Part shown: piece by piece, positions 1-64,000 of the stretch
How the letters are laid out: each line of letters begins with the position of its first letter
Numbering within the stretch: the stretch's first letter is position 1
Source: Neotamlana laminarinivorans
GTDB taxonomy: Bacteria > Bacteroidota > Bacteroidia > Flavobacteriales > Flavobacteriaceae
Assembly: GCF_020523925.1 (NCBI RefSeq)
Contig: NZ_JAJAPW010000003.1
Coordinates: 496,001-560,000, forward strand
DNA: 64,000 nucleotides
Direction of reading: 5' to 3'
The notes under the pieces: model-generated
Seen by the model: the letters and a program-made list of their open reading frames with translations, nothing else
Database searches by the model: none
Told to the model about the DNA's origin: nothing
Translations under genes and position numbers: made by a program

Positions 1-1711
1 CGCCTTTAGATTCGGTACAGTTTAAAATACCATCATTATCGTTATCAATATCTAAATTGTCTATAATGCCATCATTATCAATGTCGTCTGGACATAAACT
101 TACGGGTACTTCGGTCGATTCTAAAGTTTCTCCGGTACACGTAATGGTGCCAATTAACTTGTATTTACCAGGAATTGTTGGAGTTATAGAGGGTACATTA
201 GTGCTTAATAATTGGTAACCAGAGCCATCATCAAAATACCATTCGTAGGTATCAAAACTATCAGCGTTAGCAGCTTCTAAACTAACATTTGGGATACAAT
301 GACCTAAGGTGGCAAATTGTGTGTCAAAGCTAATTTCTGGTGCTGTTGGAAAGCCAGAGTAATAACCACCGGAAGTAGCTGAACCATTTACGTTAAAATA
401 AGCCACGTATAACTCATCATCTCCTTGTACAGAAATATTATTTGTTAAGCCTGTAACTTTGTAGGTTACGTAGGCGCTATTACCAGAAACGGTACTGGGG
501 CCAATAACATTATAGTTTGAAAGCGCCAAATTATTTATGGTAATGTTTGCGCCTGTTCTTGTTACTATTGAAACACCGCCGTCGTAGGTTGTGCCTCCAA
601 TATTATCAATATCGGCTATGTTATCAATATTTCCTCTAGTTTCACAACTTAACGGAGGGACAAAAAATAAACCTTGATTGGCTTCACTACTTGAACCTAT
701 ACCTTGATACGCAAAAACATTTTCAGAGGTTTCTACATACATGTTGCCAAATGTATTATAGTTATTGCCTTCTATAACATAATATTCTCCAGCATTAATA
801 GTAGCAACGGGAGCGCTTCCATTTATGCCTATTGAGGTGTTATTGGTATGGGCAACAATTAAAACATTTTCCCAGTCGTTACTACCATTACCTTTAACAA
901 AAATATATTCATTGCCAATTTTTGAGAGTCCAGCGATTTGATCTAATCCATAATCTCTGCCAGTACCATTATGAAAACTTCCATTTGTAGAGCCACAATT
1001 TACTACAACAGGCAGGTTTGAAGATATTAAGCCGCCTATTAAACCGTCGGTTAAATTATTAGTTTCGTTTTCTTCAATATTTGCGGCAATTATATAGCTT
1101 TCTCCTTTATCTAAAGTTACTGATATGGGGTAGCCGCCTGTGTGATTTTTTAAAATGAGATTGTTAGGTAAATCGCTAAAGGTAACAATGGTATTATCTT
1201 CGGTAGCCATTACGGAGGCAAAACTTAGGTAGTTATCTTGAGGGTTTTCACTTGTAAACATACCTATTCTAAAAGAGGTGTCTAATGCAGATAGCCCTTT
1301 GCTAACTAAAGCACCAGCTTGAGCATTACTACCAGCTTCCATTCTTATAGATACATAAACTGGAGCATCTGCTTCTATAATATAGCCTTTATTATTAGTA
1401 ATGGTAGCTGTAAAATTTGAATCGACAAACAATTGCCCATTGCCATTGCCTAAATATTCAATAAACGGGGTGTTATTGTCTACAGAATCAGTAATATAAC
1501 TTGTAGCAGGTTGCCCAATAGGAATAATTGTAAAAGGCACTGATGTGTTTGAAGGAGTGGAAATATAGAGATATTGATTTTCAGGGTTAGCATTACCATA
1601 TTCAGAGCTTGTTAATGGTGGAATATAGTGTGTTGTGCTTAATTGGGCGTAACCTTTAATTGAGCATACCCATAAAAGCATTAAGTAAAATAAACGTTGG
1701 TTAAGCTGCAT
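1..1711 (-). CDS. Large secreted protein with IgGFc-binding-like N-terminus and TSP3-like acidic repeats (3' end outside window)
   Basis: This open frame starts at the ATG read from 1711 and runs off the left edge, so only the first 570 residues are visible. It opens with a signal peptide (hydrophobic run FYLMLLWVCS, then probable cleavage after YAQ). Residues about 25-400 resemble the IgGFc-binding N-terminal domain found in many Bacteroidota surface proteins (seen: PVYVSIRMEAGSNAQAGAL and later VVNCGSTNGS). A PKD/Ig-like stretch follows (TYEWYFDDGSG). The last visible residues are Asp-rich calcium-binding thrombospondin type 3-like repeats (DIDNDGIIDNLDIDNDNDG). Such proteins usually end in a T9SS sorting domain, but that part is not in the window. 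It lies 156 bases downstream of another T9SS giant on the same strand and may share its transcript. Probable role: surface adhesin or secreted matrix protein. Confidence 0.8.
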   Translation of the reverse strand, partial: MQLNQRLFYLMLLWVCSIKGYAQLSTTHYIPPLTSSEYGNANPENQYLYISTPSNTSVPFTIIPIGQPATSYITDSVDNNTPFIEYLGNGNGQLFVDSNFTATITNNKGYIIEADAPVYVSIRMEAGSNAQAGALVSKGLSALDTSFRIGMFTSENPQDNYLSFASVMATEDNTIVTFSDLPNNLILKNHTGGYPISVTLDKGESYIIAANIEENETNNLTDGLIGGLISSNLPVVVNCGSTNGSFHNGTGRDYGLDQIAGLSKIGNEYIFVKGNGSNDWENVLIVAHTNNTSIGINGSAPVATINAGEYYVIEGNNYNTFGNMYVETSENVFAYQGIGSSSEANQGLFFVPPLSCETRGNIDNIADIDNIGGTTYDGGVSIVTRTGANITINNLALSNYNVIGPSTVSGNSAYVTYKVTGLTNNISVQGDDELYVAYFNVNGSATSGGYYSGFPTAPEISFDTQFATLGHCIPNVSLEAANADSFDTYEWYFDDGSGYQLLSTNVPSITPTIPGKYKLIGTITCTGETLESTEVPVSLCPDDIDNDGIIDNLDIDNDNDGILNCTESKG

Positions 1712-1786
1712 TAGTTGAAATATTAAAATCTCTTTAAAACAAAATTGGTAGTAAAGTAAGGTTTTTAATTGATATTAGACTGTGTT

Positions 1787-1800
1787 AACCTTTAAAGGTT
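1787..1800. repeat. Perfect 14-bp palindrome between two T9SS-type genes
   Basis: AACCTTTAAAGGTT is its own reverse complement and sits in the 156-base gap between the stop of the 1626-residue protein (1868) and the start of the next gene (1711). The flanks extend the symmetry imperfectly (GTTAACC versus GGTTTAAC). No T-tract follows on the minus strand, so it does not look like an intrinsic terminator. It may be a regulator site, or chance in AT-rich DNA. Confidence 0.4.
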
Positions 1801-1867
1801 TAACTATTAGTTGTAATGTTTATCTATGAAGTGTAATTAATTTGAGAAAACAAAAAAATAAGTTTTA

Positions 1868-4800
1868 CTAACGTTTTAAGGTAAAGTGGCCATTCAGTTG
1901 AAATGATTCGCCGTTTTGAATGACATCGGCAACATACCAATAGTCATCAGTGGGCATGAGCTGTCCGTTAAATGTGCCGTCCCAACCTGGGGAACTATCT
2001 AAAAGGGTTTTTAGGAGTTTACCATGCCTGTTATAAATATAAACTAAAGTACCAGGTATTTCATGGATACCTATAATATGCCATGTATCATTATAACCAT
2101 CATTATTGGGGGTGAAATATTTGGGAATATCTATAACCATAACTTCGGTAGTAACATCATCACAACCGTAAACATCTCTAATGGTTATTACATGTAAGCC
2201 ATAAGGCACATTATTAAACACATTTGAGGTTTGTGGTTCACCATCATCTAATATATAAACATAATTTCCTATACCGCTAACATTAACGGTGATGCTATTA
2301 GGGTCTTTAAAATCTACTTTTGTAGTAAAGTTTAAATAGGCGGTCTCCGACTCCATTACTGTAAAGTTTTTGGTATAAGAACAGCTATTACCATTGTGGT
2401 GTATAGTAGTAGCAGTTACCCAATAGTCTCCCACTAAACTTAGGTCGTTTATTTCTATTTGAGCTGTTGTTTCTCCGGTAGACCATAAATAGGTATCGCT
2501 AGGGTTTCCGGTTGATGCATTTAATATTAAAGGTAAATTACCGCGGCATAAGGGCTCTATATCACGTATGTTAATTTCGGGCAGATAGTCTACATAGGTT
2601 GTAAATTGTGTAGTACTGTAACAACCTGTAGTGTTATGTTCTAATCGTACATAAATTATTTCTTCGTTGTATGCTTCGTAAGTGTTAGGAATACTATTAG
2701 AGGCGTTATGGGCATCATCAAGACTGTTAAAATATGAAACGGTATAATCTGTAGGGTTTAAATTACCTAAAATAGCGGTGTTTTGTGTTGATAAATCGAA
2801 TGTCAATAAACCATCAAAATCGTCGTCACAGGATATTAAATCATTAGGCGTGTTAGCTGTTGGATTGTTGTTAATTTGAAGTTGTACCGGAATAGTAATA
2901 TGACATCCTGTTTCTGGGCTTGTTACTCTATAATAAATATCATGACTATTACTGGTGTAGCTATAGGTGTTACTTATTGAGTTAGTATTATTTTCGGCGT
3001 CTTCAAAAGTATTATGATAGCTTATGTTAGCGCTGGCAATGTCGTTAACAAGTATACTGTCAACAAGCTCTAGATTGTAAGTGTTGTTTGGGTTATCACA
3101 AATTTGAATGGTGTTAATAGTGTTAGTTGATGGAGGTAAATTAACTTCTAAATCTAAAGTATTTAAACTGTAGCAACCAGTTAAAACATTTGAGACTTTA
3201 ATATAAACGGTTTGAGCGGCAGAACTAAAAGTGGTAGGATCTGTGATTTCATTGGTGTTATCTAAGCCATCATCAGGGTTAATGTCTTCAAAATTTTCAA
3301 AATAATTAATGCTTAAATTACTTTGCACACGATCTAAAATTTCAAAATAAGCAGTGGTTAAATCAAAGGTGGTTATACCATCATAATTGGCATCACAGGC
3401 AATAAGTGGAGCGGTAACTGCCGTTATTTCTGGGCTAGAAATAATATTTATACCTAATTCCTCAATAACAAAACATAAGGAATCTTCACTTTCAATACGA
3501 ACATATAAACTTTGAGGATTGGATGTGTTTGTAAAATTATTACCCAATGGATTTTGGTTAGTTTCAGCATCGCTTCGGCTTCTGTGAAAGGAAATATTGA
3601 GAGTGTCTGGTGAATCTTCTGAAATTTCTGATGCTTTTTCGTTTAAGTTGAAGTTATGAACACCATCATTACTATCATCATCGCAGATTAAATAATCTAT
3701 TACAGGATTGTAAACAGGATCAGGTGCTACTTGTATGATAAAGCTACTTGTAGCGTAACAATCAGGATCTGTTATGTTTTCAACTTTAACATATATGGTT
3801 TGCGGACTCGTAGTGTTTCTATAAATACTGTCTTTATCTATTAATGAGGATAAAGCAGCATCTTCGTAATAAGAAACAGTTTTACCTGATTGGCCGTTTA
3901 AAATTTCTAGGTCTTTTTCAGAGAGTATAAAATCGGCAAAGGCATCACCATCGTCCTCACAAACTTGATAGTCGCTTATATCCGGAAATATAGGAAGTGA
4001 GTTTACTATAACTTCAAAAGAAACTATGGAATAACAGTTGGTATCACTTACTGTATCTTCTACTCTTACATAAATAGTTTGTGTACCCGTGTTATAGGCA
4101 TTTCTATCAGAGTCTGGTATGGCGTTTTCGTTTAAGTCGGCATCTTCAAAATTTGTGAAGAAATCTATTGCTAAACCACTAGTGTTAGATACAATTTCTG
4201 ATATCTTATCATTTAAGTTTATTGTAGCTTCTTCATTTTGGTTAGTATTACAAATAAGTAGGTTTGAGGGTGTGTTGGTAGACGGTGCAGTAAGAACTTC
4301 AATTCTGAAAGGATTTACGGTTGAACATCCCGAATTTACAGCTGAAATTCTGGCATATAAGGTTTCTATAGAATTGGTGTTGGTATAGAATGGTGGCAAT
4401 TGATTTTGATTGGTTTGCGCATCTGATTCTGTTTCAAAATAAGTAACTTCAAAATTAGTATTGTTGTTTCTAATAGTGTCATCTAGTGCGTGTAAATCTA
4501 TGCTTGTAATGCCATCATCATCATCATCACAATAAGGAATAATAACATCTTCAAATAATAATATAGGGTTAACTAACAATGTAATATGTGTGTTTTCTGT
4601 ACAGGCTCCGTTTTCTAATGTAATGTATAATACACTTGGGCTTGTAGCTTCGTATAACAGGGATTTATCAAGTGCGTTTACACCGTTATCACGGTCTTCA
4701 GCACTTTCAAAAAAGCTAACTGTAACAGGTAAGGGTAAATCGTTACTAATATAAGCTTCAATGGTTAATAAATTAAAATGTAAAGTGTCGTTTTCAATAT

Positions 4801-6748
4801 CGTTGTCATCACAGAGTGCAAAATCTCCTGTGTTTGTGCCTGTTAGTAGTAAGTTGGTGTGAATTTCAAAAGGAACAATGGTGTGGCATCCAGTGGTGTC
4901 ATCAACAATTCTTAGGTAAATTATTGCAGATCCTGGTTCGGTAACAGCGTTGGTATATTGGTAATTAGTTTCGTCTGCAATGGGGTTGTCTCCAGTTTCA
5001 GCATCGTCTCGAGTGGTATGAAATGTGGTAGAAACACCAGTTAAACCTTGAAGAATATCATCTATAACTTCGGTTAAATCAAAATTGGCAGAACCATCTA
5101 AATCAGAATCACAAGCATCAATATATTGCGGGTCTCTATTAACTTCAGGGCTAATAGTTACGTGTACATTTAGTGTTGTTGTATTGACACAGCCCGTGGT
5201 AGTATCTACAACACGAACGTATACAAGTTCGTCTGGTGTAGCACTATTAATGTAAGGAATAGAAATAGGATTATCTCCTGTAGAAACATCTAACATATTG
5301 TAGTGGTAAGTAACGCTATAATCGCTATTACCACCAGTAATTTCGTCGTTTTTATCAGAAAGGTATATAATGGTGTAGCCATCTGGGTTGTCATCGCCGT
5401 CGCAGATATTTAAATCGGTTGGAGGTGTAATTTGAGGTATGGGGTTTACAACTAAATTAAATGTGGTGTAGGCAAAACAATCGCTATCTAAATCCTCAAT
5501 TCTTACATAAATGGCTTGCGGATTAGTGGTGTTAGATATTGAGGATGTTATTGGGTTGGTATTGTTTCTAGCATCTGCATCGGAATAATGATAGGAAAAG
5601 TCGTAATTAGTGAAAGGGATGTGTCCTATGAGTTCTGAGTCTTTAGTAGATAAATTAAAAACTTCGGTTTCATCTTCACTTGAATCGTCACATAATTCGT
5701 AATCGGATAGTGAGGCTATAGGCTCTTCTGAATTTAAAATAACTTCAATCTCATCTTCTTCAATACAACTATTACCATTTAAAGGTACAGAAACTTCAAC
5801 TCTATATGTGCCGCTTTGGGTAGCGTTATAATTTGATAATACGGCACCACTTATAATAGTATCATTCAAATACCAAGCATAAGAGGCGAATGGATTATTA
5901 ATATCTGCATCTAAGGGGGTTGATCCGGCACAGGTTTCAATATCGTCTCCTAAATCTAAAATTTTAAAACTATCACCTTCAATAAAAACAGCAGAATCAA
6001 ATCCACCATCTGTTTGATCGGCAATAATTAATTTTATATGGTAGGTAACATTGGGTTGAATACTACCAGAAGCTGTTAAAATGGTTGTTCTACCATTAAA
6101 ATTAGTGTCTCCTACATTATAACCTTCAAAATATTGTTCATTTTGTCCACTACAGGCATTTGAAATTTCAGGACGGATAGTTTGGGTGTTTACCGGCGTT
6201 GTTGTGGCAGGTATTAAGGCCACATTTTGGTAAGGGGCAGTGGTGCCTGCTTCCTTTATTAAAAAGACAAAGCCTTCTGAAAATTCACAAGGGTTAACAC
6301 CTGAGTATTCTTCGGAGGCAAATAAATAGTTAAAACTAAATTGATTGGATATAGATACAAAATCGAATTCTATAGAGGTGGCATTTACGGTGTTTGTAAT
6401 ACCTAAAGCGGTTTCAATATCTGGATCTGTACCCCATGATGTAGAGCCTTCGCTTAGGGTTGGCGTTCTAACGGAATTTCCACCAGATTCTGCGCTACCT
6501 GTAGATAGCATAATGCCACTTGCAAATGGGAAGTTTGAACTACCACGCTCGAAATAGGCATAACTAGGAAAACCACTAGAAATTCCATTTACAGGTGAGT
6601 TTATATTAGAAATGTCAACACAACCCTCCACCAGATTATCCTGTATTAAAGCCTCAAGACCTACGGAACTGTCTATAGAAATTTGTTGAGAAAAGCTAAC
6701 CCAACTACTGAATAATAATGTAAATAAGACACAGTAAAAAAATCTCAT
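1868..6748 (-). CDS. Giant T9SS type B secreted protein with choice-of-anchor L domain and eleven Cys-Asp repeats
   Basis: A 1626-residue protein with a signal peptide (residues 1-20, ending SFSQQ). Residues about 25-270 match the choice-of-anchor L domain pattern (YAYFERGSSNFPFASGIMLS, then FNYLFASEEYSG). Then come eleven tandem repeats of about 90-100 residues, each opening with a Cys-Asp-rich turn such as CDDDDDG, CDSDLDG or CDDDFDG, followed by a FDLT-like strand and a QTIYVRVE-like strand, and usually a second Cys. An Ig-like segment (LSLVGDYWVTAT) and a SprB-like segment precede the C-terminal type B sorting domain (PKYFTPNNDGYNDTW to the end). It should cross the outer membrane through T9SS and act at the surface in adhesion or gliding. 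It shares its C-terminal architecture with the two genes upstream. The substrate or partner is unknown. Confidence 0.9.
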   Translation of the reverse strand: MRFFYCVLFTLLFSSWVSFSQQISIDSSVGLEALIQDNLVEGCVDISNINSPVNGISSGFPSYAYFERGSSNFPFASGIMLSTGSAESGGNSVRTPTLSEGSTSWGTDPDIETALGITNTVNATSIEFDFVSISNQFSFNYLFASEEYSGVNPCEFSEGFVFLIKEAGTTAPYQNVALIPATTTPVNTQTIRPEISNACSGQNEQYFEGYNVGDTNFNGRTTILTASGSIQPNVTYHIKLIIADQTDGGFDSAVFIEGDSFKILDLGDDIETCAGSTPLDADINNPFASYAWYLNDTIISGAVLSNYNATQSGTYRVEVSVPLNGNSCIEEDEIEVILNSEEPIASLSDYELCDDSSEDETEVFNLSTKDSELIGHIPFTNYDFSYHYSDADARNNTNPITSSISNTTNPQAIYVRIEDLDSDCFAYTTFNLVVNPIPQITPPTDLNICDGDDNPDGYTIIYLSDKNDEITGGNSDYSVTYHYNMLDVSTGDNPISIPYINSATPDELVYVRVVDTTTGCVNTTTLNVHVTISPEVNRDPQYIDACDSDLDGSANFDLTEVIDDILQGLTGVSTTFHTTRDDAETGDNPIADETNYQYTNAVTEPGSAIIYLRIVDDTTGCHTIVPFEIHTNLLLTGTNTGDFALCDDNDIENDTLHFNLLTIEAYISNDLPLPVTVSFFESAEDRDNGVNALDKSLLYEATSPSVLYITLENGACTENTHITLLVNPILLFEDVIIPYCDDDDDGITSIDLHALDDTIRNNNTNFEVTYFETESDAQTNQNQLPPFYTNTNSIETLYARISAVNSGCSTVNPFRIEVLTAPSTNTPSNLLICNTNQNEEATINLNDKISEIVSNTSGLAIDFFTNFEDADLNENAIPDSDRNAYNTGTQTIYVRVEDTVSDTNCYSIVSFEVIVNSLPIFPDISDYQVCEDDGDAFADFILSEKDLEILNGQSGKTVSYYEDAALSSLIDKDSIYRNTTSPQTIYVKVENITDPDCYATSSFIIQVAPDPVYNPVIDYLICDDDSNDGVHNFNLNEKASEISEDSPDTLNISFHRSRSDAETNQNPLGNNFTNTSNPQSLYVRIESEDSLCFVIEELGINIISSPEITAVTAPLIACDANYDGITTFDLTTAYFEILDRVQSNLSINYFENFEDINPDDGLDNTNEITDPTTFSSAAQTVYIKVSNVLTGCYSLNTLDLEVNLPPSTNTINTIQICDNPNNTYNLELVDSILVNDIASANISYHNTFEDAENNTNSISNTYSYTSNSHDIYYRVTSPETGCHITIPVQLQINNNPTANTPNDLISCDDDFDGLLTFDLSTQNTAILGNLNPTDYTVSYFNSLDDAHNASNSIPNTYEAYNEEIIYVRLEHNTTGCYSTTQFTTYVDYLPEINIRDIEPLCRGNLPLILNASTGNPSDTYLWSTGETTAQIEINDLSLVGDYWVTATTIHHNGNSCSYTKNFTVMESETAYLNFTTKVDFKDPNSITVNVSGIGNYVYILDDGEPQTSNVFNNVPYGLHVITIRDVYGCDDVTTEVMVIDIPKYFTPNNDGYNDTWHIIGIHEIPGTLVYIYNRHGKLLKTLLDSSPGWDGTFNGQLMPTDDYWYVADVIQNGESFQLNGHFTLKR

Positions 6749-6876
6749 AGCTTTGGCAGGTTATTATCTCAGGGGTTTAGTTATAAAATACTTAAAATAA
6801 AAACGTGTTGAAAATAGATGATTTAAACTAAATGTCAAAAAAAAACGGAGTAATGACCTTATTATTAGTTTAGTTA

Positions 6877-9315
6877 CTATTGTTTTAAAGAAAAGTGATT
6901 TTTATAAACGCGACCATCTTGCAAAGTTACTGCAAACCAATAATCGTCAGCAGGAAGTACTTTGCCTTTGTAGGTACCATTCCAGCCGATTCCCAAAGGG
7001 CTTATTTCTTTTAAAAGTTTACCGTATCTATTAAAAATTAATATTTTAGAATTGGGTTGAAAAACATCGGAAATTCCATAAACTTGCCAAGTGTCGTTTA
7101 CACCATCGTTATTTGGAGTAAAAAATTTTGGGAAACCAATTACAGAAACTAAGGCCTCTACAGTACCACAATTGTTTTTAGTATCAGTAATAGAGACATT
7201 GTAAATACCTGGGGATATATTTTCAAAAACAGGATCTTCTTGATAAGGATAAATAATAGTGTGTTCTGAATCTAATAAAGCATATTCGTAAATACCATCT
7301 CCGCTGGTAAGTATGGTTATTGTATTGTTTTCTGAAGCATCAACTACCTCAATAGTATTTATAGTTGCAGTATTCGATGGGGCAATGGTAACGGTTCGCA
7401 TTATACTACAACCGTTTGCGTTGCTTATTGTAACACTGTAGTTGCCAACCTGATTAATATCTATGGCGTAGCTGCTCGCTCCAGTAGACCAAGCATAAGT
7501 ATAATCACTTGTTGTTCCACTTAAAAGAGCTGCATCAATGCGTATGGTTTCAGGAAACGTGTTAGTACAGTAATAAAAAAGATCTTCGGTTTTTATATCA
7601 GGTAATCGGTTTACATTTAATACAACCTCACTAATACCATAACAATCATTATTATTTTCAGTACGAGCATAAATAACTTGTGAATAGGGGGTTGTATTTC
7701 TATAGCTGTTCTGTAGGGCATTTTGCTCTAAAAGCGCATCGGTATAATTGGCGTAATAATTTAAGCTTAATCCATTGGGTAAACCATCTAAAACATAACT
7801 ATCAGCGTTTTGTAAGTTGAATGTTTCTATACCATCATACGTTCCGTCTGTACTACAAATAGCAGGTATTGAAACATTGTTGGCTTGAGTAACACTAACG
7901 GCTATAGTTAATTCAGCTGTATTAGAACACCCTGTATTATCGTCAATAACATCCACATAAATAATTTGAGGATTAGAAGTATTCGTAAAATGACTTCCAG
8001 TGATGAGGTTAGTTTTAGAAGAATTTGAATAGAAAAGTGTTGACGTATTAAGGGCCCCACCAGTAATGTCGTCGTGGGCTTCTGTTAAATTAAATTGAGT
8101 GATACCATCGCTAACACCATCTTCATCGCATTGTAATAATTGAATATTGTAGGCTTCTGGCGTAGCATTGACTTGTAAATTTAAAGGAACAATAGAATTA
8201 CAATCGGGGTATGTGTTATCTTCAACTCTTACATAAACGGTTTCATTAAACGCTGTGGAGTTGTAATAGTTGGTAGCTATAGGCGATGTTTTGTTTTCGG
8301 CATGTAATTGGCTTGTATAATAGCTAATTGTATAATTTGAAGCTGATAAACCATTTAAAATATCATTGTTTTTACTTGATAAATCGAAAGTGGTTAAGCC
8401 ATTTTTATCATTGCCATCACTTAAATCATCACATAAAATATAATCTTCTGGTGTGGTAATAGTAGGGCCTAAAGTAACTTCTAATTGAAAATCACTGACT
8501 TCAAAACAGCCAGTTGTATTGTTTTCAATTCTAACATATATGGTTTGAATATTACTTGTGTTTGTGTAAGGAGAAGTTAGAGGGTTAATACCAATGTTAG
8601 CATCGCTTGCAGATTCATGATAGGTAACAGTAACATCGGTTTGCGAACCCATGATGTTAGAAGTGTTACTATCTAAATTAAAAGTTGTAAATCCGTCGTT
8701 AAAAGGAGCTGTAATGTCACAGCTATCTAAATCTAAAGGAGTACCTGCTGTTATTGCTGCATTAGTTGGCGGATCGGAAAACTGGGCACTTCCCGTCCAT
8801 TGCAAACTAAACGGACTATTACCAATAGGCCGATCTATTACAATAAAATAAGTGTCACCTGCATTAGTGTTTAACCAACTTACAAAATTATCGCCATTGG
8901 CTCCAGGGCCCTCAAATTCATCATTTGCTGTAGCACTCATTCCTGTTAAATTATTGGTAGAACCTGAGGCTTGTGGGTTGGTTGTAGAGCATCTAATAGT
9001 ACTTCCTAAATTATCGCAAGTAGCGTTAGGGCCAAAAACAAAAAAATCATAATCTTCTGTAATTGAGGTGCTATTAGGGGTAAGGGTAAAACCTAAAGTA
9101 CCTCCTGAAACTACAGTAACCTCCAGCCAAACACTATTGTTTTCATTACTAGAGCATGAATTGGGAAACTCACGTATTCCATAACCATTAACATCAAGGT
9201 TAATGTCAGAATTACCGCATACTACAATGGCTTCCGAACAATCTTGTTGAGCACTTAATATATTTGTGACATTTAAAATGAAGATTAAAGCAAAAAATAA
9301 TTTTGATATTCTCAC
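6877..9315 (-). CDS. T9SS type B secreted protein with CUB/PPC-like N-terminal domain and four repeats
   Basis: An 812-residue protein. The start is a GTG (read from 9315), because the signal peptide MRISKLFFALIFILNVTN begins there and no upstream or internal ATG fits. That GTG lies three bases after the stop of the gene upstream, so the two are probably translationally coupled. Residues 23-175 form a beta-rich domain like those seen in prepeptidase/CUB-like regions (SVWLEVTVVSGGTLGFTLTP, EDYDFFVFGP). Four Cys-Asp repeats follow (DSCDITAP, CDDLSDGND, CDEDGVSDG, CSTDGTYDG). Next come an Ig-like and a SprB-like unit, and the type B sorting domain (PKFFTPNNDGVNDTWQVYG to the end). From the CDEDG repeat onward it is closely similar to the upstream 902-residue protein, so the pair looks like a duplication with an exchanged N-terminus. 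It is secreted by T9SS; its ligand is unknown. Confidence 0.88.
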   Translation of the reverse strand: MRISKLFFALIFILNVTNILSAQQDCSEAIVVCGNSDINLDVNGYGIREFPNSCSSNENNSVWLEVTVVSGGTLGFTLTPNSTSITEDYDFFVFGPNATCDNLGSTIRCSTTNPQASGSTNNLTGMSATANDEFEGPGANGDNFVSWLNTNAGDTYFIVIDRPIGNSPFSLQWTGSAQFSDPPTNAAITAGTPLDLDSCDITAPFNDGFTTFNLDSNTSNIMGSQTDVTVTYHESASDANIGINPLTSPYTNTSNIQTIYVRIENNTTGCFEVSDFQLEVTLGPTITTPEDYILCDDLSDGNDKNGLTTFDLSSKNNDILNGLSASNYTISYYTSQLHAENKTSPIATNYYNSTAFNETVYVRVEDNTYPDCNSIVPLNLQVNATPEAYNIQLLQCDEDGVSDGITQFNLTEAHDDITGGALNTSTLFYSNSSKTNLITGSHFTNTSNPQIIYVDVIDDNTGCSNTAELTIAVSVTQANNVSIPAICSTDGTYDGIETFNLQNADSYVLDGLPNGLSLNYYANYTDALLEQNALQNSYRNTTPYSQVIYARTENNNDCYGISEVVLNVNRLPDIKTEDLFYYCTNTFPETIRIDAALLSGTTSDYTYAWSTGASSYAIDINQVGNYSVTISNANGCSIMRTVTIAPSNTATINTIEVVDASENNTITILTSGDGIYEYALLDSEHTIIYPYQEDPVFENISPGIYNVSITDTKNNCGTVEALVSVIGFPKFFTPNNDGVNDTWQVYGISDVFQPNSKILIFNRYGKLLKEISPLGIGWNGTYKGKVLPADDYWFAVTLQDGRVYKNHFSLKQ

Positions 9316-9318
9316 AAG

Positions 9319-12027
9319 TTACTGTTTTAAAGTGAAATGATTTTTATAAACACGTCCGTCTTGTAAAGTTATGGCAAACCAATAATCGTCTGCAGGAAGC
9401 ACTTCGCCTTTATAGGTACCGTTCCAACCGCTTCCTGTAGGGTTTAATTCCTTTAAAAGTTTTCCGTATCTGTTAAATATGAGTATTTTAGTATTGGGTT
9501 GAAACATATCGGATACTCCATATATTTGCCAGGTATCGTTAATGCCATCGTTATTAGGTGTAAAATATTTTGGAAAACCGATGACCGAAACATCTTGAGA
9601 AACTTCACCACAATCATTTTCAATATCTTGAACATAAACGGTGTATATACCAGGAGAAACCTGAGTAAAGGTAGAACTGTTTTGGTAAGGGACCACTTCT
9701 TGGTTATCGCTGTTAAATAAGGCATATTGGTATTCGCCTTCACCAGAGGTAATAACAGTTATGGTATTGTTTGCAGAAGCATCCACAACTTCAATGCTGC
9801 TAATTTCTGCGATGTTTGAAGCTTCAACAGAAACAGTTCGTGCTTTTGAACAACCATTTGCGTTGGTTACTGTTACAACGTAATCTCCTACTTCGTTAAT
9901 TTGTATGTCGAAAGTACTTTCTCCAGTAGACCAACTATAAGTATAATCTGTGGTATTACCTTCTAGAATTCCGGCATTTATGGTAATGGGTTCTGGATAA
10001 AAATTTAAACAATAAGAAGTAATTTCTTCTGTTGTAAGTTGTGGTAGTTTGTTAACGGTAAGTTCGACTTCATTAATACCGTAACAATTGTTATCATTTT
10101 CTGTTCTGGCATAAATAATTTGAGAATATGGAGTGGTGTTGGTATACGAGGTGTTTAATTCGTTTGTTTCAAGAAGTGCATCATTATAAGTTTCAAAATA
10201 TCGAATGTTTAAATCTTGCGGGTGCCCGTTAAGTATAAGATTGTCGGCTTCACTTAAATCGAAAATATGTAACCCATCTTCAATGCCATCATCATCACAA
10301 GTAGCAGGTAAGCTTACATGGTTGGCTTGGGTTATACTTACACTAAGGGTTAATTCAGCAACGCTATAGCAGCCTGTATTGTTGTTTATAACTTCGGCAT
10401 AAACAATTTGAGGATTGGAGGTATTATAATAAGCATCTGGTTCAATTTTAACGGTTCTGCTAGAATCGCTATAAAATAGGAGGCTTCTATCAGTTTCAAA
10501 GTTTGCTAATTCGTTTTCAGCTTCAGTTAAATTAAAAAGTGTGAGCCCATCCGAAAGCCCATCTTCATCACATTGTAAAAGGGTTATATTGTTTACTGTC
10601 GGGTTTTCATTTAAAGTAACAAAAGCAAAACCTTCTAAAGCACAATCACCGTTGTTAGGTTCTATATAGACTTCGTATCGCCCTTGCTGAGAAACTTCTA
10701 AGTCAAAATCAGATTCCGGTAAAGTTGTGCCATCAAAAGTCCATACATAATCTGCTCCTGGAATGTCTTCAGCAGTAAGTGTATACGATGTGCCTTCACA
10801 AAGCACCAAGCTGTTGGTTGATTCACCATTTTTAATTATATCAATCTCTGTATTAAAAAATGAAGAAACAAAAGGGGGTAAGCCTTGAGTGGATAGTCCA
10901 GAAGATAAACTAATGGCATTATGATTATAATAAGCCCCTGTACCAATAGTATTAGGGTTTTCTATTACACCTAGAAAAGGTAATCCGGTTAAATAGGTGG
11001 CGCTTAAGGCTCTGTAAATTTTACCATTAGGCCCAAGTTGCAATCCGCCTCTATATAACTGTCGGTTATCAAGAGTAACTTCTGAGCTTATAATATTGGC
11101 TTCATTTAAGTTATATTGAACTAAAATGCCATTATGTGTGTTAGGGTTTTCGCTATCTGAGCCAAAATAGTCATTAGAATACGTGGTGTAAAGTAGTTGA
11201 CTATTGGGTGAAAATTCCACGCCATACGGTTGGTAATCGCCACCAGAAGATCTAATTAGGTTCTGGTTGCTAACTTTTCCGGTTAAGGTATCGAAATCAT
11301 AAAGGTATAAACCATAATCTACACTGGCACAAGCCATTTTTGTGCCATCTGGAGAAAGTTTTAAATAGCCCCGGCCTTCGTTGATATTTAGGTCGCTGAA
11401 TGTTGAAGTAACGGCTTTGGTATTTACGCCACTCGCATTGATCTCGAAGGCATAAAAAGTGTCATACGGTGTGCCAACTCCAGATTGTGCAGCAAAGGTA
11501 ACTACCCAATAGGTGTCATCTACACAATCTTTTAAAACCGCAGTAACTTTTTCTGAGCATTCATCAACTAGATTAATGTTTTTTGAAGTTACAGAGCCTA
11601 ATCCACCATCTAAACTCATATCTACTATAGAGTAATTTAATCCTAAATTTACCGGACTACTTTGCGTAATTTGGTCATCTACAGTAAAAATGTAGTAAAT
11701 GTTAGGGTCTTGAGGTTTAGGAACAATAATGGCAGATTGTGTACTCGACGAATCGCCCAATAAGCTATAACCGTTATCCATAACAGTATGTGTACTATTG
11801 TAAACGATTGAGCCATCTGTATAAAAGAGTAAATTGCCATTCTCGTCTGAAATGGATGTACAACCTTCAAGGGTATTTATACTTCCATCGCCTAATGCTG
11901 TAACATCTCCAGTGGTAGTATTAAAATTAATTCCTGCATTTTGTCCGAAATACCAATTAGCAGCTTCGTTTTGCGAAAAAATAAATTGAATGGATAAAAT
12001 GAACAGAGTAGTGTATAGTATCTTCAT
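9319..12027 (-). CDS. T9SS type B secreted protein with beta-propeller-like N-terminal domain
   Basis: A 902-residue protein with a signal peptide (MKILYTTLFILSIQFIFSQ). Residues 20-400 look like a beta-propeller found in many flavobacterial T9SS cargo proteins: ANWYFGQNAGINF, DENGNLLFYTDG, LKLSPDGTKMACAS and VEFSPNSQLLYTTY recur as blade-like strands. A PKD-like segment follows (ADYVWTFDGTTLP), then two Cys-Asp repeats (CDEDGLSDG, CDDDGIEDG), an Ig-like unit, a SprB-like unit and the type B sorting domain (PKYFTPNNDGINDTWQIYG). It is the first of four similar genes transcribed leftwards and lies 30 bases after an ABC permease gene. The C-terminal ~400 residues closely parallel those of the next gene. 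Probable location is the cell surface; function unknown. Confidence 0.88.
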   Translation of the reverse strand: MKILYTTLFILSIQFIFSQNEAANWYFGQNAGINFNTTTGDVTALGDGSINTLEGCTSISDENGNLLFYTDGSIVYNSTHTVMDNGYSLLGDSSSTQSAIIVPKPQDPNIYYIFTVDDQITQSSPVNLGLNYSIVDMSLDGGLGSVTSKNINLVDECSEKVTAVLKDCVDDTYWVVTFAAQSGVGTPYDTFYAFEINASGVNTKAVTSTFSDLNINEGRGYLKLSPDGTKMACASVDYGLYLYDFDTLTGKVSNQNLIRSSGGDYQPYGVEFSPNSQLLYTTYSNDYFGSDSENPNTHNGILVQYNLNEANIISSEVTLDNRQLYRGGLQLGPNGKIYRALSATYLTGLPFLGVIENPNTIGTGAYYNHNAISLSSGLSTQGLPPFVSSFFNTEIDIIKNGESTNSLVLCEGTSYTLTAEDIPGADYVWTFDGTTLPESDFDLEVSQQGRYEVYIEPNNGDCALEGFAFVTLNENPTVNNITLLQCDEDGLSDGLTLFNLTEAENELANFETDRSLLFYSDSSRTVKIEPDAYYNTSNPQIVYAEVINNNTGCYSVAELTLSVSITQANHVSLPATCDDDGIEDGLHIFDLSEADNLILNGHPQDLNIRYFETYNDALLETNELNTSYTNTTPYSQIIYARTENDNNCYGINEVELTVNKLPQLTTEEITSYCLNFYPEPITINAGILEGNTTDYTYSWSTGESTFDIQINEVGDYVVTVTNANGCSKARTVSVEASNIAEISSIEVVDASANNTITVITSGEGEYQYALFNSDNQEVVPYQNSSTFTQVSPGIYTVYVQDIENDCGEVSQDVSVIGFPKYFTPNNDGINDTWQIYGVSDMFQPNTKILIFNRYGKLLKELNPTGSGWNGTYKGEVLPADDYWFAITLQDGRVYKNHFTLKQ

Positions 12028-12057
12028 CTTTTATGATAGCGGTTGCTACCAAAGATA

Positions 12058-12882
12058 TTATAAATCTCGTAGTTTTAATAATCTATAAGATAAAAACACA
12101 AATAAACCCGTCCAGCCTAAAACTATAAGCATTTCATGCCAATGTACTGCATAATCGTAAACCAATTCTGTTTTTTCAGGAAATTTACTCATAGCAATGC
12201 GCTGAAAAGGTTGGTCGATAAGTTTATACATGGCTTTAAGCGGAAAAAAGTTTTGAATTTTTTCTGCGAACTGATGATCGGATTGCCAAGTGATTAAACC
12301 AAAAATAATCCATTCTAAAATGTAAAGAATAAATAAGAAGGCCAATGCAAATGCCGATCGCTTAACAAGCATACCAAAAAATAGACACAAACTAAAAAAG
12401 CCGACTAATTTTATAAAATAGGCCAGTAAAAAATTGGTTTGTTGAATGATTATAGAGAACTCGTTATAACTCGAGTAATACAAGCCAATACAAAGTGAAA
12501 TTAATGCAATTAAAACCGTTGAAACCAAAGAAAAGAATACAATGGTATAAAATTTAGAAAGTATAAATTCTTTTTTACTTAAGCCATCAATAAGGTTTTG
12601 CTTTAAAGTTTTATTACTGTATTCGTTACCAATCATACTTACCACAACAATTGCAAAAAAGAATTTAAATTGCGATGAAAAAAAGGTGGTTAAATGCCAA
12701 ATTATAGGGAAATTGAAAACACCTAATTCGCCTAATTCTAAAGTAAAAAAACCGAAAACATTTATTTTTAACGATGAAAGAAGGATAACAAAAAATGGTA
12801 GTATAAACGATACAAAAATTAATATTTTACTAGTGCGGTTTAATAATAACTTTTGTAGTTCTAGATTTAAAAGTCGAAGCAT
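12058..12882 (-). CDS. ABC-2 type transporter permease
   Basis: A 274-residue integral membrane protein with about six predicted helices (for example ILIFVSFILPFFVILLSS, FFSLVSTVLIALISLCIGLY, SAFALAFLFILYILEWIIFG and a final MLIVLGWTGLFVFLSY). The sequence GNEYSNKTLKQNLIDGLSKK near residue 85 is the conserved cytoplasmic segment of ABC-2 permeases. It starts seven bases after the stop of an ATP-binding subunit, so the two form a transporter. The exported substrate cannot be read from the sequence. Its end is 30 bases from the first T9SS protein gene, so read-through into that group is possible. Confidence 0.88.
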   Translation of the reverse strand: MLRLLNLELQKLLLNRTSKILIFVSFILPFFVILLSSLKINVFGFFTLELGELGVFNFPIIWHLTTFFSSQFKFFFAIVVVSMIGNEYSNKTLKQNLIDGLSKKEFILSKFYTIVFFSLVSTVLIALISLCIGLYYSSYNEFSIIIQQTNFLLAYFIKLVGFFSLCLFFGMLVKRSAFALAFLFILYILEWIIFGLITWQSDHQFAEKIQNFFPLKAMYKLIDQPFQRIAMSKFPEKTELVYDYAVHWHEMLIVLGWTGLFVFLSYRLLKLRDL

Positions 12883-12889
12883 GATGCGG

Positions 12890-13792
12890 TTAGTTTTTGG
12901 TGTTGTCTGTTAATTGTAAAAATTGTTCTTCTAGGCTTTCCTTACGTTGCACAAGATGAGTTAAAATAATGCCCTTATCAAATAAAAATTTATTGAACGC
13001 ATCCGATGGCATAGGTGCTTTTAAAAATGCGGTAACTAAATCATCATTAGTTTTTATGCTGGTAAATAGGTCACTATTTTTAAGCGTAGTTATTAGTAGC
13101 TCCTGGTTATTACACTTAAGCTCGAAGAAGCCATGGCTAGAAATCATTTCATCTACACGACCAGAGTATAATTTTACACCCTTACGAAGAACCACAACAT
13201 GCGAGCAAACTTTCTCAACTTCATCAAGTAAATGCGAGGCCAATAATATAGTGGTGCCCTGTGCAGCAATTTGCTTTATAATTTCCCTAATTTGATGAAT
13301 ACCTTGAGGGTCTAAACCATTTGTGGGTTCATCTAAAATTAAAATTTCAGGATCGTTTAATAGTGCAGAAGCAATAGCTAAACGCTGTTTCATACCTAAC
13401 GAATAGGTTTTAAACTTACTGTTTTTACGTTCTAAAAGTCCAACAATATCTAGTTTTTCCTCAATTTTACTTTCGTTAACACCTTTAATTTTACAAACTA
13501 GTTTTAGGTTTTGTTCGGCGGTCATGTACGGGTAAAAGTTTGGCCGTTCAATAATGGCGCCAACTTTTTTTAAAGCATCGTGGGTTGAGGTGCTGCCGTT
13601 AAACCAATTAAAATCGCCAGAGGTTTTATTAACGACATTGAGTACGATGCCTAAGGTTGTAGATTTTCCGCTGCCGTTAGGGCCTAAAATACCATAAACG
13701 TTCCCTTTTTTAATGGTAAACGACAGGTTGTTTACAGCGGTTAAATTGCCAAATTTTTTAGTGAGGTTGTTAATTGTAAGAATGGATTCCAA
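12890..13792 (-). CDS. ABC transporter ATP-binding protein
   Basis: A 300-residue ATPase subunit. It has Walker A GPNGSGKS at 37-44, signature SLGMKQR at 131-137, Walker B LILDEPTNGLDP at 151-162 and a switch His in LLASHLLDEVEKV. The C-terminal ~85 residues are the extension usual in this exporter subfamily (CcmA/NatA-like). The start appears to be TTG (read from 13792): an in-frame stop lies nine codons upstream and there is no ATG before the first beta-strand, SILTINNLTKKF. It energises the permease encoded directly downstream. The substrate is unknown; related pairs export peptides, ions or drugs. Confidence 0.9.
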   Translation of the reverse strand: MESILTINNLTKKFGNLTAVNNLSFTIKKGNVYGILGPNGSGKSTTLGIVLNVVNKTSGDFNWFNGSTSTHDALKKVGAIIERPNFYPYMTAEQNLKLVCKIKGVNESKIEEKLDIVGLLERKNSKFKTYSLGMKQRLAIASALLNDPEILILDEPTNGLDPQGIHQIREIIKQIAAQGTTILLASHLLDEVEKVCSHVVVLRKGVKLYSGRVDEMISSHGFFELKCNNQELLITTLKNSDLFTSIKTNDDLVTAFLKAPMPSDAFNKFLFDKGIILTHLVQRKESLEEQFLQLTDNTKN

Positions 13793-13807
13793 ACTGTAAG
13801 TGGTTTG

Positions 13808-13828
13808 TTTATCAAATTAATTGATAAA
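13808..13828. repeat. Inverted repeat in the divergent promoter region
   Basis: TTTATCAA and TTGATAAA form a perfect 8-bp inverted repeat around a 5-base spacer. It is placed 16 bases upstream of the TTG start of the ABC ATPase gene and about 85 bases upstream of the divergent gene at 13914. The position suits an operator for the ABC genes; the binding protein is unknown. Confidence 0.35.
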
Positions 13829-13913
13829 AGTTAGTTTGAAAATAAGACGACAGGTGCTAGTTTTTGTTACACGAAAATTAAAATGCTTTGTAATTTTTAA
13901 ATAACTTTACCCT

Positions 13914-14975
13914 ATGCAAGATTTAAAAATTTCAAAGAAAAAGCCTTCGTTTCGAATAACGATACAGTTAAATAACTATTTATCAAAATATAATCGTAAT
14001 ATAAAAATTCCTATTTTTTATGATGATTTATTACGTTTTCAAGGTTCGATTGTAGTGTATGACAAAGACGATAACGATACACTTTGGATTCGTGTTTATT
14101 ATAATGAATTTGAACGCGAAGAAATAGATTTAGCTTTAAAAAAGGTGTATACCATTTTACATTCTGATGGAAATGAAAATACAATTCCGTTTTTAAGTGT
14201 CGATGCCATTGATTATTGCACCTTTGGAAACTCTAAGCCATTTAGAATAAAAGTGCGAAATATTTTAAATGATAATTACACGTATTTTTATGTGAAAACA
14301 GCTGATGCTTCTCGGGTGTATGGTTTGGAGTTAGAACATATGTTGTCGCCATATAACCTAAATTTTTTGGTGTACAACGATACCTTAATTGAAGAGCACA
14401 TTGCGGGAATTCCAGGCGATGAGTTTATAAAAAATCATTTAGATAAGTGTGATAAATCTGAAAAATCGCAAATAGCTAAAGAATTTGTGAAGTTTAACGA
14501 ACGTTGCATGATTAGGCTTTTAGGCGATATGCGTTCGTATAACTACGTTATAGTGCCAACACACGATTTTGATCATGTGGTCTATAAAATTAGAGCTATA
14601 GATTTCGACCAACAATCTTATGAAGGGAAGTTTAATATTTACAGACCACAGTTTTTTAAAGAAAATTTAAAAATGGTGGAATTGGTATCAAGTAGCATGC
14701 AAAAACTGTCTATTGGACAGTATAAAACGGAAGAACGTTCAATTTTAGTAAAGCGATTAAAAAGTTATAATAATAGAATTACTAGACTTTTAGATTGCAT
14801 GCAAAACGATTCTATTTCTAGCCAAGAGAACATAGCAATATTAACCTCTAAGATTTTTGAATATACGCACGATGTTAATTTTAAACACTGCAAAAGCATG
14901 GGCGAAATTTTAAAATACTCGTTGGAGTTTTTAACGCGAAATTATGAAAATGTAAATTTAGATAAGCTAAAATAG
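13914..14975 (+). CDS. Conserved hypothetical protein with kinase-like sequence pattern
   Basis: A 353-residue protein that I cannot assign to a named family. The pattern of a protein-kinase/aminoglycoside-phosphotransferase fold can be read in it. There is a candidate beta3 lysine in FYVKTAD (K128), an acidic helix LELEHML (139-145) and a hinge-like segment LIEEHIAGIPGDEF (158-171). A catalytic-loop-like GDMRSYN follows (204-210, Asp205 and Asn210), then IDFDQ (229-233) in the place of a metal-binding DFG. The C-terminal third is helical and has no recognisable motif. No signal peptide or membrane segment is visible, so it should be cytoplasmic. It stands alone, divergent from an ABC transporter and convergent with the next gene seven bases away. 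A TAnnTTTA box ends only four bases before the ATG. The kinase assignment is inference from motif order. Confidence 0.8.
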   Translation: MQDLKISKKKPSFRITIQLNNYLSKYNRNIKIPIFYDDLLRFQGSIVVYDKDDNDTLWIRVYYNEFEREEIDLALKKVYTILHSDGNENTIPFLSVDAIDYCTFGNSKPFRIKVRNILNDNYTYFYVKTADASRVYGLELEHMLSPYNLNFLVYNDTLIEEHIAGIPGDEFIKNHLDKCDKSEKSQIAKEFVKFNERCMIRLLGDMRSYNYVIVPTHDFDHVVYKIRAIDFDQQSYEGKFNIYRPQFFKENLKMVELVSSSMQKLSIGQYKTEERSILVKRLKSYNNRITRLLDCMQNDSISSQENIAILTSKIFEYTHDVNFKHCKSMGEILKYSLEFLTRNYENVNLDKLK

Positions 14976-14982
14976 ATGTAGG

Positions 14983-15501
14983 CTAATTCCAGTGCTCGTC
15001 AAAATCTAAATTATCGTAATCATCAATATCAAGTCCGTCTTCAAAGTCGTTAAACTCATCGTCTAAATTATCGGCTTCAAATTGTCGGTCTGGAGCATGA
15101 TCAGGAACTTGACCTTGAACAAACATAAGGTTTGGGTAGTCATGCCCTTCGGTTTCTTCAACAATTTCAGCTAATTCCACATAAAAAGTCCACATACTTA
15201 AAAAGTCGTAAACGTAAATAAGTTTAGTTTGTGCCTCGTGTACTACGCTATCAATTGAGGTTTCGTTCATTAAACGCGCAGAACCATCATCACTTAAATC
15301 GAATAGCGAAATTTCTTCACCTTGTTCCCAAGCATCATTACTTAGGTAAAAGGAAGCCATTTCACTACCATCAAACCCAAACGATTGGGTAATAATATTG
15401 TGTAATTCTTCAAGCGAATCGGTTTCGCGAATTTCTAAATCACGAAAAACATCTTCATCACTAGTATCGTTGTCTAGTATAACTCTAAACCTGTAAATCA
15501 T
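14983..15501 (-). CDS. Plasmid pRiA4b ORF-3-like family protein
   Basis: A 172-residue acidic protein. The N-terminal half fits the pRiA4b ORF-3-like fold (IYRFRVILDN, ETDSLEELHNIITQSFGFD, MASFYLSNDAW), a family also annotated as IS1096 TnpR-like passenger proteins. The last 40 residues are almost all Asp/Glu/Asn (DNLDDEFNDFEDGLDIDD). The YVYDFLSMWTFYVELAEI segment is the usual continuation of the family. There is no transposase or resolvase nearby, so a mobile-element role is not supported. The molecular function is unknown; the family occurs as a chromosomal single gene in many Bacteroidota. Confidence 0.75.
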   Translation of the reverse strand: MIYRFRVILDNDTSDEDVFRDLEIRETDSLEELHNIITQSFGFDGSEMASFYLSNDAWEQGEEISLFDLSDDGSARLMNETSIDSVVHEAQTKLIYVYDFLSMWTFYVELAEIVEETEGHDYPNLMFVQGQVPDHAPDRQFEADNLDDEFNDFEDGLDIDDYDNLDFDEHWN

Positions 15502-15552
15502 GGTAATAATTTAAAGTGCAAATGTAAAGTTTTTTAATTCATTTTTCTTGAT

Positions 15553-16350
15553 CTACTCTTTATTATTTAACAGGTATTGTTTTATAAAATGATTGTTAAT
15601 ATACAAATCAACTTTTTGATCTGTTTTTAATACTATTTTTATAGGCAACAAGACTTTCTGGTTATGTTTTCCCTTCTTTTTTTCTTGACACAAAGTGTAA
15701 TCGAAAGCAAACTCTTGAGAAAATAAGTTACCTGTTTTAGTAGAAATACACTGAAATTCAATTGTGTTAGTAAATCTTGGAATATCCCTTAAATCATTTT
15801 GGTTATTGATAGGATTTACATTCTTGTTTTCATCTAGTTCAATAGTTGTGGTGAGATTTTTGAATTTTGTGTCATTTTTAAAAGAAATACGGCGTATGAT
15901 GGGGGTAACGTCTGCATCGGTTTTTATTTCTATTTGACACGAACTGTAATTCTCGTTGTGATAACGTATTGCGTTGTAATGATTAGTGATATATACAGCC
16001 AATAAACTACCTATTACCATTAAAGCAATTATACTTAAAGAAACTCCATAAACTATTTTGGGAGTATGGACTTTGCTTAAATAACAAACTAAACAAAAAC
16101 CACAAAGAAATATAGAAAACATTAAAAAGGTTGGGCTAATATATTCTAAGGAGTTTATACTGTGGTTAGAGCCATTTGGTGTTGCATGCTTTAGCCCAAC
16201 ATAAAGAAATGAAATAACAAATGAAATGAAACCTGTAACAACTATAGCGGCTGACCAATGTATAAATCGTAAAAATAACCACTGAATACCAGCAACAATT
16301 AGTGTTAAAATAATTAATGCAACTAGTATCACCTTACTATCTTCACTCAT
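15553..16350 (-). CDS. Hypothetical membrane protein with C-terminal soluble domain
   Basis: I do not recognise this 265-residue protein. The N-terminal half holds four predicted membrane helices: VILVALIILTLIVAGIQWLF, AAIVVTGFISFVISFLYVGL, FLMFSIFLCGFCLVCYL and IVYGVSLSIIALMVIGSLLA. The C-terminal half (about 135-265) is hydrophilic and probably beta-rich, ending NHFIKQYLLNNKE. An unusually long perfect inverted repeat starts 12 bases upstream of its ATG. It lies between the ORF-3-like gene and heme A synthase on the same strand, with gaps of 51 and 137 bases, so it is probably its own unit. Confidence 0.65.
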   Translation of the reverse strand: MSEDSKVILVALIILTLIVAGIQWLFLRFIHWSAAIVVTGFISFVISFLYVGLKHATPNGSNHSINSLEYISPTFLMFSIFLCGFCLVCYLSKVHTPKIVYGVSLSIIALMVIGSLLAVYITNHYNAIRYHNENYSSCQIEIKTDADVTPIIRRISFKNDTKFKNLTTTIELDENKNVNPINNQNDLRDIPRFTNTIEFQCISTKTGNLFSQEFAFDYTLCQEKKKGKHNQKVLLPIKIVLKTDQKVDLYINNHFIKQYLLNNKE

Positions 16351-16361
16351 ATTTATTTGAA

Positions 16362-16409
16362 TTAATTTTGAATAAACCTATTATTCAGGATTAGTTTATT
16401 CAAAATTAA
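16362..16409. repeat. Perfect 16-bp inverted repeat upstream of a membrane protein gene
   Basis: TTAATTTTGAATAAAC (16362-16377) and GTTTATTCAAAATTAA (16394-16409) are exact reverse complements around a 16-base loop. The loop itself contains TTATTCAGGA, a partial third copy of the TTATTCA core. The element lies 12 bases before the ATG at 16350 and 78 bases after the end of the heme A synthase gene. It lacks a GC-rich stem and a T-tract, so it fits an operator or a 5'-UTR hairpin better than a terminator. Confidence 0.6.
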
Positions 16410-16487
16410 ATGTATGTGCGTATTTAAAATACACTGTTTTCAGTTAAAATATGATTTTAATAGTAAATCAAAAGTTTTTCAATAATA

Positions 16488-17504
16488 TTATTTTGTAAAC
16501 CTGTGTAGCGTAAATGTGATAGCGGTTAACAAGAAAAATGCACCTATTTGATGCGCAACACCTAACCAAACCGGAACCTGAAGCATTATAGTTAATACGC
16601 CTAGTACAAATTGAAAAAATACAATAATTAAAATGCTATTTATTGCTCGATTTTGAGGTAAGGTTAAAATAAGTTTTCTAGATTTCACATAAACTATCAC
16701 TACAAATGCTACAACGATATACGCCAAACAACGATGTACAAATTGCACCCCACTTTTACCTTCTATAAAGTTTTTTATAAGCGGACTTTGTTCAATATAA
16801 ACGGTTTCGTGCATAAATTTACCTTCGCTCATTAAAGGCCAGTGGTTGTGAATAAAACCAGCATCTAAACCGGCAACAAAGGCACCGTAAATAATTTGCA
16901 AAACTATTATAAGGTAGGTTAAGCGTACAAGGTTTCTAAACGGAATATTGATGTCTTTTTTATTGGGGTAAATTAAATCTAAAGCCACCCAAAAGGTATA
17001 GGCAAAGGTTAAAAAAGCGGTAGTTAAATGCGCAGCAAGCCTAAAGTGACTAACATCAGGATTATCAACTAAACCACTTTTTACCATATACCAACCTAAA
17101 AAGCCTTGAAAAGCGCCCATGCACATTAAAATAATAGCTTTTTTAATGGTGGGTTTACTAAGTTGTTTCGTAATTAAAAAATAAACAAATGGCAGAAAAA
17201 ACACTAAACCTATAAAGCGACCAATAACACGGTGTAGCCATTCCCAGAAGTAAATATCTTTAAAATCTTGAAGATTAAAATGAGTGTTAAGTTTTTGATA
17301 TTCTGGATATTGTTGGTATAGCTCAAAAGCGTCTTGCCATTCGGTGTCATTCATTGGAGGGATAGTTCCCGAAATAAGTTTGTAATTAGATATGGATAAA
17401 CCAGAATGTGTTAATCGTGTGATACCACCAACAATAACCATGATGAAAATTAAAACACACCCAGTGAATAACCAATAAATGACTTTTTTGTTGTCTTTTT
17501 TCAT
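16488..17504 (-). CDS. ctaA: Heme A synthase (COX15/CtaA family)
   Basis: A 338-residue membrane protein with about eight helices that oxidises the C8 methyl of heme O to make heme A for aa3-type cytochrome oxidase. Family marks are VGGITRLTHSGLSI at 25-38, EWLHRVIGRFIGL near 88-100, HLTTAFLTFAYTF, a central HNHWPLMSEGKF loop, FVHRCLAY and the late AHQIGAFFLL. The paired histidines (H of LHRVIG, HLTT, VHRCLAY and AHQIG) are the heme-ligand positions of the family. The ATG overlaps the stop of the upstream GNAT gene as ATGA. The oxidase genes themselves are not in the window. Confidence 0.93.
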   Translation of the reverse strand: MKKDNKKVIYWLFTGCVLIFIMVIVGGITRLTHSGLSISNYKLISGTIPPMNDTEWQDAFELYQQYPEYQKLNTHFNLQDFKDIYFWEWLHRVIGRFIGLVFFLPFVYFLITKQLSKPTIKKAIILMCMGAFQGFLGWYMVKSGLVDNPDVSHFRLAAHLTTAFLTFAYTFWVALDLIYPNKKDINIPFRNLVRLTYLIIVLQIIYGAFVAGLDAGFIHNHWPLMSEGKFMHETVYIEQSPLIKNFIEGKSGVQFVHRCLAYIVVAFVVIVYVKSRKLILTLPQNRAINSILIIVFFQFVLGVLTIMLQVPVWLGVAHQIGAFFLLTAITFTLHRFTK

Positions 17505-17956
17505 TTTTCAAAATCTTTTTTAAAACACACGCTGTTAACAATGTTTTTGTAGGGGCCAAAATTTGGGATAATTTTGTAATTATTTTTTTTGTAAAAACCA
17601 ACGGCTTCAATTTGCCTTTTTCCTGTTTCAAGAATGCTGGCCTTATAATGAAGTTCCTCGGCCCATTTCTCTAAATCATTCAAAATACGCGAAGCTATAT
17701 TTTTACCACGAGCTTCTGGCGATGTAAACATGCGTTTAATTTCAACCAAATTGTCATCGAATTGCTTAAAAGCGCCACAGCCCACAGGTTGATCATTTAA
17801 AAAAGCGACAATACAATGTTTTAAAACATCAATAGTATTGTATTGGTTGTAAAAATCATGCTCATCGCCATCAACAATCTTTAAATAATGGTCTAGCTGC
17901 TTAACCAAGGCCATAAAATCTGGGTTTCCCGAGTGAGTTCTTACAATTTTTAACAT
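17501..17956 (-). CDS. GNAT family N-acetyltransferase
   Basis: A 151-residue acetyltransferase. VGCGAFKQF is the beta4 strand and VEIKRMFTSPEARGKNIASRIL (about 91-112) is motif A, with the acetyl-CoA-binding R-G-K-N-I-A-S loop. The late strand KASILETGKRQIEAVGFYKKNNY is motif B. No substrate can be deduced; many such chromosomal enzymes act on small amines. It sits between the nucleotidyltransferase (gap of two bases) and heme A synthase (ATGA overlap), so these three genes look co-transcribed without an obvious functional link. Confidence 0.88.
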   Translation of the reverse strand: MLKIVRTHSGNPDFMALVKQLDHYLKIVDGDEHDFYNQYNTIDVLKHCIVAFLNDQPVGCGAFKQFDDNLVEIKRMFTSPEARGKNIASRILNDLEKWAEELHYKASILETGKRQIEAVGFYKKNNYKIIPNFGPYKNIVNSVCFKKDFEK

Positions 17957-17958
17957 GG

Positions 17959-19377
17959 TTAAATGGTTGTTTTTAGCCCAAGTTTTTCGCCTTTTTTCAA
18001 CATTAAATTATAGGCAGCATCGTGTTCGTTGGGTATGTCGCCTTCAAGAATGGCTTCTTTAATAGCTTCTTTTATAACACCTATTTCTCTGCAAGGTTTT
18101 AAATTAAAAGTTTCCATAATTTCTTCGCCAGAAATGGGTGGCTGAAAATTGCGAATCTGATCGCGTGCTTCAACCTCAATAATTTTTTCACGAACTATTT
18201 TAAAGTTGTTATGGTACTTTTTAAATTTTTTAGGGTTTTTGGTGGTAATGTCGGCTTCACAAAGTGTCATTAAATCATCTACATAATCGCCAGCATCAAA
18301 AACTAAGCGGCGTACTGCAGAATCGGTTACTTCGTCGTTAGCCAAAACAATTGGGCGCGAACTCATAAACACCATTTTCTGCACAAACTTCATTTTATCA
18401 TTTAATGGCATTTTTAAACGTTTAAATAAATGAAATACCATTTTTGAGCCCTCAAATTCATGACCATGAAAGGTCCAGCCTACTTTTTTGCTAAACCGTT
18501 TTGTGGGGGCTTTACCAATATCGTGTAACAATGCTGCCCATCGTAACCATAAATTATTGGTGTGTTTGGATATATTATCTACAACTTCTAGGGTGTGATA
18601 AAAGTTGTCTTTATGGCGTTGGCCTTCAACTTCATCAATACCTTTTAAAGCGGTTAATTCTGGTAGAATATGTTGTAAAAGCTCTGTTTTTTCTAGAAGT
18701 AAAAAGCCAATAGAAGGCGTTTCGCTTTCTAGAATTTTATTCAGTTCGGTAACAATACGCTCGTTGGTTATAATATCAATGCGTTTATTGTTTCGCGAGA
18801 TGGCTTCTAACGATTTTACTTCAATTTTAAACTTTAATTGAGTGGCAAATCGAATGGCACGCATCATGCGTAATGGGTCGTCGCTATAAGTAATATCTGG
18901 ATCGAGAGGCGTTCGGATTATGTTTTTATTTAAATCTGAAATACCATCAAAAGGATCGAGTAAATCGCCAAAATTAGCTTTATTTAAACTTAAAGCTAGA
19001 GCATTTATTGTAAAATCACGACGGTTTTGGTCGTCTTGAAGTGTGCCGTTTTCAACTGATGGATTTCGGCTGTTTTCGGTGTACGATTCTTTTCTCGCTC
19101 CAACGAATTCTATTTCAATATCATCATAACGCAACATTGCGGTTCCATAAGTTTTAAAAACTTGTACTTTGGGTTGGCTAGGTAAAAGTTTAGCAACGTG
19201 TTTAGCTAGAGCTATACCGCTACCAATAGCAACAATATCGATGTCTTTGGCATGGCCTCGTTGTAAAATATAATCGCGTACAAAACCTCCAATAACATAA
19301 GCATCTAGCTTAAGATCTTGTGCAGATTGCGAAATAACTTTAAAAATATTATGTTGAAGTGCTTCTTTGTAATTCAT
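17959..19377 (-). CDS. cca: CCA tRNA nucleotidyltransferase / poly(A) polymerase family protein with HD domain
   Basis: A 472-residue enzyme of the class II nucleotidyltransferase superfamily. The catalytic head shows GGFVRDYIL at 30-38 and DIDIVAIG at 45-52, which carries the two metal-binding aspartates. The nucleotide-binding RRDFTINALAL and the DPLRMMRAIRFATQL neck follow. A HD domain (LRWAALLHDIGKAPTKRF) comes after the neck, giving the length usual in Bacteroidota CCA-adding enzymes. It should add or repair the 3' CCA of tRNAs in the cytoplasm. CCA addition and polyadenylation cannot be told apart by motif alone. It is followed two bases later by a GNAT gene and lies 39 bases after the TsaC gene, another tRNA-related enzyme. 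Confidence 0.9.
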   Translation of the reverse strand: MNYKEALQHNIFKVISQSAQDLKLDAYVIGGFVRDYILQRGHAKDIDIVAIGSGIALAKHVAKLLPSQPKVQVFKTYGTAMLRYDDIEIEFVGARKESYTENSRNPSVENGTLQDDQNRRDFTINALALSLNKANFGDLLDPFDGISDLNKNIIRTPLDPDITYSDDPLRMMRAIRFATQLKFKIEVKSLEAISRNNKRIDIITNERIVTELNKILESETPSIGFLLLEKTELLQHILPELTALKGIDEVEGQRHKDNFYHTLEVVDNISKHTNNLWLRWAALLHDIGKAPTKRFSKKVGWTFHGHEFEGSKMVFHLFKRLKMPLNDKMKFVQKMVFMSSRPIVLANDEVTDSAVRRLVFDAGDYVDDLMTLCEADITTKNPKKFKKYHNNFKIVREKIIEVEARDQIRNFQPPISGEEIMETFNLKPCREIGVIKEAIKEAILEGDIPNEHDAAYNLMLKKGEKLGLKTTI

Positions 19378-19416
19378 GTTATTTTGGCCACGAATTATCG
19401 AGTGGTTATGTGGCTA

Positions 19417-19977
19417 CTATTCCCGTATAATTTTAAACACACCGTTATTACTTATTTTAATAATAGACGATGGTTTGTTGCAAATTTTTTCTTTTTGCAA
19501 ATTTACAACATAATCTACGCCATTTAAAATATCGGCACTTATTTCTTTAAAGGATTTAGGCGTAGGTGCACCGCTAATATTTGCGGAAGTAGAAACTAAA
19601 GCGCCATTAAGTTTGCGTGTTAGCCAAAAGCAAAAATCGTCGTCTGGAATCCTAATGGCAATACTACCATCTTCAGCAATTAAATTGGGTGCTAAATTTT
19701 TGGCTTGGTCGTAAATAATGGTGGTGGGTTTTTCGGCAACATCAATAATATCTTGAGCTGCTTTAGGGATTTGTGCCACGTGGTTTTTTAACATTCTATC
19801 GTCGGCAACTAAGCAAATTAAAGCTTTACTGTCTTCGCGTTGCTTTAAATCGTATATTTTTTTTACGGCCTCTGGGTTTGTGGCATCGCAACCAATGCCC
19901 CAAACAGTATCGGTGGGGTAGAGTATAATGCCACCAGATTTAAGGGTTTTAAGAGCGTTGTTAATTTCGGTTTGCAT
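19417..19977 (-). CDS. tsaC: L-threonylcarbamoyladenylate synthase (Sua5/YrdC/YciO family)
   Basis: A 186-residue single-domain enzyme that makes threonylcarbamoyl-AMP from threonine, bicarbonate and ATP for the t6A37 modification of ANN-decoding tRNAs. Signature PTDTVWGIGCDATN starts at residue 21, the nucleotide-binding YDLKQREDSKAL at 42-53, and STSANISGAPTPKSF near residue 130. It lacks the extra C-terminal Sua5 domain, so it is the short YrdC/TsaC form. It lies directly upstream of the CCA enzyme gene, so two tRNA-maturation genes are neighbours on one strand. Confidence 0.92.
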   Translation of the reverse strand: MQTEINNALKTLKSGGIILYPTDTVWGIGCDATNPEAVKKIYDLKQREDSKALICLVADDRMLKNHVAQIPKAAQDIIDVAEKPTTIIYDQAKNLAPNLIAEDGSIAIRIPDDDFCFWLTRKLNGALVSTSANISGAPTPKSFKEISADILNGVDYVVNLQKEKICNKPSSIIKISNNGVFKIIRE

Positions 19978-20139
19978 GAAATGTTTTAGTTTTTATAGGT
20001 CTAATTTTATTGTTTTCGTTATTTTGCGAATCTAAAGCATTATTATTCGTAATTACGTTGGCTAAAATACTAGTTTTGTTTCATTATATTTTAAGGTGTA
20101 ATTAATTTTACTGTTGCTTTTTCAATTCAAATAAAGGTT

Positions 20140-21291
20140 ATGCCTAAAAAAGAAAAAATTACAATGCGTTTAATACAGTTTACTGCCGGCACATCTTGGA
20201 GAGGACACGAACAGAAAATTATTTATTTATACGAAGCTTTTAAAGATTATGGCTTAGTTGAAGATCAATGGATTATTTGTCCGCATGATTCTGAGATAAG
20301 TAAAGTTGCCGAGAGTAAAGGAATGCAAGTCATAACATTTGATTTAAAATCGGAGTACGATTTAAAATTTTCAAAAAAATTAAAAGCTATATGCAATGAA
20401 AAAAACGCAAATATGCTTTTTATTCATAGTAGTAAGGCGCATACCTTAGTAGTAATCTCATCCTTGTTATTTGGGTTAAAAGTACCTTTAGTGCTTTGTC
20501 GTACCTTAACGAAGCGTGTTGATACAAACTTCTTTAGAAAATGGAAATACAACTACAAAGGCATAAAAAAGATATTATGTATTACACAGCCTGTTGTAGA
20601 TGTTTTAAAGTTTGCAGTAAAAGATACGTCAAAGCTTCGTATTGTTGGTATTTTAACAGATATTAAAAAGTTTACAAAAACTAAAAAAACAGGAATTTTA
20701 CACAAAGAATTTAATATTCCGGATGATTATAAAATAATTGGTAATATTGCCGACTTTAGTGATTTTAAGGATCATTTTACTTGGGTTAATACAGTAAAAG
20801 AACTAGTATCTAGAAATAATATTAAAGCCAAATATATTCTTGTTGGCAAGGGGGCCTTAGAAGCTCAAGTGCGAGCTCAAGTAAAAGCATTAAATCTTGA
20901 GGAGCATATTATATTTACTGGATTTAGAACAGATATTCCAGAGATTTTGCCAGAATTTGATTTATTTTTATTCACCTCTAAAGATGAACCAGCAGGAGGA
21001 GTGATTTTAGAGTCATATGCTTGTAGAATCCCAGTTGTAGCTGCTAACGCAGGAGGAGTTCCAGAGTTGGTAATAGATAAAGAAACAGCGTTGTTAGCAA
21101 AAGTGGAAAATCCTATTGATTTTGCTGATAAAGTAGAACTTTTACTGCAAGATGAAGAGCTTCAAGAAAAGTTTAAAACTAATGGTTACGAGTTTTTAAA
21201 AAATAACTTTACTAAAGAGGTGATTGCAAATAAAATGTTTGAAGAATTAAATGAAGTTTTAATAGCTGAAAACCATAGAGAAGTCAGTTAA
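20140..21291 (+). CDS. Glycosyltransferase family 4, lipopolysaccharide-type
   Basis: A 383-residue GT-B glycosyltransferase. The first Rossmann domain opens with LIQFTAGTSWRGHEQKIIYL. The C-terminal nucleotide-sugar domain shows YILVGKGALE, IIFTGFRTDIPEILPEFDLF and the family GT4 motif EPAGGVILESYACRIPVVAA with the catalytic E-x7-E arrangement. A second in-frame ATG at 20164 gives MRLIQF, closer to the first beta-strand, and may be the true start. It is first in a short operon with the sugar kinase that overlaps its stop by one base. Together with the next genes it probably builds the lipopolysaccharide core. Confidence 0.85.
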   Translation: MPKKEKITMRLIQFTAGTSWRGHEQKIIYLYEAFKDYGLVEDQWIICPHDSEISKVAESKGMQVITFDLKSEYDLKFSKKLKAICNEKNANMLFIHSSKAHTLVVISSLLFGLKVPLVLCRTLTKRVDTNFFRKWKYNYKGIKKILCITQPVVDVLKFAVKDTSKLRIVGILTDIKKFTKTKKTGILHKEFNIPDDYKIIGNIADFSDFKDHFTWVNTVKELVSRNNIKAKYILVGKGALEAQVRAQVKALNLEEHIIFTGFRTDIPEILPEFDLFLFTSKDEPAGGVILESYACRIPVVAANAGGVPELVIDKETALLAKVENPIDFADKVELLLQDEELQEKFKTNGYEFLKNNFTKEVIANKMFEELNEVLIAENHREVS

Positions 21292-22064
21292 TGAAGAATA
21301 TACGAATAGATAGCAATTATAAAATAAATGAAGCTGCGCTAAACGAATTTGTAGAGAAGTTTGATGCGCGCGGAGAAAAATTCACGAATCAAAATCGAAA
21401 TAAACTTAAAATTTTCGATTTAAATGATTTTAAAGTAGTTATAAAATCATTTAAAATACCAAATTTAGTTAATCAGCTGGCATATAGTTTTTTTAGGAAA
21501 AGTAAAGCCAGACGCTCTTTTGAGTACGCTAAAAAATTATTAGCTCTAGGAATTAAAACGCCAGAACCTATTGGTTATTTTGAATATAAACAATTCGGAT
21601 TGTTTAAAAAAAGTTATTATTTAAGTAAGCATTTTAATTATGATTTTACCATAAGAGCTTTAGTTGATGATGATAATTACCCAAATTACGATCAGATTTT
21701 AAGAGCCTTCACGCGGTTTACATTTAAGTTACACGAAAACAAAATTAATTTTCTAGATCATTCACCAGGAAATACATTAATAAAGAAAACCGAAACTGGT
21801 TACGACTTTTATTTGGTAGATTTAAACCGAATGAATTTTGAAGAAATGGATTTTGATGCAAGAATGAATAATTTTGCACGTTTATCGCCGCGCGGAAAAA
21901 TGCTTTCAGTAATGTCAAGCGAATATGCCACACTTTTAGATGATAAAACAGAAGCTCAAGTTAAAGAGCGTATGTTGTATTTTTCAAAACAATTTTCACA
22001 TAAATTTAAGGCCAGAGAGCGTTTTAAGAAAAAGTACTTTTTCTGGAGAAAAAAAAGAAAATAG
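21291..22064 (+). CDS. Kdo/WaaP-type lipopolysaccharide kinase
   Basis: A 257-residue kinase-fold protein of the lipopolysaccharide Kdo/WaaP group. K52 in VVIKSFK is the beta3 lysine. LDHSPGNTLI (155-164) is the catalytic loop with Asp156 and Asn161, and VDLNRMNF (176-183) holds the metal-binding Asp177 in place of DFG. The family phosphorylates inner-core sugars (Kdo or heptose) of lipid A-core at the inner membrane. Its ATG overlaps the TAA of the preceding glycosyltransferase (TAATG), so the two are translationally coupled. The C-terminus is very basic (KKKYFFWRKKRK), which suits a peripheral membrane enzyme. Confidence 0.85.
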   Translation: MKNIRIDSNYKINEAALNEFVEKFDARGEKFTNQNRNKLKIFDLNDFKVVIKSFKIPNLVNQLAYSFFRKSKARRSFEYAKKLLALGIKTPEPIGYFEYKQFGLFKKSYYLSKHFNYDFTIRALVDDDNYPNYDQILRAFTRFTFKLHENKINFLDHSPGNTLIKKTETGYDFYLVDLNRMNFEEMDFDARMNNFARLSPRGKMLSVMSSEYATLLDDKTEAQVKERMLYFSKQFSHKFKARERFKKKYFFWRKKRK

Positions 22065-22067
22065 CAC

Positions 22068-22913
22068 TTACTTTTCTTTATACAATCCCAATTTACGTTT
22101 TAGAATTTTATTGTAGTATTTAAAATACGAATCTAAATAGTTTCTAAAACTGGTAATAAACCATTTGTTTTGCGGAACATTTTTAGCTAATATAAATTCT
22201 TGTTTTTGTTTAGATAGCTTAAAGTGAGTTAAAAAGTAATTGATATCAACTTTACTAAAACCTGTAAACTCGTTAATCATATTTTCTTCATGAATTATAG
22301 AAGACCAAATACGGCAATCGCTAATGGTTTTTAGCTTGGTTTCATATTTCCAGTGCATGTGTTTTCTGTAATACATGCCTTTTGGATTTTCGTTTTTCTC
22401 TATTAACGATATAAACGGATTAAATTTTTGAAGTTTGTATCCAACTCTAACCTTTGGTGTGATTTGTAAAGTGTAGCCATCAATAAAATCTAATGCTAAA
22501 TAATCCTGTTTATTAAACTGCTTTTGTACTTCGTTTACAAAATGAATACTTAAACAGTCGTCATTATCTAAACCACTTGTTATAACGTACTCTTTAGGGC
22601 TGGCAGCTAATTTACTTTGTAAATCTGGTAAAAACTGCGTCATACCATCAACAAAAACAGGTTTAAATTGAGCAGACGCGTTTTCTAAATCTTTTATTTT
22701 TTCTTTATATGTTTCAGGTGTATTAACATCAAAATATACTAGCCAAGTAAAATTTTTATTAGTTTGTGCCGCAACACTCGAAAAGCAAAAGTTTGTAAAT
22801 AACTCAAACCTGTTTTTTAACCAAAGATCAGTTAAAACCACTTGCTGACGCTTGTTATGAGTCCAGTCTTCTCGTCTTAAATTAAATCGGGTCACTATAT
22901 AATGATCAAACAT
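22068..22913 (-). CDS. Putative rhamnosyltransferase-like glycosyltransferase
   Basis: A 281-residue enzyme fitting the putative rhamnosyl transferase family (pfam11316): FDHYIVTRFNLRREDW at the start, LFTNFCFSSVAAQTNKNFTW, and ITSGLDNDDCLSIHFVNEV with a D-N-D-D metal-site motif in the place of DxD. The rest is basic and aromatic, ending YFKYYNKILKRKLGLYKEK. It runs convergently with the Kdo kinase operon (three bases between the stops) and follows a GT2 gene by ten bases on the same strand. A role in lipopolysaccharide core or O-chain assembly is inferred from the neighbours. The donor sugar is not determined. Confidence 0.78.
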   Translation of the reverse strand: MFDHYIVTRFNLRREDWTHNKRQQVVLTDLWLKNRFELFTNFCFSSVAAQTNKNFTWLVYFDVNTPETYKEKIKDLENASAQFKPVFVDGMTQFLPDLQSKLAASPKEYVITSGLDNDDCLSIHFVNEVQKQFNKQDYLALDFIDGYTLQITPKVRVGYKLQKFNPFISLIEKNENPKGMYYRKHMHWKYETKLKTISDCRIWSSIIHEENMINEFTGFSKVDINYFLTHFKLSKQKQEFILAKNVPQNKWFITSFRNYLDSYFKYYNKILKRKLGLYKEK

Positions 22914-22923
22914 ATTGTTGTTT

Positions 22924-23685
22924 TTAACTATTCTTCTTAATTAATTCACGCAATTTTATATACTTTAAAAATCGAATATTAGCGGTTTGTACAGATATTA
23001 TAAATCCGTTTAAGCCATCTAAAAAACCAAGTTTTACAATATACGATTGTATAAAAGCCCAAGTAGGATTTAAAATGATTTTATAAATAGGTGCTTTCTT
23101 TCCAAGTTTAAAATTTGATTCGGCCGAAATGCTTGAAAACTTCTCTACACGCTGGTTAAATTCGGAATAACTTTGGTAGGTGTGGTGTAAAATATCACCT
23201 TTTAGCAGTGCAGCTTTACTATCTTTATTAAAAAACTTTACCGAGTCGTGGGGGTTTAAACCGCCCCATTGTGCTTTAGTCTTATCAAAAACACGGAGTT
23301 TTTTATCAGGATACCAGGTAGTGTGCTTAATCCATTGTCCGCAAAAATAATTAAAGCGTTTGGCTATGTAACCATCGTGAACCCAATTAGATTTTAAATG
23401 TAGAATGGATTGTTTTAAGGTTTCCGATAAATACTCGTCGGCATCTAAACAAACCACATGGTTGTAGTTAGCCTTACTTAAAGCAAAGTTTTTCTGCTCG
23501 ACATACCCTAAAAAAGCTTGTTCAATAAAAGTGACGTTATATTTTTGGCAAATGGCTTTGGTGTGGTCTGTTGAAAGGGAATCGACTACAACAATTTCAT
23601 CAACAATACCAACTAAAGATTGCAGGCAGGTTTCAATCTTGTCTTCTTCGTTGTAGGTAATAATAACACCAGATAGTTTAAGCAT
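22924..23685 (-). CDS. Glycosyltransferase family 2 (WaaE/KdtX-like)
   Basis: A 253-residue GT-A enzyme. I place the start at the ATG read from 23685, giving MLKLSGVIITYNEEDKI. A longer frame to 23745 would run into the divergent gene and adds residues before the first beta-strand. VVDSLSTDHTKAI is the nucleotide-binding strand, VVCLDADEYLSETL holds the DxD metal site, and GYIAKRFNYFCGQWIKHTTW plus the DKKLRVFDK segment are typical of the WaaE-type lipopolysaccharide core beta-glucosyltransferases. It is divergent from the tandem GT2 pair with a short shared promoter region, and continues into the rhamnosyltransferase-like gene. Confidence 0.87.
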   Translation of the reverse strand: MLKLSGVIITYNEEDKIETCLQSLVGIVDEIVVVDSLSTDHTKAICQKYNVTFIEQAFLGYVEQKNFALSKANYNHVVCLDADEYLSETLKQSILHLKSNWVHDGYIAKRFNYFCGQWIKHTTWYPDKKLRVFDKTKAQWGGLNPHDSVKFFNKDSKAALLKGDILHHTYQSYSEFNQRVEKFSSISAESNFKLGKKAPIYKIILNPTWAFIQSYIVKLGFLDGLNGFIISVQTANIRFLKYIKLRELIKKNS

Positions 23686-23726
23686 TAATGCATATAATTT
23701 TGGGTAAAAATACTTAATTTTACCAT

Positions 23727-24551
23727 ATGAACAAGCCACTAGCATCAGTTATAATTACGACCTATAATAAGCCAGAATTTTTAAAATTAGTGTTGTTAAG
23801 TTACAGCTTACAAACTGTAAAAAATTTTGAACTTATTATTGCCGATGATGGTTCTGGAGTTGAAACAAAACAAGTTGTTGAAGATTTTAAGGAGAATACA
23901 AACTTGGTAATTAATCATGCTTGGCATGAAGATAAAGGCTTCAGAAAAACAGAAATTTTAAATAAAGCTATTCTTAAAACCAATGCAGATTATTTAATTT
24001 TTACAGATGGCGATTGTATTGCTAGAAAAGATTTTGTGGAAACACATCTAAATCTTCAAAAAGAAAATTCGGCACTTTCTGGAGGATATTTTAAATTAAC
24101 TCAAGAAGTTTCAGAAAAAATAACGAATAAAGTAGTTGAAAATCAGGAATGTTTTAATAAAAATTGGTTGTTAAGTCAAGGTCAGCCTAAGTCTTTCAAA
24201 TTAAATAAATTAACTAAGCATAAGTTTAAAGCTAAGTTTTTAAACGCAGTAACGCCCACCAAAGCAACCTTTGATGGCATGAATGTATCTTGTTGGAAAA
24301 AAGATATGTTGGCAGTAAATGGTTTTAACGAGCAAATGCAATACGGAGGGTTAGATCGTGAAGTTGGTGAACGCATGAGGAATAAAGGAGTAACATTTTT
24401 ACAAATTAGATATAGCGCCATTTGTGTACATTTGCACCACAATAGACCTTATAAAAATGAAGAAACTCTTAAATTGAACAAGAAAATAAGGCAAAACAAT
24501 AAAAAGAACAAAACTGTAGTTACCAAATTTGGTATAACAAAATACGAATGA
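23727..24551 (+). CDS. Glycosyltransferase family 2 with GT7-type C-terminal motif (copy 1)
   Basis: A 274-residue GT-A enzyme. ASVIITTYNKPEFL opens the fold, LIIADDGSG follows, and FTDGDCIARKDF holds the D-G-D metal motif. GMNVSCWKKDMLAVNGF and GGLDREVGERMRNKG form the galactosyltransferase GT7-like C-terminal motif. A TAATTTTA box ends four bases before the ATG, so its mRNA leader may be very short. It overlaps the next gene by four bases (ATGA). The next gene encodes a paralogue of exactly the same length, so the pair arose by tandem duplication. Confidence 0.88.
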   Translation: MNKPLASVIITTYNKPEFLKLVLLSYSLQTVKNFELIIADDGSGVETKQVVEDFKENTNLVINHAWHEDKGFRKTEILNKAILKTNADYLIFTDGDCIARKDFVETHLNLQKENSALSGGYFKLTQEVSEKITNKVVENQECFNKNWLLSQGQPKSFKLNKLTKHKFKAKFLNAVTPTKATFDGMNVSCWKKDMLAVNGFNEQMQYGGLDREVGERMRNKGVTFLQIRYSAICVHLHHNRPYKNEETLKLNKKIRQNNKKNKTVVTKFGITKYE

Positions 24552-25372
24552 AGCAACCTGAAATATCTGTAATAATAAGTACTTACAATGCTGAAGCTTG
24601 GTTAGAAAAAGTAATGTGGAGTTATCACAAGCAAAGTTTTAAAAACTTTGAAATGGTAATTGCTGACGATGGTTCAAAACAACCAACCTTTAGTTTAATT
24701 GAAAAAATGCAAAAGCTTGTCGATTATCCTATTATTCACGTTTGGCATGAGGATAACGGATTTCAAAAATCGCAAATATTAAACAAGGCGGTTTTAAAAT
24801 GTAATGCTGACTATATTTTAATGAGTGATGGCGATTGTATGGCGCGAGAAGATTTTGTGCAAGTACATGTAGATAAAAAAGAACCAGGTTATTTTTTGTC
24901 TGGAGGTTATTTTATGCTACCCATGGATATATCCAAAGCCATAACTAAAGACGATATTTTTAATCAAAATCCATTTGACGCTTCTTGGTTAAAGTCGAAA
25001 GGTTTAAAAGCATCTTTTAAAAATAACAAACTAACAGCAAAGGGTTTTAAAGCTAAGTTTTTAAATGCGGTGACGCCAACAACACCAAGTTGGAACGGAC
25101 ATAATGCATCGGGCTGGAAAAAAGATATTTTAGCGATAAATGGCTTTGATGAGCGCATGCAGTACGGTGGGCAAGATCGCGAATTGGGCGAGCGGTTATT
25201 TAATTATGGTATAAAATCGAAGCAAATTAGGTATAGTGCTATTTGTGTACACCTCGATCATCCAAGAGGTTATAAAACCCAAGAATCCATAAACAAAAAT
25301 TTAGCAATTAGGGCCACTACAAAAAACGAAAAACTTGCTTGGACCGATTACGGTATTGTTAAAAAGGATTGA
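24548..25372 (+). CDS. Glycosyltransferase family 2 with GT7-type C-terminal motif (copy 2)
   Basis: A 274-residue paralogue of the preceding protein with the same motif order: ISVIISTYNAEAWL, VIADDGSKQ, MSDGDCMAREDF, GHNASGWKKDILAINGF and GGQDRELGERLFNYG. Its ATG lies inside the end of copy 1 (ATGA). The central acceptor region differs clearly between copies, so they probably add similar sugars to different acceptors of the lipopolysaccharide. After its stop comes a short hairpin and then a convergent GT9 gene. Confidence 0.88.
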   Translation: MKQPEISVIISTYNAEAWLEKVMWSYHKQSFKNFEMVIADDGSKQPTFSLIEKMQKLVDYPIIHVWHEDNGFQKSQILNKAVLKCNADYILMSDGDCMAREDFVQVHVDKKEPGYFLSGGYFMLPMDISKAITKDDIFNQNPFDASWLKSKGLKASFKNNKLTAKGFKAKFLNAVTPTTPSWNGHNASGWKKDILAINGFDERMQYGGQDRELGERLFNYGIKSKQIRYSAICVHLDHPRGYKTQESINKNLAIRATTKNEKLAWTDYGIVKKD

Positions 25373-25413
25373 GATGTTGTATATTTGATAAACCAACAAT
25401 TTATGTAGTGTTT

Positions 25414-25441
25414 GTCAACCTGAACGTGTTTCGGGTTCTTA
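25414..25441. terminator. Hairpin between convergent genes, resembling a dispersed flavobacterial repeat
   Basis: AACCTGAA (25417-25424) pairs with TTCGGGTT (25430-25437) around a five-base loop, with one G-T pair. The element GTCAACCTGAACGTGTTTCG continues into TTCTTATTT. It lies between the stops of the GT2 gene at 25372 and the GT9 gene at 25450, where it could end transcription from both sides. Sequences of this kind (AACCTGAAC...GTTTCAGGTT) occur as intergenic repeats in flavobacteria as far as I know; only one copy is in this window. Confidence 0.45.
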
Positions 25442-25449
25442 TTTAAAAA

Positions 25450-26508
25450 CTAGTTTTCTTCTAAAAAGAGTTTTAATTGGTCTACAATTAAATTAGGTGT
25501 AAAAGCTTTATAGAGGCTTTTATAATTCGCTTTTAAGTATTTTTTCGATGTATTAGTGTAAAGTTCAGGTTTTAGGTCGTTTAAATGTATAGAAACGTGA
25601 GTTTTTCCATCCTCAAACATATTCCAGGCGGCTTTTGTAATCCAAGGAGAAAAAATGGTAAACGTTGGTACATCAATAGCTTTGGCCATGTTTACAGCCC
25701 CACCTTCGTTACCTATTAGGGCGGTACAGTGTTTGGTTATGGCAATAAATTCGCGTAGGCTTTTACCAAAAACATCAAATTTAATGTGTTGCTGTGTTTC
25801 TGGTTTACACGTATTGTAAATGGCTTTGGCGTCTTCTTCTTGATTTGGAATATAATTAAAAAGAATTTGACCTTGGGTTGCAATAACAAGGGCATCAAGG
25901 AGTTCGGCCATGTAATTAAAAGGATAAGTTTTCTTTTGGCTGCTTCCTAAAACACTTATCATATAAATAGGCTTTAACAAATCCAAGCCATGATTCAGTA
26001 AAAATGCTTTGGAATGTTTAAGCTCTTCTGGCGTTAAATAAATTTTAGGAGTTTGGTTTTTAGGCTTATAGTTTAAAATAGGTTTTAAAAGTTGTAATCT
26101 GTTTTCTATGGCTAAACCTGCAGGTGTTTTAGGGGTTGTAGCATCTGCAAAGGTATGGGTATAAATAAAAGCACTGTACCATTTGTACTTTGAGATTCTA
26201 ATATTTGCAGAAGATATGTAACTTATCACATTACTGGAGAATTTGGAGTAAACATCAATAACAATATCGTATTTTTCCTTTTTAATGCGTTGTGCAAACC
26301 TAAATAAGGCTTTTTTACTTTTAGCTTCCTTTTTGGTGTAGTAAATAACATGGTTTATAAACGGATGGTGTTTTATAACCGGAGAGGTGTGCTCGTTTAT
26401 TAAATAGTCTAACTGAGCTTCAGGAAATTCAACGTTCAAGGCTTCAAATAAAATGCTACTGGTAAGCACATCACCAATCATTTTTTGTTGAATAATTAAT
26501 ATTTTCAT
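25450..26508 (-). CDS. Glycosyltransferase family 9 (heptosyltransferase-like)
   Basis: A 352-residue GT-B enzyme of family GT9. It opens with KILIIQQKMIGDVLTSSILFE, the ADP-heptose transferase start pattern with an Asp in the I-G-D-V-L loop. The C-terminal domain shows FGKSLREFIAITKHCTALIGNEGGAVNMAKAI, a G-x-E-G-G variant of the usual sugar-nucleotide-binding site, and TFTIFSPW. It probably adds a heptose-like sugar to the inner core. It is read from its own promoter: a terminator for dapD lies just upstream, and its stop faces the GT2 pair. Confidence 0.9.
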   Translation of the reverse strand: MKILIIQQKMIGDVLTSSILFEALNVEFPEAQLDYLINEHTSPVIKHHPFINHVIYYTKKEAKSKKALFRFAQRIKKEKYDIVIDVYSKFSSNVISYISSANIRISKYKWYSAFIYTHTFADATTPKTPAGLAIENRLQLLKPILNYKPKNQTPKIYLTPEELKHSKAFLLNHGLDLLKPIYMISVLGSSQKKTYPFNYMAELLDALVIATQGQILFNYIPNQEEDAKAIYNTCKPETQQHIKFDVFGKSLREFIAITKHCTALIGNEGGAVNMAKAIDVPTFTIFSPWITKAAWNMFEDGKTHVSIHLNDLKPELYTNTSKKYLKANYKSLYKAFTPNLIVDQLKLFLEEN

Positions 26509-26528
26509 CTAAAAGTAAGTATAAAAAA

Positions 26529-26568
26529 ACTCCCAAATTCCGAATTGATAATTTAAGAATTTGGGAGT
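26529..26568 (-). terminator. Rho-independent terminator after dapD
   Basis: ACTCCCAAATTC (26529-26540) and GAATTTGGGAGT (26557-26568) form a perfect 12-bp stem with a 16-base loop. Read on the minus strand the stem is followed by a run of seven T, directly after the stop of dapD (26585). It separates dapD from the GT9 gene that starts at 26508. Confidence 0.85.
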
Positions 26569-26584
26569 GAATATAGTGTTTGTT

Positions 26585-27400
26585 TTAAACCGCAACATCG
26601 TTTTCACGAAGCGCATCGTTTAAAGACGTTTTCTTATCTGTACTTTCTTTACGCTTACCAATAATTAAAGCACATGGTACTTGGTATTCTCCAGCAGGGA
26701 ATGTTTTAGTGTAACTTCCAGGAATTACAACCGAACGAGCGGGTACGCGACCTTTCATTTCTACAGGTTCATCTCCAGTAACGTCAATAATTTTTGTACT
26801 CATGGTTAATACAACGTTAGCGCCTAAAACGGCTTCTTTTTCAACGTGTACACCTTCAACAACAATACAGCGAGATCCTACAAATACATTGTCTTCAATA
26901 ATAACCGGAGCAGCTTGTAATGGCTCTAAAACACCTCCAATACCAACACCACCAGAAAGGTGTACATGCTTTCCAATTTGTGCACAACTACCAACAGTAG
27001 CCCATGTGTCAACCATGGTGCCTTCATCTACATAAGCACCAATATTTACATAACTAGGCATTAAAATAGTACCAGGAGATAGGTAAGAGCCTTGACGTGC
27101 AGAAGCACCAGGCACAACGCGAACACCTTGCCCTGCATAGTCTGTTTTTAAAGGCATTTTGTCGTGGTATTCAAATACACCGGCTTCTAAAGTTTCCATT
27201 TTTTGAATTGGGAAATAAAGCACAACAGCTTTCTTTACCCATTCATTCACTTGCCATCCATCTGCAGTGGGTTCAGCTACTCGTAATTCGCCTTTATCTA
27301 ATTTTTCAATTACAGATCTAATCGCATTGGTAGTAGCTTCATCTTTTAAAAGCGAGCGGTCATCCCATGCCTTTTCTATGATTTGTTGTAACTCAGTCAT
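26585..27400 (-). CDS. dapD: 2,3,4,5-tetrahydropyridine-2,6-dicarboxylate N-succinyltransferase
   Basis: A 271-residue trimeric left-handed beta-helix enzyme that succinylates tetrahydrodipicolinate with succinyl-CoA, the committed step of the succinylase branch of lysine and meso-diaminopimelate synthesis. Motifs include RVVPGASARQGSYLSPGTIL, VDEGTMVDTWATVGSCAQIG, HLSGGVGIGGVLEPLQAAPV and EDNVFVGSRCIVVEGVHV. The start is the ATG read from 27400 (MTELQQIIEKAW). A longer frame to 27424 begins with TTG and overlaps the -7 box. The gene is monocistronic, closed by the hairpin at 26529-26568. Confidence 0.95.
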   Translation of the reverse strand: MTELQQIIEKAWDDRSLLKDEATTNAIRSVIEKLDKGELRVAEPTADGWQVNEWVKKAVVLYFPIQKMETLEAGVFEYHDKMPLKTDYAGQGVRVVPGASARQGSYLSPGTILMPSYVNIGAYVDEGTMVDTWATVGSCAQIGKHVHLSGGVGIGGVLEPLQAAPVIIEDNVFVGSRCIVVEGVHVEKEAVLGANVVLTMSTKIIDVTGDEPVEMKGRVPARSVVIPGSYTKTFPAGEYQVPCALIIGKRKESTDKKTSLNDALRENDVAV

Positions 27401-27421
27401 TATAATATTTAAGTTTTTTGA

Positions 27422-27429
27422 CAAATATA
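27422..27429 (-). promoter_or_regulatory. Predicted -7 box of dapD
   Basis: Read on the minus strand this is TATATTTG, an exact match to the Bacteroidota TAnnTTTG box, about 21 bases before the dapD ATG. No clear TTG -33 element lies 17-19 bases upstream of it. Confidence 0.5.
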
Positions 27430-27714
27430 ATAGGTCTCATGAAAATATCACGATTAACGGTATTACAAATGTCTATAATACTGTAAAAAAGCTTTATTTC
27501 TAAATGGCTAATAGGTGGATATGTCTTTGAATAGCAGTTTGGTGTCGATGAATGGTGTGTTTCTGTCGTTAAATTGTGTTTCGAATTGTTTTTGTGTATT
27601 TCAACGTCTAAAAACAACAGTTCGTCTTATAAACGAGAATTCTGGTGCATACAACTAGTTTTTTATATGAAAAGAACTTGTGAATATATCTTTGAGGTGT
27701 AAAACAACAAAATC
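27430..27714. other. Intergenic region between dapD and the small secreted protein
   Basis: This divergent spacer holds the promoters of dapD and of the gene at 27715. A TATCTTTG box (27687-27694, fitting TAnnTTTG) lies 20 bases before the plus-strand ATG. Otherwise I see no convincing coding frame, repeat or structured RNA. A 74-codon minus-strand frame here lacks family features and is probably chance. Confidence 0.5.
27687..27694 (+). promoter_or_regulatory. Predicted -7 box of the small secreted protein gene
   Basis: TATCTTTG matches TAnnTTTG and ends 20 bases before the ATG at 27715. Upstream, a run of T at 27660-27664 is a weak -33 candidate. Confidence 0.45.
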
Positions 27715-28005
27715 ATGAAAATTAATTTCTACATAGCATTAGGTTTCCTTTTAAGTGTGTCTTTGGCTTCAGCTCAAAACACTTCAGAAGTGCCTGCTAC
27801 TAAAGTAGAAAAAGAAATGATTGTTGCTAATAGCGCAAGCGAAGCAGAAGCTACTAATTCTGATGTAATATTAATATCTGCAGACGAATTAAAGCAAACG
27901 GTGGCTCGTGGTGCTAGCGATATTAGAAAATATTTAACTAGAGAAAGAAAAGCAGGAAATATTAGTGTAGTTTTTCCTAAATCAAATAAAGCGTTAAAAG
28001 CGTAA
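27715..28005 (+). CDS. Small secreted protein, function unknown
   Basis: A 96-residue protein with a clear signal peptide (MKINFYIALGFLLSVSLASA, cleavage probably after SAQ). The mature part is about 75 residues: an acidic, Ala/Glu/Ser-rich stretch (SASEAEATNSD), then a more basic half with DELKQTVARGASDIRKYLT and a positively charged C-terminus (FPKSNKALKA). I recognise no domain. It has its own promoter and is closed by a strong terminator, so it is a single-gene unit between dapD and ruvX. Export to the periplasm or beyond is the only inference I can support. Confidence 0.75.
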   Translation: MKINFYIALGFLLSVSLASAQNTSEVPATKVEKEMIVANSASEAEATNSDVILISADELKQTVARGASDIRKYLTRERKAGNISVVFPKSNKALKA

Positions 28006-28044
28006 TAATAAATTTAAATATTAATAATTTAAGGTTAATTAAAT

Positions 28045-28075
28045 AAAAAAGGCTGTTTTTTAAACAGCCTTTTTT
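28045..28075 (+). terminator. Rho-independent terminator
   Basis: A-tract, then GGCTGTTT pairing with AAACAGCC, then a T-tract. It follows the small secreted protein gene by 40 bases and precedes ruvX. Confidence 0.9.
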
Positions 28076-28096
28076 GTTTTTTATACCTTTATGGCC

Positions 28097-28507
28097 ATGG
28101 GAAGAATTTTAGCAATAGATTTTGGTACAAAACGAACAGGTATAGCGGTTACAGACGAGTTGCAAATAATAGCTTCAGGGTTAACTACAGTAAATACCAA
28201 AGATTTGTTGATTTTTTTAACCGATTATATTAAAAAAGAAACCGTAGAGCTTTTTGTTATAGGAGAACCAAAACAAAAGGATAATACAGCCTCAGAGAGC
28301 GAGAAGTTTATCAAGGCCTTTATAGTGAAACTTCAAAAAACGATACCGAGTATTCCAATTAAACGTGTAGACGAACGTTTTACCTCCAAAATGGCATTTC
28401 AAACCATGATAGATAGTGGTTTAAAAAAGAACCAAAGAAAAAATAAAGCGTTAATAGACGAAATTAGCGCAACCTTAATTCTGCAAAATTATCTATACTC
28501 AAAATAA
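28097..28507 (+). CDS. ruvX: Putative pre-16S rRNA nuclease / Holliday junction resolvase-like RuvX (YqgF)
   Basis: A 136-residue RNase H-fold nuclease. MGRILAIDFGTKRTGIAVTD carries the first catalytic Asp and the family's D-F-G-T-K-R-T-G-I motif. FVIGEPKQKDNTASES and IKRVDERFTSKMAF hold the following acidic site, and ALIDEISATLILQNYL ends the domain with the last acidic residue. Known roles of the family are 16S rRNA 5'-end maturation and possibly recombination. An upstream in-frame ATG at 28091 adds two residues (MA); I prefer 28097 because the family starts at MGRI. It is followed by def, 65 bases away. Confidence 0.92.
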   Translation: MGRILAIDFGTKRTGIAVTDELQIIASGLTTVNTKDLLIFLTDYIKKETVELFVIGEPKQKDNTASESEKFIKAFIVKLQKTIPSIPIKRVDERFTSKMAFQTMIDSGLKKNQRKNKALIDEISATLILQNYLYSK

Positions 28508-28545
28508 TATGTAGGAGCAATACTAGCAAATAAATTATAAGTTAG

Positions 28546-28553
28546 TATTTTTG
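28546..28553 (+). promoter_or_regulatory. Predicted -7 box of def
   Basis: TATTTTTG matches TAnnTTTG and ends 19 bases before the def ATG, inside the 65-base gap after ruvX. It would give def its own transcript. Confidence 0.45.
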
Positions 28554-28572
28554 CGCAACCAAAAAAAAAGTA

Positions 28573-29163
28573 ATGATATTACCAATAGTAGCTTACGGCG
28601 ACCCTGTATTAAGAAAAAAAGCTAAAGATATAACTTCCGATTATCCCAAGCTTAAAGAATTAATAGCTAACATGTTCGAAACCATGTATAATGCTTCTGG
28701 TGTAGGTTTAGCAGCACCCCAAATTGGCCTGCCTATCCGAATGTTTTTGGTCGATACAACTCCTTTTGCAGAGGATGAAGATTTAACCAAAGAAGAGCAA
28801 TCAGCATTAAAAGACTTTAAAAAAGTGTTCATCAATGCAAAAATAATTCAAGAAGAAGGTGAAGAATGGGCATTCAATGAAGGCTGTTTAAGCATACCAG
28901 ATGTAAGAGAAGATGTGTACAGAAAACCTAAAATTACTATCGAATATTTGGATGAAGATTTTAATAAGTATACCGAAACTTACGATGGATTGGTAGCCCG
29001 TGTTATACAGCACGAATACGACCATATAGAAGGGGTTTTATTTACAGATAAATTATCAAGTTTAAAAAAACGATTAATTAAAGGAAGATTAGCTAATATA
29101 TCAAAAGGCAAAATTAGAATAGATTATAGAATGCGCTTTCCTGCCGAAAAAAAGAAAAGATAA
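28573..29163 (+). CDS. def: Peptide deformylase
   Basis: A 196-residue iron/zinc metalloenzyme that removes the N-formyl group from nascent proteins. All three motifs are intact: GVGLAAPQ (43-50), EGCLSIP (103-109, metal-ligand Cys) and QHEYDH (146-151, two metal-ligand His and the catalytic Glu). A short acidic insertion (about 66-84, FAEDEDLTKEEQSALKDF) between motifs 1 and 2 is common in Bacteroidota enzymes. The C-terminus is strongly basic. It lies between ruvX and the DUF5606 gene on the same strand, an arrangement common in flavobacteria. Confidence 0.96.
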   Translation: MILPIVAYGDPVLRKKAKDITSDYPKLKELIANMFETMYNASGVGLAAPQIGLPIRMFLVDTTPFAEDEDLTKEEQSALKDFKKVFINAKIIQEEGEEWAFNEGCLSIPDVREDVYRKPKITIEYLDEDFNKYTETYDGLVARVIQHEYDHIEGVLFTDKLSSLKKRLIKGRLANISKGKIRIDYRMRFPAEKKKR

Positions 29164-29212
29164 CTTGCAAGATTACAGTAAACATGTAATTTTACAGCCC
29201 AAAAAATAACAT

Positions 29213-29641
29213 ATGAGTTTAGAAAAAGTTTTAGCAATTTCTGGTAAACCAGGATTATATAAATTAATAGCCCAAACCCGAGGGGGGTTTGTAGCCGAAT
29301 CGTTAATAGATAATAAACGCATATCGGTAACCATGCAAAATAACGTGAGTGTTTTAAGTGAAATAGCCATCTATACCTTAGAAGAAGAAGTGCCATTACA
29401 CGATGTGTTAAAGAAAATAAAAGATAAAGAAAATGCTAACATCGCATCAGTAAAACCCAAGGATAGTAAAGATAAATTGGAAGAATATTTTTTCGAGATT
29501 TTACCTAATTATGATGAAGATAGAGTTTATGCCAGCGATATTAAAAAAGTAATTCAGTGGTATAACTTACTTCAAAAGCACAATATGTTAGAGCTTCTTG
29601 AAGATAAAGCAACTGCTGATACTACAGATGAAGAAGAATAG
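29213..29641 (+). CDS. DUF5606 domain-containing protein
   Basis: A 142-residue cytoplasmic protein of the Bacteroidota-specific DUF5606 family. It begins SLEKVLAISGKPGLYKLIAQ, followed by GGFVAESLIDNKRISV, which has an SH3-like look. A helical second half (YASDIKKVIQWYNLLQKHNML) and an acidic tail (TADTTDEEE) follow. No enzymatic motif is visible. It is conserved next to def in related genomes as far as I know, which suggests a housekeeping role, but its function is not established. A terminator follows directly. Confidence 0.85.
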   Translation: MSLEKVLAISGKPGLYKLIAQTRGGFVAESLIDNKRISVTMQNNVSVLSEIAIYTLEEEVPLHDVLKKIKDKENANIASVKPKDSKDKLEEYFFEILPNYDEDRVYASDIKKVIQWYNLLQKHNMLELLEDKATADTTDEEE

Positions 29642-29660
29642 TTGAAAAACATAATAAATA

Positions 29661-29692
29661 AAAAGCCTCTTTTTTTTAAGAGGCTTTTTTTT
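29661..29692 (+). terminator. Rho-independent terminator
   Basis: AAAAGCCTCTT and AAGAGGCTTTT form a stem over a T-rich loop, with a T-tract after it. It ends the ruvX-def-DUF5606 group 20 bases after the last stop. Confidence 0.9.
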
Positions 29693-29761
29693 ATACAATT
29701 GTGAAAGTTATGTTAATTATTTCCGACAGTAAAAGAACTCAACTAACAAAACACCCACACA

Positions 29762-30433
29762 ATGAACTCAATTTGGTTTTTCGAAGATGTAAACCTTTTT
29801 AAAGTGTTATGTCCTCATAAGTTTAAAAAGTATAAAAGCGCACATTGTTTCGATACATACAAGAAACAAGACTATATTTATTTTGAAGAGGAAGCCTCAA
29901 ATAAAGTATTTTTAATTGAAAAAGGAAAAGTAAAAATTGGATATTACAACGAAGACGGATCCGAAGTAATAAAAGCCATATTAACAAAAGGGCAATTATT
30001 TGGCGAAAAAGCCATTTTAGGAGAAAATACACGCGATGAATTTGCGCAATCCATAGAAAATACAACAAGCATTTGCCCTATAGGTGTCGATACGATGCAC
30101 GATTTAATGCGAGACAACCAAACCTTTAGCTTTAAGGTTTATAAATTTATAGGATTTAAATTTCAAAAGCTGGAACGCCGATTAAAATTGTTAATGTTTA
30201 AAGATGCTAAAACAAGATTAGCAGAATTTCTTGAAGAATTATGTCATGAATATGGCTACGATTGCCAAAAAACCGGAGATAAAATTATACAACATCCTTA
30301 CACACAAAAAGATATCGCATCTTTAATAGGAACCTCTAGACCTACATTAAACATACTTTTAAACGAATTAAAAGAACAAAATGTAATAGAATTTAATAGA
30401 AAAGAGATAAGAATTTATAAAAAAATGGCTTAG
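29762..30433 (+). CDS. Crp/Fnr family transcriptional regulator
   Basis: A 223-residue regulator. Residues about 35-130 form a cyclic-nucleotide-binding-type beta-roll (VFLIEKGKVKIGYYNEDGSE, LTKGQLFGEKAILG, TTSICPIG). A dimer helix follows (IGFKFQKLERRLKLLMFKD). The C-terminal winged helix-turn-helix is intact (YTQKDIASLIGTSRPTLNILL at about 180-200). No Cys cluster for an iron-sulfur centre is seen at the N-terminus, and the ligand is unknown. A perfect 16-bp palindrome starts one base after its stop, upstream of the repeat lipoprotein gene, and could be its own or another regulator's target. Confidence 0.9.
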   Translation: MNSIWFFEDVNLFKVLCPHKFKKYKSAHCFDTYKKQDYIYFEEEASNKVFLIEKGKVKIGYYNEDGSEVIKAILTKGQLFGEKAILGENTRDEFAQSIENTTSICPIGVDTMHDLMRDNQTFSFKVYKFIGFKFQKLERRLKLLMFKDAKTRLAEFLEELCHEYGYDCQKTGDKIIQHPYTQKDIASLIGTSRPTLNILLNELKEQNVIEFNRKEIRIYKKMA

Positions 30434-30449
30434 TGTTAGCTAGCTAACA
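30434..30449. repeat. Perfect 16-bp palindrome between the Crp/Fnr gene and the repeat lipoprotein gene
   Basis: TGTTAGCTAGCTAACA is fully self-complementary. It starts one base after the Crp/Fnr stop and ends 21 bases before the predicted -7 box of the lipoprotein gene. No T-tract follows. The site suits a dimeric regulator overlapping the -33 region. Confidence 0.5.
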
Positions 30450-30470
30450 TTTTATAATCTGGTGATAATT

Positions 30471-30478
30471 TAATTTTG
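30471..30478 (+). promoter_or_regulatory. Predicted -7 box of the repeat lipoprotein gene
   Basis: TAATTTTG matches TAnnTTTG, 31 bases before the ATG at 30510. A TTT trinucleotide 17 bases upstream is a weak -33 candidate. Confidence 0.45.
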
Positions 30479-30509
30479 AATCAAGAAAAATTAAAAAAAA
30501 TATATTACT

Positions 30510-31919
30510 ATGATTAAAAAATTCTTATTAGGCGTTTTAGCTTCAGCATTTTTATTTGTGTCTTGTGAAGATGATGATACAAATGTAGTTTCAACAAACG
30601 GAGGAACATTATCAGGTGGTCCATTCACCTTTTATGTAGATGGTACTTCAGATTACGTAACAGATATTTCATTGTCTAACGATATTGAAGGAGAAAATAC
30701 AACCTATGTAATTACTGATGATGCAGGAAATATTTTAGGTTTACCAGCCACTATAACCGATTTAGAAGGTGTAGATTTTGATGGTGCCGGTGTTGGTGTG
30801 TGTTTAATTTGGCATTTAGCTTACGAAGATGGTTTATCTGGCTTAGCTACAGGTAACACTACAGCAGACTTATCTGGAAACTTCGATTTTTCAAACAGTC
30901 TTACTGTAAACCGTTTAGGAGGTCCTGATGCAGGAACCTTAGTGGGTGGGCCATTTACATTTACTGCTGGCGACGGTGTAGTGGATAATGTATCTGGAAT
31001 TACAAATTCTGGAACACCAAATGGTACAAATTTCTCTTACATAATTACAGATGAAGCAGGAACAATTCTTGGGTTACCTGGTACTTTAACCGATTTAGAA
31101 GGTGTAGATTTTGATGGTGCCGGTGTGGGCGTATGTTTAATCTGGTATATTCGTTATGAAGAGGGGTTAACAGGATTAGGAGCAGGGCAAAGTGCAAGCG
31201 ATTTATCTGGAATTTTCGATCTATCTAACAGTTTAGTAGTGAACAGAGAAGCTTACGTTAATGCAGGAACTTTAGAAGGTGGCCCATTTACATTTACTGT
31301 AGGTGATGGAATGGCAGATATGGTGTCTGGTATTACAAATGCTGAAATGACTTCCGGTACAAATGCCTCATACATAATTACAGATGAAGCAGGAACAATT
31401 TTAGGTTTACCAGGAACAATTACCGATGTTGAAGGTGTAGATTTTGATGGAGCAGGAGCAGGAGTGTGCTTAATTTGGTATATCAGATATGAAGATGACC
31501 TAATGGGATTAGCTATGGGTGAAAGTGCAAGTAACTTATCAGGTACTTTCGATTTGTCTAATAGTATAACGGTAAACAGAGAGCCTTATACAAACGCTGG
31601 AACGCTTGAAGGTGGACCATTTAACTTTACGGCAGGTGATGGTATGGCAGATTACGTGTCTGGGATTTCAAACTCTGGAACACCAGCCGGAACGAATGCA
31701 ACTTATATAATTACAGATGATGCGGGTAATATTTTAGGATTACCAGCAACTTTAGCAGATTTAGAAGGAGTAAACTTTGATGGCGCTGGTGTAGGAGTAT
31801 GCTTAATCTGGTATTTAAGATATGAAGATGGAATTACAGGATTAATGATGGGAGAAAATGCTAGTAATTTAAGTGGGTATTTCGATTTATCGAACTCAAT
31901 TACGGTAAACAGAAATTAA
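30510..31919 (+). CDS. Lipoprotein made of four ~110-residue tandem repeats
   Basis: A 469-residue lipoprotein. The signal peptide ends in the lipobox FVSC (Cys19) followed by EDDD, so it should be anchored in the outer membrane. The rest is four tandem repeats of about 110 residues (about 32-141, 142-252, 253-363, 364-469). Each starts GTLxGGPFTF, continues through YIITDxAGxILGLPxT, then EGVDFDGAGVGVCLIW with one Cys per repeat, and ends LSGxFDLSNSxTVNR. Repeats 2-4 are very similar to each other, which indicates recent internal duplication or homogenisation. I know similar repeats in other flavobacterial surface proteins but no named function. It is a single-gene unit after the Crp/Fnr regulator, closed by a terminator. 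Confidence 0.85.
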   Translation: MIKKFLLGVLASAFLFVSCEDDDTNVVSTNGGTLSGGPFTFYVDGTSDYVTDISLSNDIEGENTTYVITDDAGNILGLPATITDLEGVDFDGAGVGVCLIWHLAYEDGLSGLATGNTTADLSGNFDFSNSLTVNRLGGPDAGTLVGGPFTFTAGDGVVDNVSGITNSGTPNGTNFSYIITDEAGTILGLPGTLTDLEGVDFDGAGVGVCLIWYIRYEEGLTGLGAGQSASDLSGIFDLSNSLVVNREAYVNAGTLEGGPFTFTVGDGMADMVSGITNAEMTSGTNASYIITDEAGTILGLPGTITDVEGVDFDGAGAGVCLIWYIRYEDDLMGLAMGESASNLSGTFDLSNSITVNREPYTNAGTLEGGPFNFTAGDGMADYVSGISNSGTPAGTNATYIITDDAGNILGLPATLADLEGVNFDGAGVGVCLIWYLRYEDGITGLMMGENASNLSGYFDLSNSITVNRN

Positions 31920-31951
31920 TTATTAGTATAAGTTGAGTTTAATTGAGTAAA

Positions 31952-31980
31952 AAAAAGTGCAGTAGTTTACTGCACTTTTT
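31952..31980. terminator. Bidirectional rho-independent terminator
   Basis: AAAAAGTGCAGTA and TACTGCACTTTTT form a perfect 13-bp stem around GTT. With A- and T-tracts on both sides it can end the lipoprotein transcript on the plus strand and the M16 peptidase transcript on the minus strand. Confidence 0.9.
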
Positions 31981-32005
31981 TATATTCAAAATAAGTAATA
32001 GAGTA

Positions 32006-34852
32006 TTAGTCTTCAGGGTACAAAATCCCAATAATAGGAGCATCACTTAAGTATTTAACAGCAACGTTTTTAATATCGGCTTTGGTAAGGGCATCTACAT
32101 CGCTTTCAAAATCAAAAATACGTGAGGTATCCTTTTGTAAATAATCGGCATCTTTTAAAGTAGATAGCCAAAACTTATTATCCTTTAAGTCTTCTTTATA
32201 TTCTAGTTTTTGAGCTTCTTTTATTTTAGCTAAATCGGCATCTGTTGGCCCATTGTTTACAAGCGTTTCAATTTCAGTTAAAGCAGCGGCTTTAAGTTTG
32301 TCAACATTTTCTGGTCCACAAGGGAAATTTACCGAGAAATTATACCATCCATAAGGAAATTTAGTAATAGAACCCCTGGCGCCAACACCATAAACACCAC
32401 CTTCTTCTTCGCGAAGCTTTTCAATAAGTTTTATACTTAAAATTTCTCCTAAGCTCTTTAAAGCATGGTGTTCTTTATTGGTGTAAGTAGTTTCTCCTTG
32501 GTAAATAATACGAACAAAACTTTTGGGGTCTACTCCTTTTTTAATGATATTTTCTTGACCACCAGTTAGCGGTCTAAAATCAAAAGTTTGGTAAGTGTCT
32601 GGGGCTTCTTTTGCAGGTAAGCTAGCTAAATAAGTTTGGCTTAAACTTTTAATGCGGTCCTCATCAATATTACCTACAAAATAAAAATGAAAGCCATTGG
32701 CATTATCAAATAGCTCGGTGTATTTGTCGTAAGCTAAATCATAATTCATTTGGTCAAATTTCTCGGGGGTAGGGAACCCGGTAAAGCGTGGATTTTTACC
32801 AGATAAAAATTTGCCCATTTCTATTTGAAAATAAAAATTAGGGTTAGAGAGGATATTACCAAGCATAGCTTTTTGCTTGCCGGTATAAGAAGCATAGGCA
32901 TCTTTGTTTTTATTCAATTTGGTAAAATATAGATGTGTTAATTGAAAAAGTTCTTCAATAGCTTTGGGTGAAGCCATTCCGGATATAGAGGTGTTATAAG
33001 TGCTTATTCTCGGAGAAACTCTAACAATTTTGCCAGATAACATTTGGTCTAAAGTCGTTTTATCAAAGCTGTTTACACCAGCTTCAGATAATCCATTATA
33101 AGCAAATGAGGTGGCTAAATAATCTTCTGTTGAGAGGTTAGAGGTACCACCAAAGCCAAAAGCATCAAACAAAATTTCATCATTTTTAAAATCAGTCTTT
33201 TTATAAGTAACAATAGCACCATTGCTCAAATATAAAGTGGTAGTTCCTAATGTAGCATTAGTTTCTGTTTTGGTAATACCTCCAGCTGTTGGTAATTCGC
33301 TAATTAATGAAGAGGCCAATTGTTTGTCTTCGTAAGGAGTTAAAGTGGTGTTTTTTACAGCGTTAATTAAAGTGGTTACTTGTGCTTTAGTAACTGGCTC
33401 TAAGCCCTCTTTCTCGGGTCCTGTAAGGATAATAACACGGTTGGTTTCCTTTATGTAGTCAGAAATTAGGGCGTTTACATCTTCTAGTTTAGCTTCGGGT
33501 AAAAAGTTTTTGTAGAAATTGTACTCCCAAGTAATTCCGGGCATAGGCTCGTTATTTAAAAAATGTCTAACATATTCAGAAATAATCCGTTTAGATTCTG
33601 TTTTATCTTTATCCTTAAACGATTGTTCCATTCGAGCTAGTAAATCTTTTTTAGCTCTTTCAAATTCTCCAGGATTAAAGCCAAATTGCCTAACGCGTTC
33701 GTTTTCTTCTAAAAGTGTTTTAAGAGCGTTTAGTTGTCCGGTTTCACTAGTCATAGCGAAAGATTGATAGGCTTCTTTGGTGTCTGCCCAAGTGCCACCA
33801 TGAAATGAATACCCATAAACAAAGGGAGGGTTAGGGCTGTTTCTTAATTCGTCTAAACGATTGTTTATCATCTGACTGAATAAGGATTCTAAAACATCTT
33901 TTTTATAATCTTCTAAAGTGATGCTAGCTGAGGCATTGTCTAAATCCTTAAACATAACTTGAACTCTGGTAAAAGGAGCTTCTTTATCCGATTCAATAGC
34001 TATTAGGGTTTCATCATGATTGGTTAAATAATAGGATGCTCGTGTTTTGGGATGTTCAGGATTTTTGATACCGCCAAAATGGGATTTAATTTTTTCTTCT
34101 AGTAGAGCTACATCTACATCGCCTACAGCCATTACAGCCATTAAATCTGGGCGATACCAATCTTTGTAAAAACGAATTAAACTTTCGTAATTAAAGTTTT
34201 CAAGAATATCTTTTTTTCCTATAGGTAAGCGTTCGGCGTACTTAGACCCATAAAGTACTTTAGGAAGGTAATTTTGCATCATACGCTCATCAGCGCCTTG
34301 ACCTAGTCGGTACTCTTCCAGAACAACACCACGTTCTTTATCAATCTCTTCAGGGGTTAAAAGAGCATTGTGAGCCCAATCTTCAATGATTTGAAAGCCT
34401 TTTTCTAGTTTTTCAGGATCGTCACTCGGTATGGGTAAAATATAAACAGTTTCGTCAAAACTAGTGTAGGCGTTTAAATGGGCGCCAAATTTTACACCAA
34501 TACTCTGTAAATAATCAACCAGTTCGTTTTTTTTGAAGTTTTTAGTGCCATTAAAGTTCATGTGTTCCATAAAATGGGCTAATCCTTGTTGGTCATCATC
34601 CTCAAGAATAGAGCCTGCTTTAACAACAAGACGGAGTTCTACTTTATTTTCAGGTTTGCCGTTGTTTTTAATGTAGTAAGTAAGGCCGTTTTCTAAAGTT
34701 CCTGTTTTGACTTCTGGGTTAAAAGGAATGGTCGTTGAAATCGAATCAACAGTTGAGGTGTTAGAGGCAGAGGTTGTGGCAACAGGTTCTAGCTGAGGCT
34801 TGCATGAAATAAATGCAAGCAGTGTGAATAGGAGATAGATTGTTTTTTTCAT
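32006..34852 (-). CDS. M16 family zinc metallopeptidase, lipoprotein
   Basis: A 948-residue two-module M16 (pitrilysin/insulinase) peptidase. The signal peptide has a lipobox ending FISC (Cys17), so it is probably lipid-anchored in the envelope. The inverted zinc motif HFMEH is at 93-97 (His93, Glu96 and His97), and the third ligand lies in EEIDKERGVVLEEYR near residue 175. The N-terminal half is catalytic. The C-terminal half keeps the fold without a second zinc motif, but has VYGVGARGSITKFPYGWY, the R/Y substrate-binding region. It probably degrades peptides at the periplasmic face. The gene stands alone between two intergenic regions. Confidence 0.92.
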   Translation of the reverse strand: MKKTIYLLFTLLAFISCKPQLEPVATTSASNTSTVDSISTTIPFNPEVKTGTLENGLTYYIKNNGKPENKVELRLVVKAGSILEDDDQQGLAHFMEHMNFNGTKNFKKNELVDYLQSIGVKFGAHLNAYTSFDETVYILPIPSDDPEKLEKGFQIIEDWAHNALLTPEEIDKERGVVLEEYRLGQGADERMMQNYLPKVLYGSKYAERLPIGKKDILENFNYESLIRFYKDWYRPDLMAVMAVGDVDVALLEEKIKSHFGGIKNPEHPKTRASYYLTNHDETLIAIESDKEAPFTRVQVMFKDLDNASASITLEDYKKDVLESLFSQMINNRLDELRNSPNPPFVYGYSFHGGTWADTKEAYQSFAMTSETGQLNALKTLLEENERVRQFGFNPGEFERAKKDLLARMEQSFKDKDKTESKRIISEYVRHFLNNEPMPGITWEYNFYKNFLPEAKLEDVNALISDYIKETNRVIILTGPEKEGLEPVTKAQVTTLINAVKNTTLTPYEDKQLASSLISELPTAGGITKTETNATLGTTTLYLSNGAIVTYKKTDFKNDEILFDAFGFGGTSNLSTEDYLATSFAYNGLSEAGVNSFDKTTLDQMLSGKIVRVSPRISTYNTSISGMASPKAIEELFQLTHLYFTKLNKNKDAYASYTGKQKAMLGNILSNPNFYFQIEMGKFLSGKNPRFTGFPTPEKFDQMNYDLAYDKYTELFDNANGFHFYFVGNIDEDRIKSLSQTYLASLPAKEAPDTYQTFDFRPLTGGQENIIKKGVDPKSFVRIIYQGETTYTNKEHHALKSLGEILSIKLIEKLREEEGGVYGVGARGSITKFPYGWYNFSVNFPCGPENVDKLKAAALTEIETLVNNGPTDADLAKIKEAQKLEYKEDLKDNKFWLSTLKDADYLQKDTSRIFDFESDVDALTKADIKNVAVKYLSDAPIIGILYPED

Positions 34853-34952
34853 GAATGAATGTAAATAAGATTATTTTAATGTATTAAAAATAGTAATAAT
34901 TTATTTACAAATTCGTATTGTTAAAAAGGAATATGTTTAAAATAGAGTCAAA

Positions 34953-35642
34953 TTAGCGGTTTAAGCGTTTTGCTTTTGGGGATATAATCAACAAATGAAT
35001 TAAAATTAAAGAGAAGGCATAAACCGAATCCTCAATAGGGATGGTAAATAACCGGATACCTAAATTCTCTTCGTTATTATACCAAACGACTTCATTGTCA
35101 ATAAAACTTCCTGTTAATACACCATTAACGATAAAAAAGGGAATTAACATAACCAAAAAGGTTAATAAGTACTGTTGCAAAATGTTTGGGGATTTTAAAA
35201 GCGTGAAAGCCATGAGGAACGCGCCCAATAAAAAATTAATTAGGGTATACCATTTATCCCAATTATATACAGCAATACCTAAAAATATTAGGCATAAAAT
35301 AAAGCCTATAGCTGTACTTAAGGGTTTTTGTAGTGCTATTTTTGGAAAATAATATAAGAGTGCAAAATGTGTAAAGACACAGGCATACGGAATGCAAATA
35401 AAAAACAACCATTCTTCTATGGGTAAATTAAAAATGGTAATACCCAGATAATAATCGGGGTTAAAACCCCAGATGTTATAATGGGTAAAAAGAATATCCC
35501 AAGGGATAAAAACAATAAAATTAACAGCTATACCAATAAATAAAGGCTTCCAAAGGGTGTGAAATTTTAGTTTGGGGTGAAAACTGTAAAGAAAAGGAAT
35601 AGAAAAGGAGCCTAAATTTAATAATAAATATAAGTAAGGCAT
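34953..35642 (-). CDS. Lycopene cyclase, fused CrtYc-CrtYd type
   Basis: A 229-residue membrane protein with about seven helices and no flavin-binding motif, i.e. the heterodimer-type carotenoid cyclase fused into one chain. Both halves keep the family's P-x-E-(E/D) site: LPIEEWLFF at 73-81 and IPIEDSVYAF near residue 205. It should form the beta-ionone rings of beta-carotene from lycopene in the inner membrane. Its ATG comes directly after the stop of the CrtZ gene, with no bases between, and it is the last gene of the crtI-crtB-crtZ operon. Confidence 0.88.
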   Translation of the reverse strand: MPYLYLLLNLGSFSIPFLYSFHPKLKFHTLWKPLFIGIAVNFIVFIPWDILFTHYNIWGFNPDYYLGITIFNLPIEEWLFFICIPYACVFTHFALLYYFPKIALQKPLSTAIGFILCLIFLGIAVYNWDKWYTLINFLLGAFLMAFTLLKSPNILQQYLLTFLVMLIPFFIVNGVLTGSFIDNEVVWYNNEENLGIRLFTIPIEDSVYAFSLILIHLLIISPKAKRLNR

Positions 35643-36095
35643 TTATTTAGTTTTGAAGTATTTAAAAGGAACCAAAAGCATTCCAAAGCATTCGCCATCT
35701 TCCTTCCCTATATGCTTATGATGCATTTTATGTGCGCGCCTAACGCCTTTGGCATATCTATTATTAGCGTTGCGAAGGAGTTTGAAACGCTGATGTATAA
35801 AAATGTCGTGTACAATAAAATAACATAGCCCGTATGCAAAAATACCTAAGCCAATAGGGAGGCCAGCCCAAAAACTAGTGTATTTCCAAAGTAAGAAAAA
35901 GCCAATACTTACAACGGCATAAAATAAAAAGAAAGCATCATTGCGCTCAAACCAACTATCATGATCTTTTTTGTGATGGTCTTGGTGTAAGTGCCATAAA
36001 AAGCCATGCATAATGTATTTATGGGTAAACCACGCCATAAATTCCATAAAACAAAAAGTGCCTAAAAAAATAAGAATCCAGTATAATAAGTGCAT
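35643..36095 (-). CDS. crtZ: Beta-carotene hydroxylase
   Basis: A 150-residue di-iron membrane hydroxylase of the CrtZ type (fatty acid hydroxylase superfamily). The His-box set is complete: HKYIMH (25-30), HLHQDHH (35-41), HDIFIH in the middle and HKMHHKH near residue 130. It should add 3- and 3'-hydroxyls to beta-carotene, giving zeaxanthin. It lies ten bases after CrtB and abuts the cyclase gene, so the operon encodes the steps from geranylgeranyl diphosphate to zeaxanthin apart from the GGPP synthase. Confidence 0.92.
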   Translation of the reverse strand: MHLLYWILIFLGTFCFMEFMAWFTHKYIMHGFLWHLHQDHHKKDHDSWFERNDAFFLFYAVVSIGFFLLWKYTSFWAGLPIGLGIFAYGLCYFIVHDIFIHQRFKLLRNANNRYAKGVRRAHKMHHKHIGKEDGECFGMLLVPFKYFKTK

Positions 36096-36105
36096 AACAT
36101 TAATA

Positions 36106-36945
36106 TTATAATAAATTTAATTGATATTTGACATAACTACGCATTAAAAGTTCTATTTTTTTAGGATTAGAAACTCGAATTCTAGAATCTTTAATTTTTA
36201 AGGCGGGGGTGTCTTTAAGTTTCTCTAATAATTGTTTGTAATACCTGTATGCTGTAAACACCCCAAATCTCGCTTCTATGGGGAGCTTTTTTATACCCTG
36301 TAACCCCTTTTCAAAATCCTGTTCAATATCCTTGATAATATCTTGTTTAGATAGCTCATTTAAATTGCTAAGATCTGTATTAGGAAAATAACTGCGGTTT
36401 AGTAAATCGTAATCCGCTTTTAAATCTCTTAAAAAGTTTACTTTTTGAAAGGCAGACCCCAAGGCCATAGCCGTATCTTTTAAGGCGTCATATTTGTCTT
36501 GGTCTCCGTTTACAAATACTTTTAAACACATTAAACCAACCACATCGGCAGAACCATAAATATAGGTTTTAAATTCTTCCTGTGTTAAATAAGTGCTTTT
36601 ATGTAAATCGGTTTTCATGCTATGCATAAAAGCATCAACAAGCTCCTTGTCTAAATCATATTTATGGTATGTGTACTGGAATGCATTTAAAATAGGATTT
36701 AAACTTATTTTGTGTTCCAAGGCTAACTCTAAATCCTCATGAAATTTATTAAAAAGTTGCTCTTGTTGGTAATCATGAAAAGAATCAACAATTTCATCAG
36801 CAAAGCGTACAAAGCCATAAATATTATAAATATCGTTTCTAATGCTCTTATATAGCATTTTTGTGGCTAGAGAAAACGAAGTACTGTAGGTCTGAGTTAC
36901 TAACTTGCTGGAGCTGTAAGAGACATGGTCGAATAATGTTTTCAT
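36106..36945 (-). CDS. crtB: Phytoene synthase
   Basis: A 279-residue squalene/phytoene synthase that joins two geranylgeranyl diphosphates into phytoene. The first Asp-rich motif is FADEIVDSF near residue 48, and the second is VNFLRDLKADYD near residue 190. YIYGSADVVGLMCLKVF and the early YSTSFSLATKML are also family segments. Its ATG overlaps the CrtI stop as ATGA, so production of the two enzymes is coupled. Confidence 0.93.
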   Translation of the reverse strand: MKTLFDHVSYSSSKLVTQTYSTSFSLATKMLYKSIRNDIYNIYGFVRFADEIVDSFHDYQQEQLFNKFHEDLELALEHKISLNPILNAFQYTYHKYDLDKELVDAFMHSMKTDLHKSTYLTQEEFKTYIYGSADVVGLMCLKVFVNGDQDKYDALKDTAMALGSAFQKVNFLRDLKADYDLLNRSYFPNTDLSNLNELSKQDIIKDIEQDFEKGLQGIKKLPIEARFGVFTAYRYYKQLLEKLKDTPALKIKDSRIRVSNPKKIELLMRSYVKYQLNLL

Positions 36946-38408
36946 AAGGAATGATATTTATTAACTAAATCGGCAACCAATTTTCCTGATATTAAGGAAG
37001 GAGGGACGCCAGGACCAGGTACAGTTAATTGACCTGTGAAATATAAATTTTTGACGGTTTTACTCTTGAGTTTAGGTCGTAAAAAAGCGGTTTGTAAAAG
37101 AGTATTAGCCATACCATACGCATTGCCTTTATAGGAATTATAATCTTTTATAAAATCGTTGACACAAAAACTTTCCTTTAAGATAATACTTTTTTTAACA
37201 TCTTGATTAGTAAGGTGTTCAAATCGGGAAATTATTTTATCAAAATACAAATCCCTAAGTTCAGGGGTGTCCTCTAGCCCTGGGGCTAACGGAATTAAAA
37301 AAATACCAGCTTCTTGACCTTCAGGGGCGGCATGTGAATCAGTTTTACTAGGGAAACTAGCATAAAATAATGGAGATTCAGGCCATTTCGGATCGTCGTA
37401 AATAGCCTTGGCATGTACATCGAAATCAACATCAAAAAATAAAGTGTGATGGTTGACGTGATTTAATTTTTTATTAAAGCCTACATAAAAAAGTAGCGAA
37501 GAAGGAGCAAAGGTTTTTTTGTCCCAATAAGCTTCAGAATATTGTCTGTACTCAGGTTTTAATAAAGTTTCGCTGTGATGGTAATCGGCACCACTAATAA
37601 TAATATCTGCAAAATGTTTTTGACCTCGGGATTCAATGCCAATAGCACTGCCGTTGTTTACAATAATGTTATCAACAGGGTGATTAGTGTAAATACTAAC
37701 TCCTAACGCTTTAGCAAGGCTTTGTATGCCTAGTATAACTTCATACATCCCTTTTTTAGGATGAAAGGTGCCAAGGCCAAAATCAGCATAATTCATAAAG
37801 TTATAAAAGGAAGGGGTATCACTGGGTTTGGCGCCCAGAAATAATACAGGAAATTCAAGGATTTGAATGAGCTTTTTATTTTTAAAAGCCTTCCTCACAT
37901 CGCGTTTAATAGTGCTAAAAAACTGATTAAGTTTTTTTATGGTTGCAGGAGTTATAAGCTCCAATGGCGATTCTCCAGGGTTATAAACTAAGTCCTTAAT
38001 AGCGATATTATAATTGCTTTGTGCTTGATCTATAAATTTTTGAAGTTTTTTGGCGCTGCCTTGTTCCTCGTTTTCAAACGCTATTTTTATTTTTTCCAGA
38101 GTATCTTCAATGGTAATAAAATCATGTTTACCAAAATAAACGCTGTAAGCCGGGTTTAATTTTTCTAGACGGTAGTAGTCTGATGGCGTTTTATTGAAAT
38201 CAGCAAAAAAACGCTCAAAAACATCGGGCATCCAATACCATGTGGGGCCAATATCAAAGGTAAAGCCATCTTTTTTTAATTGTCTGGCACGACCGCCTAC
38301 GTTGGCATTTTTCTCAAAAATACTAACCTCATACCCTTGTTTAGCTAAGTAGCACGAGGCGGCTAACGACGAAAAACCAGAGCCTATAATATGTATTGTT
38401 TTCTTCAT
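36942..38408 (-). CDS. crtI: Phytoene desaturase
   Basis: A 488-residue FAD-dependent desaturase converting phytoene to lycopene. The dinucleotide-binding motif IHIIGSGFSSLAASCYLAKQ opens the protein, with EKNANVGGRARQL behind it. The conserved C-terminal FAD site is FTGQLTVPGPGVPPSLISGK. It is the first gene of the carotenoid operon. The start is fixed by the FAD motif, and a TAnnTTTG box ends only seven bases upstream of the ATG. The mRNA may therefore be leaderless or nearly so. A candidate operator overlaps that box. Confidence 0.95.
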   Translation of the reverse strand: MKKTIHIIGSGFSSLAASCYLAKQGYEVSIFEKNANVGGRARQLKKDGFTFDIGPTWYWMPDVFERFFADFNKTPSDYYRLEKLNPAYSVYFGKHDFITIEDTLEKIKIAFENEEQGSAKKLQKFIDQAQSNYNIAIKDLVYNPGESPLELITPATIKKLNQFFSTIKRDVRKAFKNKKLIQILEFPVLFLGAKPSDTPSFYNFMNYADFGLGTFHPKKGMYEVILGIQSLAKALGVSIYTNHPVDNIIVNNGSAIGIESRGQKHFADIIISGADYHHSETLLKPEYRQYSEAYWDKKTFAPSSLLFYVGFNKKLNHVNHHTLFFDVDFDVHAKAIYDDPKWPESPLFYASFPSKTDSHAAPEGQEAGIFLIPLAPGLEDTPELRDLYFDKIISRFEHLTNQDVKKSIILKESFCVNDFIKDYNSYKGNAYGMANTLLQTAFLRPKLKSKTVKNLYFTGQLTVPGPGVPPSLISGKLVADLVNKYHSL

Positions 38409-38438
38409 TGTTTAACAAATATACAAAAAAGTTAAACA
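38409..38438 (-). promoter_or_regulatory. crtI promoter with overlapping inverted repeat (candidate LitR/CarH operator)
   Basis: On the minus strand the -7 box TATATTTG covers 38423 to 38416. TGTTTAAC (38409-38416) and GTTAAACA (38431-38438) are a perfect 8-bp inverted repeat with a 14-base spacer. One arm abuts the crtI ATG and touches the -7 box; the other lies between the -33 and -7 regions. The -33 position has no TTG. The layout fits repression by a dimeric or tetrameric MerR-type protein, most simply the B12-binding regulator encoded 42 bases upstream. Confidence 0.55.
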
Positions 38439-38449
38439 TAAATAGGTTT

Positions 38450-39346
38450 TTATAAATTGTTTACTAAACTTTCTATGGAGGTAAAACGCGTTATGGAATC
38501 TGGAAAGTTGTCGTCCTTAATGATGTCCAGTTTTTTACCCAATAAATAAAGCTGATTACCACCGTGTAATAGCAGGGTTTCAAATTGATGAATATAATCA
38601 TTTAATTTATCATCTTCAGGAAAAATGGTGAGATAAGAAATAAAAGTAACGGGTTGATAAAAATCTAAAACATAACGTAAGTTATCCATAGGAACGCTTT
38701 CACCTAAAAAAATAGAGTGGTAACCCTTGCTTCGAAGCTGATAATTTATAAATAGCAATCCAATATCATGGATTTCGTTCTCAGGCAAAAATAAAATAAA
38801 GGTTTTGGTGTCTGGTTGGGGTTCTAGTAACTGTAGGCGCTCTATATTTAAAAGTATCTTCTGTTTAATATGAATGGATAAAAAATGCTCATGGGCAGGA
38901 GTAATGGTATTAGTTTGCCATAGTACACCAATATGATTTAACAGGGGTAAAAAAATGGTGTAAAAAATAGTACTAAAGCTTTTAGTTTCAATTAAAGTAT
39001 TATAGGTGTTGTAAAAAAGGACTTGATCAAAATTAATCATGGCAATTTTAAAAGCATTTATAGCATGATCTTCGATATCTGCTCGCGATGCAATTTCTCT
39101 AACTTTAATATTAATGTCTTGATCAGAAAGATTGGCGATTTTAGAGATCTTGATACCATTTTTGTTTAAATAAGAAATATTGAGTAATTTTTGTAAACTG
39201 TCTAAGCTGTAGGTTCTAATATTGGTATCAGTTCGACTTGGGGAAAGAAGATTATAGCGTTTTTCCCAAATACGTATGGTATGAGCTTTTATATTGCTAA
39301 GATTTTCTAAATCTTTAATGCTAAAATTAGTTTTAATGTTGTTCAT
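38450..39346 (-). CDS. MerR family regulator with B12-binding domain (CarH/LitR-like photoreceptor)
   Basis: A 298-residue regulator when started at the ATG read from 39346. A longer frame would begin with TTG at 39370, inside the promoter. The N-terminal MerR helix-turn-helix is FSIKDLENLSNIKAHTIRIW. The cobalamin-binding part has the CarH-type W-x9-EH motif (W143, E153-H154 in WQTNTITPAHEH) and an E-x-H-x-x-G motif with the lower-ligand histidine (ENEIHDIG, H193). Proteins of this family bind adenosylcobalamin in the dark, repress carotenoid genes and release DNA in light. Its place directly upstream of crtI supports that role here. The photochemistry itself is inferred. Confidence 0.87.
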   Translation of the reverse strand: MNNIKTNFSIKDLENLSNIKAHTIRIWEKRYNLLSPSRTDTNIRTYSLDSLQKLLNISYLNKNGIKISKIANLSDQDINIKVREIASRADIEDHAINAFKIAMINFDQVLFYNTYNTLIETKSFSTIFYTIFLPLLNHIGVLWQTNTITPAHEHFLSIHIKQKILLNIERLQLLEPQPDTKTFILFLPENEIHDIGLLFINYQLRSKGYHSIFLGESVPMDNLRYVLDFYQPVTFISYLTIFPEDDKLNDYIHQFETLLLHGGNQLYLLGKKLDIIKDDNFPDSITRFTSIESLVNNL

Positions 39347-39792
39347 CTTATGAGAGATTATGTTCAACAAAAATAATATATAATATTGAATTGAATAGCT
39401 TTTATTGATTTTCTTAAGCTGAAAGTCTCATAAACCAGGTTTTAATGGGCTGAAGTGAACCTGAATAGTCGTTTAAGAGCTTAATTTCAAGACAAGGCTG
39501 TTTGGTCATAATTAGTTCTTGTAGTTTTGTTGCGTTAAAAAGAGGGGCTTAGGCTTAAATTTAAGAAAGACTAAAAAGGTATTTTAACGAAAATAACAGC
39601 GCTGTGTAGAAAATTTATTCAACATAAAATTTTTCTACGTTCATTTGTACACGTCAACAAATAAATAAGACACTCAAATTTGATTAATAGCAAAAAAAAT
39701 TTGGTGAATTAGTTTAGTGAATTCTGATTTTACCAAAAATAAAACATACCCTATCTGGTTTTAACTAGGTAAAAAATAGTTGAAGTTGCTAT
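39347..39792. other. 446-base intergenic region between the photoregulator and the priming transferase
   Basis: On the minus strand it holds TATTTTTG (39367-39374), the likely -7 box of the MerR/B12 gene, followed by the half-site GTTGAACA (39361-39368), which resembles the crtI operator arms. The part from 39545 to 39692 carries the block set shared with the wzc upstream region. The remaining 100 bases before the plus-strand ATG are AT-rich with no clear RBS or coding frame. Confidence 0.55.
39545..39692 (+). promoter_or_regulatory. Shared exopolysaccharide leader module, copy A
   Basis: Five blocks occur in order here and again upstream of wzc: GGGCTTAGG (39545), TAAGAAAGACT (39562), AACGAAAATAACAGCG (39586), TTCTACGTTCATTTGTA (39633) and GATTAATAGCA (39682). 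The distance from the third block to the TTCATTTGTA core (39640) is 54 bases in both copies. The TTCATTTG part resembles a TTnnTTTG variant of the -7 box. It lies 101 bases before the priming-transferase ATG. Interpretation as a common promoter/leader is inference. Confidence 0.6.
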
Positions 39793-41148
39793 ATGAAAAC
39801 GAAGAGTTACTCTCATTTAATAATACCATTTTCAATAATTGTACATTTAAGTATAATTAATGGAGTGCTTTATTTTTTGACGCCAGACACCTACCTAAAT
39901 GTATTAAGCATTTTATTCTACAATGTGTCTTGGTTACTCATTACATACAATTTAAATTACTATCCTACTGCGCGTAAAGAAACCTTTATGACGAACATAA
40001 AAAAAATGTTCTATCTGTATATTATTTATGGATTAACATATTTTTCATGGTTTGGTGTAACGGGTATTCAGCCTGAATTTATTAGACATCAATTGGTGAT
40101 TTACCTCATTATTTGTGTGTTGCTAACAGCGTATAGGTGGCTATTCTACATGTTTATAAGGCACTATCGCTCTAAAGGAGGAAATTATTTAAATGTAGTA
40201 GTAATAGGTCGGGACAAAAATTTAAAAAAAATACGCCGTGTTTTTGATAATCCGTATTACGGATATAGATATTGTGGGTTTTTTGATGATAATCCATCAC
40301 AAAGTCCAACCTATCTAGGAGAAATACTAGAGTGTTTTAAATATATTATTGACAATCAGGTGGATGAAGTCTATTGTACTGCGGCTAAATTAACAAAGTC
40401 CGATTTACAAAATCTTATCAATTTTGCAGATAATAATTTAATTAAGCTTAAAATAATACCAGATAACAAAGATATTTTTACACCGGCTATGACAGTGCAA
40501 AAATACGATCAGATTCCGGTACTGGATTTAAGAACAGTGCCTTTGGATGCCGAGTTTGGTAAAATAGCTAAACGTATTTTTGATATCGTCTTTTCTTCTT
40601 TGGTTATTCTAGGGGTGCTATCGTGGTTAGTACCTATTTTATACGTGTTAGTTAAATTGGAGTCACCTGGTCCTTTGTTCTTTAGTCAGAACAGGCATGG
40701 TTTGAAGCGTAAAACATTTAAGTGTATTAAGTTTAGATCCATGGCAAATAATACAGATGCTAACACTAAAATGGCAACAAAAAACGATAAGCGAGTGACT
40801 AAAATCGGTCGTATTTTACGTAAAACTAGTATTGATGAGTTACCGCAGTTTTTTAATGTGTTTATGGGAGATATGAGTGTCGTGGGACCACGTCCGCATA
40901 TGGAACAGCATACCTCAGATTATGAGATTTCGGTAGATAAATATTTAGTGCGCCACTTTGTAAAACCAGGCATTACAGGTTTGGCACAGATTAAAGGCTA
41001 CAGAGGAGAAATTATTAATCCATCAGATATATTAAACAGAATTAGATTAGACATTTTATATGTCGAAAAGTGGTCGTTTCTGTTAGATTTTAAAATTATT
41101 GTTTTAACGGTTTTCAATGCCATTAGTGGTGAAGAAAAAGCATACTAA
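39793..41148 (+). CDS. Undecaprenyl-phosphate sugar phosphotransferase (polyprenyl glycosylphosphotransferase)
   Basis: A 451-residue initiating enzyme of WcaJ/WbaP type that moves a sugar 1-phosphate from a nucleotide sugar to undecaprenyl phosphate, the first lipid-linked step of exopolysaccharide synthesis. Four N-terminal helices precede a CoA-binding-like Rossmann segment ([15 protein letters not shown]). A fifth helix ([20 protein letters not shown]) leads into the catalytic domain, with [46 protein letters not shown] and VVGPRPH. The sugar (glucose or galactose type) cannot be decided. It is followed 23 bases later by the UpxY gene, and its upstream region shares a module with that of wzc. 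Confidence 0.92.
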
Positions 41149-41171
41149 ATAACCTAAAATTAAAGAAGTTT

Positions 41172-41642
41172 ATGAATTGGTTTGTACTGTCTGTAAAAAG
41201 GAATCAAGAAAAAAAAGTTGCAGAGATATTGCAAAAAATGAATATTGAAGTGTTTAACCCAATAGTTAAGGAAATTAAATATTGGAGTAATGCTCAAAAA
41301 GTAGTGGAAACACCGCTTTTTCAAACATATATATTCACGAGCATACCGAGTAAATACAGAGGTCTTGTTTTTGGTATACCTGGAGTAAATGGCTATGTGT
41401 CTTTCAACGGAAAACCAGCATCAGTGCATCAAGAGGATATTAAAACAATTCAAAAGTGGGTGAAAGACGATACTTATGACTTAGTTTTACTATCAAAACT
41501 AATTTCAAACAAACAAATTAATGTTCAGAAATGGTTAATGAATAATCCATCAGGGCAAAAAGCTATCGGTGCAAATAAGGCCTTATTTTTATTGAAGGAA
41601 ATGGATGGTATTGTTAATGAGAAACTTAGAAAAGTGGTGTAA
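41172..41642 (+). CDS. UpxY-family transcription antiterminator (NusG-like)
   Basis: A 156-residue NusG paralogue of the Bacteroidota UpxY type. The N-terminal NGN domain is clear: NWFVLSVKRNQEKKVAEILQ, VEVFNPIVKEIKYWSNAQK-like middle, LFQTYIFTSIPSKYRGLVFG and GVNGYVSFNGKPASV. The C-terminal KOW-like part is short and degenerate. UpxY proteins act on the untranslated leader of their own polysaccharide operon and prevent early termination. Here it follows the priming transferase and precedes a strong terminator, while the long wzc operon begins 5 kb further on. The shared leader modules are its obvious candidate targets; this is inference. Confidence 0.88.
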   Translation: MNWFVLSVKRNQEKKVAEILQKMNIEVFNPIVKEIKYWSNAQKVVETPLFQTYIFTSIPSKYRGLVFGIPGVNGYVSFNGKPASVHQEDIKTIQKWVKDDTYDLVLLSKLISNKQINVQKWLMNNPSGQKAIGANKALFLLKEMDGIVNEKLRKVV

Positions 41643-41692
41643 ATACAACAAAAAAAATAAGGATTTAGTTTACATTAAGATTACTTATAATA

Positions 41693-41737
41693 TACAAAAA
41701 GCATCTCATGATATAAGGTTATGAGATGCTTTTTGTA
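41693..41737. terminator. Strong bidirectional terminator (17-bp perfect stem)
   Basis: TACAAAAAGCATCTCAT (41693-41709) and ATGAGATGCTTTTTGTA (41721-41737) pair perfectly around an 11-base loop. A- and T-tracts lie within the stem on both sides, so it can stop the UpxY transcript and, on the other strand, the CDP-sugar operon ending at 41778. Confidence 0.9.
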
Positions 41738-41777
41738 TTAGAAACTAATTAAATTAGAAGGAATAGCCATACCTACT

Positions 41778-43076
41778 TTATAGCTTAAAAAGTTGATCTT
41801 GCTCTGTTCTTAATTTGTCACATAAACGGCCTGAGGGTAGTATAACATCATCATAGGTAATAATGCCATCTTTTGGGATGTCTCTAACTAATTGACAACC
41901 CTCAGCAAGTCCAATAGGAAGAAGGTTTTCTTGTCTTGAAATGGGATAATTTTCACATAAACCATAAGTCATGTAATGACCTAGCCCATCTAAAGTAGAA
42001 CCTGCTTTTAAATCAGTTTTGGCAGCAGTAATAACATCAACTGTGGGGCCTGCAAGGGGCGTTAGCGCAGCATCATTAAATAGTACAGCGCGAGCAGCTG
42101 TTAACGGAGCTTCAAAGTGACATAAATGATAGGGGGTGTAAAATAAATATAAAGGACCTTCACCGAGTTTATATAAATTTAAGTAGTGTTGTTGGATAGG
42201 GTTGTCATGAGTACCCAAAACAAATACACCAGGACCAGGACTCGCGCCAACAACATAGTCAACTATGCCGGGGCCTTCAAGTAGTTGTTCTAAAGGATAT
42301 AAGTCATTAACAACATCGTGTAAAGAGCTCCCATAAGCAACAGTGGGTCCATGCATACCCCGTTTACCAACAGTCATTCCTGTAGCGTTGGCAACTAATG
42401 CTTGTTCGAAAGATATTTTGGTGCCATCTGCAAAAGAAGTAACCATAGAAGGATTTTGTTTCCATTTTTCAGCAAATCCCTTTTGAGTCGTGGGGTTGCG
42501 ATAAGGGTCGTGTAAGCCTTTAATATTTCCGCACAAAACAGGTGTTACACCTATCGATTTGACAAACCGATATAAATTCATTTCTACTCCGGGTTGGTCG
42601 CCATCGCAACCAGTTAATATAACACCTGCCTCATCAGCATACTTCTTTAATATGGGGCCAATAGTACCGTCAATTTCGGCGTTCATTAAAACCACATGCT
42701 TTTTATGTTTAATAGCATTCATTATTACAGAAGTAGAATACTCTATAGCACCAGTAACTTCTATGATAACATCAATGCCATCGGCTTCACACAATAAGTG
42801 AGGGTTATCGGTTACGCTATATTTTCCTTTAGCGATATTGTCCTCTAAAGTGGTAACACCACTTACAACAAGGGCATTTTCAATTCCAGATATGGCGTAC
42901 GCATGTATGGCTTTATCAACGGTTCTGTTAGCTATAGCAACAAGCTCCATACCAGGGACAGACTGCGTAATTTGAACGGCAATGCCTTGTCCCATAAAAC
43001 CAGCTCCTATAAGGCCTACCTTAACAGGATTTCCAGATTCTTCTCTTTTTTTTAATGCGGTATCTACAATTATCAT
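41778..43076 (-). CDS. NAD(P)-dependent oxidoreductase with C-terminal SAF domain
   Basis: A 432-residue protein when started at the ATG read from 43076 (MIIVDTALKKREE). A longer frame begins with TTG. The N-terminal Rossmann domain (VKVGLIGAGFMGQGIAVQI at about 17-35) resembles the NAD-binding part of homoserine dehydrogenases, with DVIIEVTGAIEYSTSV and LTGCDGDQPG. The C-terminal 80 residues fit a SAF domain (LPIGLAEGCQLVRDIPKDG), which has led to FlgA-like labels for relatives; there is no flagellar link here. It follows the rfbF-rfbG-rfbC set at a 138-base gap, so reduction of a CDP-keto-deoxysugar is a reasonable guess. The true substrate is unknown. Confidence 0.8.
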   Translation of the reverse strand: MIIVDTALKKREESGNPVKVGLIGAGFMGQGIAVQITQSVPGMELVAIANRTVDKAIHAYAISGIENALVVSGVTTLEDNIAKGKYSVTDNPHLLCEADGIDVIIEVTGAIEYSTSVIMNAIKHKKHVVLMNAEIDGTIGPILKKYADEAGVILTGCDGDQPGVEMNLYRFVKSIGVTPVLCGNIKGLHDPYRNPTTQKGFAEKWKQNPSMVTSFADGTKISFEQALVANATGMTVGKRGMHGPTVAYGSSLHDVVNDLYPLEQLLEGPGIVDYVVGASPGPGVFVLGTHDNPIQQHYLNLYKLGEGPLYLFYTPYHLCHFEAPLTAARAVLFNDAALTPLAGPTVDVITAAKTDLKAGSTLDGLGHYMTYGLCENYPISRQENLLPIGLAEGCQLVRDIPKDGIITYDDVILPSGRLCDKLRTEQDQLFKL

Positions 43077-43214
43077 AAATATAAATTTTTTCAAGGTTTG
43101 AACAATGCGATCAAAACGGTATTAAGTGTGTGGCCTTACTTTAGCTAATAGGTGTATAACAAAACTGTGAAACAATAATTAAAATCAAATGATGTATATA
43201 GCTAAGGTTTTATA

Positions 43215-43751
43215 TTACAACGGTTTTTTATAATCTGGATAGGCCAAATCTTTGTCAGAAAGAATAGGATGTTCAACATTCCAGTTAATATTAAAAGCAG
43301 GATCGTTCCATCTTATGCCGGCTTCTTTTCCTGGAGTGTAATACTCAGAGACAAGATATGCGATTTCAGTATCATCCTCTAAGGTTAAAAATCCATGGGC
43401 CATACCTTTTGGTATATATAATTGTCTGCCATTTTTTTCAGAGAGTTCAACCGAAAAATAGGATCCATAACTTTTCGAATCGGGGCGAATGTCTAGAATA
43501 ACATCCAGCAAGGCGCCTTTTGTACACCTTACAAGTTTTGCTTCTTCAGCGCCGTCTGTTTGATAATGCATGCCTCTTAAGGTATGCTTAAAATGGTTGT
43601 GAGACATATTACCCTGTACAAAATGAGAATTTAAGTGATGCGATTCAAATTCCTTAGCACAAAAAGTACGACTAAAAAATCCCCGGTGGTCGCCACGTTT
43701 TTCTAAATCAAGAACGTAAGCGCCTTTTAAAGTGGTTTCTGTAAAAATCAT
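43215..43751 (-). CDS. rfbC: dTDP-4-dehydrorhamnose 3,5-epimerase family protein (probably acting on a CDP sugar)
   Basis: A 178-residue cupin epimerase of the RmlC family, starting at the ATG read from 43751. That ATG overlaps the rfbG stop as ATGA. GDHRGFFSRTFCAKEF, LRGMHYQTDGAEEAKLVRC, ALLDVILDIRPDSKSYG and LYIPKGMAHGFLTLEDD show the cupin core with the catalytic His of R-G-M-H-Y-Q and the Tyr in EIAYLVSEYY. Because the partners make CDP-4-keto-6-deoxyglucose rather than the dTDP sugar, it probably epimerises the CDP form. No rmlA, rmlB or rmlD is present in the window. Confidence 0.88.
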   Translation of the reverse strand: MIFTETTLKGAYVLDLEKRGDHRGFFSRTFCAKEFESHHLNSHFVQGNMSHNHFKHTLRGMHYQTDGAEEAKLVRCTKGALLDVILDIRPDSKSYGSYFSVELSEKNGRQLYIPKGMAHGFLTLEDDTEIAYLVSEYYTPGKEAGIRWNDPAFNINWNVEHPILSDKDLAYPDYKKPL

Positions 43752-44833
43752 AAGGCCCAAGAGGTGTTTTGACGTCTGGCTAATTCGGTATAGTCCTCGA
43801 TTTGTTTAACACGATGCGAATAAATGTCCTTATCGTCTTGTACAAGATAGCCTTCAACTGTAAATTTTATGGTGTCTTCAAAATTTAATTGAGGAACCCA
43901 ATTTAGGGTGTTGGCCGCTTTAGTGATATCTAATTTTAAAAGATTAGCTTCATGTAATTTACTAGTGTGTTCGGGTGTGTTATAATCTATAGCTGTGGTT
44001 TTTTCAATTTCTTTTACAACTTCCAGTACATTATAATGTCGGTAAGTACTTGGACCAAAATTCCAAGCGCCTTCATAGCGTTTATTATTTTCAGACAAAA
44101 GTGCCAATTGCATATAACCTGATAAAGGTTCTAAAACGTGCTCCCATGGGCGAGTTGCGGCCGGATTTCGTATCTCTAAAGTCTCATTAGCACGTAGGGT
44201 CTTAAAAATATCTGGTATAAGTCGGTTGGCAGACCAATCGCCGCCGCCTATAACATTACCGGCCCTAGTACTTACAACAGATACAGGAGAGTCGCTATAA
44301 AAGGAGCGTCGAAATGAAGAGATAACTAATTCAGCACAACCTTTGGAGGCGGAATAAGGATCGCTTCCCCCGATCTCATCATTTTCTTTATATCCCCAAA
44401 CCTGTTCTTTATTCTCGTAACATTTATCACTGGTAATAACCACAATACTCTTCAAGTTTTTAGCATCTCGTGCAGCTTGTAAAACATGAACAACACCCAT
44501 AACATTTGTGGAATAAGTGGATACAGGGTCATTATAAGAGTCAATAACAAGGGCTTGGGCGGCAAGATGAAAAATATAGTCAGGATCTACAGAGGTAATT
44601 TGGGCATGTAAGTGTTCAAAATCAGTAACATCCCCGTAAGTTTGATTAATTTTGTTTTCCAAATCGCAAACCTTAAAATTATCTAGAGAGTTTAAGGGGG
44701 GTAACGCATAGCCATAAACATCGGCGCCTAATTCCTTGAGCCATATAGATAGCCAGGATCCTTTAAATCCGGTATTTCCTGTGATAAATACTTTTTTTCC
44801 TTGATATCTATCAAAAAGTTTTTGTGTTGTCAT
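43748..44833 (-). CDS. rfbG: CDP-glucose 4,6-dehydratase
   Basis: A 361-residue extended short-chain dehydrogenase/reductase. KKVFITGNTGFKGSWLSIWL is the NAD-binding start. VVITSDKCYENKEQVWGY, then DPYSASKGCAELV, holds the catalytic Y-x3-K, and TRAGNVIGGGDWSANRLIPD is the CDP-glucose dehydratase signature. It converts CDP-glucose to CDP-4-keto-6-deoxyglucose. It overlaps the epimerase gene by four bases. The gene for its substrate supplier, rfbF, is 320 bases upstream, an unusually wide gap for this pair. Confidence 0.94.
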   Translation of the reverse strand: MTTQKLFDRYQGKKVFITGNTGFKGSWLSIWLKELGADVYGYALPPLNSLDNFKVCDLENKINQTYGDVTDFEHLHAQITSVDPDYIFHLAAQALVIDSYNDPVSTYSTNVMGVVHVLQAARDAKNLKSIVVITSDKCYENKEQVWGYKENDEIGGSDPYSASKGCAELVISSFRRSFYSDSPVSVVSTRAGNVIGGGDWSANRLIPDIFKTLRANETLEIRNPAATRPWEHVLEPLSGYMQLALLSENNKRYEGAWNFGPSTYRHYNVLEVVKEIEKTTAIDYNTPEHTSKLHEANLLKLDITKAANTLNWVPQLNFEDTIKFTVEGYLVQDDKDIYSHRVKQIEDYTELARRQNTSWAL

Positions 44834-45152
44834 TGTTACGGTTTAAAAATCGAATATGTTTTTAGTTGTATTAATTATTGTTCTAAAGATATTTTTAACA
44901 ATTAAAAGATTGGCTAAAAATAAATATAGAATGCCATATGAGGCCTTTTTTCTATTAGATCTTTTATGGAAAATACCATGCGCTCCAAATTAATGCGACG
45001 AGTTGAAGTCAATAAATTAAAAATTTCAAAGTTTAAATAGAAATGCGGTACAGCCTCAAATTTATAAATACAGAAGCTGGTGCAGGAATTAAAAGGAAAA
45101 AACTTCAAATTAAGTTTCAAAAGGTCAGGTAAAATATGTAACGCTGCTAATC
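44834..45152. other. 319-base gap between rfbF and rfbG
   Basis: Genes rfbF and rfbG are usually close together. This spacer has short frames on both strands. The longest is a 91-codon minus-strand frame (44914-45189) overlapping the rfbF end, with an unremarkable Phe/Leu-rich translation. None shows a recognisable domain. It may be a remnant of a lost gene or a long leader for rfbG. I see no hairpin with a T-tract. Confidence 0.4.
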
Positions 45153-45935
45153 TTACCATATGTGCCAAGGCGCTTGTCTTGAACTCCAAAGACCTTCCAA
45201 AACATTTTTATCTCTTAAGGTATCCATAGGTTGCCAAAAATCATGATGCTTAAAGGCAAATAAATGACCACTCGAGGCCAGCTGTTCTAATGGTTCTTTT
45301 TCAAATACTGTCGAGTCATCATCAATATAATCTAATATTTCAGGCTCTAAAACAAAATAGCCACCGTTAATCCATGCAGTGCCATCAGAATCACCTTTAG
45401 GTTTTTCCTTAAAATACTGAATTTGATTTTCATCTTTTTGGAGGGTAAAAACGCCAAAGCGTCCAGGTTGTCTTACAGAAGTAAGCGTAGCGAATTTACC
45501 ATGGCGCTTGTGAAACTGAATCAGATCGGTAATATTAACATTACTTACACCATCACCATAAGTTAAACAAAAGGTTTCATTGCCTATATATTCCGCAACC
45601 CGTTTAAGTCGTCCACCAGTCATAGTGTTTTCTCCGGTGTCAACTAAGGTCACCGTCCAAGGTTCCGATTTTTTATGATGAACGGCCATACTATTGGTTT
45701 TCATATCAAAAGTAACATCCGCAGTGTGTAAAAAATAATTCGAAAAATATTCTTTAATAACGTAACCTTTGTAGCCACAACAAATAATAAAATCGTTGAT
45801 ACCATGATGAGAATAAATTTTCATGATATGCCATAATATGGGTTTGCCTCCAATTTCAACCATAGGCTTGGGGCGAATACCACTTTCTTCACTAATTCGG
45901 GTTCCAAAACCCCCAGCAAGTATAACTGCTTTCAT
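45153..45935 (-). CDS. rfbF: Glucose-1-phosphate cytidylyltransferase
   Basis: A 260-residue nucleotidyltransferase making CDP-glucose from CTP and glucose 1-phosphate. [20 protein letters not shown] is the nucleotide-binding start, followed by [30 protein letters not shown] holds the metal-binding Asp, and [31 protein letters not shown] and [20 protein letters not shown] are the family's sugar-binding and C-terminal segments. It is the first gene of the minus-strand CDP-sugar operon and has a promoter with a long T-run in its spacer. Confidence 0.95.
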
Positions 45936-45968
45936 TCTTTTTGATTGTTTATTGTTCTTAGGAGAGTT

Positions 45969-45996
45969 TAAATGTATAAAAAAAAAATAAATACAA
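45969..45996 (-). promoter_or_regulatory. Predicted rfbF promoter with homopolymer spacer
   Basis: On the minus strand a TTG (45996-45994) is followed after 17 bases by TACATTTA (45976-45969), close to the TAnnTTTG box. The spacer contains ten T in a row (45978-45987 on the plus strand as A). The box lies 33 bases before the rfbF ATG. Confidence 0.5.
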
Positions 45997-46081
45997 GCCT
46001 TTGGTAACTTTAATTTTACGTCAAAAAAGCAGGAACACGAATGGGATAGGTTATTAAATGTGATTTTTATCGGAAATTTTA

Positions 46082-46242
46082 GGGCTTAGGGAGAGTGTAA
46101 GATAGTCTCCAGCCTATTAAAATGTAATTCAACGAAAATAATAGCGATATAAAGAAATAACAAAATAAATAATAGAATTCTATATTCTTTTGTATCAAAG
46201 TTATTGAATAACTTACCTGAACACAAATTGAGATTAATAGCA
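46082..46242 (+). promoter_or_regulatory. Shared exopolysaccharide leader module, copy B
   Basis: It has the same ordered blocks as at 39545-39692: GGGCTTAGG (46082), TAAGATAGTCT (46098), AACGAAAATAATAGCG (46131), TTCTATATTCTTTTGTA (46178) and GATTAATAGCA (46232). The third block matches copy A at 15 of 16 bases and the TTCnTTTGTA core at 9 of 10. It lies about 400 bases before the wzc ATG, so a long untranslated leader would follow if transcription starts here. Confidence 0.6.
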
Positions 46243-46638
46243 GAATTGAAATGTAAACGTGTTATAAAAGCTTACCTAAAAGGAGCTGATATAAATGTGA
46301 ATTAAATTTAAGATATATTGCTATTTATGAATCAAAACAGGGAATACTCTCATGTAATTATCCGTTATTTTATTACCCTAATACAAACCAAAGCAAATAG
46401 GCAATGGGGAGTGTTTTAATGCATAAGGGCCGCTTAAAAAAAATAAGTGAGTTGCTATCTGAATTTACAGTTCATTTGCTAACGGTTTAGCGTAAAATTA
46501 AGTAAAGAGATAGAGAGGATAGTCTTGGCTTGGTAGTATTAAATTTATTCATACTTTTAAAAAGTAAAAAAACGTTATTCATTATAGTTCCTCAAAACAG
46601 GGGCAAAAAGTTTAAAAATAAAATGTGATTTATTAATT

Positions 46639-48933
46639 ATGGAAAAAGATATTGCTAAAATAGTATCTAATTATCTAAAATACTGGTATTTATTTGTAAT
46701 AGGTAGTGTAATCTGTCTGGTATTGGCATTTTTGCATATTCGTTATAATGTAGTGTCTGAATATTACATTGCGGGTAAAGTATTGCTTAATGATAAAGAG
46801 AATGGTGGTGGAGAGGCTTCAGGGTTACAGTCTTTAAGCGATCTAGGCTTGATTAAAATGTCTAAAAACATTCAAGACGAGATAGGGGTACTACTATCTT
46901 ACGATTTAATGTTAGAAACAATTAATGAGTTAGATTTTGCAGTGGCATATTACGCAGAAGGAAGCTTTAATGAGGTGGAGGTGTATGTAAAATCTCTACC
47001 GTTTAAAGTGGTATTAAATGATACATTACCGTTGTTAAAACAAGGAACATTAGGTAGGGTTAAAGTGCTTGATGAATTCAAATTTAGTGTTGAAAAATTA
47101 GTCGACGACGAAGTGGTTGATAAAAAAGTGTATGAATTCGGGGAAATGATAGCTACCGAATTTGGAAACTTTCATGTGGAATTACAGCAAGAAAAATTAG
47201 ACCTTAAAAATACCAAACCTGTAATTGTTAAATTTAAGGATCCCGAGGCTATGGCTTCTAATTACAATTACCGTTTAGATGTGTTTCCGGTATACGAAAA
47301 CGGCGGGGGATTGCTCGAAATAGGTTTAACTGATGCAATACCGCAACGCGGAGAAGACTTAATTAATAAACTTATAGAAGTATATGCACGTAATTCTGCG
47401 AAGCACAAAAATTTGCTAGCCGAATCTACCCTAAAATTGATTGATGAGCGTTTAAGCCTGCTAACTACAGATTTAAATAGCGCAGAAAAAAGTGTTGAAA
47501 ATTATAAGCAAAGTAATAACTTAACCAATGTCGAGGCAGATGCATCACGCTTTATCCAATTGGCCGATCAAGTGGATAGGGAGTTAGTGACATTGCGAAC
47601 TGAAATCAATGCCATTAACGCACTCGATAGAACCTTAGTGCAGTCCGGGAGCGGAAATTATACAGCTATAAGTTCCTACAACATCCAAAACCCGGCATTA
47701 GTGGCTGCAATCATGAATTATAACACAGTTGTGCAAGAAAGAGTAGCTTTAGTAAATGCAACGGGAATAGGGAATCCCATGTTGGGAGAAATCGATAAGC
47801 GTTTGGAGTCTAGTAAACGACAGATATTAGAAAATGTTAAAGGCATTAAATTACAACTAACCAGATCACAACGGGATTTAATAAACCAGTCCTCCCAATA
47901 CAGGTCTAAAATTTCCTCAGTGCCCTCGGCTGAAAGAGCCTTATTAGAAATTAATAGAGATCAAGGGCTCAAACAAGGTTTGTACCTATTTCTTCTACAG
48001 AAAAAAGAAGAAGAAGCCCTATCTATCAGTGTGCCTTTTGCCGATACACGGGTTATTGAAGAACCTAGGTCTAGTGGATATCCAATAAATGGGGCTAAAA
48101 CACCAGTATACTTAGGAGCTCTAATGTTTGGGCTTTTAGTGCCTTTTGGCTTTGTATTTTTAAAAGAAGCATTAAACACTAAAATTAAAGATCATGATGA
48201 AGTAAGCGAATTAACCAGTACCCCAATTTTAGGTCTGGTGGCTCATAATAAAACCAATAAAGCAGTAGTGCTAAGTAAAAATAGCAACACACCAATTGCG
48301 GAACTTTTTAGGTTAATGAGGCACAATTTAAAGTTTATGACCAAAAATGAAGCCAACCAAACCATTATGGTAACCTCCGGGAATCCTGGAGAAGGTAAAA
48401 CTTTTGTATCTACAAACTTAGCAGCGAGTTTAGCACTTACAGGCAAAAAAGTAGTTGTCCTAGGTTTTGACCTTAGGATACCTAAATTAACTAAAGAATT
48501 AGATTTAAAGTATGAATATGGGCTATCCGATTACATAATCGATCCCGAGATACAAATACAGCAGTTACTAATCGCTTACCAACAGGTGCCAAACTTACAC
48601 TTTATTGGGGCAGGTACCATGGCGCCTAATCCTGGGGAATTAATAATTCACCAACGGGTTGAGCAGCTTTTTGCACAGCTAAAATCACAATTCGATTACA
48701 TCATTATCGATACACCTCCTGTAGGGAAAGTAGCAGATGCCTTTGCTTTAGCAAAGCATACAGATGCGGCTATTTTTGTGCTACGTCAAAATTATACCAA
48801 AAAAACAGACTTGAAATTGGTAAACGAGATAGTAGAAACAAACAAAATCAACAACTTAATGTTAGTAATAAACGATATAAAAAACGAGAAAAACGATTTC
48901 TACGGTGGCTATGGAAATACAGGAAACACCTAA
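46639..48933 (+). CDS. wzc: Wzc-type polysaccharide co-polymerase and tyrosine autokinase
   Basis: A 764-residue fused Wzz/BY-kinase that controls chain length and export of Wzy-made polysaccharide. A first helix lies at about 17-33, then a periplasmic Wzz domain with coiled coil and a second helix at about 490-508 (GALMFGLLVPFGFVFL). The cytoplasmic kinase follows, with Walker A TSGNPGEGKTFVST near 578, Walker A' VVVLGFDLRIPK near 610 and Walker B YIIIDTPPVGKVADAF near 690. The C-terminal tail has only two tyrosines (NDFYGGYGNTGNT), fewer than in typical Wzc proteins. It is the first gene of the exopolysaccharide operon. No outer-membrane Wza gene is in the window. Confidence 0.92.
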   Translation: MEKDIAKIVSNYLKYWYLFVIGSVICLVLAFLHIRYNVVSEYYIAGKVLLNDKENGGGEASGLQSLSDLGLIKMSKNIQDEIGVLLSYDLMLETINELDFAVAYYAEGSFNEVEVYVKSLPFKVVLNDTLPLLKQGTLGRVKVLDEFKFSVEKLVDDEVVDKKVYEFGEMIATEFGNFHVELQQEKLDLKNTKPVIVKFKDPEAMASNYNYRLDVFPVYENGGGLLEIGLTDAIPQRGEDLINKLIEVYARNSAKHKNLLAESTLKLIDERLSLLTTDLNSAEKSVENYKQSNNLTNVEADASRFIQLADQVDRELVTLRTEINAINALDRTLVQSGSGNYTAISSYNIQNPALVAAIMNYNTVVQERVALVNATGIGNPMLGEIDKRLESSKRQILENVKGIKLQLTRSQRDLINQSSQYRSKISSVPSAERALLEINRDQGLKQGLYLFLLQKKEEEALSISVPFADTRVIEEPRSSGYPINGAKTPVYLGALMFGLLVPFGFVFLKEALNTKIKDHDEVSELTSTPILGLVAHNKTNKAVVLSKNSNTPIAELFRLMRHNLKFMTKNEANQTIMVTSGNPGEGKTFVSTNLAASLALTGKKVVVLGFDLRIPKLTKELDLKYEYGLSDYIIDPEIQIQQLLIAYQQVPNLHFIGAGTMAPNPGELIIHQRVEQLFAQLKSQFDYIIIDTPPVGKVADAFALAKHTDAAIFVLRQNYTKKTDLKLVNEIVETNKINNLMLVINDIKNEKNDFYGGYGNTGNT

Positions 48934-48999
48934 GACGCCTAAATAAACTCCCTAAGAGCTATAATTTAGAGTAACCAAACCACTAAAAGTATAAGTATT

Positions 49000-50028
49000 A
49001 TGAAACTTTTTTTAACATCAGCGTACCCCTATAATCAAGAAAATAACTTTGCGGTAAATTGGCTAAAAAATTTGGCGGAAGAAACCCAGAACCCTAGGCA
49101 TGCTATAGTGGAAAATCCAGAAGAAGCTGATGTTATTTTGTTTTTGGAGCAACACCTTTCCGACGATCCCTATTATTTTCAGGTCATTAAACACGAATTA
49201 ACAAAAAAATATAAGCAGAAGGTAATATTATATGCCGATGTAGATAGGCCGCTACCCATTTTACCCATGCTATCTCCAACCTTAGAGAAATCTTATTTCA
49301 ATAAAGGCTTATGCTACCCAGCCCCTTTTATAGCACGTCAAACCACCAACGATTCTGTGGTATACACGGAGTTAAGCCATAAAAGAAAATATTTATTTTC
49401 ATTTTTAGGTTCTTGCACCACCAACAAAACCAGATATAAAATTCTAGACATTCAATACCAAAACTGTTTTTTAAAGGACACCAGTAAATTGGTGTATTGG
49501 AAATTAAGTAATAAGGAAAAACTAAAACTCACTCAAGAATCGGTAGATGTATATAAAAATAGTTACTTTGTCTTATGCCCTAGAGGCATTGGTCCAGATA
49601 CCTATCGGGTCTATGAAGTCATGCAAATGGGTCTAGTGCCAGTAATCATTTCAGACGAGTGGGTGCCTATGAACGGACCAAATTGGGACGAATTTGCTAT
49701 CAGGGTAAAAGAAAATGAAGTGCATAAAATCCCTGAAATATTGGAGGCAAAAAAAGAACAAGCTATCCATATGGGAAACTTAGCCCGTGAAAATTGGGAA
49801 AATTGGTTTTCAAATGAGGTGATGTTTAATGTTTTAGCAGATTGCGCAGAAAGTTTGCATAAAAATAAAAAGAATAACAGATTAGGAAATTTATATTATT
49901 CTTATTCACAGTTTTTTAGAAAATTTCATTCAAGAGCATTAATAAGACATTTAAGGCGAAAAATAAAAAAATCAAAAGATACTGAGGCTGAGGTTAAAAC
50001 ATCTAATAATTTTGTAAAAACGCTGTAA
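49000..50028 (+). CDS. Exostosin-like glycosyltransferase (GT47 type)
   Basis: A 342-residue protein resembling the exostosin family. The best-preserved part is SYFVLCPRGIGPDTYRVYEV followed by MQMGLVPVIISDEWVPMNGP (about 187-226), the nucleotide-sugar-binding region of exostosin-type GT-B enzymes. EEADVILFLEQH near residue 42 and YLFSFLGSCTTNKTRYKIL near 127 also fit. The C-terminus is basic (RHLRRKIKKSKD). It comes 66 bases after wzc in the operon and probably adds one sugar of the repeat unit; donor and acceptor are unknown. Confidence 0.8.
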   Translation: MKLFLTSAYPYNQENNFAVNWLKNLAEETQNPRHAIVENPEEADVILFLEQHLSDDPYYFQVIKHELTKKYKQKVILYADVDRPLPILPMLSPTLEKSYFNKGLCYPAPFIARQTTNDSVVYTELSHKRKYLFSFLGSCTTNKTRYKILDIQYQNCFLKDTSKLVYWKLSNKEKLKLTQESVDVYKNSYFVLCPRGIGPDTYRVYEVMQMGLVPVIISDEWVPMNGPNWDEFAIRVKENEVHKIPEILEAKKEQAIHMGNLARENWENWFSNEVMFNVLADCAESLHKNKKNNRLGNLYYSYSQFFRKFHSRALIRHLRRKIKKSKDTEAEVKTSNNFVKTL

Positions 50029-50172
50029 GTACATCATAAGTAATTGGAATACAAACAATTATGAAGAGTTAAGTGCTCGGTGATGGTACAAGGAACAAAG
50101 AAAAAATGAAATGAAAAAATGAATAGATATCGAATTAATTTAACTTTTATCAAAAAACCAGTATAGTTGTCA

Positions 50173-51456
50173 ATGAGGAACATATCTAATCGCTCCATTT
50201 TTATGAGGCTGAAACCTTGGTTTATGTTAATAGGTTCTACGAGTATGGCTCAAGCCTTAGTTCAAGGATTAGGATTGATTTCAGGTATTTTAGTAATTAG
50301 AATATTACCGCCTTCTGAATACGCCTTATACACTCTAGGGAATAGTATGCTAGGTGCTATGGTCTTGTTGGCGAATGGTGGTATATCTAAAGGTGTAATG
50401 GCGCAAGGGAGTAAAGTTTGGAAAAATAAAAACCATTTGGGCGAAGTAATGGTTACAGGACTCCAATTAAGAAAAAAATTCATTTTCGCGAGCTTAATAA
50501 TTGGAATACCAATTTTATTTTACCTCCTATTAAAAAATGATGCGAGTATCACTTCAGCCGTTTTGATAATTATAGCATTAATTCCGGCTTTTACGGCTTC
50601 TATTTCTAATGCTTTATTAGTCATAGTGCCTCAATTACACCAGAATATCAGACCACTGCAAATTAATCAAATTGGGGTTAACTTGGGGCGATTATTGCTT
50701 TTATTGGGATCCATACTCTTTTTCCCTATTGCTTATGTGGCACTTTTATCTGCCGGTATTTCACAGATAGTAGGTAATTATAGGTTAAAAAAAATAGCTT
50801 TACAACATGTGAATTTAAAGCAAAAACCATCGCCTGCCATCCGCAAAAAAATCATAAAAACCGTTTCACGTATTTTTCCTGAATCGGTTTATTATGCGTT
50901 TTCAAGTCAAATAACCATCTGGTTATTATCAATATTTGGAACCACTAAAGCAGTTGCAGAAATAGGAGCATTAAACCGAATAGCGGTGTTATTAACCTTA
51001 TTTACTATGGTGTTTAATATTTTAATTGCACCAAGATTTGCGCGATTAACAGAAAGTTTTCAAGTATTAATTAAAAGATATACTTTAGTGGTGCTTATAT
51101 TGCTTGTGGTATTACTCGTAGTGGTTAGTATGACTTATTGGTTTTCATCTCAAATATTATGGATATTAGGAGCTGACTATGAAAATTTAAATACAGAAAT
51201 TGTGTGGTTAATTTTGGGTGCAACATTATCACTTATCGCCGGCCTTATTTATAACTTGTATTCGGGAAGAGGTTGGATTCAACATCCTATCTTAGCAATT
51301 TCAATAAGTTTTATAACTTTAATAGTGGGTATTACTATAATTGATGTATCCAACTTAATGGGGGCAATTAAATTAAATATTTTAGTAGGCTTAGTGCAAT
51401 TTCTATCACATATGTTATATGGGTATTACAAAATTTTTAAATTAAAAAATAATTAA
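50173..51456 (+). CDS. wzx: Wzx-type oligosaccharide flippase
   Basis: A 427-residue polytopic membrane protein with about twelve helices, of the MOP/polysaccharide-transporter superfamily. The start is taken as ATG at 50173; a longer frame begins with TTG at 50167. Early family features are SMAQALVQGLGLISGILVI and PPSEYALYTLGNSMLGAMVL. Later helices include ILIAPRFARLTESFQ and LVVLLVVVSMTYWFS. It should flip lipid-linked repeat units across the inner membrane for Wzy. It follows the GT47-like gene after a 144-base gap, the widest in the operon. Confidence 0.88.
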   Translation: MRNISNRSIFMRLKPWFMLIGSTSMAQALVQGLGLISGILVIRILPPSEYALYTLGNSMLGAMVLLANGGISKGVMAQGSKVWKNKNHLGEVMVTGLQLRKKFIFASLIIGIPILFYLLLKNDASITSAVLIIIALIPAFTASISNALLVIVPQLHQNIRPLQINQIGVNLGRLLLLLGSILFFPIAYVALLSAGISQIVGNYRLKKIALQHVNLKQKPSPAIRKKIIKTVSRIFPESVYYAFSSQITIWLLSIFGTTKAVAEIGALNRIAVLLTLFTMVFNILIAPRFARLTESFQVLIKRYTLVVLILLVVLLVVVSMTYWFSSQILWILGADYENLNTEIVWLILGATLSLIAGLIYNLYSGRGWIQHPILAISISFITLIVGITIIDVSNLMGAIKLNILVGLVQFLSHMLYGYYKIFKLKNN

Positions 51457-51466
51457 ATAAAAATTA

Positions 51467-52447
51467 ATGACATCTAAATCAGCTATATGTACCCTGTTTG
51501 AGGGACATTATCATTATGGAGTGGCTACATTGTCAAATTCATTATACCATTCGGGGTTCAGAGGTGCAATGTATGTAGGATATAGAGGGGATTTACCAGA
51601 TTGGGTAAACGCAGGAGAACGTGTAAGTATTCAAGGTTATGATAATGTCATGAAAGTGAAAAATATAAAGGAAGAAATGACTTTATATTTTATACCCTTA
51701 TCAACATCGTACAGCTTAACAAATTATAAACCTAATTTTATGTTAGACTTACTTAACGGCCCAGCAAAAGAATTGGATTATATGTTTTACTTCGATCCAG
51801 ATATTGTGGTCAAACAACCTTGGGCATGTTTCGAGGAATGGGCCAACTGTGGAATAGCAGTATCTGAAGATGTTAATTCTCCCCTTGAAGAATTACATCC
51901 AAGACGAGTGGGTTGGCGTACCTATTTCAAGGAATACAACATGTCATTAAAATGCAAATCTAATATTTATGTAAATGGTGGTTTTATAGGAGTAAACAAA
52001 AGTAATTTAGAATTTTTAAAACTATGGAAAAATATACAAGATTACATGGCAAATGCAATCGGAGGTCTTGAAAATTCTATTTTTTCAAATCAAACCTACA
52101 AAACAACAATACCTGTGAAAAAAGGGTTTCAAATTTTTGATAAATCAGACCAAGACGCTTTAAATGCGGCAATTGAATGTTATAAAGATCATGTAAGCTA
52201 TATAGGTCTTGAAGGTATGGGGTTTAAGGAAGGATATAATCTGATGATTCATGCTCTGGGCAGTCCAAAACCTTGGAAAACAAATTTACTAAGTAGAGCA
52301 ATACAAGGACATCAACCTAGACTAACAGATGTAAGTTATTGGAGAGTAAACAATACACCATTCTCCGCACATAGTAATCTTGAAATAAAAAGGAAAAAAT
52401 TAAGTATATTGGTTGCAAAAATTATAGGCCGATTTTACAGTAAATAA
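51467..52447 (+). CDS. Putative GT-A glycosyltransferase
   Basis: A 326-residue protein that I assign only broadly. SAICTLFEGHYHYGVATLSN at the start resembles GT8/GT-A enzymes. YMFYFDPDIVVKQPW (about 103-117) has a D-P-D metal-site motif, and IYVNGGFIGVNKSNLEFL is the acceptor-side strand seen in nucleotide-diphospho-sugar transferases. FDKSDQDALNAAIECY matches the D-Q-x2-N element of such enzymes. No signal peptide or helix bundle is present. It lies 10 bases after wzx and 23 before ugd. The donor sugar is unknown. Confidence 0.75.
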   Translation: MTSKSAICTLFEGHYHYGVATLSNSLYHSGFRGAMYVGYRGDLPDWVNAGERVSIQGYDNVMKVKNIKEEMTLYFIPLSTSYSLTNYKPNFMLDLLNGPAKELDYMFYFDPDIVVKQPWACFEEWANCGIAVSEDVNSPLEELHPRRVGWRTYFKEYNMSLKCKSNIYVNGGFIGVNKSNLEFLKLWKNIQDYMANAIGGLENSIFSNQTYKTTIPVKKGFQIFDKSDQDALNAAIECYKDHVSYIGLEGMGFKEGYNLMIHALGSPKPWKTNLLSRAIQGHQPRLTDVSYWRVNNTPFSAHSNLEIKRKKLSILVAKIIGRFYSK

Positions 52448-52470
52448 TTAAATAAAAAATAATAAGCTTT

Positions 52471-53811
52471 ATGAAAATAACAGTAATAGGTACAGGATAT
52501 GTAGGTTTGGTAAGCGGAACCTGTTTTGCAGAAATGGGAAACAAAGTAACCTGTATTGATGTCGATACAAACAAAATTCAAAAACTAGAAGAAGGCATCA
52601 TTCCAATTTACGAACCAGGTTTGGAAGTTATGGTGAAACGCAACTATGAGCGCAATACCTTAAAATTCAGTACAAAACTATCAGAAAACCTAGAGGGCTG
52701 CGACATCGCTTTTATTGCCGTAGGAACACCTATGGGCGACGATGGATCTGCTGATTTAAAGTACGTACTTCAAGTGGCTAAAGAAATCGGGCAAAACATG
52801 ACCACCCCACTTATTGTGGTTGATAAATCAACAGTACCAGTAGGAACAGCCGACAAAGTGAGAGCCCAAATTAATGAGGAATTAGAAAAGCGTGGGGTCA
52901 ATATTCATTTCGATGTGGTGTCCAATCCGGAATTTCTTAAAGAAGGCGATGCCATTAGCGATTTTATGAAACCAGACCGCGTGGTAATTGGAGCCGATAG
53001 TGAAGAAACTGCCGAAACCATGCGTACGTTGTATTCACCCTTTTTCAGAAGCGGTTCAGCCCGTTTAATAGTAATGGATGTACGTTCCGCAGAAATGACC
53101 AAATACGTAGCCAACGCCATGTTAGCAACTAAAATTTCCTTCATGAACGAAATTTCTAACATCTGTGAATTAGTGGGGGCAGATGTAAATGATGTACGCA
53201 TTGGTATCGGTTCAGACAGCCGTATTGGCTACAGCTTCATCTATCCAGGTGCAGGTTACGGTGGCTCTTGCTTCCCTAAAGATGTGAAAGCCCTTCACCG
53301 TACAGCCAAAGAATATGGGTTTGATGCGGAATTGATCGGGTCGGTGGAATCGGTTAACGATAAACAAAAACTAGTTATCGCTAAAAAAGTAGTAAAACGT
53401 TTCGGAGAAGATCTGTCAGGCAAAACCTTTGCAATATGGGGGCTGTCTTTTAAACCTGATACCGACGATATGCGTGAAGCACCTGCCATTTACATCATCA
53501 AAGATTTAGTAAGCCGTGGAGCTAAAATAAAAGCCTACGACCCTAAAGCTATGCACGAAGCGCAAGAATGTTACCTAAAAGGCATTCAAAACATAACATA
53601 TTGCAATTCCAAATACGAAGCCATTGTTGATGCCGATGCTATGCTATTATTAACCGACTGGAAAGAATTTAGAATCCCAGATTTTGAAGAATTAAAAGCC
53701 CAACTCAAAACACCAATAGTTTTTGATGGTCGTAACCAATACAATGATAAAATGATGTTGAAAAATGGTTTCGAATATTTCCAAATTGGTAAACAAACTT
53801 TAAAGGCCTAA
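52471..53811 (+). CDS. ugd: UDP-glucose 6-dehydrogenase
   Basis: A 446-residue NAD-dependent enzyme oxidising UDP-glucose to UDP-glucuronate. [20 protein letters not shown] (2-21) is the NAD site. [19 protein letters not shown] and [14 protein letters not shown] are family motifs. The catalytic Cys267 lies in [18 protein letters not shown], and [18 protein letters not shown] marks the UDP-binding domain. It supplies the acidic sugar of the exopolysaccharide. Its codon use appears richer in G and C than that of several glycosyltransferase neighbours. Confidence 0.95.
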
Positions 53812-53841
53812 GCCTCTATTAATATAAATACATAATTTAGC

Positions 53842-54960
53842 ATGAAGATTACGTTTATTTGTGGCTCCTTAGAACCTGGTAAAGATGGGGTGGGAGATTA
53901 TACACGTAGACTTTGTGCTGAGTTGTGTAACAAAGAGGTAGAAGTTAGTTTGTTAGCTTTTAGTGATAAACATTGTAACACCGTAATTAGCGAAGATTTA
54001 ATTATTAATGAGTTTAAGGTAAGTTGTTTAAGACTACCGTTTGCATTATCTATTAAGGAACGAACAAAAATGGCTCAGTCTTTTGTAATTAAAGTAAATC
54101 CTAATTGGGTTAGTTTACAATTTGTACCTTACGCTTTTCATAATAAAGGCTTGCCTTTTGGTTTAGGAAAGGCTCTTAAATCTGTAATTGGTGAACGCAA
54201 TTTACATGTAATGGTTCACGAATTGTGGATTGGCATGAGCTATCAATCACCTAAAAAAGAAAAGATAGTAGGCAAGTTACAAAAGTTATTAATTGGATTG
54301 ATTTTTAAAAAATTGAACCCTAAACTAATAAATACTCAAACCAATTTATATAAGCATCACCTAAAAAATATGGGGTTCAAGGCTTCTGTTTTACCTTTAT
54401 TTTCCAATATACCAAAACAGAGTGGTTTTTCAGGATTAGAAATACCTGAGTCTAAAATTGAAGGTAATTACTTCGTGATTTTTGGTTCAATCCATCAACA
54501 TGCACCAATAGAAAAATTTATGGAGGAATTATCGGGTATTTATCAGGATAAAGCTATAAGTTTTGTGGCTTTAGGTAGAAACGGTTCAGCTTTAAATTAT
54601 TGGAGCGATGTAATTAATAAACATGGGTTTAAATTATCGGTTTTAGGGCCTCAGAGTGAGATCGCGATTTCATACGTTTTAAGTAAGGCTAAATATGGTT
54701 TGGCCACAACACCATTTACACTTATAGAAAAAAGCGGTTCGGTAGCCGCTATGCGGGATCACGGTTTACCCGTAATTTGTTTATCTAAACCATGGAGCGC
54801 CATTGGTTATTCTAATCAAGAACAAGTGCATGGAGTTGTAGAATATTCCTCAGGACAACTAAAAAACTGTTTTATACAATCCAACTTAGAAACAGCACCT
54901 AATATTAACGCGACCAGTATTGCGCTAAGTTTTATTAATAAAATTGAAAATTATGGCTAG
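53842..54960 (+). CDS. Glycosyltransferase (GT-B, family 4-like)
   Basis: A 372-residue protein. KITFICGSLEPGKDGVGDYT has the G-x-G-D-Y pattern of GT-B N-domains. The C-domain is divergent, with VIFGSIHQHAPIEKFMEEL, FVALGRNGSALNYW, ISYVLSKAKYGLATTPFTLIEKSG in pieces, and a final GVVEYSSGQL. The usual E-x7-E acceptor motif is partly replaced (ATTPFTLIEKSGSVAAM). It overlaps the next gene by eight bases. It probably adds one sugar of the repeat unit; specificity is unknown. Confidence 0.78.
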   Translation: MKITFICGSLEPGKDGVGDYTRRLCAELCNKEVEVSLLAFSDKHCNTVISEDLIINEFKVSCLRLPFALSIKERTKMAQSFVIKVNPNWVSLQFVPYAFHNKGLPFGLGKALKSVIGERNLHVMVHELWIGMSYQSPKKEKIVGKLQKLLIGLIFKKLNPKLINTQTNLYKHHLKNMGFKASVLPLFSNIPKQSGFSGLEIPESKIEGNYFVIFGSIHQHAPIEKFMEELSGIYQDKAISFVALGRNGSALNYWSDVINKHGFKLSVLGPQSEIAISYVLSKAKYGLATTPFTLIEKSGSVAAMRDHGLPVICLSKPWSAIGYSNQEQVHGVVEYSSGQLKNCFIQSNLETAPNINATSIALSFINKIENYG

Positions 54961-55546
54961 TATATCTTATTTATGGAAAAATAGAGCAAAGTTTTCTCCG
55001 ACAAGTATTTCGTTTTATCGAGCTTGGGGAAAAAGGCTATTTTCTTTAAGAGAACTTTTAAAAAGGAATAATAGAGCTCGTAAATTAAGACGAAAAGGAG
55101 CCTCTATAAGTGAGCAGGCTGAAATTGGTGAAGTTAATCTTTCTGGAAGAATGAAGTTTTTAACAGTTGGAGGTCAGACATTTATTGGTAGAGCTAGAAT
55201 TGTAGTAAATAATAAAGTTTCTATTGGGAAGAATGTATGTATAAATGATGGGGCGGAAATTTTAACTGGAGGACATGATATTTTTGATCCAAAATGGTCA
55301 TTAAAAAGAGCAGAAGTTCAAATTGATGATTACGCATGGATTGGTACGGGAGCTATGATTTTAGCGGGAGTTCATGTTGGCAGAGGAGCGGTAATTGGAG
55401 CAAGGGCCGTAGTTACGAAATCTGTGAAACCAGGTGAAATAATAGTTGGAAATCCTGGAAAACCTTTATCTAAAATTAGAGATATAGAATTTGATTATAG
55501 TCCGTGTGAATTTGTTGCGGTAAATAGAGCTTGGTTAATCGGTTAA
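54953..55546 (+). CDS. Hexapeptide-repeat acyltransferase (acetyltransferase)
   Basis: A 197-residue left-handed beta-helix transferase. The start is placed at the ATG at 54953, within the end of the preceding gene; a longer frame starts with TTG at 54944. Hexapeptide turns begin near ISEQAEIGEVNLSGRMKFL and continue through VSIGKNVCINDGAEILTGGH, where the His is the usual catalytic residue. AWIGTGAMILAGVHVGRGAV and IVGNPGKPLSKI complete the acetyl-CoA site. The basic N-terminus (RNNRARKLRRKG) may attach to membrane or polymer. It probably O-acetylates the exopolysaccharide unit. Confidence 0.85.
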   Translation: MASISYLWKNRAKFSPTSISFYRAWGKRLFSLRELLKRNNRARKLRRKGASISEQAEIGEVNLSGRMKFLTVGGQTFIGRARIVVNNKVSIGKNVCINDGAEILTGGHDIFDPKWSLKRAEVQIDDYAWIGTGAMILAGVHVGRGAVIGARAVVTKSVKPGEIIVGNPGKPLSKIRDIEFDYSPCEFVAVNRAWLIG

Positions 55547-55555
55547 AAAACAGAT

Positions 55556-56794
55556 ATGAAGGTAATTGTTAGTCATCCTACAAGTAATCAAAATAATAGA
55601 GCAGTATTAAAAGGGCTCTTAGAAGCGAAATTAATTTATAAATTTTATACGGCAGTCGCAATATTTTCAGGGACAATAGGGTATAAATTAACTGCCTTTC
55701 CTCCGTTTAAAGAATTAAAGAGACGGAAATTTGATATAAAGTTAAAAGCCTATACAGAAACTGCACCTTTTATGGAATTGGTTAGATTGCTGTCTAATAG
55801 GTTAGGTTTTAATCACTTAACAAAGCATGAGGTTGGTAAGTATTCTGTCGATGGAGTTTACCATCATGCAGATAAATTAGTGGCGAAAAGCTTGAAAAAA
55901 TCTGCTAAAAATGGAATAAATGCGATATATGCTTACGAAGATGGTGCTTGTGATTCGTTTAAGGCAGCAAAAGATGTTAACATTGCCTGTTTGTACGACT
56001 TGCCTATTGGTTACTATAAAACCGCACGGACATTATTAAGTGAAGAAATCGAAAAGTGGCCAGAATGGAAAGCAACACTACATGGCTTTAAAGATTCTCC
56101 TAAAAAGCTAAAGCGTAAAGATGAAGAATTAGCCTTGGCCGATCATATTTTTGTAGCCAGTTCCTTTACTAAAAAAACCTTAGAGGATTATGCTGGTAAA
56201 CTAGGACCAATTCATGTAATCCCTTATGGCTTTCCCAAACCAGTAGAAAATAGAAACTATCACTTCAATAACCGCCCAATTAAGTTACTGTTTGTAGGCG
56301 GCTTATCCCAGCGCAAAGGCATTGCTAATATGTTTAAAGCGGTAGAGAATTTACAGAGCCAAGTAGAGCTAACAGTTGTTGGGCGTAAAAGTACAGAAGA
56401 CTGCGAAGCGCTAAATTCAGCTTTACAAAAACATAGATGGATACCCAGTTTGCCTCACGACCAAGTATTAAAAACCATGCGAGAACATGATGTCTTACTA
56501 TTTCCGTCCTTATTTGAAGGCTTTGGTTTAGTAATTACAGAGGCCATGTCACAAGGGACCCCTGTAATAACCACAAACCGAACAGCTGGCCCAGATTTAA
56601 TTACTCATGGGGTTAATGGCTGGATTGTGGAGGCAGGGTCAACCAAAGCCTTACAAAACTGTATTGCAGATCTTGTACAAACAACAAACAAAATTAAAGA
56701 AGCGGGAAAAGCAGCTTTAAAAACGGCAAGCCAAAGACCATGGGAGCTGTATGGGAAGGAGCTAGCAGAAAAAATAAAAAGTTTAAAGCCTTAA
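55556..56794 (+). CDS. Glycosyltransferase family 4
   Basis: A 412-residue GT-B enzyme. The N-domain starts MKVIVSHPTSNQNNRAVLKG. The C-domain has HVIPYGFPKP, KLLFVGGLSQRKGIANMF, VVGRKSTEDC and the E-x7-E motif in FEGFGLVITEAMSQGTPVIT, followed by NGWIVEAGS. All core elements of a retaining GT4 transferase are intact. It follows the acyltransferase gene by nine bases and precedes the polymerase gene by two, so it is in the middle of the operon. Confidence 0.9.
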   Translation: MKVIVSHPTSNQNNRAVLKGLLEAKLIYKFYTAVAIFSGTIGYKLTAFPPFKELKRRKFDIKLKAYTETAPFMELVRLLSNRLGFNHLTKHEVGKYSVDGVYHHADKLVAKSLKKSAKNGINAIYAYEDGACDSFKAAKDVNIACLYDLPIGYYKTARTLLSEEIEKWPEWKATLHGFKDSPKKLKRKDEELALADHIFVASSFTKKTLEDYAGKLGPIHVIPYGFPKPVENRNYHFNNRPIKLLFVGGLSQRKGIANMFKAVENLQSQVELTVVGRKSTEDCEALNSALQKHRWIPSLPHDQVLKTMREHDVLLFPSLFEGFGLVITEAMSQGTPVITTNRTAGPDLITHGVNGWIVEAGSTKALQNCIADLVQTTNKIKEAGKAALKTASQRPWELYGKELAEKIKSLKP

Positions 56795-56796
56795 GA

Positions 56797-58128
56797 ATGG
56801 CCTCAATCTTAAAAAAAAATACACAAATCTTTATTAAAGAAGAGCAGGTTATACTTCGGCTCAAACAAGGGGTGTGGCTGTATTTTTTACTGCTAATTTT
56901 TGAAGGGGCATTACGCAAATGGATTTTGCCATTTTTAGCAACCCCCTTGTTAATTGTGCGTGACCCCTTAGCTATTGGGTTAATAATAATGGCATGGCGA
57001 TATAACATTATAAAAGCAAATGCTTATGTAATTGGTTTCACCTTTTTTACCCTTTTGTCAGTATGTACAGCTTTGGTATTTGGTCATGGGAATATTATGG
57101 TGGCTATTTATGGTGCCCGTATTTTTTTATTTCACTTTCCGGTTATTTTTATTATCAGTAAAGTATTTTACAAAGCAGATGTTATTGAACTTGGTAGATG
57201 GGTACTCATAATTACAATACCTATGGTCATACTTATTGGCTTACAATTTTACAGTCCCCAATCGGCCTGGGTAAATAGAGGTATAGGAGGTAGCACTGAT
57301 GGAGCGGGTTTTAGTGGGGCTATGGGCTATTTTAGGCCTCCCGGTACCTTTTCGTTTACCACGGGTAATGTATTGTATTTTAGTTTCGCAGCCTGTTACA
57401 TTGTATATTTTTGGCTGGCTAAAATACCTGTAAACAAGTTATTACTGGCAGGCGCAACGGTGGCTTTACTTGCGGCTATCCCCTTATCAATCAGTAGAAC
57501 CCTAATGTTTTCTGTAGGGCTAACGTTGGCATTCGCAATACTCTCTGTAGCTGGAAACCCTAAATTTTTATTACGATTTATGCTCTTTTTATTTTTAGGA
57601 TTTTTATTAATTCTTCTACTCAGTAATCTGTCATTTTTTGAAACATCAACAGCCGCTTTTACAAAACGCTTTGAACTGGCTAGTGAAAATGAGGGAGGCG
57701 TTTCTACGTCCATCCTAAAGCGTGTTTTTGGCAGTTTAATAGAAGCGTTTACAGAATCTGATAATTTGTCTTTTTGGGGCATGGGAATTGGGATGGGAAC
57801 AAATGCGGGTGCCGCTATGTTAACCGGACAAGATGTACCTAAATTTTTAATTGCAGAGGAGGAATGGTTACGCCTTGTAGGTGAAATGGGCTTTGTTGTA
57901 GGTATTGGAGTGATTTTATTACGCGTAATTTTTAGTTTGAACTTAGTATTTAAGAGCTTTTATACGATGCGAAAAGGTTATCTTTTAGCTTGGTTGTTAA
58001 TAAGTTTTGCATTTTTAATTATAATAAAAGGCCAATGGGCGCAACCTACAGTACTAGGCTTTGCAACATTATCTGCAGGCTTAATTTTAGCCTATAGTAA
58101 AACAGAGTTTGAATCAAAAAAATCCTGA
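56797..58128 (+). CDS. wzy: O-antigen/exopolysaccharide polymerase (Wzy-like)
   Basis: A 443-residue membrane protein with about ten helices. I choose the ATG at 56797, two bases after the preceding stop; a frame from 56740 would overlap the upstream gene by 55 bases. The long periplasmic loop typical of Wzy/WaaL proteins contains RGIGGSTDGAGFSGAMGYF and RPPGTFSFTTGNVLYF. After it come AIPLSISRTLMFSVGLTLAF, FELASENEGGVSTSIL and WGMGIGMGTNAG, and the late EEEWLRLVGEMGFVVGIGVI is a conserved ligase/polymerase segment. As the only such gene in the locus it is the probable polymerase of the flipped repeat units. Confidence 0.87.
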   Translation: MASILKKNTQIFIKEEQVILRLKQGVWLYFLLLIFEGALRKWILPFLATPLLIVRDPLAIGLIIMAWRYNIIKANAYVIGFTFFTLLSVCTALVFGHGNIMVAIYGARIFLFHFPVIFIISKVFYKADVIELGRWVLIITIPMVILIGLQFYSPQSAWVNRGIGGSTDGAGFSGAMGYFRPPGTFSFTTGNVLYFSFAACYIVYFWLAKIPVNKLLLAGATVALLAAIPLSISRTLMFSVGLTLAFAILSVAGNPKFLLRFMLFLFLGFLLILLLSNLSFFETSTAAFTKRFELASENEGGVSTSILKRVFGSLIEAFTESDNLSFWGMGIGMGTNAGAAMLTGQDVPKFLIAEEEWLRLVGEMGFVVGIGVILLRVIFSLNLVFKSFYTMRKGYLLAWLLISFAFLIIIKGQWAQPTVLGFATLSAGLILAYSKTEFESKKS

Positions 58129-58140
58129 AAAATATTAGAT

Positions 58141-59289
58141 ATGACTAACCGTATTGTTTTAATAGGAAATTACCCTTTGGATCATCAAGAAAGTATGAGG
58201 CGTTTTGCCACGATGCTTTTAGAAGGTTTCACGGCAAAGGGTATACAAACAGAATTATGGAACCCCTTAGTAGTTACCGCATTTTTCTGTAAAAATTCAA
58301 CATCTAGTATTGGTAAATGGTTGGGCTATATAGATAAATGGCTTATATTTCCGCTAATATTAAAATGGCGTGTACTTCTTAATCGTAACGACAGTAAACG
58401 TATTAAATATCACATATGTGATCATTCAAACGCACCCTATCTTAAAAGTCTACCTAAAACGAATACGGTAATTACATGTCATGACGTATTGGCTATACGA
58501 GGAGCCTTTGGTTTTAAGGACGCCTTTTGTCCGGCATCAAAAACGGGCAAAATTTTACAGCAATGGATTTTAAAAAATTTGAGTAAAGCACATGCTTTAG
58601 CTGCAGTATCTCACTTTACCCTATCACAATTAAAAGCGTTGAGTAATTTAAACGAGACACCTAAATATTGGACCGTAATTCATAATGCCTTTAATGCAAA
58701 TTTTCAACCGGCTAGTATTTTGGAATCACAGCCTATTCTTAAAAAATTTAATCTCGAAAATAAACCGTATATCTTACACGTAGGTTCAGCTTTAAAACGT
58801 AAAAACCGGAGTTTATTAGTACATATGTTAAAAGCTTTAGGCGCTGGTTGGGAGGGAATTATTGTTTTTGCCGGCAAACCAATAGATCATAAATTGAAAT
58901 TAGAAATTAAAGCCTTAAACTTTGAACATCGAGTGGTATCTATAGTAAAACCTAACCACAAAGAGTTATTAGCCTTATATACTAACACTAAGGCATTTAT
59001 TTTTCCCTCCTTGTCCGAGGGATTTGGATGGCCTTTAATAGAAGCCCAAGCATGTGGCGCTCCTGTTATAGCCAGTAATTTAGAACCCATGCCCGAAGTA
59101 AGCAATAATACGGCATTACATGTAGCCCCCGAAGATGCCAATGGTTTTGCCGAGGCATTTGGGAAGCTTAAAGACAAAGAGTTTAAATTAAAACTCGTAA
59201 ATGCTGGTTTCAAAAATAGCGAACGTTTTTCGGTTGATATAATGATAGATGCATATATCAATTTACATCAATTAACAAATACAAATTAA
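58141..59289 (+). CDS. Glycosyltransferase family 4
   Basis: A 382-residue GT-B enzyme. RIVLIGNYPLDHQESMRRFA opens the N-domain. VITCHDVLAIRGAFGFKD and HALAAVSHFTLSQLKAL are family segments. The C-domain has VIHNAFNANF, YILHVGSALKRKNRSLL, IIVFAGKPIDHKLK and the E-x7-E motif SEGFGWPLIEAQACGAPVIA. All key positions are present. It abuts the following acyltransferase gene without a gap, so translation is probably coupled. Confidence 0.9.
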   Translation: MTNRIVLIGNYPLDHQESMRRFATMLLEGFTAKGIQTELWNPLVVTAFFCKNSTSSIGKWLGYIDKWLIFPLILKWRVLLNRNDSKRIKYHICDHSNAPYLKSLPKTNTVITCHDVLAIRGAFGFKDAFCPASKTGKILQQWILKNLSKAHALAAVSHFTLSQLKALSNLNETPKYWTVIHNAFNANFQPASILESQPILKKFNLENKPYILHVGSALKRKNRSLLVHMLKALGAGWEGIIVFAGKPIDHKLKLEIKALNFEHRVVSIVKPNHKELLALYTNTKAFIFPSLSEGFGWPLIEAQACGAPVIASNLEPMPEVSNNTALHVAPEDANGFAEAFGKLKDKEFKLKLVNAGFKNSERFSVDIMIDAYINLHQLTNTN

Positions 59290-59952
59290 ATGATTAAAAA
59301 ACTTTTTACATTTTTCTGGCCTTGGCCTATTAGACGTCGTTTATTAAATAAGTGGTTTGGTTATAACATTGCAAAAAATGCAAAAATTGGTTGGTCTTGG
59401 ATATTTCCCGACCAATTAATAATGGAATCTGGATCTAAAATAGGTCACTTAAATGTGGCGGTACATTTAGATTGTGTAGAATTAAAAGCAAATGCCAAAA
59501 TCGGTCGAAGTAATTGGATTACTGGATTTTCTGCTAAAGCCAAATCTAAACATTTTAAACATCAAAAAAATAGACAATCAAAATTATTTTTAGGAGAACA
59601 TGCTGCAGTGACCAAACAACACCATTTAGATTGTACGAATGTGATTAAAATCGGAGAATTCGCTACAATAGCCGGATACAGTTCACAATTTTTGACACAT
59701 TCTATTGATGTTTACGAAAGTAGGCAAAATAGTGTGCCTATAACTATTGGAGCTTACGCATTTGTTAGTACTAATGTAGTAGTGTTAGGTGGTGCAGTAT
59801 TACCTGATTTTTCGGTTTTAGGAGCGAAAGCCTTATTGAATAAAACATTTACAGAGGAATGGACGCTATATGGAGGTGTTCCGGCTAAGGCCGTTAGAGC
59901 TATAGATAAAACAGCGAAATATTTTAGCAGACCAGTGGGGTTTGTGCATTAA
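59290..59952 (+). CDS. Hexapeptide-repeat acyltransferase
   Basis: A 220-residue left-handed beta-helix protein. Residues 1-25 are hydrophobic and basic (LFTFFWPWPIRRRLLNKWF). AKIGWSWIFPDQLIMESGSK, KIGHLNVAVHLDCVELKANA, KIGEFATIAGYSSQFLTHSI and TIGAYAFVSTNVVVLGGAVL are hexapeptide stretches, with His in FLTHSID as probable catalytic residue. YGGVPAKAVRAID is the typical end. It is one of three acyltransferases in this operon and likely acetylates a different position. It starts right after the GT4 stop. Confidence 0.82.
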   Translation: MIKKLFTFFWPWPIRRRLLNKWFGYNIAKNAKIGWSWIFPDQLIMESGSKIGHLNVAVHLDCVELKANAKIGRSNWITGFSAKAKSKHFKHQKNRQSKLFLGEHAAVTKQHHLDCTNVIKIGEFATIAGYSSQFLTHSIDVYESRQNSVPITIGAYAFVSTNVVVLGGAVLPDFSVLGAKALLNKTFTEEWTLYGGVPAKAVRAIDKTAKYFSRPVGFVH

Positions 59953-59961
59953 ACTATAAGA

Positions 59962-61128
59962 ATGAAAATACTTAGAGTCATCACGAGCATGAAGCCGCAA
60001 ACAGGGGGGCCATGTCAAGGTATTCGAAATGCAATACCTGAACAACTTAAAATGGGTGTTCAAAACGAAGTGGTCTGTTTGGATAATCCAGATGAAGATT
60101 ATGGGATAATCGACGAATTTATCATATATAAGTTAGGACGTCCCACCAATGCATGGTTTTACAGTAAAACTCTAGATTTTTGGTTATTAGATAATTTGAA
60201 AAGGTTTGACGTTGTTATTATACATGGCTTATGGCTCTACCCAAGCTATGGAACTATTAAAATCATCCAGAAATATAAAATTGCAAATGCACGAGTTCCA
60301 AAAGTGTATATTATGCCACATGGTATGCTAGACCCTTACTTTCAAAAAGCCAAGGGACGTACTCTAAAAGCTATTAGGAATTTTTGGTACTGGCATATTT
60401 TAGAACATAAGGTTATAAATAAAGCAAACGGTGTTTTATTTACATGTGAACAAGAATTGTTGTTAGCACGACAAAATTTTAGTAACTACAAGCCTAAAAA
60501 AGAAATAAATGTCGGCTATGGCATACAGAACCCTCCAGAATTGTTATCTAAAAACTCAGAAGAATTATTAACTAGTTTAAAAGGATGGGATAAAAAACCG
60601 TATCTTTTATTTTTAAGTAGAATTCACCCTAAAAAGGGAGTCGATTTACTAATTAAAGCGTATTTAAAATTAGAATTGAAGTACAAAACGCTTCCCCAAT
60701 TGGTGGTTGCAGGACCAGGTCTTGATACTGAGTTTGGAAAGGCAATGCTTGAATTAGCAAGTGGTTCTAATAATATTTTATTTCCAGGGATGCTAAAAGG
60801 GGATATAAAATGGAAGGCATTTAACAATGCTGAGGTCTTTATTCTACCGAGCCATCAAGAGAATTTTGGTATCGCTGTAGCTGAAGCGCTTGCGACATCT
60901 ACCCCGGTGTTAATATCAGATAAGGTTAATATTTGGAGAGAAATTGAAGAAGGCCATGGTGGCTTTGTTAATAAAGACACCCTTAGTGATACTTATCAAT
61001 TGGTGCGCAAGTGGTTAGATGCACCACAAACTATAAAAACTGAAATGACACAGAATGCAAGTAACGTCTTTAAACATCATTTTACCATAGAAAAGGCGGC
61101 AAAAAAATTTATAAGTAGCATACAATAA
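59962..61128 (+). CDS. Glycosyltransferase family 4
   Basis: A 388-residue GT-B enzyme. ILRVITSMKPQTGGPCQGIR starts the N-domain, FDVVIIHGLWLYPSYGTI and YIMPHGMLDPYFQKAKGRTL are well preserved. The C-domain has LFLSRIHPKKGVDLLIKAYL, LVVAGPGLDTEFG, ILFPGMLKGDIKWKAFNNAE and the acceptor motif HQENFGIAVAEALATSTPVL. It is a complete GT4 enzyme of the exopolysaccharide operon, nine bases after the acyltransferase gene and 13 before the pyruvyltransferase gene. Confidence 0.9.
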   Translation: MKILRVITSMKPQTGGPCQGIRNAIPEQLKMGVQNEVVCLDNPDEDYGIIDEFIIYKLGRPTNAWFYSKTLDFWLLDNLKRFDVVIIHGLWLYPSYGTIKIIQKYKIANARVPKVYIMPHGMLDPYFQKAKGRTLKAIRNFWYWHILEHKVINKANGVLFTCEQELLLARQNFSNYKPKKEINVGYGIQNPPELLSKNSEELLTSLKGWDKKPYLLFLSRIHPKKGVDLLIKAYLKLELKYKTLPQLVVAGPGLDTEFGKAMLELASGSNNILFPGMLKGDIKWKAFNNAEVFILPSHQENFGIAVAEALATSTPVLISDKVNIWREIEEGHGGFVNKDTLSDTYQLVRKWLDAPQTIKTEMTQNASNVFKHHFTIEKAAKKFISSIQ

Positions 61129-61141
61129 ACTACATAAAAAA

Positions 61142-62281
61142 ATGAAAAAGACAGGAATAATAACCATATTAAATGTAAACAATTATGGCGCAGAATTGCA
61201 AGCCTTTGCATTGCATCATAAGTTAAAAAAGCTAGGCTACGAAAACGAAATAATCAACTACTTGTACTACAAAAATTCAGCCTATAAACATGAAAAAAAA
61301 TCAAAACCGTTAAAAACCAATTACAAGAACAAGCTAAAGGATGCTATTTTAGCTTGGATAGACAAGTACAGTGCCTTACGCTATCCTAAAATAGCGAAAA
61401 TACGTAAACAACGCTTTGCTGAGTTTCATAAAAAACACACACAGGTATCAAAAACATTTAAAAGTTTTTCAGAATTATATCAGGCCAATCATAATTACGA
61501 TAATGTTATAGTTGGTAGCGATCAAGTTTGGAACCCTAATAACGGTACTAATCTGGAACCTTATTTCTTAACATTTGCTCCTGATAACGTGAATAAAATA
61601 GCGTACGCCTCTAGTTTCGGAATTTCAGAGATCCCCACTAGTTTACATGCAACTTATAATGCCTGGTTAAATAACTTGGATTATTTAAGCACTCGAGAAA
61701 GTGATGGGGTTAAAATCATTAAAGAAATTACAGGTAAAAGTGCAGAGCATGTAGTAGACCCAACCTTGTTATTATCAAAAAAAGAATGGGAAGACATTAT
61801 GGTGCCTTATAACACTAATGAGCCTTACATTTTATTCTTTATCTTTAAACGAAACACTTATGCAGAACAATTGGCTTATAAAATTCAAAAACGTACAGGA
61901 TATAAAATAATTAGGATTTGTAAAAATGAAATGCCTTTAGAATCGGATTCTAAAATGATTAATATTAGAGATTTTGGTCCATTAGAATTCTTGGGCTTAT
62001 ACAGTAAGGCTGCTTTTGTTTTAACCACATCTTTTCATGGTAGTATCTTTTCTTTAATTTTTGAAAAACCATTTTACACCATTACCCCCAACAGTAAAAA
62101 TAATAACAGTAGGCAAGAAAGTTTAATGAATATAGTAGGCTTAAAGCATAGGTTATTAAAAGAGGGAACACATGTGGATTTGGACACCATAAATGATATT
62201 GATTTTGATGCTGTCAAAAATATACTTTCTGGAGAAATTCAAAACTCAATACAATATCTAGTAAAAGTTCTTAAAAAATAA
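61142..62281 (+). CDS. Polysaccharide pyruvyltransferase family protein
   Basis: A 379-residue enzyme of the CsaB/WcaK-like family that transfers pyruvate from phosphoenolpyruvate to sugar hydroxyls. It opens KTGIITILNVNNYGAELQAF with the G-x-N-x-G-A variant. NYDNVIVGSDQVWNPNNGTN and VNKIAYASSFGISEIP follow, then HVVDPTLLLSKKEW, and the late VLTTSFHGSIFSLIFEKPFY, where the S-F-H-G motif is the catalytic-site signature. Pyruvyl ketals would add negative charge to the polymer. It is in the middle of the operon, 13 bases after a GT4 gene. Confidence 0.9.
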   Translation: MKKTGIITILNVNNYGAELQAFALHHKLKKLGYENEIINYLYYKNSAYKHEKKSKPLKTNYKNKLKDAILAWIDKYSALRYPKIAKIRKQRFAEFHKKHTQVSKTFKSFSELYQANHNYDNVIVGSDQVWNPNNGTNLEPYFLTFAPDNVNKIAYASSFGISEIPTSLHATYNAWLNNLDYLSTRESDGVKIIKEITGKSAEHVVDPTLLLSKKEWEDIMVPYNTNEPYILFFIFKRNTYAEQLAYKIQKRTGYKIIRICKNEMPLESDSKMINIRDFGPLEFLGLYSKAAFVLTTSFHGSIFSLIFEKPFYTITPNSKNNNSRQESLMNIVGLKHRLLKEGTHVDLDTINDIDFDAVKNILSGEIQNSIQYLVKVLKK

Positions 62282-62303
62282 CAAAACCATAGCGAATATA
62301 AGT

Positions 62304-62852
62304 ATGAGTGTAAATATGACCAAAACCAGACATAAGTTTTCTTTAGCAAATAAACTTAAAAGAGTAATATGGCTATTAGTTGACATGTTTTTGTTTAAAC
62401 CATTTATGCCAAGAGTTTTTAAAAAATATAGAGTGTTTATATTAAAAGTATTTGGCGCACAAATATCTTGGAATGCGATGGTTTATGCAAATGTGAAGAT
62501 ATGGGCACCCTGGAATCTCGAAATGAAGCCTTTTTCATGTCTAGGGCCAAAGGTTGATTGCTATAATCAAGGAAAGATAACCATTGGGGAGAATGCCACA
62601 ATTTCCCAAAAGGCTTATTTATGTGCCTCTAGTCATGATTATACTAAAAGAAATCATGACTTATTTTTAGCTCCAATTAATATTGAATCAAAGGCTTGGG
62701 TTGCAGCCGGAGCATTTATAGGTCCTGGGGTTACTCTTGGAGAAGGTGCTATTGTTGGTGCTACAGCTTCAGTATTTAAAGATGTGGAACCGTGGTGTGT
62801 GGTCGGAGGTAATCCAGCAAAATTTATTAAAAAAAGAGAGATAGTAAATTGA
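62304..62852 (+). CDS. WcaF-like colanic-acid-type acetyltransferase
   Basis: A 182-residue left-handed beta-helix acetyltransferase related to WcaF. A membrane-facing N-terminal segment (VIWLLVDMFLFKPFMPRVFK) precedes WNAMVYANVKIWAPWNLEM. ITIGENATISQKAYLCASSH is followed by DYTKRNHDLF, whose histidines fit the catalytic site. AWVAAGAFIGPGVTLGEGAI and CVVGGNPAKFIKKRE end the fold. It probably O-acetylates the exopolysaccharide. An in-frame ATG four codons downstream (MTKTRHK) is an alternative start. Confidence 0.87.
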   Translation: MSVNMTKTRHKFSLANKLKRVIWLLVDMFLFKPFMPRVFKKYRVFILKVFGAQISWNAMVYANVKIWAPWNLEMKPFSCLGPKVDCYNQGKITIGENATISQKAYLCASSHDYTKRNHDLFLAPINIESKAWVAAGAFIGPGVTLGEGAIVGATASVFKDVEPWCVVGGNPAKFIKKREIVN

Positions 62853-62919
62853 AAATATTGTGCATAAATACGATTTCAATTCATAGTAATTCCATAAAGA
62901 TATCTAAGTAAAATATACG

Positions 62920-63759
62920 ATGAATAAAGTATTAAATTTAACCATTGCCATTCCTGTAAAAAATGAGGAAAAGAATTTATTGGGCTGTATTAAGGCTATT
63001 GGAAAGGACTTGGCCAAACAAATAGTAATTATAGACTCAGGAAGTACTGACAAGACCATTGAAATAGCAAAATCTCAAGATGTTGATGTGGTTAATTTTA
63101 ATTGGGATGGTAAATTCCCTAAAAAACGAAATTGGTTTTTACGTAATTACAATCTAACAACAAAATGGGTATTATTTCTGGATGCTGACGAATATCTAAC
63201 CCCAGAATTTAAAACCGAACTCCGGGCAAAATTAAAACAAACCCAAGCAGTTGGCTTTTGGTTAAATTATACCATCTATTTTATGGGGAAAAAATTAAAA
63301 GGAGGCTACCCCTTAAATAAATTGGCCCTATTTCAAGTGGGAGCAGGCGAGTACGAAAGAATTGATGAAGACAAATGGAGTAATCTAGACATGGAAATTC
63401 ATGAACACCCCATTTTAAAAGGAGAAATAGGATATATTAAATCTAAAATTGATCATCGTGATTTTAGAGGGGTATCACATTATATGAATAAGCATAACGA
63501 ATATGCCTCTTGGGAAGCCTACCGCTATATAAAAACCATAAACGATGAAGCGGCCAAAGCAAAATGGACTTGGAAGCAAAAAATAAAATATAAACTCATG
63601 CAATCGGCATTAATAGGCCCTGTTTATTTTATAGGAAGTTTTGTGTTTTACGGCGGTTGGAAAGATGGGGCTACAGGTTTTGCCTTCGCCATTTTAAAAA
63701 AGGCATATTTTACACAAATTTATTGTAAAATTAAGGAGTTAAGTAATAACGAAAAATAA
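62920..63759 (+). CDS. Glycosyltransferase family 2
   Basis: A 279-residue GT-A enzyme. LNLTIAIPVKNEEKNLLGCI opens the fold. IVIIDSGSTDKTIEIAKSQD is the nucleotide-binding strand, and WVLFLDADEYLTPEFKTEL holds the D-A-D metal motif. KNRLRNYN-type basic residues and the late FIGSFVFYGGWKDGATGFAF (about 243-262) are found in WaaE/GT2 enzymes of polysaccharide loci. It follows the acetyltransferase gene by 67 bases and a partial membrane-protein gene follows ten bases later. Confidence 0.88.
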   Translation: MNKVLNLTIAIPVKNEEKNLLGCIKAIGKDLAKQIVIIDSGSTDKTIEIAKSQDVDVVNFNWDGKFPKKRNWFLRNYNLTTKWVLFLDADEYLTPEFKTELRAKLKQTQAVGFWLNYTIYFMGKKLKGGYPLNKLALFQVGAGEYERIDEDKWSNLDMEIHEHPILKGEIGYIKSKIDHRDFRGVSHYMNKHNEYASWEAYRYIKTINDEAAKAKWTWKQKIKYKLMQSALIGPVYFIGSFVFYGGWKDGATGFAFAILKKAYFTQIYCKIKELSNNEK

Positions 63760-63769
63760 TTTTTTACAC

Positions 63770-64000
63770 ATGCGGTTTCTGTTTTGGTGGGGCATATTTA
63801 TATTTGGAGTGCTAGTCGTCCTGTATTTCAGCTGGATTAATAGCCCAAGATTGGAATTAAATCAATTTGTACCTAAAAGAATAGCAGTCTGGGCAGACAA
63901 ACATGAAAATGATAATATAAGAACAGCGGTGCCTTTAGTCTGTTTAGGAGGGCTGGCTGGTCTATATCTAATAACCTATAGAAAAAGGAACGCTAAAAGT
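63770..64000 (+). CDS. Membrane protein of unknown function, 5' part only
   Basis: The ATG at 63770 opens a frame that continues past the right edge; 77 residues are visible. It has a hydrophobic first helix (FWWGIFIFGVLVVLYFSW), an extracytoplasmic-type middle (QFVPKRIAVWADKHENDN) and a second helix (AVPLVCLGGLAGLYLITY) followed by basic residues (RKRNAKS), giving an in-out-in layout. It follows the GT2 gene by ten bases and should be part of the exopolysaccharide operon. I do not recognise the family. Confidence 0.6.
   Translation, partial: MRFLFWWGIFIFGVLVVLYFSWINSPRLELNQFVPKRIAVWADKHENDNIRTAVPLVCLGGLAGLYLITYRKRNAKS

Follow-up and report, generated by a model that had tools for sequence, protein, structure and literature searches.

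In Neotamlana laminarinivorans, an inverted repeat between a gene for a MerR/B12 protein and crtI probably serves as the operator of that adjacent protein, a class I CarH/LitR-type regulator predicted to repress a photoprotection regulon, and its own gene, in the dark. We put the probability of this reading at roughly three in four. Sequence comparison between genomes backs the operator, the protein assigned to it and its target genes; binding, the role of adenosylcobalamin (AdoCbl), the direction of control and the response to light are extrapolated from the CarH family, and the 5' end of the transcript is a prediction. The locus lies in a 64,000-nucleotide stretch of contig NZ_JAJAPW010000003.1, referred to here as the window, and coordinates are those of the window unless a genome or locus is named (Table 1).

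The start of the regulator gene is most likely the ATG at 39346 and not the TTG at 39370 of the mechanically called reading frame, because the family aligns from MNNI, and the crtI start codon cannot lie much further downstream than annotated because the FAD motif begins at about residue 7. Between the two genes is a gap of 41 bp that holds both the operator and the -7 box of crtI. The earlier note had described an inverted repeat framing a crtI -7 box that ends seven bases from the ATG, and the sequence bears this out (38409-38438): on the minus strand, TGTTTAAC and GTTAAACA are the 8-bp arms of a perfect inverted repeat around a spacer of 14 bp, the last G of the TATATTTG box is also part of the right arm, and seven bases separate the end of the box from the crtI ATG at 38408. 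The site encloses the -7 box and overlaps the promoter of a crt gene. A search for TGTTTAAC-N10-18-GTTAAACA gave one match in the window and none in 100 shuffles, and in the 3.6-Mb genome there were two matches, including the crtI site. The other genomic match (C81:218201, spacer 16) was rejected as an operator, as it sits inside a coding repeat.

Table 1. Features of the regulator-crtI locus and of related loci outside the family.
Feature	Position	Strand	Basis
Putative crtI operator, TGTTTAAC-N14-GTTAAACA	38409..38438; left arm 38438-38431, right arm 38416-38409	-	sequence and conservation in relatives
crtI -7 box, TATATTTG	38416..38423	-	sequence; sigma-A consensus TAnnTTTG (PMC9723704)
Predicted 3-nt crtI 5' leader, +1 at 38411	38409..38411	-	inferred from box position -12..-5 (PMC9723704)
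Putative operator of the regulator gene, TGTTGAAC-N14-GATGAACA	39340..39369; right arm 39347-39340	-	sequence and conservation
-7 box of the regulator gene, TATTTTTG, overlapping left operator arm TGTTGAAC	39368..39375	-	sequence
MerR/B12 regulator, CarH/LitR-like, 298 aa	38450..39346	-	Pfam MerR_1 and B12-binding_2; CarH by phmmer; predicted fold
crtI, phytoene desaturase	36942..38408	-	ORF and Pfam
crtB, phytoene synthase, downstream of crtI in the same direction	36106..36945	-	ORF and Pfam
Fatty-acid-hydroxylase family protein, probable crtZ	35643..36095	-	ORF and Pfam
Lycopene cyclase	34953..35642	-	ORF and Pfam
ECF sigma gene beside a MerR/B12 gene, same operator (examples among L171-L190)	L172:1717-2229, L183:1649-2149, L189:2069-2605		

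The earlier note had made its proposal depend on the repeat being conserved where genomes share the gene pair, and there it proved strongly conserved, with the 14-bp spacer. In 80 Flavobacteriaceae loci gathered with the regulator protein as query, the crtI operator is present in about 45, always with a spacer of 14 bp. Almost all loci with more than ~35 bp between regulator and crtI have the word at the end of that gap, 0-6 bp ahead of the crtI ATG; in those with a short gap (Maribacter, Zunongwangia, Christiangramia and others), regulator and crtI look like one operon, and the site precedes the regulator instead. The arms of the crtI sites hardly change, in contrast to the central part of the spacer and the flanking bases, which vary; in one locus (L023) both arms are altered symmetrically, CGTCTAAC...GTTAGACA. 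Of 13 further crtI sites, 12 have the -7 box at the equivalent place. The published sigma-A box of Flavobacterium psychrophilum occupies -12 to -5, and leaderless transcripts make up 5.5% of its mRNAs (PMC9723704). Because of this box position, transcription of crtI is predicted to start at 38411, and a near-leaderless mRNA with a leader of ~3 nt would fit the published arrangement. By the same analogy, predicted crtI leaders across the relatives run from 3 to ~9 nt and those of the TetR-type targets to roughly 10-20 nt.

Autoregulation had been suggested from a single arm following the TATTTTTG box of the regulator gene. The partner arm, GATGAACA, is present as well; it coincides with the start codon and codons 2-3, again after a spacer of 14 bp. 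The regulator's own promoter thus carries a complete operator whose end falls in the start codon, which supports autoregulation better than the earlier note knew. This arrangement is kept in at least 71 of 81 Flavobacteriaceae loci. In 66 of them the regulator start reads TGTTTAAC-N14-nATGAACA with unchanged spacing, and codon 2 is AAC in all 66, compared with 517 of 1629 Asn codons in the bodies of the genes. In five further loci, of the Christiangramia/Gillisia kind, the DNA word survives as ATGGAACA and the start codon has moved by 1 bp; their regulators begin Met-Glu-His, so that the DNA is retained and the first residues have changed. At locus L004 the start codon has changed and the operator arm is retained. 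The AAC bias, the shifted start codon and the L004 case are signs of selection on the DNA and lend support to autoregulation.

The regulator combines an N-terminal MerR winged-helix domain (PF13411, MerR_1, E 4.9e-14) with a four-helix cobalamin subdomain (PF02607, B12-binding_2, E 1.1e-7), and the two cobalamin motifs by which it was first linked to CarH/LitR are present, W-x9-EH at residues 143-154 and E-x-H-x-x-G at 191-196. A phmmer search with the protein retrieves CarH. The best solved match of a structure model built on 27 sequences (pLDDT 86) is also CarH, with a Z score of 17.5 and an rmsd of 2.6 A over 195 aligned residues for the cobalamin domain, above methionine synthase (MetH) and AppA. 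Motif and predicted fold together indicate a Rossmann cobalamin subdomain with its lower-ligand His, and the model holds a complete two-part cobalamin domain, setting the protein apart from class II LitR, which has the helical half only. In the family alignment the usual GG motif lacks a conserved second Gly. W143, E153 and His193 are invariant there and His154 nearly so; they correspond to W131, E141, H177 and H142 of CarH, which are key AdoCbl residues (PMC11796333). G-x-x-W-x9-EH is found in 75 of 79 family loci and in all 20 class loci outside Flavobacteriaceae, and E-x-H-x-x-G in 78 of the 79 family loci. The earlier assignment to CarH/LitR holds by sequence (phmmer, alignment) and by predicted fold, and membership of class I is well supported.

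The regulator might nevertheless bind the operator and control the regulon while responding, instead of to light through AdoCbl, to another ligand, to redox state or to a photoreceptor partner such as the LOV protein of class II LitR (PMC9758184). We regard this as unlikely, although it is the alternative that survives best. Loss of AdoCbl light sensing would be in keeping with the Rossmann domain falling below the Pfam threshold (the Rossmann-type B12-binding model gave no match at E 0.001 in the regulator), with the replacement of EH by EN in four family loci and a broken E-x-H-x-x-G in one, and with a Gln in place of His132 of Thermus thermophilus CarH, a His that is not family-defining and whose counterpart, Q144, is invariant in the family alignment. 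On the other side are the full cobalamin domain of the model, which fits CarH better than MetH or AppA, the near invariance of W, E, H and the lower-ligand His in the family, and a cobalamin adenosyltransferase gene in the organism's own genome. Only one other protein encoded there has a helical B12 domain, and it is MetH-like by size.

Light-induced pigments and photorepair are common in marine Bacteroidota. The sites examined lie almost without exception between genes, mostly 1-70 bp before photoprotection genes. Recurrent targets are crtI, a TetR-ABC1-flavin reductase-SDR-cryptochrome-DPRP-photolyase cluster, and a 142-aa gene followed by DUF2805; fasciclin lipoproteins, GLPGLI-type proteins, TspO and a desaturase are further ones. 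A scan of the organism's own genome, limited to at most one mismatch (with two, 11 sites were found against 11 for the reversed control), returned four sites, at crtI, at two photolyase-region promoters 8.6 kb apart and at fasciclin. Before some fasciclin genes two operator copies lie ~42 bp apart (L106:2003-2074, L121:2144-2215), suggesting paired binding. The TetR-type gene of the photolyase cluster has one in-frame TAA in the alignment in five genomes (G026, G103, G107, G118, G120), perhaps through decay or as an alignment-edge effect.

Relative to the left end of the site (0-based), the -7 box TAnnTTTG takes three positions: -6 at the regulator, 15 at crtI, fasciclin and GLPGLI genes, and 35 at the TetR and 142-aa genes, the box before TetR often being degenerate at its last base. 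The steps of 21 and 20 bp each amount to about two helical turns. Classical MerR activators, for comparison, have their operator at a fixed place inside a 19-bp promoter spacer. The regulator has a DNA-binding domain of the MerR family and could on that ground be an activator that twists a long promoter spacer, and not a dark repressor. This is improbable given the three box positions, as twisting needs one fixed geometry and steric repression does not, and the single operator place within a 19-bp spacer is not what these promoters present. In all three, bound protein would lie across promoter DNA, an arrangement that suits steric repression better than MerR activation of fixed geometry.

Counts across genomes point to the MerR/B12 protein as the owner of the site. 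The survey covered 149 genomes, one per genus, with the pattern TGTTTARY-N14-RTTAAACA and its reversal as control, and gave 295 occurrences against 10 for the control. Spacers of 15-18 gave ~8 per spacing, together ~32 against 22 for their own control, which is near background. Two genomes (G077:C5:34775, G119:C120:57247) have an operator of spacer 15 next to the regulator and retain the TATATTTG box. Of 111 genomes that encode a close homologue of the regulator, 104 have sites (in the other seven a search for the exact site found none); so do two of nine with only a distant homologue and three of 29 without any, these three being only 73-81% complete. Fisher's test of site against regulator gives p of ~1e-18 to 1e-21, a value that overstates independence as the genera are related. 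Another regulon-wide factor, such as the TetR-family protein of the photolyase cluster, would be a competitor, the site preceding the TetR gene in most genomes examined. Tested against the counts, TetR ownership was rejected and is now highly improbable: sites are present in 23 of 25 genomes with the MerR but not the TetR gene and in three of nine with the reverse combination, so that the site tracks the MerR/B12 gene. The MerR gene, moreover, has the site in its own start codon, and in other families, where the fetched stretch has no TetR gene, it adjoins the MerR gene. That the repeat is a mere AT-rich promoter feature or a chance palindrome, as the low GC content of the genome and the nearly palindromic core of the arm might suggest, has a negligible chance of being right and is already refuted by the ~30-fold excess over the reversed control, confined to spacer 14 and to regulator-bearing genomes.

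Under the favoured reading, of a CarH-like dark repressor at its own operator, the AdoCbl-bound regulator would in the dark occupy TGTTTAAC-N14-GTTAAACA and thereby cover the crtI -7 box and start site, and the second operator copy, ending in the start codon, would let it cover its own promoter as well. In light the Co-C bond would break and the regulator leave the DNA. The crt genes, the regulator and the photolyase/cryptochrome/fasciclin regulon would then be transcribed, crtI with a leader of ~3 nt, and newly made repressor would reset the system in the dark.

The regulator and its operator extend beyond Flavobacteriaceae. The regulator is encoded in 184 of 295 Bacteroidia genomes and the operator word is found in 123, the reversed control giving ~17 by a count made by eye. 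From other families, 20 loci were then fetched, chosen for having listed sites close to the regulator. The regulators of these loci are only ~31-48% identical over the aligned part, and even so the site stands beside the regulator. At many of them the next gene encodes an ECF sigma factor (confirmed with Pfam in three), and several of these loci continue with crtI-crtB or crtB; an ECF gene under the operator could constitute a light-to-sigma relay. At others the neighbours of the site include crtI, GTP cyclohydrolase or cryptochrome genes. GTP cyclohydrolase I genes adjoin the regulator or the site (L171:1966-2637, L173:3631-4347), as in the Pseudomonas LitR regulon, and may be connected with photolyase antenna pterin. 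The balance leans, with less assurance than for the locus itself, towards a class-wide B12 light regulon of the Bacteroidia built on one operator word. Its reader would be CarH-like and work in an inverted geometry undescribed for CarH, with the -7 box at three places about two helical turns apart and one operator copy in regulator start codons, and outside Flavobacteriaceae the operator would often gate an ECF sigma relay to carotenoid genes.

A 30-bp word, its protein and a list of targets make light control testable in hundreds of genomes, and they would link vitamin B12, which many of these bacteria may need to import, to protection from sunlight. They also suggest a cobalamin photoreceptor whose operator geometry is unlike that of the solved CarH complex. 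The literature on Bacteroidetes light regulons and operators that we searched, in which subscription papers were mostly outside reach, yielded no light-responsive operator for the phylum and no description of this one. What is new, as far as that literature goes, is the inverted operator with its 14-bp spacer, its position within the regulator start codon, a regulon spanning the Bacteroidia and the link to ECF sigma genes. A MerR gene has been noted, and left unstudied, in the myxol cluster of Nonlabens spongiae (PMC11855829); like the present gene it heads a flavobacterial crt cluster, but no operator, light response or regulon is described there. MliR of Bizionia (PMC9478572), which is without an effector domain, was dropped as a comparison.

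The class II LitR proteins of Pseudomonas, PplR1 and PmlR2, resemble the present system in their photolyase, cryptochrome and GTP cyclohydrolase regulon (PMC9758184) and in arms of the TGT...ACA type (theirs TGTACA-N12-TGTACA). They differ in arm sequence and spacing, and in keeping the helical B12 half only and using a LOV protein. Myxococcus xanthus CarA/CarH repress carotenoid genes from a promoter-overlapping operator, and an ECF sigma factor (CarQ) takes part in M. xanthus light control; in the Bacteroidia the ECF gene is the regulator's immediate neighbour and stands under an operator of the same kind. The closest counterparts are CarH of T. thermophilus and CarH (LitR) of Bacillus megaterium, which share the MerR and two-part cobalamin domains, the W-x9-EH and E-x-H-x-x-G motifs, the linkage to crt genes and an operator that overlaps the promoter. 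The T. thermophilus operator consists of three direct 11-bp repeats, nAnnTnnACAn (PMC8156234), and its T-n-n-ACA core recurs in the half-sites described here. The three or four tandem 11-bp direct repeats of those two systems, a trait that does not define the family, are replaced here by inverted arms around a 14-bp spacer, and the Gln for His132, the photolyase-rich regulon and the second operator in the regulator's start codon further set the flavobacterial system apart from CarH.
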